Assembly: GCA_028753945.1 (NCBI GenBank)
Contig: JAPNXP010000004.1
Location: forward strand, 3,906,001 to 3,970,000
Source: Hexactinellida sp. DTS-2022
Lineage: Eukaryota; Porifera; Hexactinellida
Length of the DNA stretch: 64,000 nt
Direction: 5' to 3'
In this document: positions 1-64,000 of the stretch, one piece after another
Layout of the letters: every line of letters begins with the position of its first letter
Position numbering within the stretch: position 1 is the stretch's first letter
Position numbers and translations under genes: made by a program
Notes under the pieces: model-generated
Database searches by the model: none
The model's input: only the letters and a program-made list of their open reading frames with translations
Told to the model about the DNA's origin: nothing

Positions 1-340
1 ACTAAGTACAATTTGAAAATTCGTGCACTGTGAAAAAGGTGTAGAATTTAATTCTCTATCGAATGCATATAAATTTAATTTTCGGGTACTATTTATTGTT
101 CCTGTTTCAATATTAAACAGGTGCAAAAATGTGTCCAAAAAAATGTAATAAAAAATCGTGACCCCAGGTGCACATCTGTAACCCATGAGACACATATCCT
201 GAAAATTTGGGCTCTTAGTTAATTAAACTCTGTTCTGTGGAGAGGATACGGAAGGATAATAATAATAACTAACCAAGGCAGTAAGATTAGAACTGGGCCA
301 CTATACTATAGTATAGTCGGCACAGTAAAAATTAAAAAAA

Positions 341-455
341 TCCAAAATTGCACCCTGTGCCGACGCATGTTCCTTTGGTGGCACTATATTTTGTTGGTTG
401 TTTATTGATAGTGCCTCCAAAGGAACATGCTGTCGGCGCAGGCTGCAATTTTGGA
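341..455. repeat. Hairpin repeat, copy 1
   Basis: Inverted repeat whose arms run from 'tccaaaattgca' through 'gcatgttcctttgg..ggcactat' and back to 'tgcaattttgga'. It would fold into a long stem with a loop near 400. Confidence 0.8.
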
Positions 456-1238
456 TTTTTTTTCGCCAAGTCATCAACGCCCAAGGTGTGAAGAAGCATT
501 TGTTAATTGGTCCGAGTCACAAGGAACGGTAGATAAATTTGAAGTTTGTTTCTATCTTAAACCATCTTGAGTTTGATGCCATTCATTCATTATGTATTGA
601 TAATAAATTATATTATTAGTTATTTATCTTAGCATTGTTATCCACGGTTGAGTTGAATTAAGTCAACAAATTCCTTATATTATATTATTTTATTTAATCC
701 ATTGTATGGTAAATTAAATAGAAGCCAGCTGGAATTTATAAGTTAAATCAATATAATTATCGCAAGTTGAATCACTAGAGTAGGATTTAACAAGTTAAAT
801 CAATATAATTATCGCAAGTTGAATCACTAGAGTAGGATTTAACAAGTTAAATCAATATAATTATTACAAGTTGAAACAATAGAATTAGATTTAACACTTT
901 ACTGAAATTGAAGTGTGAGTAAACAAAGAAATCTCAACCCCCATTTATGGCAGAAATTGACCCCTTTATTGGAAAGTTTATTCTCCCATCAGACGCAGAA
1001 TTTTATGGCGAATCCAAATATGAAATAAAATTTGGGGGTTTAGTAAAACATATTTTGAGTTATGGACCAGACAAATTTTGAAAGGTGTTAAAAATGTGTG
1101 CAAAATTTCGTAATCAAAAATCGTAACCCCAGGTGCAAATTAGAAGGGCACTTCGCATCTACATGGCAAGTTTCAGCCCTCAATGTATAAAGGTGTAGCC
1201 AGGGTACCGTCTACGGAGAAAAAATAAAAATAATAAAA

Positions 1239-1353
1239 TCCAAAATTGCAGACTGTGCCGACGCATGTTCCTTTGGTGGCACTATATTTTGATGGTTGTT
1301 TATTGATAGTCCCTCCAAAGGAACATGCTGTCGGCGCAGGCTGAAATTTTGGA
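1239..1353. repeat. Hairpin repeat, copy 2
   Basis: Same inverted repeat as at 341-455, in the same sub-unit context (preceded by 'gtctacggagaaa', followed by 'cgccaagtcatcaacgcc'). Confidence 0.8.
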
Positions 1354-2227
1354 TTTTTTTTCGCCAAGTCATCAACGCCCAAGGTGTGAAGAACCATTTG
1401 TTAATTGGTCGGAGTCACAAGGAACGGTAGATAAATTTGAAGTTAGTTTCTATCATAAACCATCTTGAGTATAATGCCATTCATTCATTATGTATTGATA
1501 ATAAATTATATTATTAGCTATTTATTTTAGCAATGTTATCCACGGTGATTTGAGTTTAGTCAACAAATTCCTTATATTAATATATTTTATTTAATCCATT
1601 GTATAGTTATACTAGAATTAAATAGAAGCCAGCTGGAATTTATAAGTTGAATCAATATAATTATCGCAAGTTGAATCAATAGAGTAGGATTTAACAAGTT
1701 AAATCAATATAATTATCGCAAGTTGAAACAATGGAATTTGTTTTCACAGTTTTATTGAAATTGAAGTGTTGAGTAAACAAAGGAATTTCAACCCCCATTT
1801 ATGGCAGAAATTAAACCAATTTTAACAAATTTTCTTCTCCCATCAGACGCAGAATTTTATGGCGAATCCAAATATGAAATAAAATTTGGGGGTTTAGTAA
1901 AACATATTTTGAGTTATGGACCAGACAAATTTTGAAAGGTGTTAAAGATGTGTCCAAAATTTGTTAATCAAAAATCGTAACCCCAGGTGCAAATTAGACG
2001 GTCCCATCGCACCTACATGCAAAGTTTAAGCCCATCAACTATAAAGCTCTGGCCAGGGCACCGTCTACGGAGAAAAAATAATAATAAAGGCAGTGATTCT
2101 AATACTGGGCCACTATACTATAGTATAGTCGGCACAGTAATAATATAAATAAAGGCAGTGATTCCAATACTGGGCCACTATACTATAGTATAGTCGGCAC
2201 AGTAATAATAAAGGCAGTGATTCCAAT

Positions 2228-2895
2228 CATAGGCGCCGAAAGTGGGGGGGTCAGGGGGGGTTACACCCTCCCTGGTTTTTGTCAGGGAGGGTTTCACCCC
2301 CCCTGGCTGAGGAATGAGTCAGGGATGGGTATACCCCTCCTGGTTGGTCAGGCAGGGAATATTAGACATTTTCTTTAAATATTGTTAAAGTAGAAAACAT
2401 ACACGTAAACCCATAGAAAAATTATAATTCCATAAGGAGTCCTTCTAAATAACATTGGATTATTAATATATGTATACAATTATGCCCGTCAACATAATGA
2501 TTTTCAGCCACCATAGCATTGGCGAAACAGGGGGATGCGCTAGGGGGGGCGCGTTCCCCCCAGTAAATTGAAGGGGGGCAACATTATTGGTGCGGGTGTT
2601 ACCGTTCCCTCTGGATAAAAAATACAAATATTCAATATAATTTAGCACAATAAAATATACGTATAATTCATTAAAAACAAATTGATATCAGGGTATCTCG
2701 CAGTCCATTTTTTTATGGGGGGCTTGCCCCCAGAACCCCCCAAGGATTGCTCGCAACACTCGCTCCGCGCCCCCCAACTTTAATCTTATACTTGTAAACT
2801 TTGCGACAATGCGCCATAGGAATCGTTTTTTTGATCTTTCACATTTAAATGTAAAGTTACACCCCCCCTGGCGCTGGAGAGTTTCGGCGCCTATG
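2228..2895. mobile_element. hAT-like non-autonomous element, filled site
   Basis: Terminal inverted repeats CATAGGCGCCGAAA / TTTCGGCGCCTATG bound 668 bp. The 8-bp target ATTCCAAT is duplicated at 2220-2227 and 2896-2903. The sister copy of the array has a single ATTCCAAT at 6261-6268 and no insert, so this is a direct filled/empty comparison. The 8-bp duplication and C..G ends suggest the hAT superfamily. The interior is rich in G and C runs and has no convincing gene. Confidence 0.9.
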
Positions 2896-2947
2896 ATTCC
2901 AATACTGGGCCACTATACTATAGTATAGTCGGCACAGTAATAAAAAA

Positions 2948-3060
2948 TCCAAAATTGCAGCTGTGCCGACGCATGTTCCTTTGGTGGCACTATATTTTGT
3001 TGGTGGGTCATTGATAGTGCCTCCAAAAGAACATGCTGTCAGCACATCTGCAATTTTGGA
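2948..3060. repeat. Hairpin repeat, copy 3
   Basis: Same inverted repeat family; the paired copy in the second array unit is at 6313-6425. Confidence 0.8.
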
Positions 3061-3805
3061 TTTTTTTTCGCCAAGTCATCAACGCCTCAAGGTGTCATGA
3101 TCCATTTGTTAATTGATCCGAGCCACAAGGACGGGAGATAAATTTGAAGTTTGTTTCTATCATAAACCATCTTGAGTTTAATGCCATTCATTCATTATGT
3201 ATTGATAATAAATTATATTATTAGTTATTTATTTTAGCAATGTTATCCATGGTTGGTTGAGTTGAGTCAACAAATTCCTTATATTATATTATTTAATTTA
3301 ATCAGTTGTATAGTAATACTAAAATTAAATAGAAGCCAGCTGGAATTTATAAGTTAAATCAATATAATTATCGCAAGTTGAATCACTAGAGTAGGATTTA
3401 ACAAGTTAAATCAATATAATTATTACAAGTTGAAACAATAGAATTAGATTTAACACTTTACTGAAATTGAAGTGTCAGTAAACAAAGAAATTTCAACCCC
3501 CATTTATGGCAGAAATTGACCCCTTTATTGAAAAATTTCTTCTCCCATCAGACGCAGAATTTTATGGCGAATCCAAATGTGAAATAAAATTTTGGGGTTT
3601 AGTAAAACATTTTTTGAGTTATGGACCAGACAAATTTTGAAAGGTGTTAAAGATGTGTCAAGAATTTGTTAATACAAAATCGTAACCCCAGGTGCAAATT
3701 AGACGTCGACTCCGAATCTACATGCCAAGTTTCAGCCCTCTATGTATACAGGTGTGGCCAGGGCACCTGCTACGGAGAAATAATAATAATAATAAAAATA
3801 AAAAA

Positions 3806-3919
3806 TCCAAAATTGCAGCCTGTGCCGACGCATGTTCCTTTGGTGGCACTATATTTTGGTGGTGGCTTATTGATAGTGCCTCCAATGAAACATGCTGTCG
3901 GCACAGCTGCAATTTTGGA
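3806..3919. repeat. Hairpin repeat, copy 4
   Basis: Same inverted repeat family; the paired copy in the second array unit is at 7171-7284. Confidence 0.8.
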
Positions 3920-5279
3920 TTTTTTTTCACCATGTCATCATCACTATGAAGGTGTTAAATTATTTCAAAAAGGTGTTACAGAAGGCATCGATCCTTAGAG
4001 TGGTGGAAGTTTCCATTTAGTTCACTTAATTTTAGAGATATTCAAGTTTGAATAGAATATAATAGCTGATGACTCAGCATTTTTTATGTGAGTGTTGGGT
4101 CATCACCCAACATCAACTAACCCATTTTAAATGTCGAATTAAAAAAATTGTAAAAATACATTTTTTTAACGATGTCATCATCACCTCAAGGTGTCAAGAC
4201 CCACTTATATAGGTGGTACCTGGCATAAGGACCAATTGATAAATTGAAAGTTTGTTTCTATCTTGTATCATCTCTGAGATTAATGAAATTTATCTAATTA
4301 GTATAAATATTTAATTTATTTATTTATTATTTAACACCATTATTATATACAGCAAAATAAATTAAGTTCAATTATTTGCAATTATTATTAATTTAAATTG
4401 AATTTCACTATAATATTTGAATTCCACGCACTCGATAACCCAATAATCTATTTGGAACCGTCTATAAGTTAAATACAAAATGAATTAATTATAATTAATT
4501 AAGTCAGTCATTAATTGTGCAAGAATATTCTCGCCGAAATAAATATAATCACTTAATCTGTCGTTGTTGTGGAATGTAAAATCTTAACGGTTCTATCATA
4601 AACCATCTTTAGTTTAATGCCATTCATTCATTATGTATCGATAATAAATTATATTATTAGTTATTTATTTTAGCAATGTTATCCATGGTTGAGTTGAATT
4701 AAGTCAACAAATTCCTTATATTATATTATTTTATTTAATCCATTGTATGGTAAATTAAATAGAAGCCAGCTGGAATTTATAAGTTAAATCAATATAATTA
4801 TCGCAAGTTGAATCACTAGAGTAGGATTTAACAAGTTAAATCAATATAATTATCGCAAGTTGAATCACTAGAGTAGGATTTAACAAGTTAAATCAATATA
4901 ATTATTACAAGTTGAAACAATAGAATTAGATTTAACACTTTACTGAAATTGAAGTGTGAGTAAACAAAGAAATCTCAACCCCCATTTATGGCAGAAATTG
5001 ACCCCTTTATTGGAAAGTTTATTCTCCCATCAGACGCAGAATTTTATGGCGAATCCAAATATGAAATAAAATTTGGGGGTTTAGTAAAACATATTTTGAG
5101 TTATGGACCAGACAAATTTTGAAAGGTGTTAAAAATGTGTGCAAAATTTCGTAATCAAAAATCGTAACCCCAGGTGCAAATTAGAAGGGCACTTCGCATC
5201 TACATGGCAAGTTTCAGCCCTCAATGTATAAAGGTGTAGCCAGGGTACCGTCTACGGAGAAAAAATAAAAATAATAAAA

Positions 5280-5394
5280 TCCAAAATTGCAGACTGTGCC
5301 GACGCATGTTCCTTTGGTGGCACTATATTTTGATGGTTGTTTATTGATAGTCCCTCCAAAGGAACATGCTGTCGGCGCAGGCTGAAATTTTGGA
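5280..5394. repeat. Hairpin repeat, copy 5
   Basis: Duplicate of the hairpin at 1239-1353 in the second array unit. Confidence 0.8.
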
Positions 5395-6312
5395 TTTTTT
5401 TTCGCCAAGTCATCAACGCCCAAGGTGTGAAGAACCATTTGTTAATTGGTCGGAGTCACAAGGAACGGTAGATAAATTTGAAGTTAGTTTCTATCATAAA
5501 CCATCTTGAGTATAATGCCATTCATTCATTATGTATTGATAATAAATTATATTATTAGCTATTTATTTTAGCAATGTTATCCACGGTGATTTGAGTTTAG
5601 TCAACAAATTCCTTATATTAATATATTTTATTTAATCCATTGTATAGTTATACTAGAATTAAATAGAAGCCAGCTGGAATTTATAAGTTGAATCAATATA
5701 ATTATCGCAAGTTGAATCAATAGAGTAGGATTTAACAAGTTAAATCAATATAATTATCGCAAGTTGAAACAATGGAATTTGTTTTCACAGTTTTATTGAA
5801 ATTGAAGTGTTGAGTAAACAAAGGAATTTCAACCCCCATTTATGGCAGAAATTAAACCAATTTTAACAAATTTTCTTCTCCCATCAGACGCAGAATTTTA
5901 TGGCGAATCCAAATATGAAATAAAATTTGGGGGTTTAGTAAAACATATTTTGAGTTATGGACCAGACAAATTTTGAAAGGTGTTAAAGATGTGTCCAAAA
6001 TTTGTTAATCAAAAATCGTAACCCCAGGTGCAAATTAGACGGTCCCATCGCACCTACATGCAAAGTTTAAGCCCATCAACTATAAAGCTCTGGCCAGGGC
6101 ACCGTCTACGGAGAAAAAATAATAATAAAGGCAGTGATTCTAATACTGGGCCACTATACTATAGTATAGTCGGCACAGTAATAATATAAATAAAGGCAGT
6201 GATTCCAATACTGGGCCACTATACTATAGTATAGTCGGCACAGTAATAATAAAGGCAGTGATTCCAATACTGGGCCACTATACTATAGTATAGTCGGCAC
6301 AGTAATAAAAAA

Positions 6313-6425
6313 TCCAAAATTGCAGCTGTGCCGACGCATGTTCCTTTGGTGGCACTATATTTTGTTGGTGGGTTATTGATAGTGCCTCCAAAAGAACATG
6401 CTGTCAGCACATCTGCAATTTTGGA
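6313..6425. repeat. Hairpin repeat, copy 6
   Basis: Duplicate of the hairpin at 2948-3060 in the second array unit. Confidence 0.8.
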
Positions 6426-7170
6426 TTTTTTTTCGCCAAGTCATCAACGCCTCAAGGTGTCATGATCCATTTGTTAATTGATCCGAGCCACAAGGACGGG
6501 AGATAAATTTGAAGTTTGTTTCTATCATAAACCATCTTGAGTTTAATGCCATTCATTCATTATGTATTGATAATAAATTATATTATTAGTTATTTATTTT
6601 AGCAATGTTATCCATGGTTGGTTGAGTTGAGTCAACAAATTCCTTATATTATATTATTTAATTTAATCAATTGTATAGTAATACTAAAATTAAATAGAAG
6701 CCAGCTGGAATTTATAAGTTAAATCAATATAATTATCGCAAGTTGAATCACTAGAGTAGGATTTAACAAGTTAAATCAATATAATTATTACAAGTTGAAA
6801 CAATAGAATTAGATTTAACACTTTACTGAAATTGAAGTGTCAGTAAACAAAGAAATTTCAACCCCCATTTATGGCAGAAATTGACCCCTTTATTGAAAAA
6901 TTTCTTCTCCCATCAGACGCAGAATTTTATGGCGAATCCAAATGTGAAATAAAATTTTGGGGTTTAGTAAAACATTTTTTGAGTTATGGACCAGACAAAT
7001 TTTGAAAGGTGTTAAAGATGTGTCAAGAATTTGTTAATACAAAATCGTAACCCCAGGTGCAAATTAGACGTCGACTCCGAATCTACATGCCAAGTTTCAG
7101 CCCTCTATGTATACAGGTGTGGCCAGGGCACCTGCTACGGAGAAATAATAATAATAATAAAAATAAAAAA

Positions 7171-7284
7171 TCCAAAATTGCAGCCTGTGCCGACGCATGT
7201 TCCTTTGGTGGCACTATATTTTGGTGGTGGCTTATTGATAGTGCCTCCAATGAAACATGCTGTCGGCACAGCTGCAATTTTGGA
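7171..7284. repeat. Hairpin repeat, copy 7
   Basis: Duplicate of the hairpin at 3806-3919 in the second array unit. The third partial unit (8580 onward) lacks the hairpin and carries three palindromic modules in its place. Confidence 0.8.
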
Positions 7285-8599
7285 TTTTTTTTCACCATGT
7301 CATCATCACTATGAAGGTGTTAAATTATTTCAAAAAGGTGTTACAGAAGGCATCGATCCTTAGAGTGGTGGAAGTTTCCATTTAGTTCACTTAATTTTAG
7401 AGATATTCAAGTTTGAATAGAATATAATAGCTGATGACTCAGCATTTTTTATGTGAGTGTTGGGTCATCACCCAACATCAACTAACCCATTTTAAATGTC
7501 GAATTAAAAAAATTGTAAAAATACATTTTTTTAACGATGTCATCATCACCTCAAGGTGTCAAGACCCACTTATATAGGTGGTACCTGGCATAAGGACCAA
7601 TTGATAAATTGAAAGTTTGTTTCTATCTTGTATCATCTCTGAGATTAATGAAATTTATCTAATTAGTATAAATATTTAATTTATTTATTTATTATTTAAC
7701 ACCATTATTATATACAGCAAAATAAATTAAGTTCAATTATTTGCAATTATTATTAATTTAAATTGAATTTCACTATAATATTTGAATTCCACGCACTCGA
7801 TAACCCAATAATCTATTTGGAACCGTCTATAAGTTAAATACAAAATGAATTAATTATAATTAATTAAGTCAGTCATTAATTGTGCAAGAATATTCTCGCC
7901 GAAATAAATATAATCACTTAATCTGTCGTTGTTGTGGAATGTAAAATCTTAACGGTTCTATCATAAACCATCTTTAGTTTAATGCCATTCATTCATTATG
8001 TATCGATAATAAATTATATTATTAGTTATTTATTTTAGCAATGTTATCCATGGTTGGTTGAGTTGAGTCAACAAATTCCTTATATTATATTATTTAATTT
8101 AATCAATTGTATAGTAATACTAGAATTAAATAGAAGCCAGCTGTAATTTATTAGTTAAATCAATATAATTATCGCAAGTTGAATCACTAGAGTAGGATTT
8201 AACAAGTTAAATCAATATAATTATTACAAGTTGAAACAATAGAATTAGATTTAACACTTTACTGAAATTGAAGTGTCAGTAAACAAAGAAATTTCAACCC
8301 CCATTTATGGCAGAAATTGACCCCTTTATTGAAAAATTTCTTCTCCCATCAGACGCAGAATTTTATGGCGAATCCAAATGTGAAATAAAATTTTGGGGTT
8401 TAGTAAAACATTTTTTGAGTTATGGACCAGACAAAATTTGAAAGGTGTTAAAGATGTGTCAAAAATTTGTTAATACAAAATCGTAACCCCAGGTGCAAAT
8501 TAGACGTCGACTCCGAATCTACATGCCAAGTTTCAGCCCTCTATGTTTACAGGTGTGGCCAGGGCACCTGCTACGGAGAAATAATAATAATAATAAAAA

Positions 8600-8786
8600 T
8601 AATAATAATAAAGGCAGTGATTCCAATACTGGGCCACTATACTATAGTATAGTCGGCACAGTAATAATAAAGGCAGTGATTCTAATACTGGGCCACTATA
8701 CTATAGTATAGTCGGCACAGTAAAAATAAAGGCAGTGATTCCAATACTGGGCCACTATACTATAGTATAGTCGGCACAGTAAAAAG
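8600..8786. repeat. Three tandem copies of the ACTATACTATAGTATAGT module
   Basis: A block of about 55-60 bp, 'ggcagtgattccaatactgg' then 'gccactatactatagtatag' then 'tcggcacagtaataataaa', is repeated three times. Each copy has the perfect 18-bp palindrome (8636-8653, 8695-8712, 8754-8771). Other exact palindromes lie at 300-317, 2112-2129, 2177-2194, 2912-2929, 6153-6170, 6218-6235, 6277-6294, 23404-23421 and 63731-63748. Degenerate copies are near 16790, 19670, 45820, 59220, 59270, 59515 and 59565. Confidence 0.85.
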
Positions 8787-9140
8787 TAAACTGACTGTGA
8801 ATATTCGAATTGAGGGCCTTTACTTAATATTATACATAAAACCAAGCATACGGTGCTTGTATTAAATTAAACGTCATAATTTATTACAGCCTCAAAAATG
8901 ACACAGTGTTTGCCATTAGTTGAACATCCTTAATTCAAATACTGTGCTAATACTTCTTTACTTTAGTATATAGCTCGACCTGTAGCGGACCGTGTAAATG
9001 TAAAACATCATTTGATGGACAAGATCATTTACTTCTAGACATTAATAACAGATATTTCTTTCATTATGGACTATTGTTCGAATATAGTGAATTGATGACA
9101 TTATCAAGGAATACACTTCATGCTTATTTGAGGTATTTAT
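8787..9140. other. Spacer without recognised gene
   Basis: AT-rich sequence between the array and a small foldback repeat. I see no coding signal or named repeat in it. Confidence 0.5.
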
Positions 9141-9258
9141 GTTGCAGTTTATGGACGTGCTTGGTGTATCCGCGTGCACACCAGAAGAAAGTCCTGGCGT
9201 ACACGCGGGTACACCAGTGTGCACGGGGATACACCAGGTACGTCCATAAACTGTAACA
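9141..9258. repeat. Small foldback element
   Basis: Arms 9141-9183 and 9215-9258 are inverted copies ('gcagtttatggacgt' against 'acgtccataaactg'), with inner matching 'ggtgtatcc..cgtgcacac' and a short loop. The flanks share 'atttat', a possible target duplication. Open frames across it are palindrome translations. Confidence 0.75.
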
Positions 9259-9833
9259 TTTATTTATATTTACAGAATAAAGAATTACAATATATGTTTA
9301 GATTTCGCTTTTCGAATTTTACTAATGTATAAGTCTCTATATTTATTGAACTAGTACTTGTATTTTAATAAGAAAAGATATTTAACCCTTAAATTAAGTT
9401 AACTTAGTTGATATAACTATGTGATATATTATACAGTCAACTGCCGTTATATCGAAAATCAGAGCGGTCAGGCCGGTCAGGCCATGGCCTGACCACTTTA
9501 TAACTGCTTCCGCCGCAGCTGATATATATATACAGTGGAGCCTCCCATAACGGCCCCTCCAAATAGCGGACAACCTCTAAATAACGGACAACCCTCGTGG
9601 CACGGATTGAATTTAGCATATGTCTAATAGAAAAGCAACCTCTAAATAACGGACGACTCCGAACTCTAAATAGCGGACAGTGATTGGGTCCCGAATTGAA
9701 TTATTAGTACTTTTTTACCTCCGAATAACGATCAAATGCCTATCGAAATAATTATACGCCATGAATTCATGATAGCTAGAAGATTTTTATCATTACCAAA
9801 GTATATGTACAATATTATGATAAATTTAGCTCT

Positions 9834-10232
9834 CTATACAAATCCATTGGTCTTCAAAGAGTAAATTATTTCTTTCATTTTATCAATGTATTCCCTGGGT
9901 CCATAAAGCTGATATATACAGGGGATTTCTAGTCCATAACCAGCTCCTCTATTAATTTTCTCCCCTATGACTTTTGCATAAGCGATGTTGACATCTCTCT
10001 TTAGAAATCGAGACATGTATGGTGCGATATTATAAGGTACATGTCCTACAATAGTCTCTTCAATATGAACGGCTACTGCATTTTTATCTTTTGGGTTTGT
10101 CGTCTCTCTCTTTAAAGAAAGTGATTCACCCAGCACTGGAGTCCAACTGTCTTTGTAAGCATGGTAACCCCTTATGTATGACTGGATCTCTAAAAGTTCC
10201 AGTTCTTTAGGTATGCTGTGTTTACAAGCCAT
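9834..10232 (-). CDS. HIRAN-domain small protein inside the Tigger element
   Basis: Intact 132-residue ORF with an ATG start at 10232. Almost the whole protein resembles a HIRAN domain: 'IRGYHAYKDSWTPVLGE' at about residues 20-37, the hallmark 'RETTNPKDKNAVAV' at about 42-55, 'VGHVP' at about 62-66, and 'GLEIPCIYQLYG' near the C-terminus. HIRAN domains of HLTF/Rad5-type proteins bind single-stranded 3' DNA ends; this role is family knowledge, not shown here. The ORF lies between the left subterminal repeats and the transposase, in the opposite direction, so both could use the shared gap at 10233-10597. It is unbroken although the neighbouring transposase has stops. No intron is evident. It could also be a host-derived cargo gene. 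Confidence 0.7.
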   Translation of the reverse strand: MACKHSIPKELELLEIQSYIRGYHAYKDSWTPVLGESLSLKRETTNPKDKNAVAVHIEETIVGHVPYNIAPYMSRFLKRDVNIAYAKVIGEKINRGAGYGLEIPCIYQLYGPREYIDKMKEIIYSLKTNGFV

Positions 10233-10597
10233 GTCAAATAGATTAATTATAATTGAAAGTTTTCCTGATATCTTTGATCCTTTATACGTTTATTGAGGAG
10301 ACAGCAATGCATACAAAAATATTATAACTTGTTATTAAACCACATTTTCAAAGTAATGTAATGAAAACTACATATTAATTGAATATTATACAGTGAAACC
10401 AGTGCGAGGTATTTCCAGTTTGCCACTATAATCTACCTAAAATCCTCAATCTTTTCTTCCAGTCCTTGGCGGGTTTTAAGCTTGTTCCACTTCCACCGTA
10501 CTTAATTTATTTTCCAAATAAGAAAAATAATGACGAGTGGGATTAGAATTGACTTAATTTTACTTGAATTGTATTAATGTTGCATTTAATTAATAGG

Positions 10598-12241
10598 ATG
10601 ACTAGTCTAGTACCAAAGAAGAGAAAATTTCTAAACCTGAAGAAGAAAGTTGAATTGATTCACTTCACTGAAAAGAATCCAGGCATCAGTATCAGAAGCA
10701 TAGTGAAAATTTTCACGTGTTGTAGGACTCAAATTGCAAGCATCCTCAAGAACAAGGAATCAATTCTTACCATGTATGAGTCTAACGCATCTGTGGATAG
10801 ACTACATGTAAATGTGATTGGTCGTAAATCACAATTCAGTGAAATAAACAAAGTACTTTATGAATGGTATATCTTAGCATGCTCGAAGAATATATTTCCA
10901 GGAGGACCTCAGCTGATGGAAAAGGCTAAAGAAATTGCCGAGCGCATTAAGATTTCAAATTTTAAATGTTCTCGGGGCTGGTTACAGAAGTGGAAATTGA
11001 GATATAATGTGAAACAGTTGACTATTTGTGGAGAGTCAGGTGATGTGCAGTGACCAACCCTAAGTTCATGGAAAGAGCGGCTCCCCGAGATTCTACAGGG
11101 CTACACAAAGGAAGATATATGGAATATGGATGAGACGGGTGTTTTTTGGAAGGCTCTACCCCATCGCGGATTTGGGGAAAAGGGAAAGGAATGTAAAGGA
11201 GGAAAGAAAGTCAAACAACGTGTAACTGTTGCGTTCTTTGTTTCCGCAGCTGGTACGAAAGAACAGCCTATTTTAATATGGAAATCTGAAAATCCAAGAT
11301 GTCTTTAAGGAATAAATAAATATGAATTGCCCGTAAATTATTTCAGCCAAAAAAAAGCATGGATGACTGGGGAAATCATGGAGACAGTCCTAAAAAAATT
11401 GAATCGCCGATTGATAGGTACTAACCGTTTCATTATACTATTGATGGATAATGCAGGCTGTCATCCCGATAAATTGGCAACAAAGTTTAGCAATATCAGA
11501 ATTACTTTTTTGCCTGCTAACACCACATCAAAACTTCAGCCTCTTGATTTGGGCATTATTCAAAATTTCAAAATGTACTACCGTCGATTTTTATTGAGAT
11601 ATGTTCTCTCAAAGATTGACTCATGTGATACTGCTTCTGATGTTGTAAAGTCGGTAAATATACTTTCGGCAATTAGATGGGTGAGCGAGGCTTGGTCTTT
11701 AGTTCATTCGGAAACAATTTCTAAATGTTTCCGAAAAGCTGGAATCTTAAGTGATGAGATGGATGTTGTTACTGTTGGATATGATGATGATAGTGAAGAT
11801 CCATTTCTTGAATGTGATGTCAGAGGAGAGATTCAAACTCTTATTGAGAGGTCCATGGCTGTTGATGATCGTTGTACTTTGGAGGAGTATCTACAAGGAG
11901 ATGATAATCTCCTTGTGTTCATAGACCAAGACAATGAAAATTGGGATGTCAACTTTATGGAAGAACTTGGGCTAGATCAGCAAAAAGATGAAGATAATGA
12001 TTCTGATGATTCGGATCGAGTAACTGGTACAGAAGGAGTAGTTGATATTGATGTTGAACAACCTCGATCCAAGGTAACTAATTTCAAGGAGGCTCTACTG
12101 GCACTTGAAGATGTGTATACATTTCTGCAGGCCCAGAAAGGGAATATTCAAGCCATAAACAGTGTTGGCTCTGCCATAGACTCAGTTGCGAATCTCAAGA
12201 TACAATACTCTGTGCAAACTAACTTGCATAACTATTTTTAG
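10598..12241 (+). pseudogene. Tigger/pogo transposase (CENP-B HTH + DDE_1), two in-frame stops
   Basis: One continuous frame, interrupted by TGA at 11051-11053 and TAA at 11306-11308. The N-terminal part has a psq/CENP-B-type helix-turn-helix ('KKKVELI..ISIRSIVKIF') and a second CENP-B-type HTH ('GRKSQFSEINKVLYEW', 'GWLQKWKLRYNV'). The catalytic part shows D1 in 'NMDETG', D2 in 'LLMDNAGCHP' and D3 in 'LQPLDLGIIQ', with 32 residues between D2 and D3. The C-terminus is acidic. An upstream ATG at 10577 is in frame, but 'MTSLVPKKRKF' at 10598 looks the better start. Both stops are single-codon lesions with coding sequence resuming directly, so the decay is recent. Confidence 0.88.
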
Positions 12242-12540
12242 TCATCAAGTAGTGTTCCCTTATAGTCCAATTCCCTAATTGAAAAATCTCGAATTGTCTA
12301 GTTATCTAATTGTCCAGTTCTCTAATCGTCATGTTCACCATTTGTCCACTTGGGGCCCCAGCGGACAATTATTGACTAGTAATTATGTACAGTGTGATTA
12401 GGGATGTATTAGCACTATTTGATAGTGTATTATAGTACTATTAGCTAGTATAAGGCTCAACCTCCGAATAGCGGACAACCTCTAAATAACGGACAACGAC
12501 TCCGGTCCCAGTGTCCGTTGTTCAGAGGCTCTACTGTATA

Positions 12541-12713
12541 GAGTAGTGTTCGCATAATAGCAATTGCTCTAATAGCAATATTGCTCTATTAGCAAGTTAT
12601 TTTTTGTACCCAAGCGAGCATTTAATGTTAAATTTGTTCCTCTAATAGCAAGTTCGCCTATTAGCAAGGAAATTTCGTGCAAAATGCGACTTGCTATTTG
12701 GCGAACACCACTG
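12541..12713. mobile_element. pogo-like MITE abutting the Tigger element
   Basis: 173 bp with inverted ends 'gagtagtgttcgcataatagc' (left) and CAGTGGTGTTCGCCAAATAGC (right, reverse strand), flanked by TA at 12539-12540 and 12714-12715. It sits two bases beyond the Tigger end, so the two TA duplications are adjacent (TATA). Internal runs of 'taatagcaa' are inverted between the halves. Confidence 0.8.
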
Positions 12714-12860
12714 TATATATATATATAATTTCATTTTAATATCGTTTAGAGCCAAGAACAAAAAGCTGCAAAGAATGGGAAGAAAAGAAACACTCCGTTA
12801 TCACATATTCCAACATGGATGGAATGCTTATTTGAGAATGATTAGTATCGACTATAAATC

Positions 12861-14204
12861 TGCATTACATGTCCTACATGTAAGGATAACCCTGAAATAA
12901 TCATTTTGGATGGTATTACAATGGGCACTATAAGGGAGATCTATGACGTTTTCTCTGGCATAGATCCGAATCAATATATACCATTAGTTCCATTGGCTAC
13001 ACGTATCCTGATAGCAGAACCTAGAGTTAGAAAATTATTAGCAGAGTTTTCTTACAACGGACTAGACAAGGAACAATTTAATGAAATGGTTCGTACTCTA
13101 AATAGCTCTGAGTTAACAGATTATATTCAATATTCTATGGTTGAACAAAACAATCACATTCGAATTAATGGAGATTATCCGATTGTCAACAAAGTTATTG
13201 GGTTAATATCTCGCCACAACCCAATAACTGGATTGTTCCAACTTTCTCTATTGTCAGATACAGAACGGGGATTAGTGGTTGATTTATCACAAGGAAAGTA
13301 TATTACCAAGATTAGTTTTTTATTTATTTGTAATAAAGTTTATGGTCTAAAACTATTATTCAGCTCCATTCCTAACACAAATAACTCTGAAGATCAGACT
13401 TCACTGCATCCCATTATTATTTCACTTCTTAATCACATTCTAAGGAAGTTGGACTTACTCCTAAAGAGCCCTACCCGAAAGCTAGTTGAAATGAAGTCTA
13501 AGTTCGACGAACATTTCAACTATTTTCCTGCATTTACTGATAACTACATGTAAGAACATGTCATTTTAACTTTACCAAAAATTAACATATTCACTATGTG
13601 TATTCTATAGGGTACCTTACTATGAGAAGTGTGAAAAAGATTATTTGGCATGTACCAAAATATATCCTAAACATCGAAGATTTTCACCAGGATTATTAGT
13701 TATGGCCTGCAAGCATAAATACTGCTATGGAATTCAAATATTACGCGAAAGAGAATCTACTATAACTGTATTTAACATGCTCCTTAGGAATTTTAAGAAA
13801 CCACCTTCGATTATTATTTAAGACAATGCTTGTAATCTCCACGCTACTTGCACGATGAGGTATGTTTTTATTAATAATTATGTTATTATATAAACTAGAA
13901 CCTTCGATAATAGGTAGATTTGAATATCCCTTCATTAAGTATTTCCTATTATAGGGATCCAAAACTCTTTCGAAATATAGCATTTTTTATCGATCGTTTT
14001 CATGAAAGAAATCATACTTGCAGCCATTCCTACTCACTAAATTCTGTGAATATAGAAGAAATGCATCAACTCAACAGCCAGATTTGTGAACAACTCATTT
14101 CAACTTTGAGAAGAATAACAACACAGATTTCTTATATGCGTATAGAAAACGTATTTTATAATACACGGTATTTTTTAGCCTCGAACAACATAGATATGTA
14201 TTAA
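12861..14204 (+). pseudogene. KDZ/HMGXB3-like transposase relic, three exons
   Basis: Exon 12861-13549 begins with a CxxC-type zinc motif ('CITCPTCKDNPEIIILDG'), followed by an alpha-helical region. A 61-bp intron (13550 GTAAGA .. AG 13610) joins in frame to an exon with 'LVMACKHKYCYG'. A second intron, 13860 GTATGT .. AG 13954, joins to 'DPKLFRNIAFFIDRFHERNH'. The 'DNACNLH' and 'DRFHERNHTC' motifs are typical of the Kyakuja-Dileera-Zisupton transposase superfamily and its domesticated relative HMGXB3. The lesion is TAA at 13819-13821, directly before DNACNLH. An upstream stop at 12855 and a disturbed 5' part (12770-12860) suggest a lost or frameshifted beginning. The ending is TAA at 14202-14204. 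Confidence 0.65.
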
Positions 14205-14316
14205 TTTATTTTATTTTATCTATTCGGTTTACCTGATTACTATTTAGATATAATAACACAAGCATACTTGAACTTAGTGAGATACTAAAACTATATAGAA
14301 TCAACTCTAAATACTA

Positions 14317-15836
14317 CTACGGGATACAGTATTTGCAAAAAAATGAGTCGATCTTTTCCTTTACGTCACGAAATCCAGTACAAGGTTTGTGATACTAGCG
14401 CGAACAACTTTCACACTTTACCATATGGCTAGAAGCGCATGCTGGCAATTTACAATAGCAAAATAAAGAAATTGAGAGGCTAAATTCTTCATTCACAACT
14501 ATCTTTGATCGTAAACGCCCTTCTATGTTGGGGAAAAGTTTGACTCTCTCAGTACGAAAACAATCACTAAGATGGGACCTCATGTTACTTTGCCGCCAGC
14601 GCTGCAAACATGGGTCTTTTCCACACGCCAGTGTTGTTGCGACTGCTAAGGCGAAACACCGCAATCTGCCCCTCCACGTTGCTGTTGTAGCGAGACAGCA
14701 GTGACTTTGAGCTGTGAAGCTCTGTTAGCATACAATGAGGATATCTGTATATCTAATTCATCTGAGGTTTTTCCGGTGAACATTGAATCGTGTAGCAAAA
14801 CTTTTCTGTCCAGTGTAATTTGTGAAACAACCCAGTGGAGGTGTCCGTCATTATGTATTTGGAAACTTCCTAATGGTGCTTTTACAAACTGCCTGTTCAA
14901 AAATATAAAAGTTTTTATATTTATTATACGTACAAGTAAGTAACTATGTATGATTTAAGTTAAATAAGCTTACCTTTGAAAGAATGGTATCCTGCAGTCC
15001 TAGTATTCCTGGAACATTATTCTTTAATATTTCCTACGAAGCAAGTATGATTAACAAGCACTTAACACCGGACACTTTCAAAGATGGCACTCCTTTTATA
15101 TGTTCTAAATTATGTGAACTCTGAACTAATCTTTACGAGAATGTACGTCTATTTAATTTCTAACAATTTTTTTATAATTACAGATCGTATTAAGAATATC
15201 TTAAATACAAAAATTGGGTAATTAACTTACACAAAAAGCATTTATTGTATTCCCAGTCAGAAATGTATCAGAAGTGGATAATTCAAGTAAACAATGAGAG
15301 CGTAGTTCCTCACACAACACCTTTGAAATCACAGTTGGTAGTGGCATAATCGGTGTGGAAAATTTCTCGGCAAGAGATTCTATTTTAAAAGGGTGCTCAG
15401 TTTGCCATCCGGGTAAATATTCTTTCGAGATAGAATTATCTTCTACAGTTACTTGTGGGATTTCTGCTATAAGTTCAAAAGAGCTAGAAAAACTTTCGCT
15501 TATGTCATCATCTTCCAAAGCCTGAGAGAGTAAATCACTAATACTTAGTTCTTTATGTGAGTTTACAGCAACATGATTTTTATTCGAGTTGGCATAGTTG
15601 CTAAAGTTGTTCGCAGGGAAACTCTGAGGACAAATTTGAGAAGAAGTGGGATAATGTATTTTATGGACAGGCGATGCAAGGGGTGACCTATCCCGGATGT
15701 TGTCATGTGCGGGGTTGGAAATATTTTGTGCTGTCAAGAAGCTTTTGTATGACTTTAATAACTTTTGTAGTTTTTCTTTCGAAAATCGTTTCATATTCTT
15801 AAAAGGAATATCATCATCCCACCATATAGGTTTCAT
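14317..15836 (-). pseudogene. Ulp1-like cysteine protease with C-terminal PHD finger, three exons
   Basis: Exon 1 (15836-15231) starts ATG and opens with 'WWDDDIPFKN'; it ends at a GTAAGT donor. Exon 2 (15033-14974, 20 codons) contains 'GILGLQDTILSK' and ends at GTAAGC. Exon 3 (14888-14317) carries the C48 protease core: His in 'GHLHWVVSQ', Asp in 'VLLHDSMF', Gln and Cys in 'LQQQRGGADCG'. All junctions are phase 0. After the catalytic Cys there is a one-base frameshift (about 14655-14662), then a helical stretch and a C4HC3 PHD finger ('FCYCKLP', 'KCESC', 'YHKPC', 'FCKYC'). A TAG at 14395-14397 sits where a PHD tryptophan is expected. It is tail-to-tail with the KDZ relic, 112 bp apart, which suggests one transposon encoded both. 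Confidence 0.7.
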
Positions 15837-15849
15837 ACTCTCATTACCA

Positions 15850-16390
15850 TAGAATCTGTAATATTCACCTATAGTAATTTAGTAAAGATAATACAGGGCC
15901 GTAGGAGCAGGTGCGGCAGGTGCGGCCTTAGCCGCACCAATAATTTTGGTGAACCACATAAATAATCGGGCCAACATTTAAATCACCGACAACTATAGGA
16001 GCGGCATAATGGTAATGGTAAACACAACTGCGACAGGTGTGGCATAGGTGCTGCTGCCACCGCCAAATTGTTCGGTACCATTATAATATAATTTAATTGT
16101 AACCTGTTACCATTAGATTCTTTAGCAAATAGCACTCTTGCTGCGTTTCAATAAAAACTGTATAACACTAAATTTCATTAGTATTTTGTATTTTTTGTAT
16201 TTCCCTTTAAAAAAATGATTATTGAACAAAATTAGGTTGCTATTAGTCTACCTTGCAATTAACTAATGTCGATTGATGTCAATGATGTGGCAGCTATAAG
16301 ATAAACAAATGTTACTTCTATATTAGTTTATCTCCAAAGCAGCATATTTCGTGGAGTTATTTAGAAAATGTATTAAATCGACCTCCCATA
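15850..16390. other. Spacer, no recognised gene
   Basis: Contains 'taggagcaggtgcggcagg' at about 15902 and inverted-looking 'ggtgcggc'/'gccgcacc' motifs, perhaps a degraded MITE. Otherwise AT-rich and featureless. Confidence 0.4.
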
Positions 16391-16612
16391 TTGAAACTAA
16401 AATGGAGTAAAGCTCAACTTCTACTTGATATCGCATATTTTGTATGCATATATCCTGGTGAATCGTGTCCACTAATAAAAAGTTTTATTTGTGAAGAAAT
16501 CTTAGAAATTTATATTGTCGGCTATTGTTCACAAACTTTAACATCCCTTAAAGGAAAATGCAGGCTGCAATATTCACTCTATGGGAAAAATATTCTCAAG
16601 GGACAGTATTAG
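16391..16612 (+). CDS. Unrecognised short ORF
   Basis: 73 codons with a mixed composition ('KWSKAQLLLDIAYFVCIYPG', 'SFICEEILEIYIVGYC') that looks more protein-like than its surroundings. I do not recognise a family. It may be an exon of the decayed genes to the left or a fragment of another transposon. No splice sites were established. Confidence 0.2.
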   Translation: MKLKWSKAQLLLDIAYFVCIYPGESCPLIKSFICEEILEIYIVGYCSQTLTSLKGKCRLQYSLYGKNILKGQY

Positions 16613-16851
16613 CTAGTGAAATGTTACGCGCTAGCTCTAGGCTTAATGGACCTCAATTAAAACAAATGATACTTTAGGTCATTTTATTTATCTATTTAAT
16701 ATTTATATTCACTATCATTAAGTCTCATTTTGTTATTTATTTCCTTATTAATAATAATTCCATTTTCTTACATTGTTTGTTTTACTGTGCCGACTATACT
16801 TTAGTATAATGGCACAGTAATGAAATTACGAGTTATTAATAAGTATTGAGA

Positions 16852-16931
16852 CTGTGGCCATTTTGGTTTGTGGCCATTTTGGTTTGTGGCCGTTTTGGTT
16901 GTGGCCGTTTTAGTTTGTGGCCGTTTTGACT
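16852..16931. repeat. Short tandem repeat, 16-bp unit
   Basis: About five copies of 'tgtggccattttggtt' with small changes (gccgttttggtt, gccgttttagtt). Confidence 0.9.
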
Positions 16932-17415
16932 AGAAATCCTGGGTATGTGTATATATTTGTTTGTATGTTACGAGTTGATTGAAGAAAGTGGACGGTTTCC
17001 AAATGTGATTTGTGGCATATAGGGGTAACTTTTGGCACCCGCCAACAAGATGAGGTTTCCACTCAAAATTTCTCACACCTCGACAAGTTATGACGTCATT
17101 GTCACATTTCGAGAACCCTGAAAATTCACTTAATCGCACATAATTCGCGCCCTTTAAGAGATAAATATCTGAAAATTTAATAAAACATGTACATTAATGA
17201 TGCGGACACGTTGGTCACACCAGATCGCCACTATGCTAACTCATTATCGCATGATGACGTAACCACTAAAATTTCACATTGATAAATTTGACTATTTAGG
17301 CCTATTTAAGCTTTATAATCAATGTTAGAAGTATATAAACTACACACCAACCGCGAAGTGGTTGGTGTGTGGTTGTGTTCTGCCGCGAAGCGACCTAGCA
17401 AGCGAAGCGCTCTAG
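16931..17415. repeat. Dispersed repeat with GCGAAGC hairpins at its end
   Basis: Runs from 'tatatttgtttgtatgttac' through 'cacctcgacaagttatgacg' and 'attaatgatgcggacac' to 'ccaaccgcgaagtggttgg' and 'gccgcgaagcgacc'. Related copies lie at 27710-28012, 40080-40370 and, as an inverted pair, 43066-44047. Confidence 0.8.
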
Positions 17416-18285
17416 TGTACTTTGATGTAGTGCGAACATTTTTGGATATTGAGGCAATTGAAAGAGTGTCTATATCGGCCATGACAGCTCGTCAAAGTTA
17501 ACACGTCCGATAGCGTTCGCCGAAGTTGTTTCCCATATAAACTTGTTTAAATTAAGTTATATCGTTTTTTTATACATAGTTGAATTCGGTTTCCAAGTAA
17601 AATTTCCAATAATTTGATATATCACATGACCATATTTGGAAGAATTTTTCCATAGCAACGCTAGAATGTATCACGAATGTGTCAAAAATTCAATTCTCCA
17701 ATTGTGTCCTTAGTACTCCTTACCGAATCGAGTAACCCCTCTTTCGACTCCACTCAACTTCTAATTTTCAAAATGGAGAATTGATCTTTATTCGAATAAT
17801 TAGCAATGATAGAGCTGAAAAGTGTATTATAACTATATAGGAATATGGTATCCAGGTATACATAGCACCCTCCAGAATTGTGATATGTCATCATCTGATG
17901 ACGTTATGGTAATTTTGGTTGCGAATTATCTTGTTTTTCTAGCATACTTTTAACATAGTTAAACGCGTTATAAATGTTCAAAATTGGAACATGGTTATAC
18001 CCAGAAGTAGTTGAATAAAATATATCGAAATTATATATGGAATGTTGACACATTCCTCGGTTGCCATGGAAAATGTATATTTCCTAAAATGTGTCATAAC
18101 TCAAAAATTATGAATGTTATGTAAACTAGGCTGGTACTGATCTATCCGGAATAGATAACTTCCTATTCATCGATAATACATTTTATATGCCTAACTTCAA
18201 TAATTTTTGAGATAGTGAGTCATTACCTAATAATGAATTAAGTGTTAATTATTTCATTATCTCAAAATTCTCGTTGTATTTGTAT
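17416..18285. repeat. Diverged dispersed repeat with ggaatgt-tgac-acattcc palindrome
   Basis: Contains 'tttaacatagttaaacgcg', 'gatacccag'-type text and 'ggaatgttgacacattcctc' (about 18042), shared with 23.64-23.98 kb and, in part, the palindrome at 46.3 kb. No gene seen. Confidence 0.6.
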
Positions 18286-18745
18286 CAGAGATGCAGCGGT
18301 CCGGAAATTTCATGGACCGGACCGGACCGTCATGATTTTTTTCTAGACGGTCCGGACCGGTCCAGACCGTATGATAAAAATATTGGATCAGTCTGGACCG
18401 GTCCAGACCGATCAATGGTCCAGACCGTTATATCCCTTATTTGGACAGTTACAGACCACATAGTAGAGTGGCTAATTATATCCACTTGTATTTATTAGAT
18501 ACTTATTACTTATGTGCTTGTAAACAATAGGAAATAACGGATTGGAGCCTGATCGTTTGTCCAATCTAGGATGAGTCCAGACCTATGAACGGTCCAGACC
18601 GATGAACCGGTCCAGACCGTTATATCGTTAATTTGGACCGGTCCAGACAGCACTTGAAAATAAGCGGACCGGACCGACCTGAAACCGGTCGGTCCGGTCC
18701 GGTCCCGGTCTGGACCGCAGTCCGGTCCAGACCGCTGCATCTCTG
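18286..18745. mobile_element. CpG-rich hAT-like MITE, copy 1
   Basis: Inverted ends CAGAGATGCAGCGG / CCGCTGCATCTCTG around about 460 bp dominated by iterations of 'ggtccggacc' and 'ggtccagaccg'. The flanks do not show a clean 8-bp duplication here, unlike the two other copies. Open frames inside it are artefacts of the iteration. Confidence 0.85.
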
Positions 18746-19470
18746 AAATTTTGTATTAATTTGTATTAATTCTACTTCTGAGTTCGACTGCTTCTATTTA
18801 ATTGTAGTATTTAATAGTTAGGGAATTTTAACTCAAAACCTTGAAAAAAAAAGTTTTTCGAGATTAACTGTAAATCTCGAATAATTTTATAAAATCACGG
18901 CTTAGAGTGTCTGTATGTGTATAATTTTACTCAGGTAGCTGAATGGAGTCGAATGAGGGGTCACTTGATTAAGTAGGAACACAATTTGATAATGGAATTT
19001 TTACACATTCCTAAGACATTCCAGCGTTGCTATGGAATAATTATTCCAAATATGGACATGTGATATATCAAATTGCTGGAAATTTAATGCAGAGTACCAA
19101 TATGGCGATAATAAGTTGATTGGAGCTGATTTGAGAAAGTTAGCTCCAGAAATGTCGGCGATTTACTATGGAAAATCCGAAACTGCAACCCGTGTAAAAA
19201 AAATTCTCACGGGTTTGGGCTTGCAACTTTTTTTCTATGTTTATTTGGCTCCAGAAGAAGACTCTAGTGTAGAAATTGTTTGGTAACAATTTTCTTCAAG
19301 GTTTACCTATGATTTGAGATAAAATTCCCTAACTATAAATACAATGGATTAAATTAAATTTTATTTAATTAGATTAGATTCAGTTACATTATTTAACGAA
19401 TTTTTTGACTCGTGACCACTTGACAAATGTCTCTTGACACCTTGAGGCGTTAATGACATGGCGGAAAATA
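18746..19470. repeat. Diverged repeats between MITE and hairpin
   Basis: Includes a partial relative of the 17.4-18.2 kb repeat ('cacattcctaagacattcc' near 19003) and the sentence-like block 'gacaaatgtctcttgacacc' that precedes hairpins elsewhere. No gene seen. Confidence 0.5.
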
Positions 19471-19587
19471 TCAAAATTTTCCGCTGTAGCGCAGCCTTTG
19501 GAGGCACTACTAATTACCCAACAACCAAATGTAGTGCCTCCAAAAGGAAAAATGATGTTGCTTGTTGGCACAGCTTGCAATTTTGGA
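19471..19587. repeat. Diverged hairpin repeat
   Basis: Arms 'gcctttggaggcactac' / 'gtagtgcctccaaaagg', ending in 'tgcaattttgga'; a diverged member of the hairpin family of the 5' array, in opposite context. Confidence 0.7.
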
Positions 19588-19693
19588 TTATTATTTTACT
19601 GTGTCGACTAAGACGTAGTGGGCCAGCTAGTATTGAATACACTGCCTTTGTTATTATTTTATATTACTGTGCCGACTATACTATAGAATAGCG

Positions 19694-20361
19694 CATACCT
19701 GCCAACCTATTTGAGTCATCCCTGTACGGAGCTCCAATTTCCCCCTATACATTGGTAAAAATCTCTGTACACCCAAAAAACTTCGTCTCGCTCACGTAGG
19801 GAAACACTATACGCTTGATTAGGAATTGTTACTTTAACAAAATGCTACATTTTGAGAGTGAAGACATTTTTTAGGTGTATTTTTGACTTACGATCATTAA
19901 TTTTGTCCCGAATTCGTCGATAATTATCCAATCGATGAAGACTTTGGGCAATCCAATCGATACAAAATTCAGCAATCGATAATCGATAAGTTCTCCCGAT
20001 TGGATTGGATTGGCAACCCTGATTACTAGTTAATAATAATTCATATACTATTTATTCTATAATTAGAGTTCATAATAGTCCTAGTGATTGTAATAATTTG
20101 ATTATCTCAACGGAAGGAACCTTGCTCCAATTGCATAAAACGAGACGTCCCGTCAATTAAACGGGACGTTCCGCTAAAAAAACGGGACGCTAGTCAATTC
20201 TACAGAATTATTACCTAATTGGAATGCTCAGAACTTTATATTTTATTGTTATTGTCACAAAAATGAAATAAGGGTGCAAAAAGCGGGACAAACGTGTCTA
20301 AAAGCGGGACGCGGGACAATTCACAAAATATTTGCCAAAAAGCGGGACGGTTGCCAAGTAT
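19694..20361. mobile_element. TIR element of the CATACCTGCCAACC family
   Basis: Left end CATACCTGCCAACC, right end 'ggttgccaagtat' is its imperfect inverse. The interior has 'cgggacg' iterations. Better-preserved relatives are at 30913-31076 and 61578-62018. Confidence 0.6.
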
Positions 20362-20389
20362 CTGTATATTAAAAGCGGAATTGTTGTGT

Positions 20390-20892
20390 GTTTGTTTGTT
20401 TGTGTGTGTGTTTGTCCAGAATTAATTGGAAAGACTACGAGTCCCAGTAAGCTGAAAATTTGTATACAGGGGTAATTTTGTACTGCGACAACGATCTATT
20501 GGTTTTCTAAGCGAAATAACGGGATTATGACGTCACGGTTGCAAAAAAACAGATATTTTGTACTAGCTAACCAATTTTGCTCCGATCTGTAGAAAATTCA
20601 AATCATTAGACGTACACTAAATTTCTACACCTGATAGCAGTTCACGAATTCCCATTTTACTTCTGATTGTGACACAGTTAATTAATTAGTCCCTGCACTA
20701 ATCAACAATAAATAGTGTATCGTACCAACACAGGTATAGCAAAGTGCAAGTGTGTGTTTGTGTGTGTGTTTGTCCAGAATTAATAGGAAAGACTACGAGT
20801 CCTAGAAAGCTGAAAATTGGCATACAGGGGTAATTTTACACGCTGACAACGATCTATTGGTTTTCTAAGCGAAATAACGGGATTATGACGTC
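20390..20892. repeat. Direct repeat pair of about 150 bp
   Basis: 20395-20540 and 20748-20892 share 'tgtgtgtttgtccagaatta', 'aagactacgagtcc' and 'gacaacgatctattggtttt', ending in 'gggattatgacgtca'. Each starts with a TG-rich stretch. Confidence 0.8.
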
Positions 20893-21960
20893 ATAAACGC
20901 ACATATTTGGGGATAACTCATTCAGTTTTTATTCGATTCGCCCACAATTTTCGATAATAACACAACATGAAATAAGACACACGTATACCAATTTATGGGA
21001 ATGTGACGTCACGTAGGAACTAATTTGGATTCAGCTCTTACATTTTTGGTTCAATCGACAAATAATTTGTCACATTATAAAACAGAATGTATTGCATGTC
21101 TCTAGAAATTTTTATAATTCTCGCACTTAATCTGCGCCAGGCAATAACAAAAATGTAACCTCCTATTGCTGCATCATTGCATATATTGAGGTTTGATGAT
21201 TTAATCTTCACCTACATTATTTCCGAAATTACATACTTGATAAGTCTTGATTAATCCAGTTTGGCTTCCATCAGTTTATTTCTATTCGTGATGTATTTAG
21301 CTTGCGTCAATGACATAAGTATGCATAATATTACTATCAATCTGATTTGTTTGTTAACAAAGAATGCGCTAAGAGTCTCGAATGCATTATTTATTTATTA
21401 CACCTATATTGGCTTCTATAATAAGACTATCAATGGAACCTAGGATTTCTACTAGAAATGAATTAAGTTAAGTAATCTAAGATTTTGGTTCTGCCTAACG
21501 ATGGGATTTATTATGTTAATTATTGCTATCAATTAAATTAAATAATTCACTAACCCAGCTCCTGCAAAATGAATTGTTTATGGTGAGATGTATAAATGTT
21601 TATTACTATTAAATCAAATATTTTGCAACTCCTCTTTAAACCATTATTATGGAGAGATTACACCCAGAGTTAGTAAATTACTTTGCAATACAATTTACTG
21701 AAATAATTAATTGCGTATAATTTACCAACCACATGTCTCAATTTAATTGAGCTAACAAGCTAACCTTTAATATAGCTGAACGAGCTACCCTTAAGAACTA
21801 TTGAGCTATTAATTAACTAATAATTAATAACTATTGAGCAATGAGAATAACTTACTCAACATAATTCCCCAAACAAATTACAGTAATCACAACCCAAAAT
21901 GAATTTTAGGCACGCGTTATTAAGTCACAGTGTGTAATTCACTACCCACAGGTGAACTCA
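20893..21960. other. AT-rich stretch, no gene recognised
   Basis: Non-repetitive AT-rich DNA as far as I can see; short open frames (for example 21261-21443) have no recognisable domain. Confidence 0.4.
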
Positions 21961-21989
21961 TTAGTAATATTATAGCTTTTTGGGAGGGA

Positions 21990-22112
21990 AAGGCCGCGAA
22001 GCGGCCGTTAATTGTATCGCGTAGTGCCTAACACGAACGAACAAAAGTCGCGAAGCGACTTTTGTGAGAGAGTGATCCGTCGCGAAGCGACCGAGACCGA
22101 AGGGCTCGTATT
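21990..22112. repeat. Block of GCGAAGC mini-hairpins, left flank of minisatellite
   Basis: Three tight palindromes with the same core: 'ggccgcgaagcggcc', 'agtcgcgaagcgact' and 'gtcgcgaagcgac', followed by 'gaccgaagggctcgta'. A related block (23290-23370) lies on the other side of the minisatellite in direct orientation. Confidence 0.8.
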
Positions 22113-22224
22113 ATTAAATCTCGATTGTTGTTTGTGTGTGTGTGTGTGTGTGTGTTTGTTTGTTTGTTTGTTTGTTTGTTTGTCCGGATTGTATTAGAGT
22201 GATGGGGGATAAGAAACCGCAATT

Positions 22225-23255
22225 AATATTGGGATATAAACTAACTTTCAAATGTTATAATAGGTAAACAAATGTTATTAAGGTAAACAATTATGCTGAA
22301 CACGAATTTCGCGTTTATAATTTCTCATATTAATATTTGTTGTTGTTGTTTACACAAAATAGGTAAACAAATTAATGAAAATTCAAAATCAACCTAGAAG
22401 TTAGCTTTCAACGGGTATTATAGGTAAACAAGTATGCCGAACACGAATTTCGCGTTTATAAATTTCTCATATTAATATTTGTTGTTGTTGTTTACACAAA
22501 ATAGGTAAACAAATTAATGAAAATTCAAAATCAACCTAGAAGTTAGCTTCCAACGGGTTTATAGGTAAACAAGTATGCTGAACACGATTTTCGCGGTTAA
22601 AATTTTATAATATGAATATTTGTTGTTGTTGTTTACACAAAATAAGTAAACAAATTAATGAATATTCAGAATCAACCTAGAAGTTAGTTTTTAACGAGTA
22701 TTATAGGTAAACAAGTATGCTGAACACGATTTTCGCGGTTAAAATTTTCTAATATGAATATTTGTTGTTGTTGTTTACACAAAATAGGTAAACAAATTAA
22801 TGAAAATTCAGAATCAACCTAGAAGTTAGTTTTTAACGAGTATTATAGGTAAACAAGTATGCTGAACACGAATTTAGCGTTTAAAATTTTCTAATATGAA
22901 TATTTGTTGTTGTTGCTTACACAAAATAGGTAAACAAATTAATGAAAATTCAGAATCAACCTAGAAGTTAGTTTTCAACGGGTATTATAGGTAAACAAGT
23001 ATGCTGAACACGAATTTAGCGTTTAAATTTTATAATATGAATATTTGTTGTTGTTGTTGTTGTTGTTTACTCAAAATAGCTAAACAATTTAATGAAAATT
23101 CAAAATCAACCTAGAAGTTAACTTTCAATAGGTATTATAAGTAAACAAGTGTGCTGAACACGAATTTCGCATTTATAAAATTCTAATATGAGTATTTGTT
23201 GTTGTTGTTGTTGTTTACACAAATAGGTAAACAAATTTATGAAAATTAGATAGCT
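22225..23255. repeat. Minisatellite, about 142-bp unit, seven copies plus partial
   Basis: Starts of 'aggtaaacaaattaatg' at 22361, 22503, 22644, 22785, 22928, 23078 and 23225 give spacings of 141-150 bp. Each unit also carries 'aggtaaacaagtatgctgaa' and a (TTG)n run of variable length just before 'tttacacaaaat'. Length differences come mainly from the TTG run. Confidence 0.92.
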
Positions 23256-23471
23256 ATCTACCATTTCCATGGTAGAAAATGTGAGGAGTAAGGCCGCTCA
23301 GCGGCCGTTAACTTGAGGTGCGTAGCACCGATCTGTTGCAAAGCGACCGAGACCGAAGGGCTCGTAATAATAATATACCAAAGCACTAAGATCAGACTGG
23401 GCCACTATACTATAGTATAGTCGGCACAGTAATTATTGCAAATATAATTGAACTTAATTTATTTTGCTGTA

Positions 23472-24101
23472 CCGTGACCTTCGTGATATAAGGCCAATTC
23501 ACGACTTTTAAAAATTTGACCATGGATGAGTTCGAAGTCCATTGTAAAATAGAGGGTACTTTTTTTATCTCGATTATTAGTAATGGTAGACAGAAATATA
23601 ACTTGTAACTATACGGGAACATCCGAACATGATATCAAGGTATACATAGCACCTTTCAAAATTGTAATATGTCATCATCTGATGGCGTAATCGTAAATTT
23701 TCGCGCGAATTATCATGTTTTTAAAGCCTGCTTTTAACATAGTTAAACGCTTTATAAATGTTCAACATTGGTACATAGTGATACCCAGATCTAGTTAAAT
23801 AAAATATATCGAAATTATAAATGGAATGTTGACACATTCCTCGGTTGTGAGGCAAATGTATATTTCCTAAATGATCCATAACTCCAAAACTATAAATGTT
23901 ATGTAAACTAGACTAGTGCTAATCTGTCGGCAATAGGTAACTTCGTATTCATAGATAGTACATTTTATGCCTAACTATATTACTTTTTGATTTATGGGAT
24001 AATTAACTCGTATTTTGTATATGGTATGAGCTCATAAAATCAAAAAGTAATATAGTCAAATTTTAAAGTCGTGAATTGGCCTTATATAACGAAGGTCACG
24101 G
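23472..24101. mobile_element. 630-bp TIR element inserted in an older repeat
   Basis: Ends CCGTGACCTTCGT.. / ..ACGAAGGTCACGG, with arms extending into 'ggccaattcacgac'. CTGTA is duplicated at 23467-23471 and 24102-24106. The uninterrupted target ('attttgctgtatataat' on this strand) is visible as the reverse complement near 4345-4360, so filled and empty sites can be compared. The superfamily is uncertain from a 5-6 bp duplication. Confidence 0.75.
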
Positions 24102-24106
24102 CTGTA

Positions 24107-24800
24107 CATAATAATGGGTTCAAATTATTCTACTAATTATCTAAATTTCATTAATCTCAGAGATTATACAAGATAGAAACTGATCGATTGATCGATTGAT
24201 CCTTATGTCACATAACACCTCTACAATTGGGTGTTGACACCTTGAGGTGATGATGACATCGTCAATAAAGTGTTTTTTTACAATTTTGTAAATTATCTAT
24301 TTCGAATGGATCGGTTGGTGTTTGGTGAACGCACATAGAAATGCTGACTCATCATCTATTACATTCAACTGAAACTTCAAACTATACTATTAAAACACAA
24401 GGCTGGGTCATAGCCTACTCTATATATGGCCTGACAGTAGATATACCAGGGATGCACAAGAAGATGGGAAATTTTAATTTTTTAATGTTTTCTATATTGA
24501 ACTACTAAGTTCTTTATATCTCTAGGTCGTATATATAACTCAGCCCTGCTAGCCCGTGATTAGTATTAGCTGTAATGAGAAGGGTGATTGGATTTTCATA
24601 ATTTAATAGTAATAATAAACACAAACAGTACAATTTTTAATATTAATGCTACAGTAAATACTACACAATTATTTGCTTTCTTCCTCTCTCTGGCTCTAGC
24701 GTGACACACGACACACTTAACTACATAATATAAATAAGAATAAACAGAGTAATACAAATCATGGTAAATACAAATAAGTAAACACATAATTAAGAGAATT
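24107..24800. repeat. Inverted array-type repeat remnant
   Basis: 24107-24380 is the reverse of the block at about 4100-4350 ('caccttgaggtgatgatgac'). The remainder to 24800 has no recognised feature. Confidence 0.6.
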
Positions 24801-24803
24801 TCT

Positions 24804-27430
24804 TTAATTTACGCTTTCTATACTTTTTGAAAGAACCAGCGAGTTATAATTCTTAACTTTGTTTACAAGAAAGCAATTCGCTGCGGTAAAGACTAGCTTC
24901 GATAAGATGTTCCAACTAAACACACCACAGCTAATACAAGTAGACTTCCAAATACTTGGATCACAATTATCACTATCTTCCAAATACAGAGAGTTCAAAT
25001 ATTATTTTCTAGAAGGTCCACTTACAAGCTTTGCCAACAGCTCTTTATTGTTTTCGATGGCACTAAAGGTCTTCCATAAAACAAGAATGGATTTCCAAAC
25101 TGGCTCAGATGGATATTTAAGTCCGCCACGGTCCGATAGCTGCAGAAGTTTATACTGAGAGTCCAGGTCTAAATCAAGGAGAAATTATTTATCAAGTGTT
25201 AGCATATGTAGACAGACATGACACGGTTTTGTTTGATTCAGGTACTGATGGACAGAATAGCCTGCAATAAAGGCTAGTGATTGAATCAACTGTGAACCAC
25301 AATCAATTGTTGATAGGTCATGAATCTATCAAGAAATGGCTCCAAATTGAATTCACCATCAGTAGTGGAATACGGACAAGAAAATGACTTAACAAATGAC
25401 TGAATAGATTGAAAGGAAGTGTCTTGTTGGTCAGTAAATATGTTTAATATGCTAGAAAGTTTAAGTCGACGCTCGGTTCATGGATTTGAAGATAGGAGAT
25501 GTGATAATTAGAACCCGACATCATACGGTATAGACCGAAATGGTGTTACAAGGGATCCGTCTGTAGAAAGGAGGACAACACATATGTAAAGCCACAAGAT
25601 TGAGTCAAATGGTTGGTAATTTGTGATAAGGCAATGCAAGCATGTCTAAAACTGGTGTATGTTTGTTTACTCAGTTTGCCAATTTTTTCTGGTAAAGTTT
25701 GCCAAGCATCTAACCAAAAACTACACGAGTCAAAAATAGAAATCGCTCCAGTGATTTTTCTAGGATTGTTTGAAAGGGGGGGCAATTTGAAAGATTATGA
25801 GTATAAGGGGGGGCATGCTGAAATATCCTACAGGGGCAGAAAACCGGTAGGGGGGGGCAATTGCCCCCCCGCGCCCCCCCCCCCCTAGAAAAAACCCTGC
25901 GCTCGTCATTAAAAGTCAAAGGTCTCGAGAAATTATCATTCAAACGTATTCCTTTAAATGGTGTGTTAACGTTGAATAATTTCTAAACAGTAAGAATGGT
26001 ATCAACAAACTCCGGAGTATTCTTTCTATATTCTGGATAACGCAATTCGTTCTGGATAGTTAGCGCAGATATTGTTAATTCGTTAACGACTTTCAAAACC
26101 AGTTTTACATTTTTGACGCTCTATGCTAGACGGAAAACATGACTCCATAGTCAAATGAGGAGCTAACTTGGCTAAACTTCTTCTTTCTGAATTATATAAT
26201 TGACATACATCTTGAAAGAATGCACAACCGAACTTAAGGGGATAATCACAATAAGAACTAGAGTTGTATTTTAAAGCAAGTTCCTGCAAAATAGATTCAA
26301 TTTCTCGGATGTCACTAATTGCAGCAATGGGAACGGATATACTCTGTCCATTAAAATAGGCTGGGGTGGATAAATAAGCATTGATTTCAAGGTACAAATC
26401 TACGGAGATATTTTTTTCAGCCATTTTAGCGAGAACAAACGTTATGTTACTCTCATTACGGAACCATACCAACCAACTATTAGGTAAATAAATCAAGGTT
26501 AACTTATCTCTCAAGTCCTGTAGAGAGTTGACCACAAACTTCTCTTTCTCTTGACTCTCGGATCTCAAGCTGAGTTGTAGTGTATGGTTTATCAATTCTT
26601 CCTCTTTTGCATCGTATGACAAGCGATTCCGTTTGTTAGGTTTGGATGAGTAATATGCCGGGCAGCCGGGCAGTAAACTTGTACAGCGCCTTCCTTCAGC
26701 TTTGGCTTGGCCCGCGGTACTTCAGTAAAAGTACCATCTCCTTTTGGGACTTTGAAAGTGTAGTCTATGTATTCTTTCTGAAATGGTTGATACATACATA
26801 GACCAACTTCAGATCACCGATATCCTCGCGACGAAGAGCGCATGTCCAGGCATGATTCAGGGTTGGTGTACTTTGAGACATCTTGAACATAGGAACATGG
26901 CAGAGATGCAGCGGTCCGGAAATTTCATGGACCGGACCGGACCGTCATGATTTTTTTCTGGACGGTCCGGACCGGTCCAGACCGTATGATCAAAATATTG
27001 GATCGGTCTGGACCGGTCCAGACCGATGAACCAGTCCAGACCGTTATATCCCTTATTTGCACAGTTACAGACCGCATAGAAGAGTGGCTAATTATATCCA
27101 CTTGTATTTATAAGTTACTTATTACTTATGTGCTTGTAAACAATGGGAAATAACGGATTGGAGCCTGATCGTTTGTCTAATCTAGGATGAGTCCAGACCG
27201 ATGAACGGTCCAGACCGATGAACCGGTCCAGACCGTTATATCGTTAATCTAGACCGGTCCAGACCGCACTTGAAAATAGGCGAACCGGACCGACCTGAGA
27301 CCGGTCGGTCCGGTCCGGTCCCGGTCTGGACCGCAGTCCGGTCCAGACCGCTGCATCTCTGGAACATGGTCATCCGGGTTGTAATTGCTCTTGCAACCGG
27401 GGAGTCGGGGACAGAACAAGAGTTAGGCAT
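24804..27430 (-). pseudogene. P-element-like THAP transposase relic
   Basis: Fragments appear in order on the minus strand. The THAP start is ATG at 27430 ('MPNSCSVPDS', where the second zinc Cys of the THAP motif is Ser). THAP continues beyond a MITE, with 'KVPKGDGTFTEVPR' at about 26740. A 180-residue helical region lies at 26622-26083 ('LRDKLTLIYLPNSWLVWFRN'), then 'CGFTYVLSSFLQTDPL' near 25550, 'DRGGLKYPSEPVW' near 25120, and a tail with 'SKLVFTAANCFLVNKVKNYN' near 24890. These correspond segment by segment to the better-preserved P transposase at 47.3-50.4 kb. It is broken by frameshifts, a hAT MITE in the THAP domain and a G/C-run insertion near 25770-25890. Most of the catalytic region is missing. 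Confidence 0.75.
26901..27361. mobile_element. CpG-rich hAT-like MITE, copy 2, inside THAP exon
   Basis: 461 bp, same ends as 18286-18745 (CAGAGATGCAGCGG / CCGCTGCATCTCTG). GAACATGG is duplicated at 26893-26900 and 27362-27369, a perfect 8-bp hAT-type target duplication. Removing the insert rejoins the THAP reading frame region of the P relic. Confidence 0.93.
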
Positions 27431-27709
27431 GAATAGAAGCTAATATGAATAAAATACCAGAGCGAAATGTAAAAAGGATGGGATAGTACTTCAATAGAAG
27501 AGTTTGGAATAAAAATTATATAATCTGATCAATAGTAGTATATATTTCAAGAATATTTCTAATTAATGTGGTTGATTATTATTATTATTTTTGAAATTAA
27601 ATATTGTGGTTGGATAAATATTACCATCTTCTCCTTCATCCTTGGTCCATATTTTATAGGTTACTGTCAGGCCATATATAGAGTAGGCTATGGCTGGGTG
27701 TATATGTGT

Positions 27710-28012
27710 ATATGTGTATATATTTGTTTGTATGTTACGAGTTGATTGAAGAAAGTGGACGGTTTCCAAATGTGATTTTTGGCTAATAGGGGTAACTTTT
27801 GGCACCCGCCAACAAATTGAGGTTTTCCACTCAAAATTTCTCACACCTCGACAAGTTATGACGTCATTGTCACATTTCGAGATACTTGAAATTCACTTAA
27901 TCTCACATAATTCGCGCCCTCTAAGAGATAAAAATCTGAAAATTTAATAGAACATAGACATTAATGATGCGGACACGTTGGTCATACCAGATCGCCACTA
28001 TGCTAACTCATT
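27710..28012. repeat. Copy of the 16.9-kb dispersed repeat, truncated
   Basis: 'tatatttgtttgtatgttac' through 'cacctcgacaagttatgacg' to 'gccactatgctaactcatta', then broken by the inverted array copy at 28012. Confidence 0.8.
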
Positions 28013-28910
28013 AATTATATTGATTTAACTTATAAATTCCAGCTGGCTTCTATTTAATTGTAGTATTACTATACAATGGATTAAATAAAATATAATAATA
28101 TAAGGAATTTGTTGACTCAACACAACTCACCGTGGATAACATTGCTAAAATATATAACTAATAATATGATTTATTATCAAAACATAATGAATGAATGGCA
28201 TTAAACTCAAGATGGTTTATGATAGAAACAAACTTCCAATTTATCTACCGTTCCTTGTGACTCCGACCAATTAACAAATGGTTCTTCACACCTTGGGCGT
28301 TGATAACTTGGCGAAAAAATCCCAAATTGCAGCCTGCGCCGACAGCATGTTCCTTTGGAGGCACTATCTGTAAACCACCAACAAAATATAGTCCCACCAA
28401 AGGAACATGCGTCGGCACAGCTGCAATTTTGGATTTTTATTTTTATTTCTCCGTATCAGGTGCCCTGGCCACACCAGTATACATTGGGGGCTGAAACTTG
28501 GCATGTAGTTGCGGAGGGACCGTCTAATTTGCCCCTGGGGTTACGATTTTTGATTAACAAAATTTTGACACATCTTTAACACCTTTCAAAATTTGTCTGG
28601 TCCATAACTCTAAAATGTTTCACTAAACCCCAATTTTTATTTACCATTGGATTCATCTAAAAATTCTGCGTCTGATGGAAGAAGAAGGCCCAGATAATGA
28701 CTTAGCCCTAGGCCCACAACACCCTAAATCCAGCACTGCATGGGTTACAGATGTGCACCTGGGGTCATGATTTTTACTACATTATTTTGGACACATTTTT
28801 ACACCAGTTTAATGTTAGAAAAGGAACAATAAATGGTGCCCGAATATTGAATTTATATGCTTTCGATAGAGGATTTAATTCTACATTTCTTCAGTGCACG
28901 AATTTTCAAA
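28013..28910. repeat. Inverted copy of a 5'-array sub-unit
   Basis: Reads in reverse the order of the 5' array: 'ttataaattccagctggctt', 'ataacattgctaaaa', a hairpin (28320-28433), then 'tttgcccctggggttacg' and 'aattctgcgtctgatgg'. 28740-28910 is the reverse complement of the first 200 bases of the window. Confidence 0.85.
28320..28433. repeat. Hairpin repeat, inverted copy
   Basis: Same inverted repeat as in the 5' array; arms 'gcatgttcctttggaggcac' and its reverse. Confidence 0.8.
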
Positions 28911-29900
28911 TTGGGCTTCGTTTGTGCCACAATTGACTTGCAAAATTGTTTGTTTACTAACACTTCAGTTCAATTGAAAGTGTTAAATCTAATTTATTGT
29001 TTCAACTTGTAATAATTTATTGATTCAACTTGTTTAATCTTACAGTATTGTTTCAACTTGCGATAATGATATTGATTTAACTTGTGAATTCGAGTTGGCT
29101 TCCATTCAATCGCAGTAACACTATACAATGGATTGAAGCAAATTAAATTAATTAAATAAGGAATTTGTTGAATTTACTCAACTCACCGTGGATAACATTG
29201 CTAAAATAATTAACTGTTTATAGAGTAGCTCTTGACCACTTAGCTCTTGACCACTTGACAAATGTGTCATAACACCCTGACGTGATGGTGACATTGCGAT
29301 TTTTTTTAAATTTTAGACGCTCAAACATCGATGTACAGCTATTTTGTCACATAGTAGGAGGAGTGTATTATTGTGCAGTGTACCAAATTTAATTATAAAT
29401 AACAACATATCCCTTTTGGCAACCAGTTATGAGGAGGTGTTTAAACACCCAAACCCCCCCCCCCCCTGGATACGCCACTGAAGATAGTGCCTCTAAAGGA
29501 ATATTTTATTGGCTCTAGCGTGCAACCTGCGTGCTGGTGCTAATTCTAGTGTATCGACTTATCTGATACCGTAAGAATTCTCATTTTCCCTGACTTTGAT
29601 TAATTAATATACTTATACCACTTTGAAGCACTTTTTATTAATCAAATTGGATATAACATCGATCAATGTATACGCTTCACCTGACTGTATATTACTTCAC
29701 TCCGGGTGTAAATATTAAAATAGGATTTCGGGCCTTGCATCCCTTATATATGTACGTATTCCTCGACTAAATATGAAATTTCATTTCTAATGGATTATTT
29801 ATCAATTTCTTGGTTTACATTCATTGAACATAACTGGACTAATCTTTAACGGATAGCAGATACAACGTATCTCAATACTAATGCTACCCTTTTAACCTCA
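28911..29900. repeat. Further decayed array repeat and hAT end
   Basis: 28930-29230 repeats 'caacttgtaataatttattg'-type blocks. 29440-29485 carries a C-run followed by 'tggatacgccactg', a typical hAT right end; its left partner was not found. No gene seen. Confidence 0.5.
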
Positions 29901-29903
29901 AAA

Positions 29904-30353
29904 ATGATTCTATCTGAATTGACAAATCTACCGTCGGAAGTATTAATTGCGCTGACATATCCAAAGCGAAACTTTATGTCTACTTTTGAACATCTGTCTC
30001 AGGCTTTGGATGAAATATTCTTAAACCTTGGTAACCCTATCCTGAAGGCAGCATACAAAATAAGGGTGACGTCTTACCCTTTGAAAGTTGCCGTGATGAA
30101 ATGGGGAACAACACAAGAAGATGGCGGACTTTTAAGCTGGATGGATGATGATGGTATTATTTTGATTTACAATGAGCACATATTCAAAATACTCTCAGAA
30201 TTTCATTTTTACTGTCATGGCAGAGAACAACAAATTGTGCAATTAAATAGTGAAGCTGCTCAAAATGCCTTAGCTTTGCAGGAAATAATGGATATACTAG
30301 ATAATCCACCAGCGCTAACTTCAGAATTGCAGAATATTCACAAACTGACTTAA
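29904..30353 (+). CDS. Unrecognised ORF upstream of MULE relic
   Basis: 149 codons, ATG start, ordinary soluble composition ('ALDEIFLNLGNPILKAAY', 'GGLLSWMDDDGIILIYNE', 'ALQEIMDILDNPPALTSEL'). I do not recognise a domain. It ends about 150 bp before the FLYWCH part of the MULE relic, on the same strand. It could be an accessory ORF or first exon of that element, or an unrelated fragment. Confidence 0.35.
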   Translation: MILSELTNLPSEVLIALTYPKRNFMSTFEHLSQALDEIFLNLGNPILKAAYKIRVTSYPLKVAVMKWGTTQEDGGLLSWMDDDGIILIYNEHIFKILSEFHFYCHGREQQIVQLNSEAAQNALALQEIMDILDNPPALTSELQNIHKLT

Positions 30354-30644
30354 TTCAAAATAATATTACTTGCAACGATTCTCTTTCGAATGCCTCTGAT
30401 TTATCAACATCCCTGATTCAGTTATTCCATCGGTCACTCTAAGTAGTGACAATTTTCCCAGGGACAATTGTGACTCCAATTGATAAAATCCTCTAAGGGA
30501 CATGATAAATTATCACACGAAGGATTCATCTATAATTTTCAGCGTGAAGATAGTGTAAAGAAGCAGTGGCGTTGTCAAGTAAAAAACTGTAGAGGGCGTA
30601 TACATACAAAATCAACAAATATCAAAGTCAAAACAGTTGAAACC

Positions 30645-31147
30645 GGGGTTTTCTAACACCGGGTTATTCTAACTATCGGTTTTTTCTAACCAATTTTAGC
30701 TGCACTTAATATTTAATTCGTAATTACACTTAATTTACATCGGTTTTTTCTAACTCGGGTTATTCTAACTTATCGGTTTATTCTAACTATTTGTGATGTA
30801 TTAAATTCCAATCTGACTAGTAATTACCATTGGCTTTTTCTAACTATTGATTTTCCTAACTATCGCTAAATTTTAACTACTGAAATATTCTAATTATCGG
30901 TGTATTATATCTCATACCTGCCAAAATATTTGAGTCATTTTTGTACGGGGATGCAATTTAGACTCAATCGGTAATTTTGTCCCAGCTGAAAATTCCTGTC
31001 CGAATGTCATATACCATTTAAGCCTGTACAGAACAGCCACCAAAATGGTTAAATCCATGTAAGGTTGGCAGATATGTTAAGTATCGGTTTATTCTAACTA
31101 TTCTTACTTGTAAAGAAATGGTTAGAAAAAACCGGTTTCTACTGTAG
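30645..31147. mobile_element. MITE inside MULE relic, itself invaded
   Basis: Ends 'cagttgaaaccgggg' / 'accggtttctactg' with internal iterations of 'ctaactatcggttt'. Same terminal theme as the 160-bp MITE at 55986-56145. It separates the FLYWCH finger from the catalytic domain of the MULE relic. Confidence 0.65.
30913..31076. mobile_element. CATACCTGCC-family MITE, 164 bp
   Basis: Ends CATACCTGCC / GGCAGATATG; nested in the surrounding MITE. No clear target duplication. Confidence 0.6.
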
Positions 31148-32786
31148 TTAGTAATAAAAATTATGAATTTCTGAATTGTATATATTTCTCACCAGATCAT
31201 GATCATGGGACTAAACTGAATTGCATAGATAGGTAGTTTCCAAAAGATAAAACTGGATATGAAAAGTGGTAACATATCCTGGATGTAACTTAAAATAATT
31301 GGCGAGCACTGTCATGGACCAGAGATCGGAGCTGAAGAAGACTTCTATTCCGCGCAGGTATTAAGAGACGGGCTCAGAATCTCACGATAATCCACATCGA
31401 ATAGTTTCGGAAATCTCTGGTAGTTTGTCTGAGATTGCTAAAACCCTTTTATCTGAAAAGAACCTGTCAAAGAGTAAGGCCAGCTCGAGCTAACCCTACT
31501 TCCCTCTTGGATCTCGTAATTGACCAAAATATTAAAACCCTAAGGGGGAAAGCTCGAAAGAGTTTTGATATACGATTCTGGCCCAGGGTCAGATAGAATT
31601 CTAATGTTTGGTACAGAAGAAAACAAAAATATACTAACTATATGTTCGATTTGGATGGCAGATGGAACATTCAAGACTGTTCCTTCTTTATTTGCACAGC
31701 TTTACGCAATCCATGGGTTAGCTGGTTTAGTTTACCCTTTCCTGGATGGACATCTGCTTCCACGTATTTATGTTTTACTCCCAGGCAAGAGTTCATTCTA
31801 TTATCGAAAGATGTGGAAGATTATGAAGGACTTATGTCCTAATTCTAATCCCCAATATCTGTTGGTAGTTTTGAGAAAGCTGCTATAAATACCTTCCGAG
31901 AGGTTTGGGCTTTAACAAATGTCAAGGGCTGTTTTTTTCCATTTATCTCAGGCTGTCTATAGAAAGATACAGGAAGTTGGGTTGCAAACTCGTACTCGCT
32001 ATCTAAATGATCTTGAATTTTCATTACTCCTCAGAATGCTACCTGCTCTAGCTTATTTACCACCTCAACATGTTGTACACACTTTTGAAAGCTTAAATGC
32101 TCAAGTTTCTCATGAAGCACTACCGCTATATGATTACTTTGAAAGTACTTATGTTGGGAGAAGAGATTAATTTGGATGTTACGATTCGCCACTATTTCCA
32201 ATCGAGATGTGGGACAACTTTCACTTAGTTCGATATGGAATACAGAGGACAACGAATGCAGTCGAAGCTTGGCATCACGCGTTTTCAGTCATCGTTGATG
32301 AAACCAACATTATGGAAATTTTGTCATGCATTTGACTATTGAACAATCTAGCGTCAAACTGAGACAAGCACAATACTATAAGGGAATTCGACCAACTAAA
32401 TCTAAAAAGTCACTGGAAAACGAATCAACATTGGTGACGATAGTAATGAATTACTTCACCAGACCAGTTATGGTTTTTCTTAAGAGCATTGCTTTTAAAA
32501 TAACTTTTTAGATAAACAACTTATACCTCCATACGGATAATTAGATCGGAATAGTTCCTATTAACAGTTAATTTAGATTCTTTTAATTCAGTCTTCTACT
32601 CAACTCAACTCATCGATTGCCTTATATCTAAAATTATCATTCATAAATAAAGATAGATTCTCGTTTATTTGTATGTTTGATCAGATAATTAAATTGAAAT
32701 ATTACGAATAAAGTTGATATTATAAATTAATAAGAATGGGTCATTATCCATCACTTAATGTGACCCATTTACAGCTATATAATCTG

Positions 32787-32920
32787 TACACAAATATCGC
32801 TGTACACAAAAATCTCTGTACACAAATGTCGTACCAAAGTTGTACACAAATGTCGCACTAAGCTGTACACAAGTGTTGCACTAGTCTTGTACACAAATGT
32901 CTATGTACACAACTGTCGTA
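32787..32920. repeat. Short tandem repeat around 'tgtacacaaatgtcg'
   Basis: About seven irregular copies of a 20-25 bp unit with 'gtacacaaatgtcg'. Confidence 0.8.
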
Positions 32921-33244
32921 TTTCCTATAAGAACATGCCGGTTATAAGCACCAGGCTTGGACCGGGTCAAGATTTCATGACCCGGTGACCCGGTCGACCC
33001 GGTAAGCTCAGCCCCGGTGACCCGGCTGACCCGGTAAATTTTGACCCGGTGACCCGGTTGACCCGGTAAGTAAGTATATACAGTGACCAGCGATACCAAA
33101 GAAATTTCAATTGAAGTACTATGACTCATAAATATTAAACGACTTACTATATTAAGTGAATCTTTCTAAGTTATAATTCTACAAACCAATAAAAATTAAT
33201 TACTGTGAAGAATCGGGTAAAATCAAAATTAAGTGACCCAGTTG

Positions 33245-33440
33245 TTGTGAAGTGATTATTACCTCCCTAGTCGATTACTACCGAATAGGCACTATCATTA
33301 GAACTATACTAAGTAAGATTAACCATATACTCTTTTAGTTTAGTCTTTATTATTCACCTATTGTTCACTCTTAAAGTTGATATTTCATTATCCTCTACTT
33401 GTATATTCTCTACTGGTTATCCTAATTGGGACATAACACA
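33245..33440 (+). mobile_element. 5' LTR of Ty3-type element
   Basis: 196 bp matching 37782-37977 with two mismatches (near 33257 and 33279). The start could also be 33243 (TGTTGTG); the 33245 start gives a 4-bp target duplication GTTG (33241-33244 and 37978-37981). A 'tttattatt' stretch at about 33344 could serve as TATA for a start near 33372. Confidence 0.88.
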
Positions 33441-33453
33441 AATATCAACTTTA
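33441..33453 (+). promoter_or_regulatory. Primer-binding site complementary to own LTR
   Basis: AATATCAACTTTA directly follows the LTR and is the exact reverse complement of TAAAGTTGATATT at 33372-33384 within the LTR. No TGG-type tRNA-complementary start is present. This is the layout of Tf1/sushi-type self-priming. Confidence 0.65.
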
Positions 33454-33474
33454 TCAAATCAGAACTAATCGTGA

Positions 33475-35022
33475 ATGGCTACCGCTCCGATCACAGTACC
33501 CCTTCTACAGAAAGGCGACCGAATCGAGGATTGGCGGCACCTTTTCGAGGCAAGCACTCAACATATGATTACGGCAGAGGATGGGGAGAAAAGAGCAATT
33601 CATTTGTTACCAGCTTATGTGAATAGAGACATTGCTGACCGCGAAGCAGTGAGAGATATCGTGAAGTCTGCGAACAGTCTGGAAGAGGCACTCAGCAACC
33701 TAGCAGGGGTACTAGACCCCCCGATGGACACCTTCATAGCCATGCAGGAAGTCAGTCGATTACATTGGCAACCTGGCCAAGACATAGGGGAATATTTCTT
33801 CCTCCTGAAACGAAAGGCTACCTACGCCAAATTAGGGTTGAAACACGTCGCTTCCTTATTGGCCGCGCAAGTACCAAGAGATGTCCAAACGAGAATTAAA
33901 GCGGAGGTAGTCGGAATAAACGACAGTCTAGAACACGCAGACGCTCATAAACTCATCCGGTCAGTTAAAGCTGAACTAACAGAGAAAGGCTATGCTCTGA
34001 ATAAAGGAAACCGCAACTTTGAATCAATCCCGAAAGTAGCAGTTATAGAGCAAAACGATGCAGGGAATGACGATAGTCTAGAACCGGCAAACCAAGTCGC
34101 TTACTTGAAGGGACAGCCCAATAATTGGAGGCCCAAACAGACAGGCAGATCGAGGCGTGCAAGCGGCAGCGGATGCTATATTTGTGGGGATAGACACGCG
34201 TGGAGATTCTGTCCTGAAAAGAGGTGCCCCTCCTGTGGGCAGAAAGGTCACATTTTGAAGGACTGTTCTACGAAGAAACCTTCAGGAGACAATCGAAAAG
34301 TATTTTGTGTTGGTCAATCCCAGTCACTCGACTACCTGGCTGTGGTCTTACCCGTGAAGTTAGATGGCGAACCTGTATCAGCGTTACTCGATAGCGGCGC
34401 CGGTCCTTCAGTCGTAGATTTACAAACCGTTCGGAATTTGGGACTTGAAACACGCATGCGCAACATTACAAGCAAGATATTCGGTTTAGCTCAAGAACCG
34501 ATAAACGTTGTCGGGAGATTAGAGGTTCTATTAGACCTCGGAAACGATCAAACCGTGCAACACTCTTTCGAAGTATTGAACGGAGTCCAAAACACTTGCA
34601 TTTTAGGGAGAGACTTACTCTCTAAGTTCGGGGCTTTGGAATTTGACTGGATAAACCATCAAGTACGCGTAGGCGACGTTTGGAAGAATTCACACATTAC
34701 GATAGAAGGGGCTGAACCACTAGTGAAAGCTTATTTGGCAGAATCGTTTCTCCCAACTTACCAAGATTGTAATAGCTCGAGCAGTACAGTTGCAGGAGAA
34801 AATAATTGTACCGGACCAGGCTTTAACATTAACCCAGGCCTATCTAACCAACAAAAGTACAAATTGACAACTATGCTTAGAGAGTTATCCGGCGTATTTG
34901 CTGACAACCCAAAATGCCCGAGTATCGCCAAGGGAGTAAAACACAAGATTGACACAGGGGATGCACAACCTATTAAGCAGAGAATTTACCCAGTGGCGCC
35001 GGCGGTCGAAAAAGAAATTTGA
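33475..35022 (+). CDS. Gag and protease part of the Ty3-type element
   Basis: 515 codons from ATG at 33475. Residues 1-200 form a helical Gag region ('DPPMDTFIAMQEVSRLHWQP', 'LAAQVPRDVQTRIKAE'). Two zinc knuckles follow: C-x2-C-x3-H-x4-C from residue 234 and C-x2-C-x4-H-x4-C from residue 251. An aspartic protease signature 'ALLDSGAGPSVV' has its Asp near residue 306, with 'CILGRDLL' downstream. The end already contains the beginning of reverse transcriptase, so the stop at 35020-35022 is inside the polyprotein. One missing T in the run at 35016-35018 would explain it. Function: particle formation and polyprotein cleavage. Confidence 0.85.
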   Translation: MATAPITVPLLQKGDRIEDWRHLFEASTQHMITAEDGEKRAIHLLPAYVNRDIADREAVRDIVKSANSLEEALSNLAGVLDPPMDTFIAMQEVSRLHWQPGQDIGEYFFLLKRKATYAKLGLKHVASLLAAQVPRDVQTRIKAEVVGINDSLEHADAHKLIRSVKAELTEKGYALNKGNRNFESIPKVAVIEQNDAGNDDSLEPANQVAYLKGQPNNWRPKQTGRSRRASGSGCYICGDRHAWRFCPEKRCPSCGQKGHILKDCSTKKPSGDNRKVFCVGQSQSLDYLAVVLPVKLDGEPVSALLDSGAGPSVVDLQTVRNLGLETRMRNITSKIFGLAQEPINVVGRLEVLLDLGNDQTVQHSFEVLNGVQNTCILGRDLLSKFGALEFDWINHQVRVGDVWKNSHITIEGAEPLVKAYLAESFLPTYQDCNSSSSTVAGENNCTGPGFNINPGLSNQQKYKLTTMLRELSGVFADNPKCPSIAKGVKHKIDTGDAQPIKQRIYPVAPAVEKEI

Positions 35023-37768
35023 GTCAGGTTACGGATATGATATCTAACGGGATTTGTCGACCTTCAAACTCACCTTGGGCGAGCAGAGTCTTATTGGTGT
35101 CCAAGCGTGATGGTAACAGAAGGTTTTGCGTTGACTTTCGTGAACTAAACAAGGTTACTCGCACCGACTCTTATCCCATGCCCCATCCGAAAGATATTCT
35201 AGATCGGATGTTTGGTGATACATACTTTTCATTTTTGGACGGAGCTTCGGCATATTGGGCAATAAAAATATCGGAGGAAGATAAATTCAAGACAGCGTTT
35301 ACGACCCCAAAGGGCCTTTACGAATTTAATAGGATGCCTTTCGGGTTAGTAAATAGTGGTTCAACCTACCAGCGATTAATGGACGAGACTTTGAGACCAG
35401 TAATCCACGCAGACCCATACGTTGACGATGTTTGCGTGCATTCATCAGAATTTGACACTCACATTGCAGACCTTAAATCCACTTTGGAGGCATTGAGTAA
35501 GGCGAACGTCCAACTCAGGCGGGATAAATGCTCTTTCGGGTATCCCGAAGGGGAATTCGTCGGCCATATGATCACAGCAGATGGTCACCACCCCACCCCA
35601 AGGCTCGTAGAGAAGATCAAGACAGCCGAGAGACCAAGGTCAAAGAAAGAGTTATTAAGGTTCCTGGGATTAGTTAATTATTACCGAGAGCATGTCCAGG
35701 GATTCGCCGATATCGCAGAACCATTATATATATTGACACGTGATTCAGCAGAATGGATCTGGAACGAAACCGCTGAGACCGCTTTCAACAGCCTCAAAAA
35801 CAAGTTAATTAAGCCACCGGTAATGCTAGCGTTCCCAGATTGGAACTCTGAGTTTACATTACAAGTAGTGCTTCTGCGATAGCCGTTGGAGGCGTATTAT
35901 CCCAAGAGGGGACAGACGGGCGATTGAAACCAATCGCATACTTTTCATCAGGGCTAACCCCAGCTCAAAAGAAGTACTCAGCAGGAGAATTGGAGTGCTG
36001 GGCGGTAATTGCAGCCAGTAGAAAATTCAGAAAGTATTTACAAGCAGCTCCTAGCATTCAGTTCCTTTCTGACCATAACCCTCTCGTGTGGCTACGACGA
36101 CAAAAGGACCCACGGGGGAAGTTCCCGAGATGGATACAGGAACTGGAGATCCTCGCTTACGAGATCAAATACGTAAAGGGTGTCGAGAATGGGCCGGCTG
36201 ATTTCCTTTCCAGGATTAGTACTGATATTGATTGGGAAGTGAACGACGAGGAAGAACATTTCGAAAGACACATTTACCAGATTAGCTATGATCCTAATTG
36301 GCACAACAAAATGAAGAGATGTCAAGAGGAAGATGCTCTTGTATCTTCGGCGATTAGTCAACTCCGGGAAACGAACCAAGTCACTCAGGGCCAATTCAAG
36401 AACCAAGTTGGAATGACCTTAAGGGAAGGATTACTGTGCAGAGGAAGTAAAGTCGTTATACCAAGGGTTATGAGACAAGAAGCAATCTCGATAGTGCACA
36501 GTATGGGTCACCCAGGTGTCGACAAGACGACACGCCTTGTCAGAACCCGATTCTTCTGGAAGCGAATGGATTCTGATATTGATGAATATTGCAGGGGGTG
36601 TCTCATATGTCACAAGAATAAACCCAACAGCAACCCGAAAGAAAAGCTTATCCCAATTAATGTTTCCAAGAGGCCTCGAGAGATGATTGCCTTCGACGTG
36701 GCCACTTTACCGTGGGCATCATCCAACCACCGTTATTTTTTACTCATGGTGGACCTGTTTTCCAAATTCGTAGAATTGTATCCCATGGCAGACCAAGAGT
36801 CGTCCACTATCGTGAGAGGAATACTCGATGGTTGGGTTTATAGGCATGGTCCTCCAAACTTCATACTTAGTGATTCGGGGCCTAACGTGGACGGGAGCGA
36901 AATAAGGACCGCCTTAGCAATGCACGGAATTGAGAAGAAAAGAAATTCGCCTTACCATCCAGAAGGGGACGGCCAAAGCGAATGTGGTATTCAGGCAATA
37001 AAACAGATCATGCGGTGTATGCTTGAGGAGAGACAGGTGGCGAAAGATAGTTGGCCCACCATCCTCCCCGAAGTGAGTTACATAATGAACTCTATACCTA
37101 ATATGAGTACAGGTTTTACACCCTACAGGGTTATGTATGGAATCGATCCCAAACCTTTGTCGACCGCCTTTTTGGAAACTAGTACTCGAGAGGGATATGA
37201 TTCTATACTCGATTGGGTAACGGAATTGGAACTCATGGAAGATATGATCAACGACGAAGTGGGAGAAAATCTTACCCAATCTAGGGCCACTATGAAAAAT
37301 TACTTCGATAAGGGAAAAGTCGATTCCAAGATAGGTATTGGAGATTTAGTACTACTGAAGAACCAGAATAGAAAGAGTAGTCTCGACCAAAAGTTTGACG
37401 GGCCGTATGCAGTAATACATAGAAAGGGACCTAATGTTTTGATCAAACAAATAATAGGGAAGGAAAGGTCCCTAGAAAAGTGGATACATCTAGATAGATG
37501 CAAACCTTACCTTCCAAAACTCTACTTCCCTAATTGCTACAGGACCAAACCTGCAGACATTGGCCTACCGGAAGGATACGGTTCAGAAGACGATCTTAGC
37601 GAGGAAGAGTACACAACCGTCCCGGTACAGAACCCAGAGTTCGAAGAAATCGTATCAGACGTAGGACCTCGCACATCAAACAGGATAAGGAAGCCATCCA
37701 GGAAACTGATCGAATCAGAATGGCTAGATGACCTCTCTGATGACAGTTTTGACGACGAGAGTTTGTAG
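35019..37768 (+). pseudogene. Pol of Ty3-type element: RT, RNase H, integrase
   Basis: The RT continues in the -1 frame from 35019 ('RPSNSPWASRVLLVSKRDG', 'CVDFRELNKVTRTDSYPMP', catalytic 'YVDDV' at 35418). RNase H begins at about 35860, where a one-base deletion at 35868-35869 falls in the codon expected for its first Asp. The frame resumes ('AIAVGGVLSQEG', 'YSAGELECWAVI'). Integrase has an HHCC finger ('HSMGHPG', 'CRGCLICH') and the D,D,E core ('FDVATLPW', 'LSDSGPNVDG', 'HPEGDGQSE'), then a GPY/F-type module ('FDGPYAVIHRKGPNVLIKQ'). I see no chromodomain. Two one-base lesions with only two LTR mismatches mean a young but probably inactive copy. Confidence 0.88.
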
Positions 37769-37781
37769 AGGAGGGGTGATG
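37769..37781 (+). promoter_or_regulatory. Polypurine tract
   Basis: 'aggaggggtga' immediately after the pol stop and before the 3' LTR; the usual position for plus-strand priming. Confidence 0.75.
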
Positions 37782-37977
37782 TTGTGAAGTGATTATAACC
37801 TCCCTAGTCGATTACTAACGAATAGGCACTATCATTAGAACTATACTAAGTAAGATTAACCATATACTCTTTTAGTTTAGTCTTTATTATTCACCTATTG
37901 TTCACTCTTAAAGTTGATATTTCATTATCCTCTACTTGTATATTCTCTACTGGTTATCCTAATTGGGACATAACACA
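37782..37977 (+). mobile_element. 3' LTR of Ty3-type element
   Basis: 196 bp, differing from the 5' LTR at two positions. Followed by GTTG (37978-37981), matching 33241-33244. Confidence 0.88.
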
Positions 37978-38129
37978 GTTGACCCGGTATTCCAGTGACG
38001 CAGTCCAAGCCGGACCCGGTAGTGACCCGGAGTTTTAGCGAATATTGTGACCCGGTGACCCGGTCCAAGCCTGATAAGCACCTTAAGTGCAGTTCCCGAC
38101 GATGTGCTTATAACCGGCATCCACTGTAG

Positions 38130-38801
38130 TTGATATTTAGTTGCCAACCTCATATCAGTATTCGGTCTCTGGTCTCCCAACCAAATATTATCAGTATTCG
38201 TGTTATCGCGTTGTGTCACACTGTTAAATTATTTCTAGCTGTCTGTGTTGTTCACAGACTCCGGCCTGAGCTGACTATTTGGTGGAGTGGCATAGAGCCG
38301 GCATACTTTTGAACTTTCTTCTTATTAGGTCAAAATGAAAATATAAACTTTGAATGGAAACTGACCTAAGCTTTTCAATTATTAAATTATAAATTAATAT
38401 TCAAATTCAAATTCAGTTTTCCTCTCCAGGACATTCAATTGTTGTTTTCTTTCAAACACAATTGACCCATTGAATTATAGACCAATAAAACTCGAGTCAG
38501 AATATGTGAAATCTCTGCAATCTGATAGGTCAAGGTCGGTACCCTCGCAAAGTGTGAAAAATATGCATATGGTAAATTGCAAATTATGCATTCTATTGAC
38601 TTTAAAATATTATATTTGGATTCCTCATATACAAAAACCTAGATTGCACGTTTGAAATGTTTTTCTAACAGCACTGTGAACTTTTGATAATTCCCATTGA
38701 AATGTATGGGAAGGTGCCAAAAAATCACATATTTTGAGTTAACTTCGCGAGGAATGTAAATATCTCTTAAAAACTAGGGGTGGTGGGGTAACTCCTAGTT
38801 G
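38130..38801. other. Spacer, no gene recognised
   Basis: AT-rich sequence after the nested elements; short open frames show no known domain. Confidence 0.4.
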
Positions 38802-39505
38802 CAGTGGCGGCGGAAGCATTTCGATGTTGGTGCGAGCACTCCTCATTTAGGCCCAAATTTTCTCCAAATACTATGTAATTTAAATTAATTTTCTTTTAAT
38901 AAATCAATGCAATATATTTCAAATTTGTAATACAGATTTTGTAATTCAGATTTTGTAATACACGAAACACATAGTAAGAGTTCTAAGTAGGTTTAAATAA
39001 TTACTTATATATTCATGATCAATACAATTAGAAATTCGCAAACAATTGTGACCGGTAACTCTTCTTTGCGATAAATTAATTTTAAACTTTCTAATGTGCC
39101 AAAATCATTTGTAAGCAAACAAATAGGCCCAAATAATAGCTGCATAAGTGGCTATTAATATAGTAATTACAGAATTTACTGTATATTCCGCTTAATAAGG
39201 TCACATTCGGGAGTCGGGTTCAGGCCATTTTGAGCCAATTAAGCGGAATAAAGCTGTTGACCCGATTAACCGGAGGAATTTAACACTATTTACATGTTTC
39301 TATTTCTAGCCAAGTGACCCGATTAACCAGTTGCTCTATTAAGCGTAGTCTACTGTATCTATTTAATCCAAATAGATTTCTGAATATTATGATCACTGAT
39401 GTTATAAATGCAGTTGATGCCCTTAAAAATAGTTAGGCCCAAATTTTCTGAGAAAATATAGGTGCGAGCATGCTCTCAGTGCTCGCAGTGCTTGCGCCGC
39501 CTATG
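38802..39505. mobile_element. hAT-like element with nested pogo-like MITE
   Basis: Ends CAGTGGCGGCGGAAGCA / TGCTTGCGCCGCCTATG, with 'ggtgcgagca' blocks repeated at both ends. Flanks 'cctagttg' (38794-38801) and 'cctagatg' (39506-39513) are a 7/8 target duplication. A 177-bp MITE is nested at 39179-39355. Confidence 0.8.
39179..39355. mobile_element. pogo-like MITE, 177 bp
   Basis: 'ccgcttaataagg' near the left end against 'gctctattaagcgtag' at the right end, with TA on both sides (39177-39178 and 39356-39357). Confidence 0.7.
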
Positions 39506-39894
39506 CCTAGATGGCATACAAATTTAGGTTCAGATCTGTTGTGAACTCTCGGAGGAGATGTGAGGACAGACACACAGACAGACAAACCTACTACTTTATA
39601 TATATAAATAACTAGGCTTTGAATATCATATTTCTATCCATGTAAGAATAATTAAACATATACTGATAGTTTGATATACAGTATTAGTTAACAACACATA
39701 TCCTCTCAATTATAATAATTATAATTAGTATTCTGCTACAGTTAAACAGGTTTGTTGTAAATTTCCTCGTAGTTGTACAATAAGAAGAGTATTTAATATA
39801 TTATTATTTTAGAGTGACGGACACCATCGGATTTATTGAAGGCGCGTCCCGGTACATTTTTAAAACTTTTTCTTTATTCAATAAAATGAATTGA

Positions 39895-40035
39895 ATATTG
39901 CAAGCTATATACAGGGGCGTCCTGGCCATACAAGCCAGCGGGGAATTCCCGCTGGGCCCCCCTTGGGGGTTCCTAATTTGGGCTCCTAGTTTGATAAGGG
40001 CCTCCTTTTGGGGGCCCTTAATATTACACTCCTCC
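39895..40035. repeat. G/C-run repeat fragment, possible hAT end
   Basis: 'caggggcgtcctggccatac' then 'gggccccccttgggg' and 'ttgggggccctta'. A related 'cccttgggggcccctgg' occurs at 44270. Only one end is recognisable. Confidence 0.45.
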
Positions 40036-40079
40036 TACTGTCTATGTGACAAGAATAGCTGTACATCGATGTTTGAGCG

Positions 40080-40372
40080 TCTAAGATTCAAACCCTCTAA
40101 GAGATAAAATCTGAAATTTAATAGAACATGTACATGCATTATTGATGCGGACAAGTTGGTCACACTAGATTATCAATATGCTTACTCATTACCACATGAT
40201 GACGTAATCATTAAATTTCACATTGTTGAATTTGACTATTATAGGCTTATTTCAGCTATAATTTACATTAGAAGTAATCAATAAGCCACACGCCACACAC
40301 CAACCGCGACGCGGTTGGTGTGTGGTTCTGTTCTGCCGCGAAGCGACCTAGCAAGCGATGCTCGCTAGTCAG
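40080..40372. repeat. Copy of the 16.9-kb dispersed repeat
   Basis: 'ccctctaagagataaaatct' to 'ccaaccgcgacgcggttgg' and 'gccgcgaagcgacc', matching the end of the copy at 17150-17415. Confidence 0.8.
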
Positions 40373-40379
40373 CTTAATC

Positions 40380-41310
40380 AGGGAAAATGGAACAATAAAT
40401 CATACTAATAAACGATTTTGCTAAATAACGTAAATATCTAATCATAAATATTCTAAGAATGTTACTAATGTCGTAGCTTCAAGTATAAATTAAACTAAAT
40501 TTTTTGCAAAAACTCTTGTATAATCTAGTAGTCAAATTTTTTTAAATTGTTAAACTCACAAATGAAGTCAAAAGATATTATTTGTGGTCACTTCTATTAT
40601 GCTTATAGTCCGAATATTTTTCAGAAAGACGTCAGGGTAACATCGGACCTCGATAGGCTTGCAATACATACCTGTTTTGACTTACAGACAATCATTCTGT
40701 CCCGGGGCTGGGGTACCCTGATTTCAGTGGCGTAGTTAAGATTTCGGCGGTTAGTAAAATTGTAATTGATTCTACTCGTTTTTTGCATAACCAGAAACAT
40801 AAACTCTGCATGTTTCACTCAAGTATTCTGAAAATAAATATAGCTATGAAGCAAATACAACAGACACAATTTTATTCTATCTTTCACAGTGGCTTAAAAT
40901 CGCAGTTGGTAGGGAATAGATATATGTGTGCACTTTAGCATAATACAATGTATTATTTGCATATGGGTTATCGATGTTTAGAAACTGATTGATCATATCG
41001 AAATTTAGATACAGCTCATACTTTGTCTGTTATGACGTCATGATGATTTCACAAAAATTTTAGAATTCTCAAATCTGCTAATTCTTTGGAGTTAGCTAAA
41101 TACTGTGTATTATTTACATATAGGTTTTCGGTAATTTAGAAACTTTTGACACTTTCAAAATTTTCGTATGGGTTTTAATTTTCCAGTTATGACGTCATCC
41201 TAAAATTTGTGTTATTTTATTATTTGCATAAATTTTTATTTTTTACAAAATCTTTAGCGTTACCACAATTACATATATGTAATCTATTTGTGCTATATGA
41301 CACTTGAGAA
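40380..41310. other. AT-rich spacer, no gene recognised
   Basis: Contains 'cagtggcgtagttaag' near 40728, a possible isolated hAT end. No coding domain recognised. Confidence 0.4.
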
Positions 41311-41312
41311 AT

Positions 41313-42190
41313 CTAAAGTCTTTGGTAAAATGGAGAATTAGGGGAGTTGTTTTTCCACAATAATTTTCCGGAGCAAGACGTGATTTGAATAGGTTTGAAA
41401 CAATAAAGTATGAAACATTTTGTTTCTGTGTTTGTGCTCAGTTGGTTATATACAGTATGGCTCCCAGAACCATCTAAGCCGTCTGCGATTCTGAAAGTCA
41501 ATGGAAAATCTTATTTGGGAGGAGAAGCAATGGTTTGTAATATCCTTGAAAAGGTATGTTGGACATACTGAGCGTATGGTACACTTACGCCGATAGATGT
41601 AGGATTTGGGTAGAGTTGAATTACAGGACGTATTATTATCGCATTTCTATGCTCAGCTACTCTTTGATATGCTGGAAAATGAATATCGCTAGTTAACAAA
41701 TGCTGGCGCGCAATTGTGTATATTTCCTCTTCCCGATTTCCAATAAATCTATAAGGAATAATGCCTTGTCGACTTCAAGCTCTTTCTTTACAAGATTCCC
41801 AAAGCGGCCGCTGAAATTGTCAGAGACAATTGATTTGGATATTTGAGAAACCTTTTTGTTGTTTTCCTCGTTAGATAATATTTGCAATGCAAGGGCAGCT
41901 ATCTTTACTTTTGAGCTGTTTTCAATTTTTGAAAGTAACTTTATATAAATTATTGCTTCTAGTACACTTGAGAGGCGTGATCGTTGTTGTTTCAGGGAAA
42001 GCTCATCTATATTCTTCCTATGGTGTAGAGATTTTTCAACTGTATTAGTAATATCAGGAAGAGAAATTGATAATTTTGTCGGTTGAGGCTCCAGAGAAAT
42101 TTCTGAATTCCACCAATCACCATCCAAACTATTTAAAGTTTTTTTAGCTTTTCTGACATTATCACGTATTCTGCGGAGAGTAGCATGCAA
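41313..42190 (-). pseudogene. Possible RAG1/Transib-like transposase relic
   Basis: Reading on the minus strand: a helical region (42190-41710; 'RRIRDNVRKAKKTL', 'EAIIYIKLLSKIENSSKVK'), a one- or two-base frameshift near 41702, then 'HLLTSDIHFPAYQRVAEHRN'. After an in-frame TAA at 41511-41513 comes 'FRIADGLDGSGSHTVYNQL', then 'KLLWKNNSPNSPFYQRL'. The spacing of an Asp-Gly-x-Gly motif followed by a 'x-P-N-S' segment resembles the first-aspartate region of RAG1 and Transib-type transposases, and matches a family I recall from cnidarian and sponge genomes. This is recall, not a search, and no later catalytic residues are present. It could be another DDE family. Confidence 0.4.
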
Positions 42191-42199
42191 ACAATCTTT

Positions 42200-43060
42200 C
42201 TTACCTTCATCTAAAATTCTAAATCAAGATGTCCAAGATCTGAAATTGTTTCGTCGATATTATTATCATTGCTCTTCAAGATTTTTGCCAAATCAAGCCG
42301 GGTTTTGGGGAACAGTTAGAAATTTAGCCATGAGTGGAACAACAAATAAATGCTTGATTGAATGATTAAGTATTTGTGTTAAAACTTAAAATGTAGTTAG
42401 AACTATATAAATACAAGACGAGCCACATCAGTGGTTGATTGGTTATAAATTTATGGTGTATTTAATTACATGACAGCAATACTTAGTATATGGTATTTAC
42501 ATAGCAAGCGAAATACGAGAATGGAATGTGGCTATAATTATTGTCTTGCGCACTGTTTCGGGGCCAGTTTTTTTGTATTTAACTAGTGATGACATTGGTC
42601 ATGAACATGTATTAATATTGGCTTGTCTTTCTCTGACTATTTTTTTCCCGAACACTCGGAATATTTTTTTGAAAAATAAACTGTTCTTTAGACCAGTTAA
42701 GTTCAAAAATGTTATTTCAGAAAAATTATTCAATTTTCAGTCGAGATAATCAAATATTCTGATTCAGAAAGCTTGAATTATCTACTGTACAAGTTTTCAT
42801 AAGAATAACATGCTTGGCTAAACTTTGATGAGCTATTTTACATAGTGCTTATTTAAGAAATATTCGTAACCACAAAATGTAATTGAATTTTAGAAATGTT
42901 TGGTTTTCGATTTATGAGACTTATAGGTACTCAATTGACTTCAAATTTTAACTGTGTGCTATTTAAATAGTTTAGAATAATTAGCAATCAAAAACAATTC
43001 AAAATATGACCATGACATTTTTCTCTATTTCCTGGTGTTAGCCACTTAATACAAAGGCCT
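42200..43060. other. AT-rich spacer
   Basis: 42200-42330 on the minus strand may hold more N-terminal coding sequence of the relic to its left ('TRLDLAKILKSNDNNIDE'), ending near a GTAAGA donor. 42340-43060 shows nothing recognised. Confidence 0.35.
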
Positions 43061-43065
43061 TTGTA

Positions 43066-44047
43066 TTAAAGGCATAGACTCCTTTAGATAAAGACTGGAA
43101 CGTCGCGATCTCGGGGTTTTTAACTTGAGTCTGAGAGGCTCCAATTACAAAAATTGAAAAGGCATTAGATTTCCGGTTTCCAAATGTGACTTTTTTGGCA
43201 CCCGTCAACAATTTGAGGTTTTCACTCAAAATTTCTCACACCTCGACTTGCTCGACAAGTTATGACATCATTGTCACATTTCGAGAACCCTGAAAAGTCA
43301 CTTAATCGCACATAATTCCCGCACTCTAAGAGATAAAAATCTGAAAATTTAATAGAACATGCACATTAATGATGCGGACACTTTGGTCACACCAGATCGC
43401 CAATATGCTAACTCATTATCGCATGATGACGTAATCACTAAAATTTCACATTGTTAAATTTGACTATTTAGGCCTATTTTTTTCTGACGCAATGCGATCT
43501 AGCAAACGAGGCGCCCTAGTCTATAGATATACTGTAGCATCAATCTATATAGATACTAGCGCGCTTCGCGGCAGAACCCACCACACACCAACCGCTTCGC
43601 GGTTGGTGTATGGTGTATACACGTCTAACATTGATTATAAAGCGTAAATAGGCCTAAATAGTCAATTTTTACAATGTGAAATTTAGTGATTACGTCATTA
43701 TGTAATAATGAGTAAGCATATTGGCAATCTGGTGTTACCAAAGTGTCCGCATCATTAATGTGCATGTTCTATTAAATTTTCAGATTTTTATCTCTTAGAG
43801 TGCGCGAATTATGTGCGATTAAGTGAATTTTCAGGGTTCTCGAAATGTGACAGTGATGTCATGACTTGTCGAGGTGTCAGAAATTTTGAGTGAAAACCTC
43901 AAATTGTTCACGGATGCCAAAAAAGTCACATTTGGAAACCGGAAATCTAATGCTTTTTCAATTTTTAAAATTGGAACCTCTCAGACTTAAGTTAAAAACC
44001 CCGAGATCGCGACGTTCCAGTCCTTATCTAAAAGGAGCTATGATTAA
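43066..44047. mobile_element. Foldback element of about 1 kb built from the 16.9-kb repeat
   Basis: Arms of roughly 415 bp (43066-43480 and 43630-44047) are inverted: 'ctggaacgtcgcgatctcgg' against 'ccgagatcgcgacgttccag'. Inside each arm are 'cacctcgac', 'gatgcggacac' and a GCGAAGC-type palindrome near the centre (43560-43605). The single-arm repeats at 16.9, 27.7 and 40.1 kb look like partial copies. Confidence 0.85.
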
Positions 44048-44494
44048 AGGTAATTTTACTATCCTGAAATTACTTTAAAGTTTAAATATATTGCTAATTT
44101 TCTATGCTTATGAATTTTAAAACAACAACAAAAAACCATTACAGTTTGCATAATAATTGTTGTTGTACTTTTGACCGGGGAGTGTATTAGGATACAACAA
44201 ATTATCAAATAACATAACTGTTGTCATGAAGTATGAGTGAAGTATATCTTCTAAGGGGAATTTTGGAACCCTTGGGGGCCCCTGGACATCGGAGCCGTGG
44301 TTCAATGAACCGCCTATTGCTATCCCACTGCCTGATTTGCATAGGACCAACTTTCTTATTATCGACAATAAAATAATTTGTTAAACCAGTTTTGCATGGA
44401 GATTTTTTTTTCAAAAGCCAACTTAAAATTTTTTGCTTACCTAAGTAGTAAATTTTATCTACTGTTATTTAGCGAGTTCATTTCATAGTGTACA

Positions 44495-45742
44495 ATGGCA
44501 AGTGTCGATAGCGTGGGAGACCAAAGCTTCCATTCTCGTGTCCACAGAGTACGCGAAGAGATACAAGTTAAGTTTCTACAAGCTCACAAGATACTACAGG
44601 ATAGAGAAGCAGATCTCTTAATTGAATTAAAGCGACTAGTAGATGAATACGAAGGAGATGAACTATTAGATCAGATAAAGCAATTGTCAGATTCAAAGGA
44701 TACTCTCATGACAAGTCTCAAAGGAAATGAGAACACAGAAATCCTTAATCAAAGTATAGCCCCCATAAATACACGCATTCAAGAATTTGAAATTAAACTC
44801 CGAACAGCAAAAGATACCTACAAGTTTGTATCATTGGAATGGGATGTAGAGCTAGAGAAGAAACTGAGTGTAGCAGGTGAGATACGATTTAATGGAATAC
44901 GTGACTACAAGGAGATAGAAGATCCTGTTGTAGTATTTGGGAAACACAGCGAAGAGGTATCTCCACCTGGTGTGTTTTGCTATCCTAATGATATTGCTAT
45001 CAACCCTGTTAATAACAATATCTACATTTGTGATTCAGGAAACAATCGTGTGCAAGTGTACAATGCATCTGGAGAATACCTATTCCTTTTTGATGAGAAG
45101 ATGAACGGCCCATCTGGAGTGTGTATCAGTCATAACAAGATATATGTAACACAGTATTATTCCCATTGTGTCAACATGTATTCCACAGATGCGAAATTTG
45201 AGAAATCTGTTGGCTGTAAAGGAACAAAATGGCTGGAATTCAACAAACCAAGAGCTATTGCTATTTCTAAGGAGCACAGAAGAATCTACATTGCAGAATT
45301 TGACAATGATCGTGTTCAATGTTTGAATCTAGATCTGACATTCCTCTCCATCATAAGTAATGTGTATGGTGCTTTGGATGTTAAACTGACTGCTGCAGAG
45401 ATAGTATTACTTTCTAGTAACAACCCTTGTGTTTATATGTACAACTATTCAAATCAATTCATTAGCCTAATGATTCCCTGGGGAGAAAGTAATCCTCTCA
45501 TTTCCCCAAGTCGGATATTTATAACTGAAGCGCTAAACAATATTCTTTTTACGGATAATGATGCTCACTGCGTATGCGTATTTTCTTATGAAGGAAAGTA
45601 TTTGCATAAATTTGGCAAAAGTGGCGAAAACCGAGGAGAGTTTATTCATCCCAGAGGTTTATCAATTGATTCTCAAGGAAGGATTCTAGTTGCATCTGAG
45701 AATCCCAATCAGTGTGTCCAGAGCTTCCTTTCTCAATACTAA
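44495..45742 (+). CDS. Coiled-coil NHL-repeat protein (TRIM-NHL-like without RING)
   Basis: Intact single-exon ORF of 415 residues with ATG at 44495. Residues about 15-125 are strongly helical and charged, consistent with a coiled coil. From about residue 150 come repeated NHL blades: 'FCYPNDIAINPVNNNIYICD', 'NNRVQVYNASGEYLFLF', 'KPRAIAISKEHRRIYIAEFD', and a closing 'FIHPRGLSIDSQGRILVASE'. That fits a six-bladed propeller. NHL propellers bind RNA or protein partners; TRIM-NHL proteins add RING and B-box domains, which are absent here. Such coiled-coil NHL proteins are numerous in sponges, from memory. No stops or frameshifts; the gene lies between two large transposons. Confidence 0.85.
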   Translation: MASVDSVGDQSFHSRVHRVREEIQVKFLQAHKILQDREADLLIELKRLVDEYEGDELLDQIKQLSDSKDTLMTSLKGNENTEILNQSIAPINTRIQEFEIKLRTAKDTYKFVSLEWDVELEKKLSVAGEIRFNGIRDYKEIEDPVVVFGKHSEEVSPPGVFCYPNDIAINPVNNNIYICDSGNNRVQVYNASGEYLFLFDEKMNGPSGVCISHNKIYVTQYYSHCVNMYSTDAKFEKSVGCKGTKWLEFNKPRAIAISKEHRRIYIAEFDNDRVQCLNLDLTFLSIISNVYGALDVKLTAAEIVLLSSNNPCVYMYNYSNQFISLMIPWGESNPLISPSRIFITEALNNILFTDNDAHCVCVFSYEGKYLHKFGKSGENRGEFIHPRGLSIDSQGRILVASENPNQCVQSFLSQY

Positions 45743-45971
45743 AAATAACTTTTGAGTGACTTCTATCATTAAATCCCTATTCTCCTATTCTGCTCTATTT
45801 TATTGTTATTAGTAGTATTACTGTGCCGACTATACTTTAGTATACTAGTTATTGAAATCACTGCTTTGGATTGTTGTTATTGTTAGTTGTTCTGTAATCT
45901 AGATAATTGTTCGGAATTTGTTCCGTATGTTAGTGGGCTACTTATATTTCCCATAAAATTAGCTATATAAA
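45743..45971. other. 3' flank of the NHL gene with degenerate palindromic module
   Basis: Holds 'actgtgccgactatacttta' at about 45821, a degenerate copy of the dispersed module. A clear AATAAA was not identified. Confidence 0.4.
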
Positions 45972-45980
45972 GGCCGATCC

Positions 45981-47045
45981 ATAGCATTCTATACATAAGG
46001 CAATGGTACGCACTCAAATTTCTGGACCAGGGATTAACTAGTATAGTCAACTAAATAGATGCAACTCAATTATTCTTCGAAATAACTAATCCAGGGTGAT
46101 TCTACTTATGTAATTGTTTTTTATATAGGTGGTCATATACAAGACGCATATTTTTGAGATGCCACTTGGGCGAAATGACGTCACTGTATTGTCTAATAGT
46201 CCAAATATGCCAAAACTTTGAACGGATGTAAAATGTTCAATTTCGCTTTTTAAAACAAATCGCTGTGACTAACCCATCTAGGAGTCATTTTACATAAAAT
46301 ATCTCAGAATCAATTATGGAATGTTGACACATTCCTCTGTTGCTATGGAAACGTGATTTCAATGCTTGTGGTCATATCTCGAGAAGAAATATAGTTACAG
46401 CTTAGTTAATGGATCCAATTGATAGCCCGTCCTCAACTTCCTATTCAATGATAATACACTTCGATGCTCTATCTCCAACCAATTTTCTGAGAATTGTGAT
46501 TATTGTAATATACATTCAAACGGTTATACACATTTTGCGCAAAATTGGTTTGAGATGGAGCATCGAAATGTATTATCTTGAATAGGAAGTTGAGGACGGG
46601 CTATCAATTGGATCCATTAACTAAGCTGTAACTATATTTCTTCTCGAGATATGACCACAAGCATTGAAATCACGTTTCCATAGCAACAGAGGAATGTGTC
46701 AACATTCCATAATTGATTCTGAGATATTTTATGTAAAATGACTCCTAGATGGGTTAGTCACAGCGATTTGTTTTAAAAAGCGAAATTGAACATTTTACAT
46801 GCGTTCAAAGTTTTGGCATATTTGGACTATTAGACAATACAGTGACGTCATTTCGCCCAAGTGGCATCTCAAAAATATGCGTCTTGTATATGACCACCTA
46901 TATAAAAAACAATTACATAAGTAGAAGCACCCTGGATTAGTTATTTCGAAGAATAATTGAGTTGCATCTATTTAGTTGACTATACTAGTTAATCCCTGGT
47001 CCAGAAATTTGAGTGCGTACCATTGCCTTATGTATAGAATGCTAT
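45981..47045. mobile_element. 1,065-bp near-perfect palindromic element
   Basis: Arms of about 500 bp (45981 to about 46485 and about 46540-47045) are inverted copies with very few differences, around a loop of about 55 bp. Target GGCCGATCC is duplicated at 45972-45980 and 47046-47054. A 9-bp duplication with very long arms is the habit of MULE-type MITEs. Alternatively the element includes one more base per end with a 7-bp duplication. No coding potential. Confidence 0.9.
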
Positions 47046-47298
47046 GGCCGATCCAATATTTGTAATACAATATTTTACACAGACTACGTTACTATAGACT
47101 ATTCACTGAATTTACCATGGATTACTTCAAGTCTAGTTACTTAGATAAGTCAAATCTAAAATATACTCTCTAATATTTAATATCATGCTTTGTATAGTTT
47201 AATAACTTGAATGATAACGAAATGGTTGCATTCAACGATATTACGAATACTTGAACGCATACAATTAACTAATAATAATAAAATACATACTATCGAAT

Positions 47299-50200
47299 TC
47301 ACTTTGACTGCAACTTTAGTAGCTTTTTATTCGATCTTGTAGGATTGTTTAGGCCACGTTTAGAATTCAAATTTCTTATTTTATTCTTCAATAAACAATT
47401 AGTAGTAGCAGAGAGAATTTGAGCCAGATAGTACATAAAAGGTTTCTGGCAGTCAGGACATTCATTTCTCCAGAATTCGAAACTAACAAATTCTATTCTA
47501 GATATCGCTAATTGAATTAAAACCTTTCTGTCTGATTCAGCAATGAATTGTCTCAACAAAGCTGGGTTCTGTTCAAGAATAGTAAGTATTTGCCATTGAA
47601 TAGTAACTGCGCTTATTACATCATTGGATGGGTATTTACAGGGTTTCATCTAGGCGTATGCGACGCGCCTCCAGGCGCGTAATTTCAAAAGGAAACTTTT
47701 CTAGGCGCGCGAAAATCGAGAGATGCTCCCATAGACGTAATACAAATTGAGCATTTTAGGCGCGTGTGAGCGAGCTCAAACTTAATCTAGGCGCGCGGGA
47801 AATTTTGCCTGGATGAAAGCCTGGGTATTTAAGTCCACCCCGGTCAGCTAAGTGAATTAGTGTAAGATCGGACTCTTCACACTCGAGAGAGAAACATTCT
47901 AGTTCAGTGAGTAGAGATACACAATGATTACAATATGTAGTGAATTTAGACTTCTTTGAATAGAGCATATTCTTACAGATGTTGTGAACTGCATATCCAC
48001 CAATAAAAGCCAATGCTTGGCGGATTTCCACTGTAGGTGAGAATTCAAAATTTTCATGTAGAAGAGAAGAATAAATGTTCAAGTCTGATTGGCGAACTCC
48101 AGCATCCTGTTGAACTGAAAAACCTCTAACGAATTCCTTTAGTGACGACTCATATTTGCCATCTTGGGCTTGGTACAACTTCAGAATGTTACCAATCTTG
48201 ATCCGTCGCTCGCTCTCAAGAACTTGACAAAAGGAAACGTTGTATTGGCAACCAGACATTAGCCGGTAAACGCCAAAATGCTTCTCTAGAGAGTCGTTTT
48301 GTAAGAATCCGGTTAACACATAGGAAAATCCACATTCATCGCTGGTCAAATGATTGATAATTTTAGGAATTACTTTAGTAGTGTGAATTAAGCTGGTAAA
48401 GGTCTGTGGGCTAAGTTTGCCGGCTTTTCCTGTACAGCTATGTATTTTCCAGTTCTCAAGCCAAGAACAAAATTTTGCAAGAAATTCAAAACGTTCATCT
48501 TGGTGTTTGAATACTTTGGAATCAGAATCACGTAGACGAATATCTTTACCAGGACAATGAATGTTGCACATCTTCCAAAATCTGGATATAAGATCGATAA
48601 ATTGATGAGTCTGGTTGAAAATTTTGTTTCTCTGGTTGAATACAAAGATAGCGTTGTGTGTTGATTGATCCCAAACTGCTAGAGCTAAGGGTACACTTTG
48701 TCTCTCAAAGGTTGATGGCCAGACTACTTGTGAAGTTAACTTGTGGGCTGTCTTAGCATTTGAAAATTGCTCGAACTTGTACAAGTTCCTGATATCCTGG
48801 AAAGAAGCCGTTGCTAGTTGATAAGGAAAGGTATTATTGAAATAATCAGTGATAGATGGGAAAATAAGCGTGGTAAGGGGATCTTTCTGATTTATCCAGT
48901 TATTCCTAATACATTTAACAATATGTACTGGATCGAACATCAAGAATATAGCTCGAGTGGGATCAGCTGGGTTCGGAAAACTAAACTGCAAGTTAGATGA
49001 ATTAGCTAACGATTTGAATAAACTCACGTTCAACTGGTAATCGTCAGTGCAGATTGCTATTACCTTTAGGCCACAACTTTCGATGTCTATAATTACTTGA
49101 TTAATTACTGGAAGTAATTCAGAAGATTTAGCATTACAACATGGAAGGAGTCTTACAATTTCGGACCATTTGGTGAAGAGACTTGAAATTTGAAAAGCCA
49201 AAACAGTTTTAGCTGGATCCAGGTCAGAAGATTGGCTGACAGACGTGATGGAATCGGAATTAATAAAAGGCGAACCAAAGATTCTTCCTCCCTTGTAGGT
49301 ATACTTAGACTGTACGTGAATTTCATCAAGTTTTAAAATAACATGTCTTTTGAACTTATCAAAATTCTGGCACTCAACTTTCAAATAATCAACAAAATTT
49401 GTATCTAAACCAATGTTAGAATAGAGTCTTCTGAGTGTTGAAGGATGGGGTAAACTAAGACAATCCAATGATTGCAAATATCTGTAACAACCAGAAGATA
49501 TCAATTGAGCTTTAAGGGAGAAGACTAATGTCAAGACGTTATAGCGACGTCTTGTTTTCGACATATCTAAGTTTTCGAGCTGACAGAGAATAAATTGCAA
49601 ACGATTAAGTAAAGTTTGAGAATCATGTATTGTGGTATCTTCGTTAGTTGTTAACTTTCCTACTGTGTACTTAACTCTATCGATAGCTTTGGTGATTCCT
49701 AACTCAATATCATCTGGCTTTTGATACGTGTCGAGTTCTTGTATTAATTGAGAAATTTGACGCATGTCAGTAATCTGAGAAATCCGTGTTTGAATTTGTA
49801 CCTCGTTAAGAAAACATTTGACATTCAATTCTTCATTTAATATTATCTGGTGAGACATTATTAGTAGATGTCCAGACAAGATTTTTTTGAAGATGTGCAG
49901 GGTAGTTGGACTAGAGCGAAAATATAACCATTCTTCATACAAGTTTAAAATTGTATATTTCTGTTGCATTTCATCAATGCTCATCACGGAGTACTTTTCA
50001 TTCTCTGTTTGGTGTTCAGCAATACTCAACTGAAGCGCTTGACGAAGATGTCGGATATCTAATTCATCGCGGTCAAGACGTTCAGGAAGTACATTTTGAT
50101 CTTGTAAGTAAGATGGGCAATTTGGTAGAATAGTAGGCTTAGCACCCTTGCGAAGACCAGGCTTACGGGGAAAATTCTTGATAGAACCATCGCCTTGAGG

Positions 50201-50410
50201 AATTGCAACAGAAAGTAACAGGTCCTGCTCACTAAAATGTTTAGCGCAGATGAAAATTCTGCACAATTGCCAGGCATCATCTCGATGTAAAAACTTTTTC
50301 CACTCATCTTGTACATCCTTTGGCCAGTGATGTAACATCTCAAAAATAGGAGTGTATTCAGTACCATCATAATTAGAAGTGCAATTAGCAACACTACACC
50401 TGTTTGGCAT
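47299..50410 (-). pseudogene. P-element (THAP) transposase split by a MITE
   Basis: Start chosen at ATG 50410, giving the THAP domain at the N-terminus: 'MPNRCSVANC' with Cys-x4-Cys, later 'FICAKHF' and the hydrophobic end. An in-frame upstream ATG (50611) lies in the terminal repeat and is unlikely. The catalytic core shows 'KLDEIHVQSKYTYKGG', 'VIAICTDDYQLN' and 'MFDPVHIVKCIRNNW', and the C-terminal part 'CGFSYVLTGFLQNDSLEKHF' as in THAP9/P transposases. The frame is open to 'LADRGGLKYP', where a 183-bp MITE begins; it ends at 47756 in MITE-derived residues. The true C-terminus resumes at 47628 ('SNDVISAVTIQWQIL') and stops at 47299. No other lesion is evident. Confidence 0.9.
47639..47821. 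mobile_element. 183-bp MITE inside the P transposase gene
   Basis: Inverted ends 'gggtttcatctaggcg' and 'gcctggatgaaagcc'; the interior has 'aggcgcg' palindromes. TGGGTATTTA is duplicated at 47629-47638 and 47822-47831, so the codons for Lys-Tyr-Pro appear on both sides of the break. Confidence 0.88.
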
Positions 50411-50980
50411 GATTCTAGTATATATAAAAATGAAAGAAAAGATAAATAAAGAGTAGAAGCATAAAAGAGTAAGTGGTGTGGTAAATAGAAAGGCACAAAG
50501 AATGTGTAGAAAAGAGATTGATCTAGACTGAATGGTAGTAAACTTATATTCAAATATTGTGGGTGGTTTACAAAATAGACTTGAAGTAATCCATGGTAAT
50601 GGAAAAATCAATCAGTGAATAGTCTATAGTAACGTAGTCTGTGAATATTTTATTATCAAGAAAATTAGAAAATGTTTATATAGAATATAGAATAGCAAAT
50701 ATGTATATGTTATGTCGATTTTGTCAAATGTTGATTTTACAAATTCAACATTAATCACCAGAACTAAAACAAGTGTTCGACTTTGGCTATATTACTCGGA
50801 TAAGCCTAGATATAATTGCATTTTGTTCAGAATTCGCTTCATCCAAGTGTATACCGACTTTTATGAAGAAATTTTTTGCCAAAATGAAATTATTTACTAG
50901 AATGAAAAAATATTCCAGGGTGATTTTGCAAAATCAACGAATAAAATATGCCGATTTTATAAAATCGACATTTCTAATTA

Positions 50981-51234
50981 CCATATTTCCCCGAATAAGC
51001 GCCCGGCGTTTATTGTTTTCGTGGGCCAAAATTATCCTGAAATTTTTGTGAAAAATCCAGAATATAATATTTAGGTCGGTTCTAATGGTTTCCATGGAAT
51101 TACATTACAGTGATCAAAATCAATGGAATTACATTACAGTGATCAACTAATGTGTATAAATTTTGTCATGCCAATGTCATTTTTATTGACCCGGCGCTTA
51201 TTCAAGCCCCCGGCGCTTATTCGGGGAAATCCGG
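50981..51234. mobile_element. 254-bp MITE, TA target
   Basis: Ends 'ccatatttccccgaataagc' and, inverted, 'ccggatttccccgaataagc', flanked by TA. A decayed relative lies at 58811-58990. Confidence 0.85.
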
Positions 51235-51668
51235 TAGTTGATTTTGTAAAATCGACATTCTGAAATGTCGATTTTACAAAATCAACTAATTAAAAATGTC
51301 GATTTTATAAAATCAACTATTTCACAAATTAAACTTAAGGGGAACACTTATTGAATTTCAGGGTACCTCGAGGTGAAAAGGAAGAAAAATTTCAATTTCC
51401 AATATACAATAGATCAAGTCCGAAAATATGTCAAGAAAACGAATCCGAAATTTATTTTTAAAAATTTCACCTTTGAGGTCACTTTTGGGGAAAAAATTAA
51501 AAAAAATTTAAAAAATTTAAAATTATTTAAAAAAAATTATGCCACAATTGTTGTTGATTTTGATAATTCTGATAGTTTTGGAAAAATAAATAAAAAATTT
51601 CAAAATTAATAAAAGACACTTTTTCATTAATAACTACAAGAAAAGTAAATTTTTTTGAAACGGACATA

Positions 51669-51928
51669 CCGTATTTCCTTGAATAGTAGCCCCCCCTCGA
51701 ATAATCGCCCCCCTTGAATAATCGCCCCCCCAAAATAGGTCCTAATTATTTTTTGACACCACCTAGAATAACCGTTGATATTAAATAATCGCCTCCCTAC
51801 AATTATTGACTCTCTCCAATGATTATATCCCACAAATATTCGCCATTCTCGAAAATCATAACATTTTCTTGCGCCTAAATGGGGCTTGAAATCAATAATC
51901 GCCCCGGCTACTATTCAAGGCATTACGG
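51669..51928. mobile_element. 260-bp MITE, TA target
   Basis: Ends 'ccgtatttccttgaatagta' and, inverted, 'ccgtaatgccttgaatagta', flanked by TA; the interior iterates 'gaataatcgcccccc'. Confidence 0.85.
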
Positions 51929-52230
51929 TACATTGTAAAAAAGGCGTATAAGTACCAAAACTGATGTCTCTCCGGAATAGAATTTCAAATTTAATTAAGT
52001 TTTATTGAGCAATAATTTTTTTAGTGCAAAATATATAGAATTTTTGATTATTTTTCCACTAAAATTACTAAAAATAAAATTTATTTAATTTTAATTCTAA
52101 AACAAAAATTCTAAACCGGACAGACATCGCTAAATAGAGTAAGGAACATTTCATAATTGAGGTTACTATTCAAAATCATAATTCTAGATAGTGAATTGTC
52201 GATAATTGGCTAGTATGGATCAGTATGGAT

Positions 52231-52673
52231 CAGAGATGCAGCGGTCTGGACCGGACTGCGGTCCAGACCGGGACCGGACCGGACCGACCGGTTTCAGGTC
52301 GGTCCGGTCCGCTTATTTTCAAGTGCTGTCTGGACCGGTCCAAATTAACGATATAACGGTCTGGACCGGTTCATCGGTCTGGACCGTTCATAGGTCTGGA
52401 CTCATCCTAGATTGGACAAACGATCAGGCTCCAATCCGTTATTTCCTATTGTTTACAAGCACATAAGTAATAAGTATCTAATAAATACAAGTGGATATAA
52501 TTAGCCACTCTACTATGTGGTCTGTAACTGTCCAAATAAGGGATATAACGGTCTGGACCGGTCCAGACTGATCCAATATTTTTATCATACGGTCTGGACC
52601 GGTCCGGACCGTCCAGAAAAAAATCATGACGGTCCGGTCCGGTCCATGAAATTTCCGGACCGCTGCATCTCTG
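52231..52673. mobile_element. CpG-rich hAT-like MITE, copy 3
   Basis: 443 bp, inverted relative to copy 1. GTATGGAT is duplicated at 52223-52230 and 52674-52681, a perfect 8-bp target duplication. Confidence 0.93.
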
Positions 52674-52930
52674 GTATGGATTAGTATAGTATAGAAATTT
52701 GAATTCGCTATAACCGAGGATTTATGAATTCGCAACTTCTAATATTATGGATATTTACTAGATAGGTATAGAGCAAATTAATGGCTATTTCAACTTTCTC
52801 AAATTCGAATGTTGAAAATTCACTAAGTGTCCCCCTAAGTTTATATGTTGATTTTACAAAATCGACATTTGGGTGTTGATTTTGTAAAATCGACTATTTG
52901 ACAAAATCGACATACACATATACATTAGAT

Positions 52931-53429
52931 CAGTGGTTCTCAAACTGTGGTACGCGTACCACTGGTGGTACGCGAGCTCCTTCTAGTGGTCCGCGGAGCT
53001 ATTGGCGGAGGGAGTAGGAGTCAGGGGAAGAAGGGGGGCACTTGCTCCTTTGGTAGAGTACACATTCTAAATCTATTGTATTTTGTTTTTGTTAGCAAAT
53101 TTGATTCCGTAGGTAGATTACTAGTTAACAATAATTCTGCAAAAAGATCCATGGGATATAAACCCCAAACCCCCTCTAGGTCGCTCGCTACGCTCGCTGC
53201 TTGTACCTTTGACCGCAGAGACTTAATCCTGGATTCGCCCTTGAGAGGGTGGATTATACTTTAAAATACATCAAAATTGAAATGTTATTAAATACAATGG
53301 AAATGTACTTTAGTACGATATGGTGTACGTCGTTTAGGGATGTATTTAAATATCTATCATTATGGTGGTACGCGGAGACCCTGATATTTGATGAAGTGGT
53401 ACGCGCTGTGAAAAGTTTGAGAACCACTG
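52931..53429. mobile_element. hAT-like MITE, CAGTGGTTCTCAAAC family
   Basis: 499 bp with ends CAGTGGTTCTCAAAC / GTTTGAGAACCACTG. CATTAGAT is duplicated at 52923-52930 and 53430-53437. Internal 'ggtacgcg' copies near both ends. These ends are typical of hAT elements across animals. Confidence 0.93.
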
Positions 53430-53459
53430 CATTAGATAGTACTGTTGTATGAGATTTAT

Positions 53460-54270
53460 ACTACCATGAGGATGAGATTCTTTATTCTTACTACTACCAC
53501 TGTTATTCTTTCTCACCTGTTTTCTCAAGATCTATTCTCAATATAATTGCGTGTTAAACCACAAGAATAACCAATTTATAAAGGAATAACAAGAACTGAT
53601 TGTGATATTGTAATGGAATATATTCCAAATACAATATCTCAATTTGCTATTATAAATTATTACTACAATACTTGTTGTTATTGTCAGTATCAATTTATTT
53701 TTTAAAATCGTTTGTTATGTGGATTTTGTATCTGTTTGTTTGTTTGCAGCTACATAGATCTGCTAAGAAATGAGAACAATATCATAGAATAATATTTTCT
53801 ATCCAAATTATTTGTAGATAATTTTTTCCAAAAACTTTTATTTGTGAATTTATTTTCAAAATGTTAAAAAAGTTCGTATAAAGTTGATTTCAATTGCTAT
53901 ACTGGGGTAGCCAATTATGTTGACATGAATTTATCAATTATACATGGCCTAGGACACGATACTTTGACATAATGCAATCATATATACTCACTTTATCGGA
54001 ATTAAATGATTATCATAAGATCCTCAAGTTGACAATCGTGCAACAACCACTTACAGACCCAAGGGAATTACCACAACAAATAATTAATTAATTAATTTAT
54101 TTAGAAGTTATTATTGTCCAATTTCTTCGAGAATTAGAAATTTAGACAATTAATATCGATATCTATCTACTTACTAGGGTAAAGATTTTAGCTGAGGCTG
54201 GTATAGAGTTACCTAAAATTTTACAACCTACAGTATTATGAGTAAACAGTAAATAAAACATGGCACTGAT
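53460..54270. other. AT-rich spacer, no gene recognised
   Basis: No recognised repeat or coding domain apart from 'actactacc'-type simple sequence near 53490. Confidence 0.4.
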
Positions 54271-54277
54271 TATAGAT

Positions 54278-54595
54278 CAGTGGTTCCCAACCTTTTCCAA
54301 AAAATTTCACGATATTACCCCCTTAACCTATATTTTTGCTATAATTCCCCCCAGCACTACAATGTAGAATTTTGGTATTGAAATAACTGAAAAACTAAGT
54401 GAAATATAAATAATACTGTCAATGAGAACTGTCAATATTATTAATACTAGGTATTTTTAATTACTCAGTGATTAAATCATTCAGCGAGACAAAGTAACCC
54501 AGAAAATTTCATTAATATTTATAAGTATAGTAAGTATACCTATGTCGAATTCCTCCCCGAGGATGGCCAAATTCCTCCCAGGTTGGGAACCACTG
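54278..54595. mobile_element. hAT-like MITE, CAGTGGTTCCCAACCT family
   Basis: 318 bp with ends CAGTGGTTCCCAACCT / AGGTTGGGAACCACTG. Flanks 'ttatagat' and 'ctatagat' are a 7/8 target duplication. Confidence 0.9.
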
Positions 54596-54895
54596 CTATA
54601 GATCATTCTACCTAATATTGGAAGTGAATTCTACTTTCTCTTGATCCTCCTATATTTATATTCGAATTATGATACACACTGTAACAAATTAAGAAATACT
54701 GGCTGTCTACTAATTCTCTAACTTCCATTCCAACTTTCCAGGAACTACTATAGTGACAAATATCAAAATGCAACCTACTTGATTATTAAATACAGCAATA
54801 ATTGGCAATGTTTATTCCACCCGCCCTGAACCTATTGAACCACATGGGAACAGTTTTTTTCAAGCAATATCTGCTGTATTCGTAAAAATACATTA

Positions 54896-55465
54896 CAGTA
54901 TATGTCGGTTATAAGAACATCGTCGGGACTGCATATCAAGGCTGGATTCGGTTAGCACTTAGCCGTTGCTAATATTGGTTAGCGGTTACAGATCTCGTTT
55001 AACCGTTTTCCGGTCTGTTGAAAATCATCAGTATTACTTGGAAATGATTGAACTATAAATAATTAAAATTATCTGAATTGTGTTATAAAATGATATCATA
55101 GATCCATTTCCCATCACGGCATTGCCCACATAATATATTTTATTTTTAACTTACCCAAATTATGAAATGTATCAATTAATTAATGTACTACTTTGGGTAA
55201 CTTTTTAAAGCTGAGTCATATTCAGTAGTATAATCTAAATATTCTAAATGATTAGTTGTATTGATGGGCGGTTAACCGGTTAACCATGTCGAGAAATCGA
55301 GTTGCAACCGTAGCCTAAGAACTGTTAACCAACCCCACCCAAGTGCATATAATGTTCTTATCACCGGCATAATTTATATAGGGTATATGGCAACCGTTTC
55401 CCAGTAGAATGTTCTTATATCCGGCATGTTCTTATAACCCGTGTTCTTATATCAGGCATCTACTG
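54896..55465. mobile_element. pogo-like MITE with inner insertion
   Basis: Ends CAGTATATGTCGGTTATAAG and, inverted, 'cagtagatgcctgatataag', flanked by TA. It belongs to the 'ggttataagaacat' family also seen at 59814-59977 and around the 33-38 kb nest. Between about 54960 and 55320 lies other sequence with 'cggttagc' and 'ggttaaccggttaacc' motifs, probably a second element. Confidence 0.65.
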
Positions 55466-55469
55466 TACA

Positions 55470-55699
55470 ATATAAATAAATACAAGGAGCTGGATTTATT
55501 TGCGTTACTTGGAAGTAAAGTTAGTGGACACTCACCAACAGAATATCTTCTGAATGACCAAATGGATTATAATCAGATTTTGGCAACATGTAGAATAAGT
55601 GGATGTGTCATTGCTGCTAGACGTGGACTTGTTCGTGCTAATTATCATTTCGATGCTATGAACTCGTGGAGAATACACCAGCCAAGCAATATACGATAA
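55470..55699 (+). CDS. Unrecognised coding-like fragment
   Basis: About 75 codons open to TAA at 55697-55699, including 'YKELDLFALLGSKVSGHSP' and 'QILATCRISGCVIAARRGLV'. It looks protein-like but I do not recognise it. The open frame extends left into the MITE, so the true start, or an upstream exon, has probably been lost. Confidence 0.25.
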
Positions 55700-55701
55700 G
55701 A

Positions 55702-55775
55702 TTAAAGTATTATAGTTGTCACGTACACACTTATACACTTAAAGTATTATAGTTGTCACGTACACACTTAAACAC
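55702..55775. repeat. Tandem duplication, two copies of 37 bp
   Basis: 'ttaaagtattatagttgtca' plus 'cgtacacac' repeated head to tail with one mismatch. Confidence 0.9.
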
Positions 55776-55985
55776 TTAATCAAAATACTAACTGAGTCCA
55801 GCTGACAGTTTTTAAGTACGTACCAACCGAAATATAATAGATATATTTTTACTAGAAAATAAAAATCGGTGGGTCTTATCCGATTAGGTATTAACCGAAT
55901 TATTTATAATGCATTTGATAGGGGTAAAAATCGATATTAGAGAATAGTGCGTATTTATCGAGAGTACGTCTTAATAAGCCGAGTA

Positions 55986-56145
55986 CAGTTGAAACCGGAT
56001 ATTTTTAACACATTCTTTACACGAAAATTTGTTAAAAATATCCGATTGTTAAAAATACCCGATTTTATAACAACAACAATAATTAATTATTTACAAGAAA
56101 ATGTGTTAAAAATATCCGATTGTGAAAAATATCCGGTTTCAACTG
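55986..56145. mobile_element. 160-bp MITE, TA target
   Basis: Ends CAGTTGAAACCGGATATTTT / 'aaatatccggtttcaactg', flanked by TA (55984-55985, 56146-56147). Internal 'gttaaaaatatccgat' repeats are inverted. Same ends as the MITE in the MULE relic at 30.6 kb. Confidence 0.9.
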
Positions 56146-56349
56146 TAGTTACTAAGCGAGATCCACTGTAAGTAATTGTCTATTCAAAATAATAAATTTT
56201 TTAAGCAATCCAGATCAAACGTGAGTTCGAAGTTTCTTAATTATCCATATTTTCCTCAATCTGTCAATCAAAGATATTTAAATAGTTTATGTCTCCTATT
56301 AATACATAAATTAAAATAAATTTGAATTGGCGTAGAGTATGTCACTATT

Positions 56350-56500
56350 GGATAGTTTTTTGATACGCATACAGATTCGGATCCGGTGGATCCGGTAACC
56401 TCATCTCGGATCCGGCCGGATCCCGGGTCCACCACAAATGGGGAAATCCGGCCGGATGCGGAATCGGGTCCAGGATCCGGTGCACCTCTAGTAGTAAGAA
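56350..56500. repeat. CpG-rich 'ggatccgg' iterated repeat, possible MITE
   Basis: Several 'ggatccgg' and 'ccggccggat' copies between 'cagattcgg' and 'gatccggtgcacctctag'. It resembles the iterated interiors of the hAT MITEs, but no target duplication was found. Right of it, 'agtagtaagaatctcat' occurs three times (about 56489-56572). Confidence 0.5.
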
Positions 56501-56673
56501 TCTCATGGTAGTAAGAATCTCATAGCTATTTGTCATCCATGGTCCTTGTATTCAAAAGTAGTAAGAATCTCATACAACAGTACATACCACCAATTAATTG
56601 GGTTATCCACTTAATCAGGCTTTAAATGGGTTAATTATTACTTTAGAATAAAAGATTCAAGCTCCACTCACTT

Positions 56674-58392
56674 ATGGACTTCTTGGTTCCTCCCTCTGAT
56701 GTAGTTTCCTATTTCAAGAAGCAGTTAATACTCCCTCACCCCTGGACTGGGAGAGATCTACATAAGGAGCTTAGTCCGCTACAGAAGGCTTGTCTCATGC
56801 TACAATACAGAGCAGTATATAAACTACTCGACAAGAGAAGAACTCAGCTCGCTACCGGTATTGACTGCACTGAGATTGAAATCTCTGGAGCAGGAATAAC
56901 ACCTTTGGAATGCTGCTTGAAGGAAAACGCTTGTCTCCTCCTTAACGACTATAACCCAACACATAAAACGTATAGATTTCTTATTAACGACTATACCTCT
57001 AAACAAAAGATTAAACCAAGACGCATAATCCTAGCTGCTCTTTTGAACGCTGGTTTCCACATACACTCAGGCTGGAATATTATCAATCCACTTCCTATTC
57101 CCTGGGGAGTCCTAGATAAGGACGAGACACGCGTTATACTAAACTGTGTGGACATTTCCACACTACAGGTACTACAGGAGCTAGCACAAGACTGGATTGA
57201 GTGGCAAAAGACCATCCATTACACCCCGACTGAGACATTTTTCCTCGACCACTTGAGTCCGTTCTACCTGCGCTATCCCCGGTGCTGCATACTGTATCAG
57301 TTCAGGATTATGGCTGCCAGCGTAAAGCATGGGGTAGAGCTGGTTATGTTCAAGAGCACTAGCCAACTCCTGTTGACTCTACTTGATAACGCGTTAGTAT
57401 TCCGGGCAATGCTAGAATGCTATCGACGAATTAACGGAGCTTATGTACATGTTCCAGATTTTGATTGGATCAGTCAGAACCTGAGTAACATCCTAGCAAC
57501 AGATTTCTATAAATGTAAATCTATTTTCAAGGCGCTTAGAGATTACATGGGTATGTTGTTAGCTGAGAGTGTAACTGAATTTGATAATAATCTCCTGGAA
57601 TATAACCCAGTGCAGCTCCCCGATTATGTGCTGACTCGATTCAAGGTTCTAGCTAGAGGTTTAGTTTGTATGGACAGAGAAGAAAATAGACATTTGGGGA
57701 AACTTTTAGACTTAACTTTACAGGTTATCAATACTGTTCTCAAAACTTTTCAAATCAAACAAGTTGATGATGTTCTTGAGATGCTAGTATGTTGTATTAT
57801 CACTGCGCTTACTTCAATTAGATTTAAGCTGACTGAGCCTTCAAATAAAGATAAAATTAAGACTTGTGTAAGTAAACTGATGCAAATCACACAGTTGAAT
57901 GATCACATACCATTTATCATTATGCGTCATGCCGTTACTAACATACCAGTTGATATTCAAGAGGTTTATATTCCTGTTATCTTCGATTTTTTATCTGAAC
58001 TAGATTTAAATTTAAATATCAGATCGCGTGTGAATAATGAAAACTTGTTGCTAGCCTCAATTTCTAACCATAGTTTTACGTTTTCCTTAATAGACCAATT
58101 ATTGGAATTGAAAATATACCCTTTCACTATAGATAATAAGGGAATTTCATTTGCTAGTCGTGTGGAGGAATTTTTCACTCAAAACCTTGGCAGTTTGGTA
58201 GAGGAAGATAAAGATTATTTAGAGTTCCTTAAAATAGATTTTCCAATTCTACAGAAACCGTATAACCTCAAGATTCTAGCTGCTCAGGCAACTGGTCAGG
58301 TATTGGAGGAATATCCAAGATTGGTTGTTCATGTTCTTCCCCAGAAAAATCTCTACAATTATGTAAAACACCATATCCGAAAACCAGTTTAG
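56674..58392 (+). CDS. FEM1-like protein with C-terminal BC-box motif
   Basis: Intact 572-residue single-exon ORF, ATG at 56674, TAG at 58390. The N-terminal third has 'SPLQKACLMLQYRAVYKLLD' and 'LAALLNAGFHIHSG', reminiscent of diverged ankyrin helices. The middle is helical with no firm match. Residues about 475-505 ('NENLLLASISNHSFTFSLID') look like a final ankyrin repeat. The C-terminus 'NLKILAAQATGQVLEEYP' plus 'VLPQKNLYNYVKHH' parallels the FEM1 VHL-box ('LKCLAAR..' then a proline-led box), which recruits elongin B/C and CUL2. If so, it is a ubiquitin-ligase substrate receptor. Ankyrin SOCS-box proteins are the alternative. No promoter element or intron identified. Confidence 0.5.
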   Translation: MDFLVPPSDVVSYFKKQLILPHPWTGRDLHKELSPLQKACLMLQYRAVYKLLDKRRTQLATGIDCTEIEISGAGITPLECCLKENACLLLNDYNPTHKTYRFLINDYTSKQKIKPRRIILAALLNAGFHIHSGWNIINPLPIPWGVLDKDETRVILNCVDISTLQVLQELAQDWIEWQKTIHYTPTETFFLDHLSPFYLRYPRCCILYQFRIMAASVKHGVELVMFKSTSQLLLTLLDNALVFRAMLECYRRINGAYVHVPDFDWISQNLSNILATDFYKCKSIFKALRDYMGMLLAESVTEFDNNLLEYNPVQLPDYVLTRFKVLARGLVCMDREENRHLGKLLDLTLQVINTVLKTFQIKQVDDVLEMLVCCIITALTSIRFKLTEPSNKDKIKTCVSKLMQITQLNDHIPFIIMRHAVTNIPVDIQEVYIPVIFDFLSELDLNLNIRSRVNNENLLLASISNHSFTFSLIDQLLELKIYPFTIDNKGISFASRVEEFFTQNLGSLVEEDKDYLEFLKIDFPILQKPYNLKILAAQATGQVLEEYPRLVVHVLPQKNLYNYVKHHIRKPV

Positions 58393-58399
58393 CGATTAT

Positions 58400-59100
58400 T
58401 AATATTTTCAACTCAATTTCTACTATAGCTTATTTTAGATTATCACTTGTATAAGAACGCATTTCGAAATTATTAATTTTACTGCAAGGTTTTACAAATA
58501 TCGATATTCCATATTCCCAATAATGATAATATCGGAATTTTTCAATATTTCGATATTTTCGGCTATTAATATATCGATGTCGATCCTTGATCCGATTGGT
58601 TAGCTTAAAACATGTTCGTCATGTTGCAATGCGTAAAATTCGAACTACAGAAAAACTCGGGAGATTTTTTTTGCCATCTCAATGTATCGATGTCATTCCT
58701 ATATTAAATAGCCCAAGAGCATTAGCGGAAACAACCTGAAACACATTCCGAATAAAATCTTTCAGGGAAGATCGACAAAATTATAAATAGATAGACGAAA
58801 ATTATAAAATTATCCTGAAATTTTTTGAAAATCCAGAAAATAATATTTAGGTCAGTTCTAATGTTTCCCTCCGACAGTGTATACAAATCGAAGTTTGCAG
58901 AATTATACTCCAGTTATCAACTAATGTATTTAAATTGATCATACCAATGTAATTTTTATTGACTCGGCGCTTATTCGAAAAATACGGTAATCAAATAGCA
59001 TACTTTGTAGGCTATGGATAATCTAGGTTTCGGAAAACATTTTTGATGTCATCATTTCAGGGAATTGATTTCTCTCAAATATGTTAAAAATATCTCAAGT
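58400..59100. repeat. Decayed MITE remnants
   Basis: 'tcgatattcc'/'atatcgatgtcgat' palindromic text at 58500-58585 and a one-sided relative of the 254-bp MITE at 58811-58990 ('cggcgcttattcgaaaaata'). Confidence 0.5.
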
Positions 59101-59630
59101 TAATTACATTTTTACTGTGACGACTATATTGGCCCAGTTGTAATCTCACTGCCTTATATATTTTTATTATTATTATTATTATTATTATTGTTATTGTTAT
59201 TGTTATTATAAACTAGGCCGACTATACTATAATATAGTGGCCCAGTATTGAAATAACTGCCTTTATTATTACTGTGCCAACTATACAATAGTATAGTAGC
59301 CATGGGCGTAGCCAAAGAATTTTTTTTGGGGGCCATTATTTAGATGAGTCATTACAATAAATTGAGCGAAATCTCAATTATTCCTTATTCAAAGCTATTG
59401 TAGAAAATTTGGTAGGGGACAGGTATAATTTTGGGGGGAAAAGCCCCCAGACCCCCCCATGGTGGTCCATTCCAATCTCACTGCCTTTATTACTGTGAAG
59501 ACTTGCTATACTTTAGTATAGTGGCCCAGTATTGAATCACTGCCTTTATTTTACTGTGCCGACTATAGTATAGTATAGTGGCCTAGTATTGAAATCACTG
59601 CCTTTATTATTATTATTATTATTGTTTCCT
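59100..59630. repeat. Cluster of degenerate palindromic modules and hAT fragment
   Basis: At least four inverted-orientation modules ('actatactttagtatagtgg' at 59507 and variants at 59220, 59275, 59565). 59302-59464 is a hAT-like insert or fragment ('catgggcgtagccaaag' left end, C/G runs at the right). Confidence 0.7.
59157..59208. repeat. (TTA)n microsatellite
   Basis: Run of 'attattatt' changing to 'attgttattgtt', adjacent to a degenerate palindromic module. Confidence 0.9.
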
Positions 59631-59813
59631 CCGTAAACGGTGCCCTGGCCAGAGCTCTATAGTTGATTGGCTGAAACTTGGCATGTAGGTTCCGAGTCAC
59701 CGTCTAATTTGCACCTGGGGTTACGATTTTTGATTAACAAATTTTGGACTCATCTTTAACACCTTTCAAAATTTGTCTGGTCCATAACTCAAAGAATGTT
59801 ATACAGTAGATGT

Positions 59814-59977
59814 CGGATATAAGCACACCGGTTATAAGAACATATCGGATATAAGCACACTATGTTGGGCTACGGATGCCATATACCCTGTATAATTTAT
59901 GTCGGTTATAAGAACATGCCGGTTATAAGCACATTAAGTGCAGTTCCCGACGATGTGCTTATAACCGGCATCCACTG
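59814..59977. mobile_element. 164-bp pogo-like MITE
   Basis: Ends CAGTAGATGTCGGATATAAG and, inverted, 'cagtggatgccggttataag', flanked by TA at 59812-59813 and 59978-59979. The uninterrupted repeat ('aatgttttactaaaccc' type) is visible at 28614, confirming insertion. Confidence 0.9.
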
Positions 59978-60112
59978 TACTAAGCCCCCAATTTATGTTT
60001 CACCATTGGATTCACCATAGAATTCTGCGAGTGAAGGGAGAAGAAAGACTTTAACAATGGGTTTAATTCATGCAATAAATTGGGTTTGCAATTTGTAAAA
60101 CTGTTAAAAAAA

Positions 60113-60231
60113 TCCAAAATTGCAGCTGTGCCGACGCATTACCATTTGGTGGCACTATATTTTGGTGGCTACCGGTTGAGTAATTGATAGTGCCTCCAAG
60201 GAAAATGCTGTCGGCACAGCTGCAATTTTGG
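60113..60231. repeat. Hairpin repeat
   Basis: Member of the hairpin family, with an 11-base variation in the loop ('ggctaccggttgag'). Confidence 0.75.
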
Positions 60232-60695
60232 TTTTTTTCCGTCTTGTTATCATCTCTATGAAGGTGTTAAATTATTTCAGAAAGGTGTTTCAGAAGGCAA
60301 CGACCCTTAGAGTGGTGGAATTTTCCATTAAGCTCACTTCATTTTAGAGATATACACGTTTCAGTAGAATATAATAGGTGTTGACTCAGCATTTTTTAAT
60401 GTGTGTGTTGGGTGATCACCCAAAATCAACCAACCCATTTTAATTATAAAATTCACAAAATGGTAAAAACACTTTTTATGATGAATCCAAGTGAAATATA
60501 AATTGGGGGTTTAGTAAAACATTTATTTAGTTATGGACCAGACAGATTTTGAAAGGTGTCAAAAATTTGTCCAAAATTTGTTAATCAAAAATCGTAACCC
60601 CAGGTGCAAATTAGACGGTCCATCCACACCTACATGCCAAGTTTCGGCCCATCAACTATAAACCTCTGCCCAGTGCACCGTCTACGGAAAAAAAA

Positions 60696-60810
60696 TCCCA
60701 AATTGCAGCCTGTGCCGACGCATGTTCCTTTGCTTGCACTATATTTTGGTGGTGGTTTATTGATAGTGCCTCCAAAGGAACATGCTGTCGGCACAGGCTA
60801 CAATTTTGGA
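60696..60810. repeat. Hairpin repeat
   Basis: Member of the hairpin family with the standard loop. Confidence 0.8.
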
Positions 60811-60967
60811 TTTTTTTAGCCATGTCATCATTACTATGAAGGTGTTAAATTATTTCAGAAATGTTCTTCGGGATGCATCGACCCTTAGAGTGGTAGAAGT
60901 TTCCATTTAGCTCACTTCATTTTAGAGATATTCAAGTTTCAACAGAATATAATAAGTGATGAGTCAG

Positions 60968-60972
<5 letters not shown>

Positions 60973-61002
<30 letters not shown>

Positions 61003-61155
61003 CATGTCGATGTCGATATAAAGACAAAACTGTCCCTATATCCCCCCATATAGGGACAAAAACCTTTGGATATAAGGACACTTTTAGGATATAGGGACAC
61101 TTTTTGGATATAAGGACAAAAACGTCCCTGTATCACTAATATAAGGACATAATCT

Positions 61156-61187
<32 letters not shown>
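60973..61187. repeat. Two TG microsatellites bracketing a palindromic block
   Basis: (TG)n at 60973-61001 and 61157-61187. Between them 'ggatataaggacac' and 'tccctatatccccccatata' are iterated and partly inverted. Array copies at 4085 and 7447 have only a short 'tgtgagtgttggg' here. Confidence 0.85.
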
Positions 61188-61188
<1 letters not shown>

Positions 61189-61561
61189 GGGTGATCACCC
61201 AACACCAACCAAACCATTCGAATTGAAAAATTCACAAAATTGTAAAAACACATTTCTTTACCGATGTCATCATCACCTCAAGGTGTCAAGACCCATTTGT
61301 AGAGGTATTACGTGGCATAAGGATAAATTGATCAATTTGAAGTTCTACTTCATGGCTCCACCAGACAACAACATAGCTTGAATAGTTCTCCAAATACCGC
61401 AATTTTTAACACCTCCAAGGTTTACAAGGGTGTAATCGTGAAACAAGTACAGGTGCTACTAGTCAGTCTAGCCCACACAGGTAGAGCCTAGTAGCCTATA
61501 TAGACCCTAGTGCATGTCTCTACTCATCTTCTAGCTCAATTTATTTTTATTTGCATCCTAC

Positions 61562-63705
61562 ATGTCAAACGACTACGCATACCTGCCAACCTATTTGAGT
61601 CATTTCCCTGTACAGGGTTCCAAATTTCCCCTGTACATTGGACAAAATCCCTGTACGCCTCCGAAAATCTTTTTCGCTCGCTGCGCTCGCTAGTCCAGGG
61701 TATTACTATCACTTACATATAATAATTATCACTTTGGAAAGGAGGAAGCATTGAATTATATACTGTACTGGGAATCCCTGTATTCTTGAATAAATATATA
61801 AACCAATTGGGCTTTATTCAATGCAGAATGCATGGCACTGATGATGATGGAAGAAATACTATCATCACTGTAGACATTTTAGGCATTATTTGACTCATAA
61901 TAAGTAAATTAAAAATCCCTGTACAAATGGAATAAATCCCTGTACGCCTGTACTGAACAGCCAAAATGGTTAAAATCCCTGTACTGTACAGGGAATCCCT
62001 GTACGGTTGGCAGGTATGACTACGATCCAGAATCCCCTCTCCATTCCTACAGCTCAGAGGTCGAACCGACTATGTCCGGATACCTCTCCGATAACGAGGA
62101 GTACTTCCTCCCCAAACATCGGGATCCAATAGACCAGAGGCGTTCCTGTAACGATCCCTCACGTGGTCTACGGGAAGCGGTAGCCTTGGCTAACCTAGTT
62201 CCCTGTCCAACAGGCTCTATGCCTGACAGGACCTCCTTGGGGACAGCAGCTCAGGCTGACTCTGTGGCTCCCCGCACCCTCGGGCCAGACCCGACTTTGG
62301 TGCAAGAGGCAGGAGCCTCAGATAATCTGAAAAATACCCTGCAGATAGTACAGGCACTCCAAGAGCTGCAGCAGTCAGTAGCTGATATAAAAAATCAGCT
62401 TACTTCACCGACGACCAGTCAACAGATGACCCAAGCAGCCGGGGATCTTTCCCTCGCGCCAGGAGAAAGTAGTGGCACGCTTCCTAGCAGCCATCTGTTT
62501 GACCCCAGTGGTCTCTTAGGGGACAAGTTCTTCTCAGGAGCCCCCGACACTGTATGAGAGTATCTCACAAAGTACTTCTTACAACCCTTGAACTCCCAGC
62601 TCACTTCTGAGATGGCTAAGCAGTTCAAAAGGCCTGACGTTCCTGTAATGAGGGTCCATAAACTAGACAATCTGTTTCAACGGAAAGATCTAATCTTTAT
62701 GAAGGCTCGCGACCAAACCCTCAAAGAGATACATAAAGACCTGCTACCTGCAGTCGGTCCAGTCGCTGAGTTGCTAGCGAAGCTGACAGACGGCCAAGTT
62801 GTCGAACCTAACAAGGTAATAGAGTACGTTTCGGCAACCCTCATTCTCATGGGATCAAGCGCTGCCAGAATACTGACCGCCCGAAGGAAAAATGCAATTA
62901 GGGAACTTAACCCTTCGCTAGTGACCGAGGTAGGCACTCTACCTCACGACAACGAGTCCAATATGGTATTTGGCCCTGCAAACCTAAAACTCCTAACAGA
63001 GATTCAAAAGGAAAAGGCTCAAGTAGACAGGCTGGTAGATCGCCCAGCTAAGAAGCCTAAATTTACCAACAGCCAGTACAACTCTAAGTCTACTGGACCC
63101 AAACCGAACCAGTTTTTTCGGAGGGGCCCCACTGGAGGATCGGGCTTCAGTGGGGCCGACCAAGGGAAACCCCGACAATACCCTGCGAAACCCTTCAAAC
63201 CGAGCCCGTCGGGCCCATTCAAACGCCAGAGCTATTGAAGTATCTGGGAGCTATGAACCCCCCCCTGGCCCCGCCCTCACCAACGGGCCGCCTTCCTCTA
63301 TACATACACAACTGGGAACTCCTTCACCCAGACCCCTTTGTAATTCAGTGTGTGAAGGGGCTACAATTGCCCCTTTCACAAGTTATAACAAAATCTCATA
63401 TCAAGCCCCTGCCAGTCTCACTAGAGACACATCAACCTATCGAGGAGGAAATAACACGCCTCCTCCGCATTGGAGCAATCGAGGTAACTCAATCACCCCA
63501 CTTCACCAGCCCAATCTTTGTCCGCAAAAAAACATCCGGACAGTGACGGCTCATACTCAACCTAAAAAAACTAAACTTGTATCTACCGCCATGCCACTTC
63601 AAAATGGAGGGCTTACACTGCGTCCAGTATGTAGTGACTCCTGGCGCGTACATGAGCAAAGTAGACCTGAAGGACGCCTACCTCACGATTGCTTTCAGCA
63701 CTCAA
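61562..63705 (+). pseudogene. DIRS-like retroelement relic: gag and start of RT
   Basis: Gag ATG at 61562, then a 441-bp MITE, then the same frame continues ('MSGYLSDNEEYFLPKH' at 62072) to a TGA at 62555-62557 and on to 63238. It has a coiled-coil-like segment ('QIVQALQELQQSVADIKNQL') and a basic Gly/Pro/Lys-rich tail, as in DIRS Gag. The next frame starts at about 63235 with 'GRLPLYIHNWELL' and 'EEEITRLLRIGAIEV'. A TGA at 63544-63546 is followed by 'NLKKLN', 'CHFKMEGLH' and 'YMSKVDLKDAYLTI', the first reverse transcriptase blocks of DIRS elements. The element is cut off at about 63705 by array-type repeat. RNase H, methylase and tyrosine recombinase are absent. Composition is more GC-rich than its surroundings. 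Confidence 0.8.
61578..62018. mobile_element. CATACCTGCCAACC-family MITE inside DIRS gag
   Basis: 441 bp, ends CATACCTGCCAACC / GGTTGGCAGGTATG. ACTACG is duplicated at 61572-61577 and 62019-62024. Insert plus duplication (447 bp) is a multiple of three, so gag frame is kept across it. Confidence 0.88.
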
Positions 63706-63830
63706 TGTATAATGGTGTTAGAACTGGGCCACTATACTATAGTATAGTCAGCACAGTAATAATAAAGGCAGTGATTTCAATACTGGGCCACTAGACTAAA
63801 GTATAGTCGGCACAGTAAAAATTAACAGAG
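63706..63830. repeat. Array-type repeat with palindromic modules
   Basis: Begins 'cactcaatgtataatgg', then an exact 18-bp palindrome at 63731-63748 and a diverged one near 63790. It truncates the DIRS relic. Confidence 0.85.
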
Positions 63831-64000
63831 TTTATATTAACTACCAAAGCATTATTGTTCTTGCTGGTACTAGTCATGCAACCAATCATTATAATAATAG
63901 GGGATAGGGCATCCCATACTACTAAGTAATTTAGCTATAATATTATATTATACTTGCCGCTACGCTTTCTCAGTTGCTTCTAGACCTGTAATACCCACAC
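63831..64000. other. End of window, nothing recognised
   Basis: AT-rich sequence with no feature identified. Confidence 0.4.

What the first reader, a model, noticed from the sequence alone, without database searches (positions are those of the whole stretch)
9533..12536. Tigger transposon carrying an intact HIRAN-domain gene, divergent from the transposase
Seen: TIRs with TA flanks enclose a minus-strand 132-residue HIRAN ORF and a plus-strand Tigger transposase, separated by 365 bp. The HIRAN ORF has no lesion, but the transposase has two stops. Known: HIRAN domains of HLTF-type proteins bind 3' single-stranded DNA ends, and Tigger elements normally encode only a transposase. Inference: the HIRAN protein may help handle cleaved ends or repair, acting in trans, or it may be captured cargo that spreads the domain family. 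I am not aware of a described HIRAN-carrying Tigger element.
Basis: partly seen in the sequence, partly recalled or inferred. Interest (0 to 1): 0.78.

Follow-up and report, generated by a model that had tools for sequence, protein, structure and literature searches.

The report
Two-gene Tigger transposons carrying HIRAN
A lineage of cut-and-paste jumping genes carries, beside its moving enzyme, a second small gene for a HIRAN-type (DNA-end-binding-type) protein that selection has kept as the elements diverged, which suggests that it helps the element to move.

Summary
Window 9533-12536 is a complete TA-flanked Tigger/pogo-type element with an intact 132-aa HIRAN ORF head-to-head with a transposase that has two in-frame stops. 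HIRAN identity is supported by Pfam, by profile search (HLTF HIRAN best in the PDB) and by a low-confidence fold model. In this 112-Mb genome four diverged families (A-D) carry HIRAN in the same position: 9 of 9 contiguous TIR-complete, transposase-bearing elements of these families among 46 stretches held (many fetched because they held HIRAN), and 23 of 23 HIRAN places with DDE_1 within 6 kb are head-to-head (0.4 expected by chance). Between families A, B and C the HIRAN ORF is under purifying selection (dN/dS 0.10-0.28) with a dN close to the transposase's; copies within a family drift. Two other complete elements of this type, about 2.0 kb, lack it. So HIRAN is a long-kept second gene of the element, not recent cargo. 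A role at cleaved 3' ends is my best guess, untested; HLTF's end-binding residues are only partly conserved. My literature searches listed no such element. New variant of a known kind.

The parts
9531..9532 (.). left TA target-site duplication
   Evidence: TA also at the ends of other copies
9533..9560 (+). left terminal inverted repeat (CAGTGGAGCCTC...; inner border approximate)
9556..9593 (+). two subterminal repeats of the CCTCYAAATARCGGACAA type; probable transposase binding sites (inferred)
   Evidence: 7 matches in the whole window, all in the two ends of this element, 0.07 expected by chance
9639..9680 (+). two further subterminal repeats (9639 and 9663)
9834..10232 (-). HIRAN gene, 132 aa, intact
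10233..10597 (.). 365-bp spacer between the two ATGs; presumed bidirectional promoter (inferred)
   Evidence: spacer 290 bp in one family B copy and 235 bp in one family D copy
10598..12241 (+). Tigger/pogo-type transposase frame (547 codons plus stop), broken by stops at 11051-11053 and 11306-11308; catalytic pattern DD32D
10616..10774 (+). CENP-B_N DNA-binding domain (PF04218)
10835..11017 (+). HTH_Tnp_Tc5 DNA-binding domain (PF03221)
11213..11731 (+). DDE_1 catalytic domain (PF03184), with one TAA inside
   Evidence: G000:C13:3917213-3917731
12461..12497 (+). two subterminal repeats at the right end
12509..12536 (-). right terminal inverted repeat (read inward CAGTAGAGCCTCTGAACAACGGACA; inner border approximate), with one inverted copy of the subterminal repeat
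12537..12538 (.). right TA target-site duplication

Best explanation
SHOWN: this is one copy of a two-gene Tigger-type lineage. Within TA-flanked terminal repeats it encodes a pogo/Tigger-type transposase and, divergently, a free-standing HIRAN protein. The pair has been kept together through families A, B and C (and, with less certain ancestry, D), with purifying selection on both genes between A, B and C. INFERRED: both genes are expressed from the short shared spacer, and the HIRAN protein is an accessory transposition factor acting in trans. Most likely it binds the 3'-OH ends exposed when the transposase cuts (on the excised element or the donor flank), holding or shielding them until integration or repair. 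Because it lacks a motor, it may also compete with host HLTF/Rad5-type proteins that use their own HIRAN to strip proteins from cut ends.
For: Complete elements at different places carry it: 9 of 9 contiguous TIR-complete, transposase-bearing elements of families A-D among the 46 stretches examined. 23 of 23 HIRAN places with a DDE_1 within 6 kb are head-to-head, 0.37 such neighbours expected by chance. HIRAN dN/dS between families 0.10-0.16 (A-B), 0.21-0.28 (A-C), 0.14-0.18 (B-C); Fisher p 3e-9 to 3e-14 for three pairs tested; transposase 0.08-0.10 for A-B and B-C. HIRAN and transposase dN are similar: A-B 0.34-0.36 and 0.34-0.35; B-C 0.24-0.27 and 0.27; A-C 0.25-0.31 and 0.21-0.22. HIRAN family and fold. 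The positions of HLTF N91, D94, K95 and H110 are invariant in all 9 rows of A1 (residue numbers N90, N91, Y93 and 110 from PMC4666394, D94 and K95 counted by me). Literature: HLTF HIRAN binds a 3'-OH end, is needed to remove Cas9 from cut DNA, and an isolated HIRAN domain inhibits that removal (PMC11237066, passages).
Against: No expression, binding or transposition data. The HLTF N90 and Y93 positions are not conserved (T/D/S and K/V), and the N90/N91 double change was the one that fully impaired HLTF HIRAN function (PMC4666394, one section read). Complete elements of this type without HIRAN exist in the same genome (about 2.0 kb), so HIRAN is not needed for such transposition in general. Many stretches were fetched because they held HIRAN, so 9 of 9 is partly selected. 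Transposase pieces of families A-C without HIRAN exist: C1:11192479 and C17:321910 (both lacking the left end) and C11:13886543 (a fragment seen only). The family D transposase does not group with A-C (0% of bootstrap trees; AU p 0.08-0.10), so a single origin is not settled. dS is high, so dN/dS values are rough; for D they are not interpretable. Whether the host makes an HLTF was not tested. All evidence comes from one genome.
Confidence: 0.6

Rival explanations
1. HIRAN is passenger cargo captured from the host or a microbe, without a role in transposition.
For: Elements of this type lacking it exist here. Free-standing HIRAN-type proteins occur in phage-type contigs and PHROG families, so a donor is easy to imagine.
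Against: Purifying selection between families A-C at a level near that of the transposase; a constant head-to-head place in four families; no complete transposase-bearing element of families A-D without it among the stretches held.
Confidence: 0.12
2. The HIRAN protein serves regulation or counter-defence rather than DNA ends: it binds element ends or the shared promoter as a repressor, or blocks a host silencing factor.
For: Divergent arrangement over a 235-365 bp spacer; key 3'-end residues only partly kept; small extra proteins of DNA transposons can be regulators (recalled).
Against: No direct evidence; the HIRAN domain of HLTF binds DNA 3' ends (PMC4666394, PMC11237066).
Confidence: 0.2
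3. The HIRAN ORF is a domesticated host gene that happens to lie in transposon remnants and is kept for the host.
For: Intact ORF in copies whose transposase is broken, such as the window copy.
Against: Many copies at unrelated sites; within-family changes are not biased to synonymous sites (C pair dN/dS 0.62, p 0.30; D pair 0.67, p 0.47; the A and B copies compared differ by 1-4 nonsynonymous and 0 synonymous changes); several copies broken.
Confidence: 0.05
4. HIRAN was picked up more than once, or was exchanged between Tigger lineages, rather than inherited from one HIRAN-Tigger ancestor.
For: The family D transposase falls apart from A-C, while the D HIRAN falls among the A-C HIRANs in a small tree.
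Against: AU test does not reject one clade (p 0.08-0.10); very long branches; same head-to-head layout in D and A-C; only four outside HIRANs in the tree.
Confidence: 0.35

Closest known systems
Tigger family of pogo transposons (PMC9219625, passages; PMC7386202, passages and one section)
   Same: TA duplication, short CAG-starting TIRs, CENP-B_N + HTH_Tnp_Tc5 + DDE_1 transposase of about 547 aa, DD32D within the published DD29-36D, length about 2.6-3.0 kb.
   Different: A second, divergent HIRAN gene. PMC9219625 describes most complete Tiggers as having a single ORF; PMC7386202 speaks of one or two ORFs encoding transposases. A word search of either main text finds no HIRAN.
HIRAN domain of HLTF/Rad5 (PF08797; 4xzf, 4s0n, 5bnh, 6l8n)
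   Different: Free-standing, no helicase or RING; N90 and Y93 positions differ; encoded by a transposon.
Free-standing phage-type HIRAN proteins (L079-L081; PHROG 18569, function unknown)
   Different: 30-34% identity; not known to lie inside terminal repeats. Their neighbours were listed but not searched for transposases.
Tc1/mariner-group elements with extra ORFs: ciliate TBE and Tec (PMC7325037, passages)
   Same: DNA transposons of the wider group that carry genes besides the transposase.
   Different: [quoted passage not shown] a word search finds no HIRAN in that text.

Membership tests
Tigger (pogo superfamily) | TA target-site duplication and short terminal inverted repeats | tested here: met
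[quoted passage not shown]
   all three above Pfam cut-offs
Tigger (pogo superfamily) | catalytic spacing DD29-36D | tested here: met
   DD32D: D284 and D317 of the first row of A3; range from PMC7386202
Tigger (pogo superfamily) | place in the Tigger clade against pogoR, Passer, Lemi, Fot reference transposases | not tested
   no reference transposases used; searches compare only elements of this genome. pogoR shares the same domains, so pogoR is not excluded.
Tigger (pogo superfamily) | a single ORF (usual state per PMC9219625, not strictly defining) | tested here: not met
   second ORF HIRAN in 9 of 9 complete transposase-bearing elements of families A-D among 46 stretches
HIRAN domain (PF08797) | match above the curated cut-off | tested here: met
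   window copy 28.8 bits against 24.7; all 9 rows of A1 match at E up to 1; the 12 places of the genome scan at E 0.001 do not include family D
HIRAN domain (PF08797) | HIRAN beta-barrel fold | tested here: met
   [not shown]
HIRAN domain (PF08797) | 3'-end binding residues as in HLTF (Y72, N90, N91, Y93) | tested here: inconclusive
   N91 invariant, N90 and Y93 not conserved, Y72 outside the aligned stretch
HIRAN domain (PF08797) | binding of 3'-OH single-stranded DNA ends | not testable with these tools
   needs biochemistry

The most novel reading that the evidence does not exclude
The transposon encodes a motor-less HIRAN that occupies the 3' ends of its own post-cleavage complex and so shuts out the host's HLTF/Rad5-type translocase: an end-guard or anti-HLTF counter-measure, the natural equivalent of the isolated HIRAN domain that inhibits HLTF's removal of Cas9 from cut DNA.
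Probability: 0.15. Interest if true: 0.85.

Novelty: new variant of a known kind. Interest (0 to 1): 0.62.

Why it matters
Tigger elements are generally described as one-gene transposons. A lineage that has kept a DNA-end-binding-type partner gene through deep divergence implies that handling of cut ends, or of the host factors that clear them, can be a selected function of a DNA transposon. It would give a small natural system in which to ask what a HIRAN domain does on its own. It also warns that free-standing HIRAN genes predicted in animal genomes may be transposon genes.

Tried and rejected
Rejected: chance ORF; recent cargo capture; host domestication. The intact HIRAN against two transposase stops was considered as evidence of selection and dropped, because the two genes differ fourfold in length.

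Led nowhere: HIRAN-Tiggers in other organisms. IMG/VR scans found 3 phage-type HIRAN loci with A1 and none with a family B transposase or HIRAN; the prokaryote genome scan found none. These collections are of viral and prokaryote sequence, so this says nothing on spread among animals. The repeat finder did not report the TIRs.

Literature, ten searches: (40 listed of 3,089; 16 of 17) matched mostly other words that begin with hiran, such as surnames (my reading); ('HIRAN domain') listed 40 of 113; (with transposon) 13 of 13; (with Tc1) 0; 2 of 2; 11 of 12; 5 of 1,436; (HIRAN and transposase, whole words) 7 of 7; 8 of 1,784. No listed title or abstract start reports HIRAN in a eukaryotic transposon; the papers themselves were mostly not opened. 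Word searches of main texts found no HIRAN in PMC3537659, PMC7325037, PMC7386202 and PMC9219625. Of PMC4007536 (Capsaspora) I saw passages only; the listing counts 0 HIRAN in it. Repbase was not searchable, so a database-only description cannot be excluded.

Limits of the counts. The dN/dS for family D is not usable (saturated), and the D_C6 transposase row was taken in a wrong frame and is ignored. The own-genome DNA search scored 40 of 550 candidates, so copy numbers are lower bounds. Of the 15 HIRAN places without DDE_1 within 6 kb, three (C14:1696665, C9:376128, C5:2415461) have transposase pieces beside them or, for C9, about 12-14 kb away; the other 12 match only part of the HIRAN, at most 79 residues, and three of these lie in both-ended elements without a transposase match. 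The 46 stretches were fetched by HIRAN, by similarity to the window element, or as comparators, not at random. The tree has very long branches and only four outside HIRANs.

Full report
What is there. At 9533-12536 lies a complete element between TA dinucleotides. Its ends begin CAGTGGAGCCTC and, on the other strand, CAGTAGAGCCTC. A 16-base motif CTCTAAATARCGGACA occurs 7 times in the window at up to two mismatches, all 7 in the two ends of this element, against 0.07 expected by chance; these are probably transposase binding sites (inference). The plus strand carries a transposase with CENP-B_N, HTH_Tnp_Tc5 and DDE_1 domains, broken by two stops. The minus strand carries an intact 132-aa ORF that matches PF08797 HIRAN above its cut-off. 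The ATGs are 365 bp apart.

Does it recur? A protein search of the genome gave 43 matches to the window HIRAN, and a search with a family D HIRAN gave 22. Merged by hand into 38 places, 23 have a DDE_1 match within 6 kb and all 23 are head-to-head; 0.37 neighbours would be expected by chance. Four families can be told apart. A is the window's; B and C have HIRAN 56-65% and transposase 54-64% identical to A and to each other; D has HIRAN 24-33% and transposase 30-33% identical to the others. Their TA-flanked ends are A CAGTRGAGCCTC, B CAGGTAAACCTCCC (one end CAAGTAAACC), C CAGTRGAGWCTCC, close to A, and D CAGTCAACATCCGRTAACTCGAA. Among the 46 stretches held, 9 contiguous elements have both ends and a transposase (A 3, B 3, C 2, D 1), and 9 of 9 have a HIRAN match head-to-head with it. 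This set is partly selected, because many stretches were fetched for their HIRAN. A less biased view is the similarity search with the whole element and the DDE_1 scan: of the transposase-bearing places of families A-C that I recognised there, those without a HIRAN match near are C1:11192479 and C17:321910, both lacking the left end, the fragment C11:13886543, and pieces of interrupted copies. A further family A copy, C2:2471978-2479379, has both ends and HIRAN but is interrupted and not held whole. Three deletion derivatives with both ends hold a HIRAN piece but no transposase match (C13:3884066, C4:1878651, C12:2865416). One copy (C13:1905590-1908580) has both frames open.

Other elements of this type in the same genome. 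Two transposase-only elements with both ends measure about 2.0 kb (C5:2232447-2234415 and C2:4045636-4047683); neither has a HIRAN match, and the transposase leaves little room. The HIRAN elements measured are 2.6-3.0 kb (7 elements), or 4.1 kb for the interrupted B copy at C4. In a transposase tree with 7 HIRAN-bearing and 7 other rows, A, B and C are one clade (100/100), while D stands apart; holding all HIRAN bearers together is not rejected (AU p 0.08 with all rows, 0.10 without one long row). In a small HIRAN tree the element HIRANs, D included, form one side of a branch against three phage-type HIRANs and an HLTF piece (100/99), with D on a long branch near B. So either one old HIRAN-Tigger ancestor, or later exchange or a second capture; this is open.

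Selection. Nei-Gojobori dN/dS of HIRAN is 0.10-0.16 (A-B), 0.21-0.28 (A-C) and 0.14-0.18 (B-C); Fisher tests on one pair of each give p between 3e-9 and 3e-14. The transposase gives 0.08-0.09 (A-B) and 0.10 (B-C); its A-C value cannot be computed because dS is saturated. dN of the two genes is similar: A-B 0.34-0.36 against 0.34-0.35, B-C 0.24-0.27 against 0.27, A-C 0.25-0.31 against 0.21-0.22. dS is high, so the ratios are rough. Copies within one family show no such bias (C pair 0.62, p 0.30; D pair 0.67, p 0.47; the 3 A and 4 B HIRAN copies compared differ by 1-4 nonsynonymous and 0 synonymous changes), as expected for copies no longer under selection after insertion. Selection therefore acts on the moving lineage, not on the host loci (inference).

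How it most likely works. Shown: two genes kept together inside one mobile unit, both constrained between families A, B and C. Inferred: the HIRAN protein acts in trans in transposition. In HLTF the HIRAN domain binds a 3'-OH end, is required to remove Cas9 from cut DNA, and the isolated domain inhibits that removal (PMC11237066, passages); its cavity holds one dinucleotide between Y72 and Y93, and of the mutants tested only the double change at N90 and N91 fully impaired its function (PMC4666394, one section). Cut-and-paste transposases of this group expose 3'-OH ends with short overhangs (recalled). A motor-less HIRAN could hold or shield these ends, or keep host HLTF-type proteins off. Against: the N91, D94, K95 and H110 positions of HLTF are invariant here, but N90 and Y93 are not (D94 and K95 counted by me from the printed alignment). 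I put about 0.85 on a real, selected second gene of the element and about 0.35 on the specific 3'-end step; the 0.6 given above is for the two-gene element with an accessory role in transposition.

Comparison with the known. By domains, TA duplication and DD32D it fits Tigger as described in PMC7386202 and PMC9219625, though pogoR shares the same domains and no reference tree was made. PMC9219625 gives a single ORF for most complete Tiggers (passage). Accessory genes are known in ciliate Tec and TBE elements (PMC7325037, passages). Word searches found no HIRAN in three pogo/Tigger papers and one DIRS paper, and ten library searches, several of them capped lists, showed no report of it (calls in Tried and rejected); that library lacks most subscription papers, and Repbase was not searched. 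I call it a new variant of a known kind.

Noticed in passing
window 33475-37768: Three consecutive ORFs with aspartic protease, reverse transcriptase, RNase H and integrase domains: a retroelement of the gag-pol type. Described only.
   Followed up: no
window 47759-50611, minus strand: 951-aa frame with THAP and TNP-like RNase H domains, as in P-element-type transposases (the P-element link is recalled).
   Followed up: no
window 44495-45742: 415-aa ORF with NHL repeats, possibly a host gene exon.
   Followed up: no
window 12539-12717: A short stretch with inverted ends (AGTAGTGTTCGC... / CAGTGGTGTTCGCC...) abuts the right TA of the Tigger; looks like a MITE of another family next to it (read, borders approximate).
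   Followed up: no
window 8603-8790: Tandem array of a 59-bp unit, 3.2 copies, 96% matches, each with a palindromic ACTATACTATAGTATAGT core.
   Followed up: no
window 12089-12100: The end sequence CAGTAGAGCCTC recurs exactly, on the minus strand, inside the transposase coding frame, flanked by GC not TA; a match is found there in 8 family A copies. Possible internal binding site or chance.
   Followed up: no
G000:C1:9898061-9898247 and similar places: At least 9 short copies (about 190 bp) made only of about bases 1-147 and 2926-3004 of the window element: MITE derivatives of family A; 7 more places match the left end alone.
   Followed up: no
L079 4908-5270, L081 4818-5237: HIRAN-type proteins of 120 and 139 aa in IMG/VR contigs; PHROG families 18569 and 8043, of unknown function, match the HIRAN region.
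   Followed up: partly
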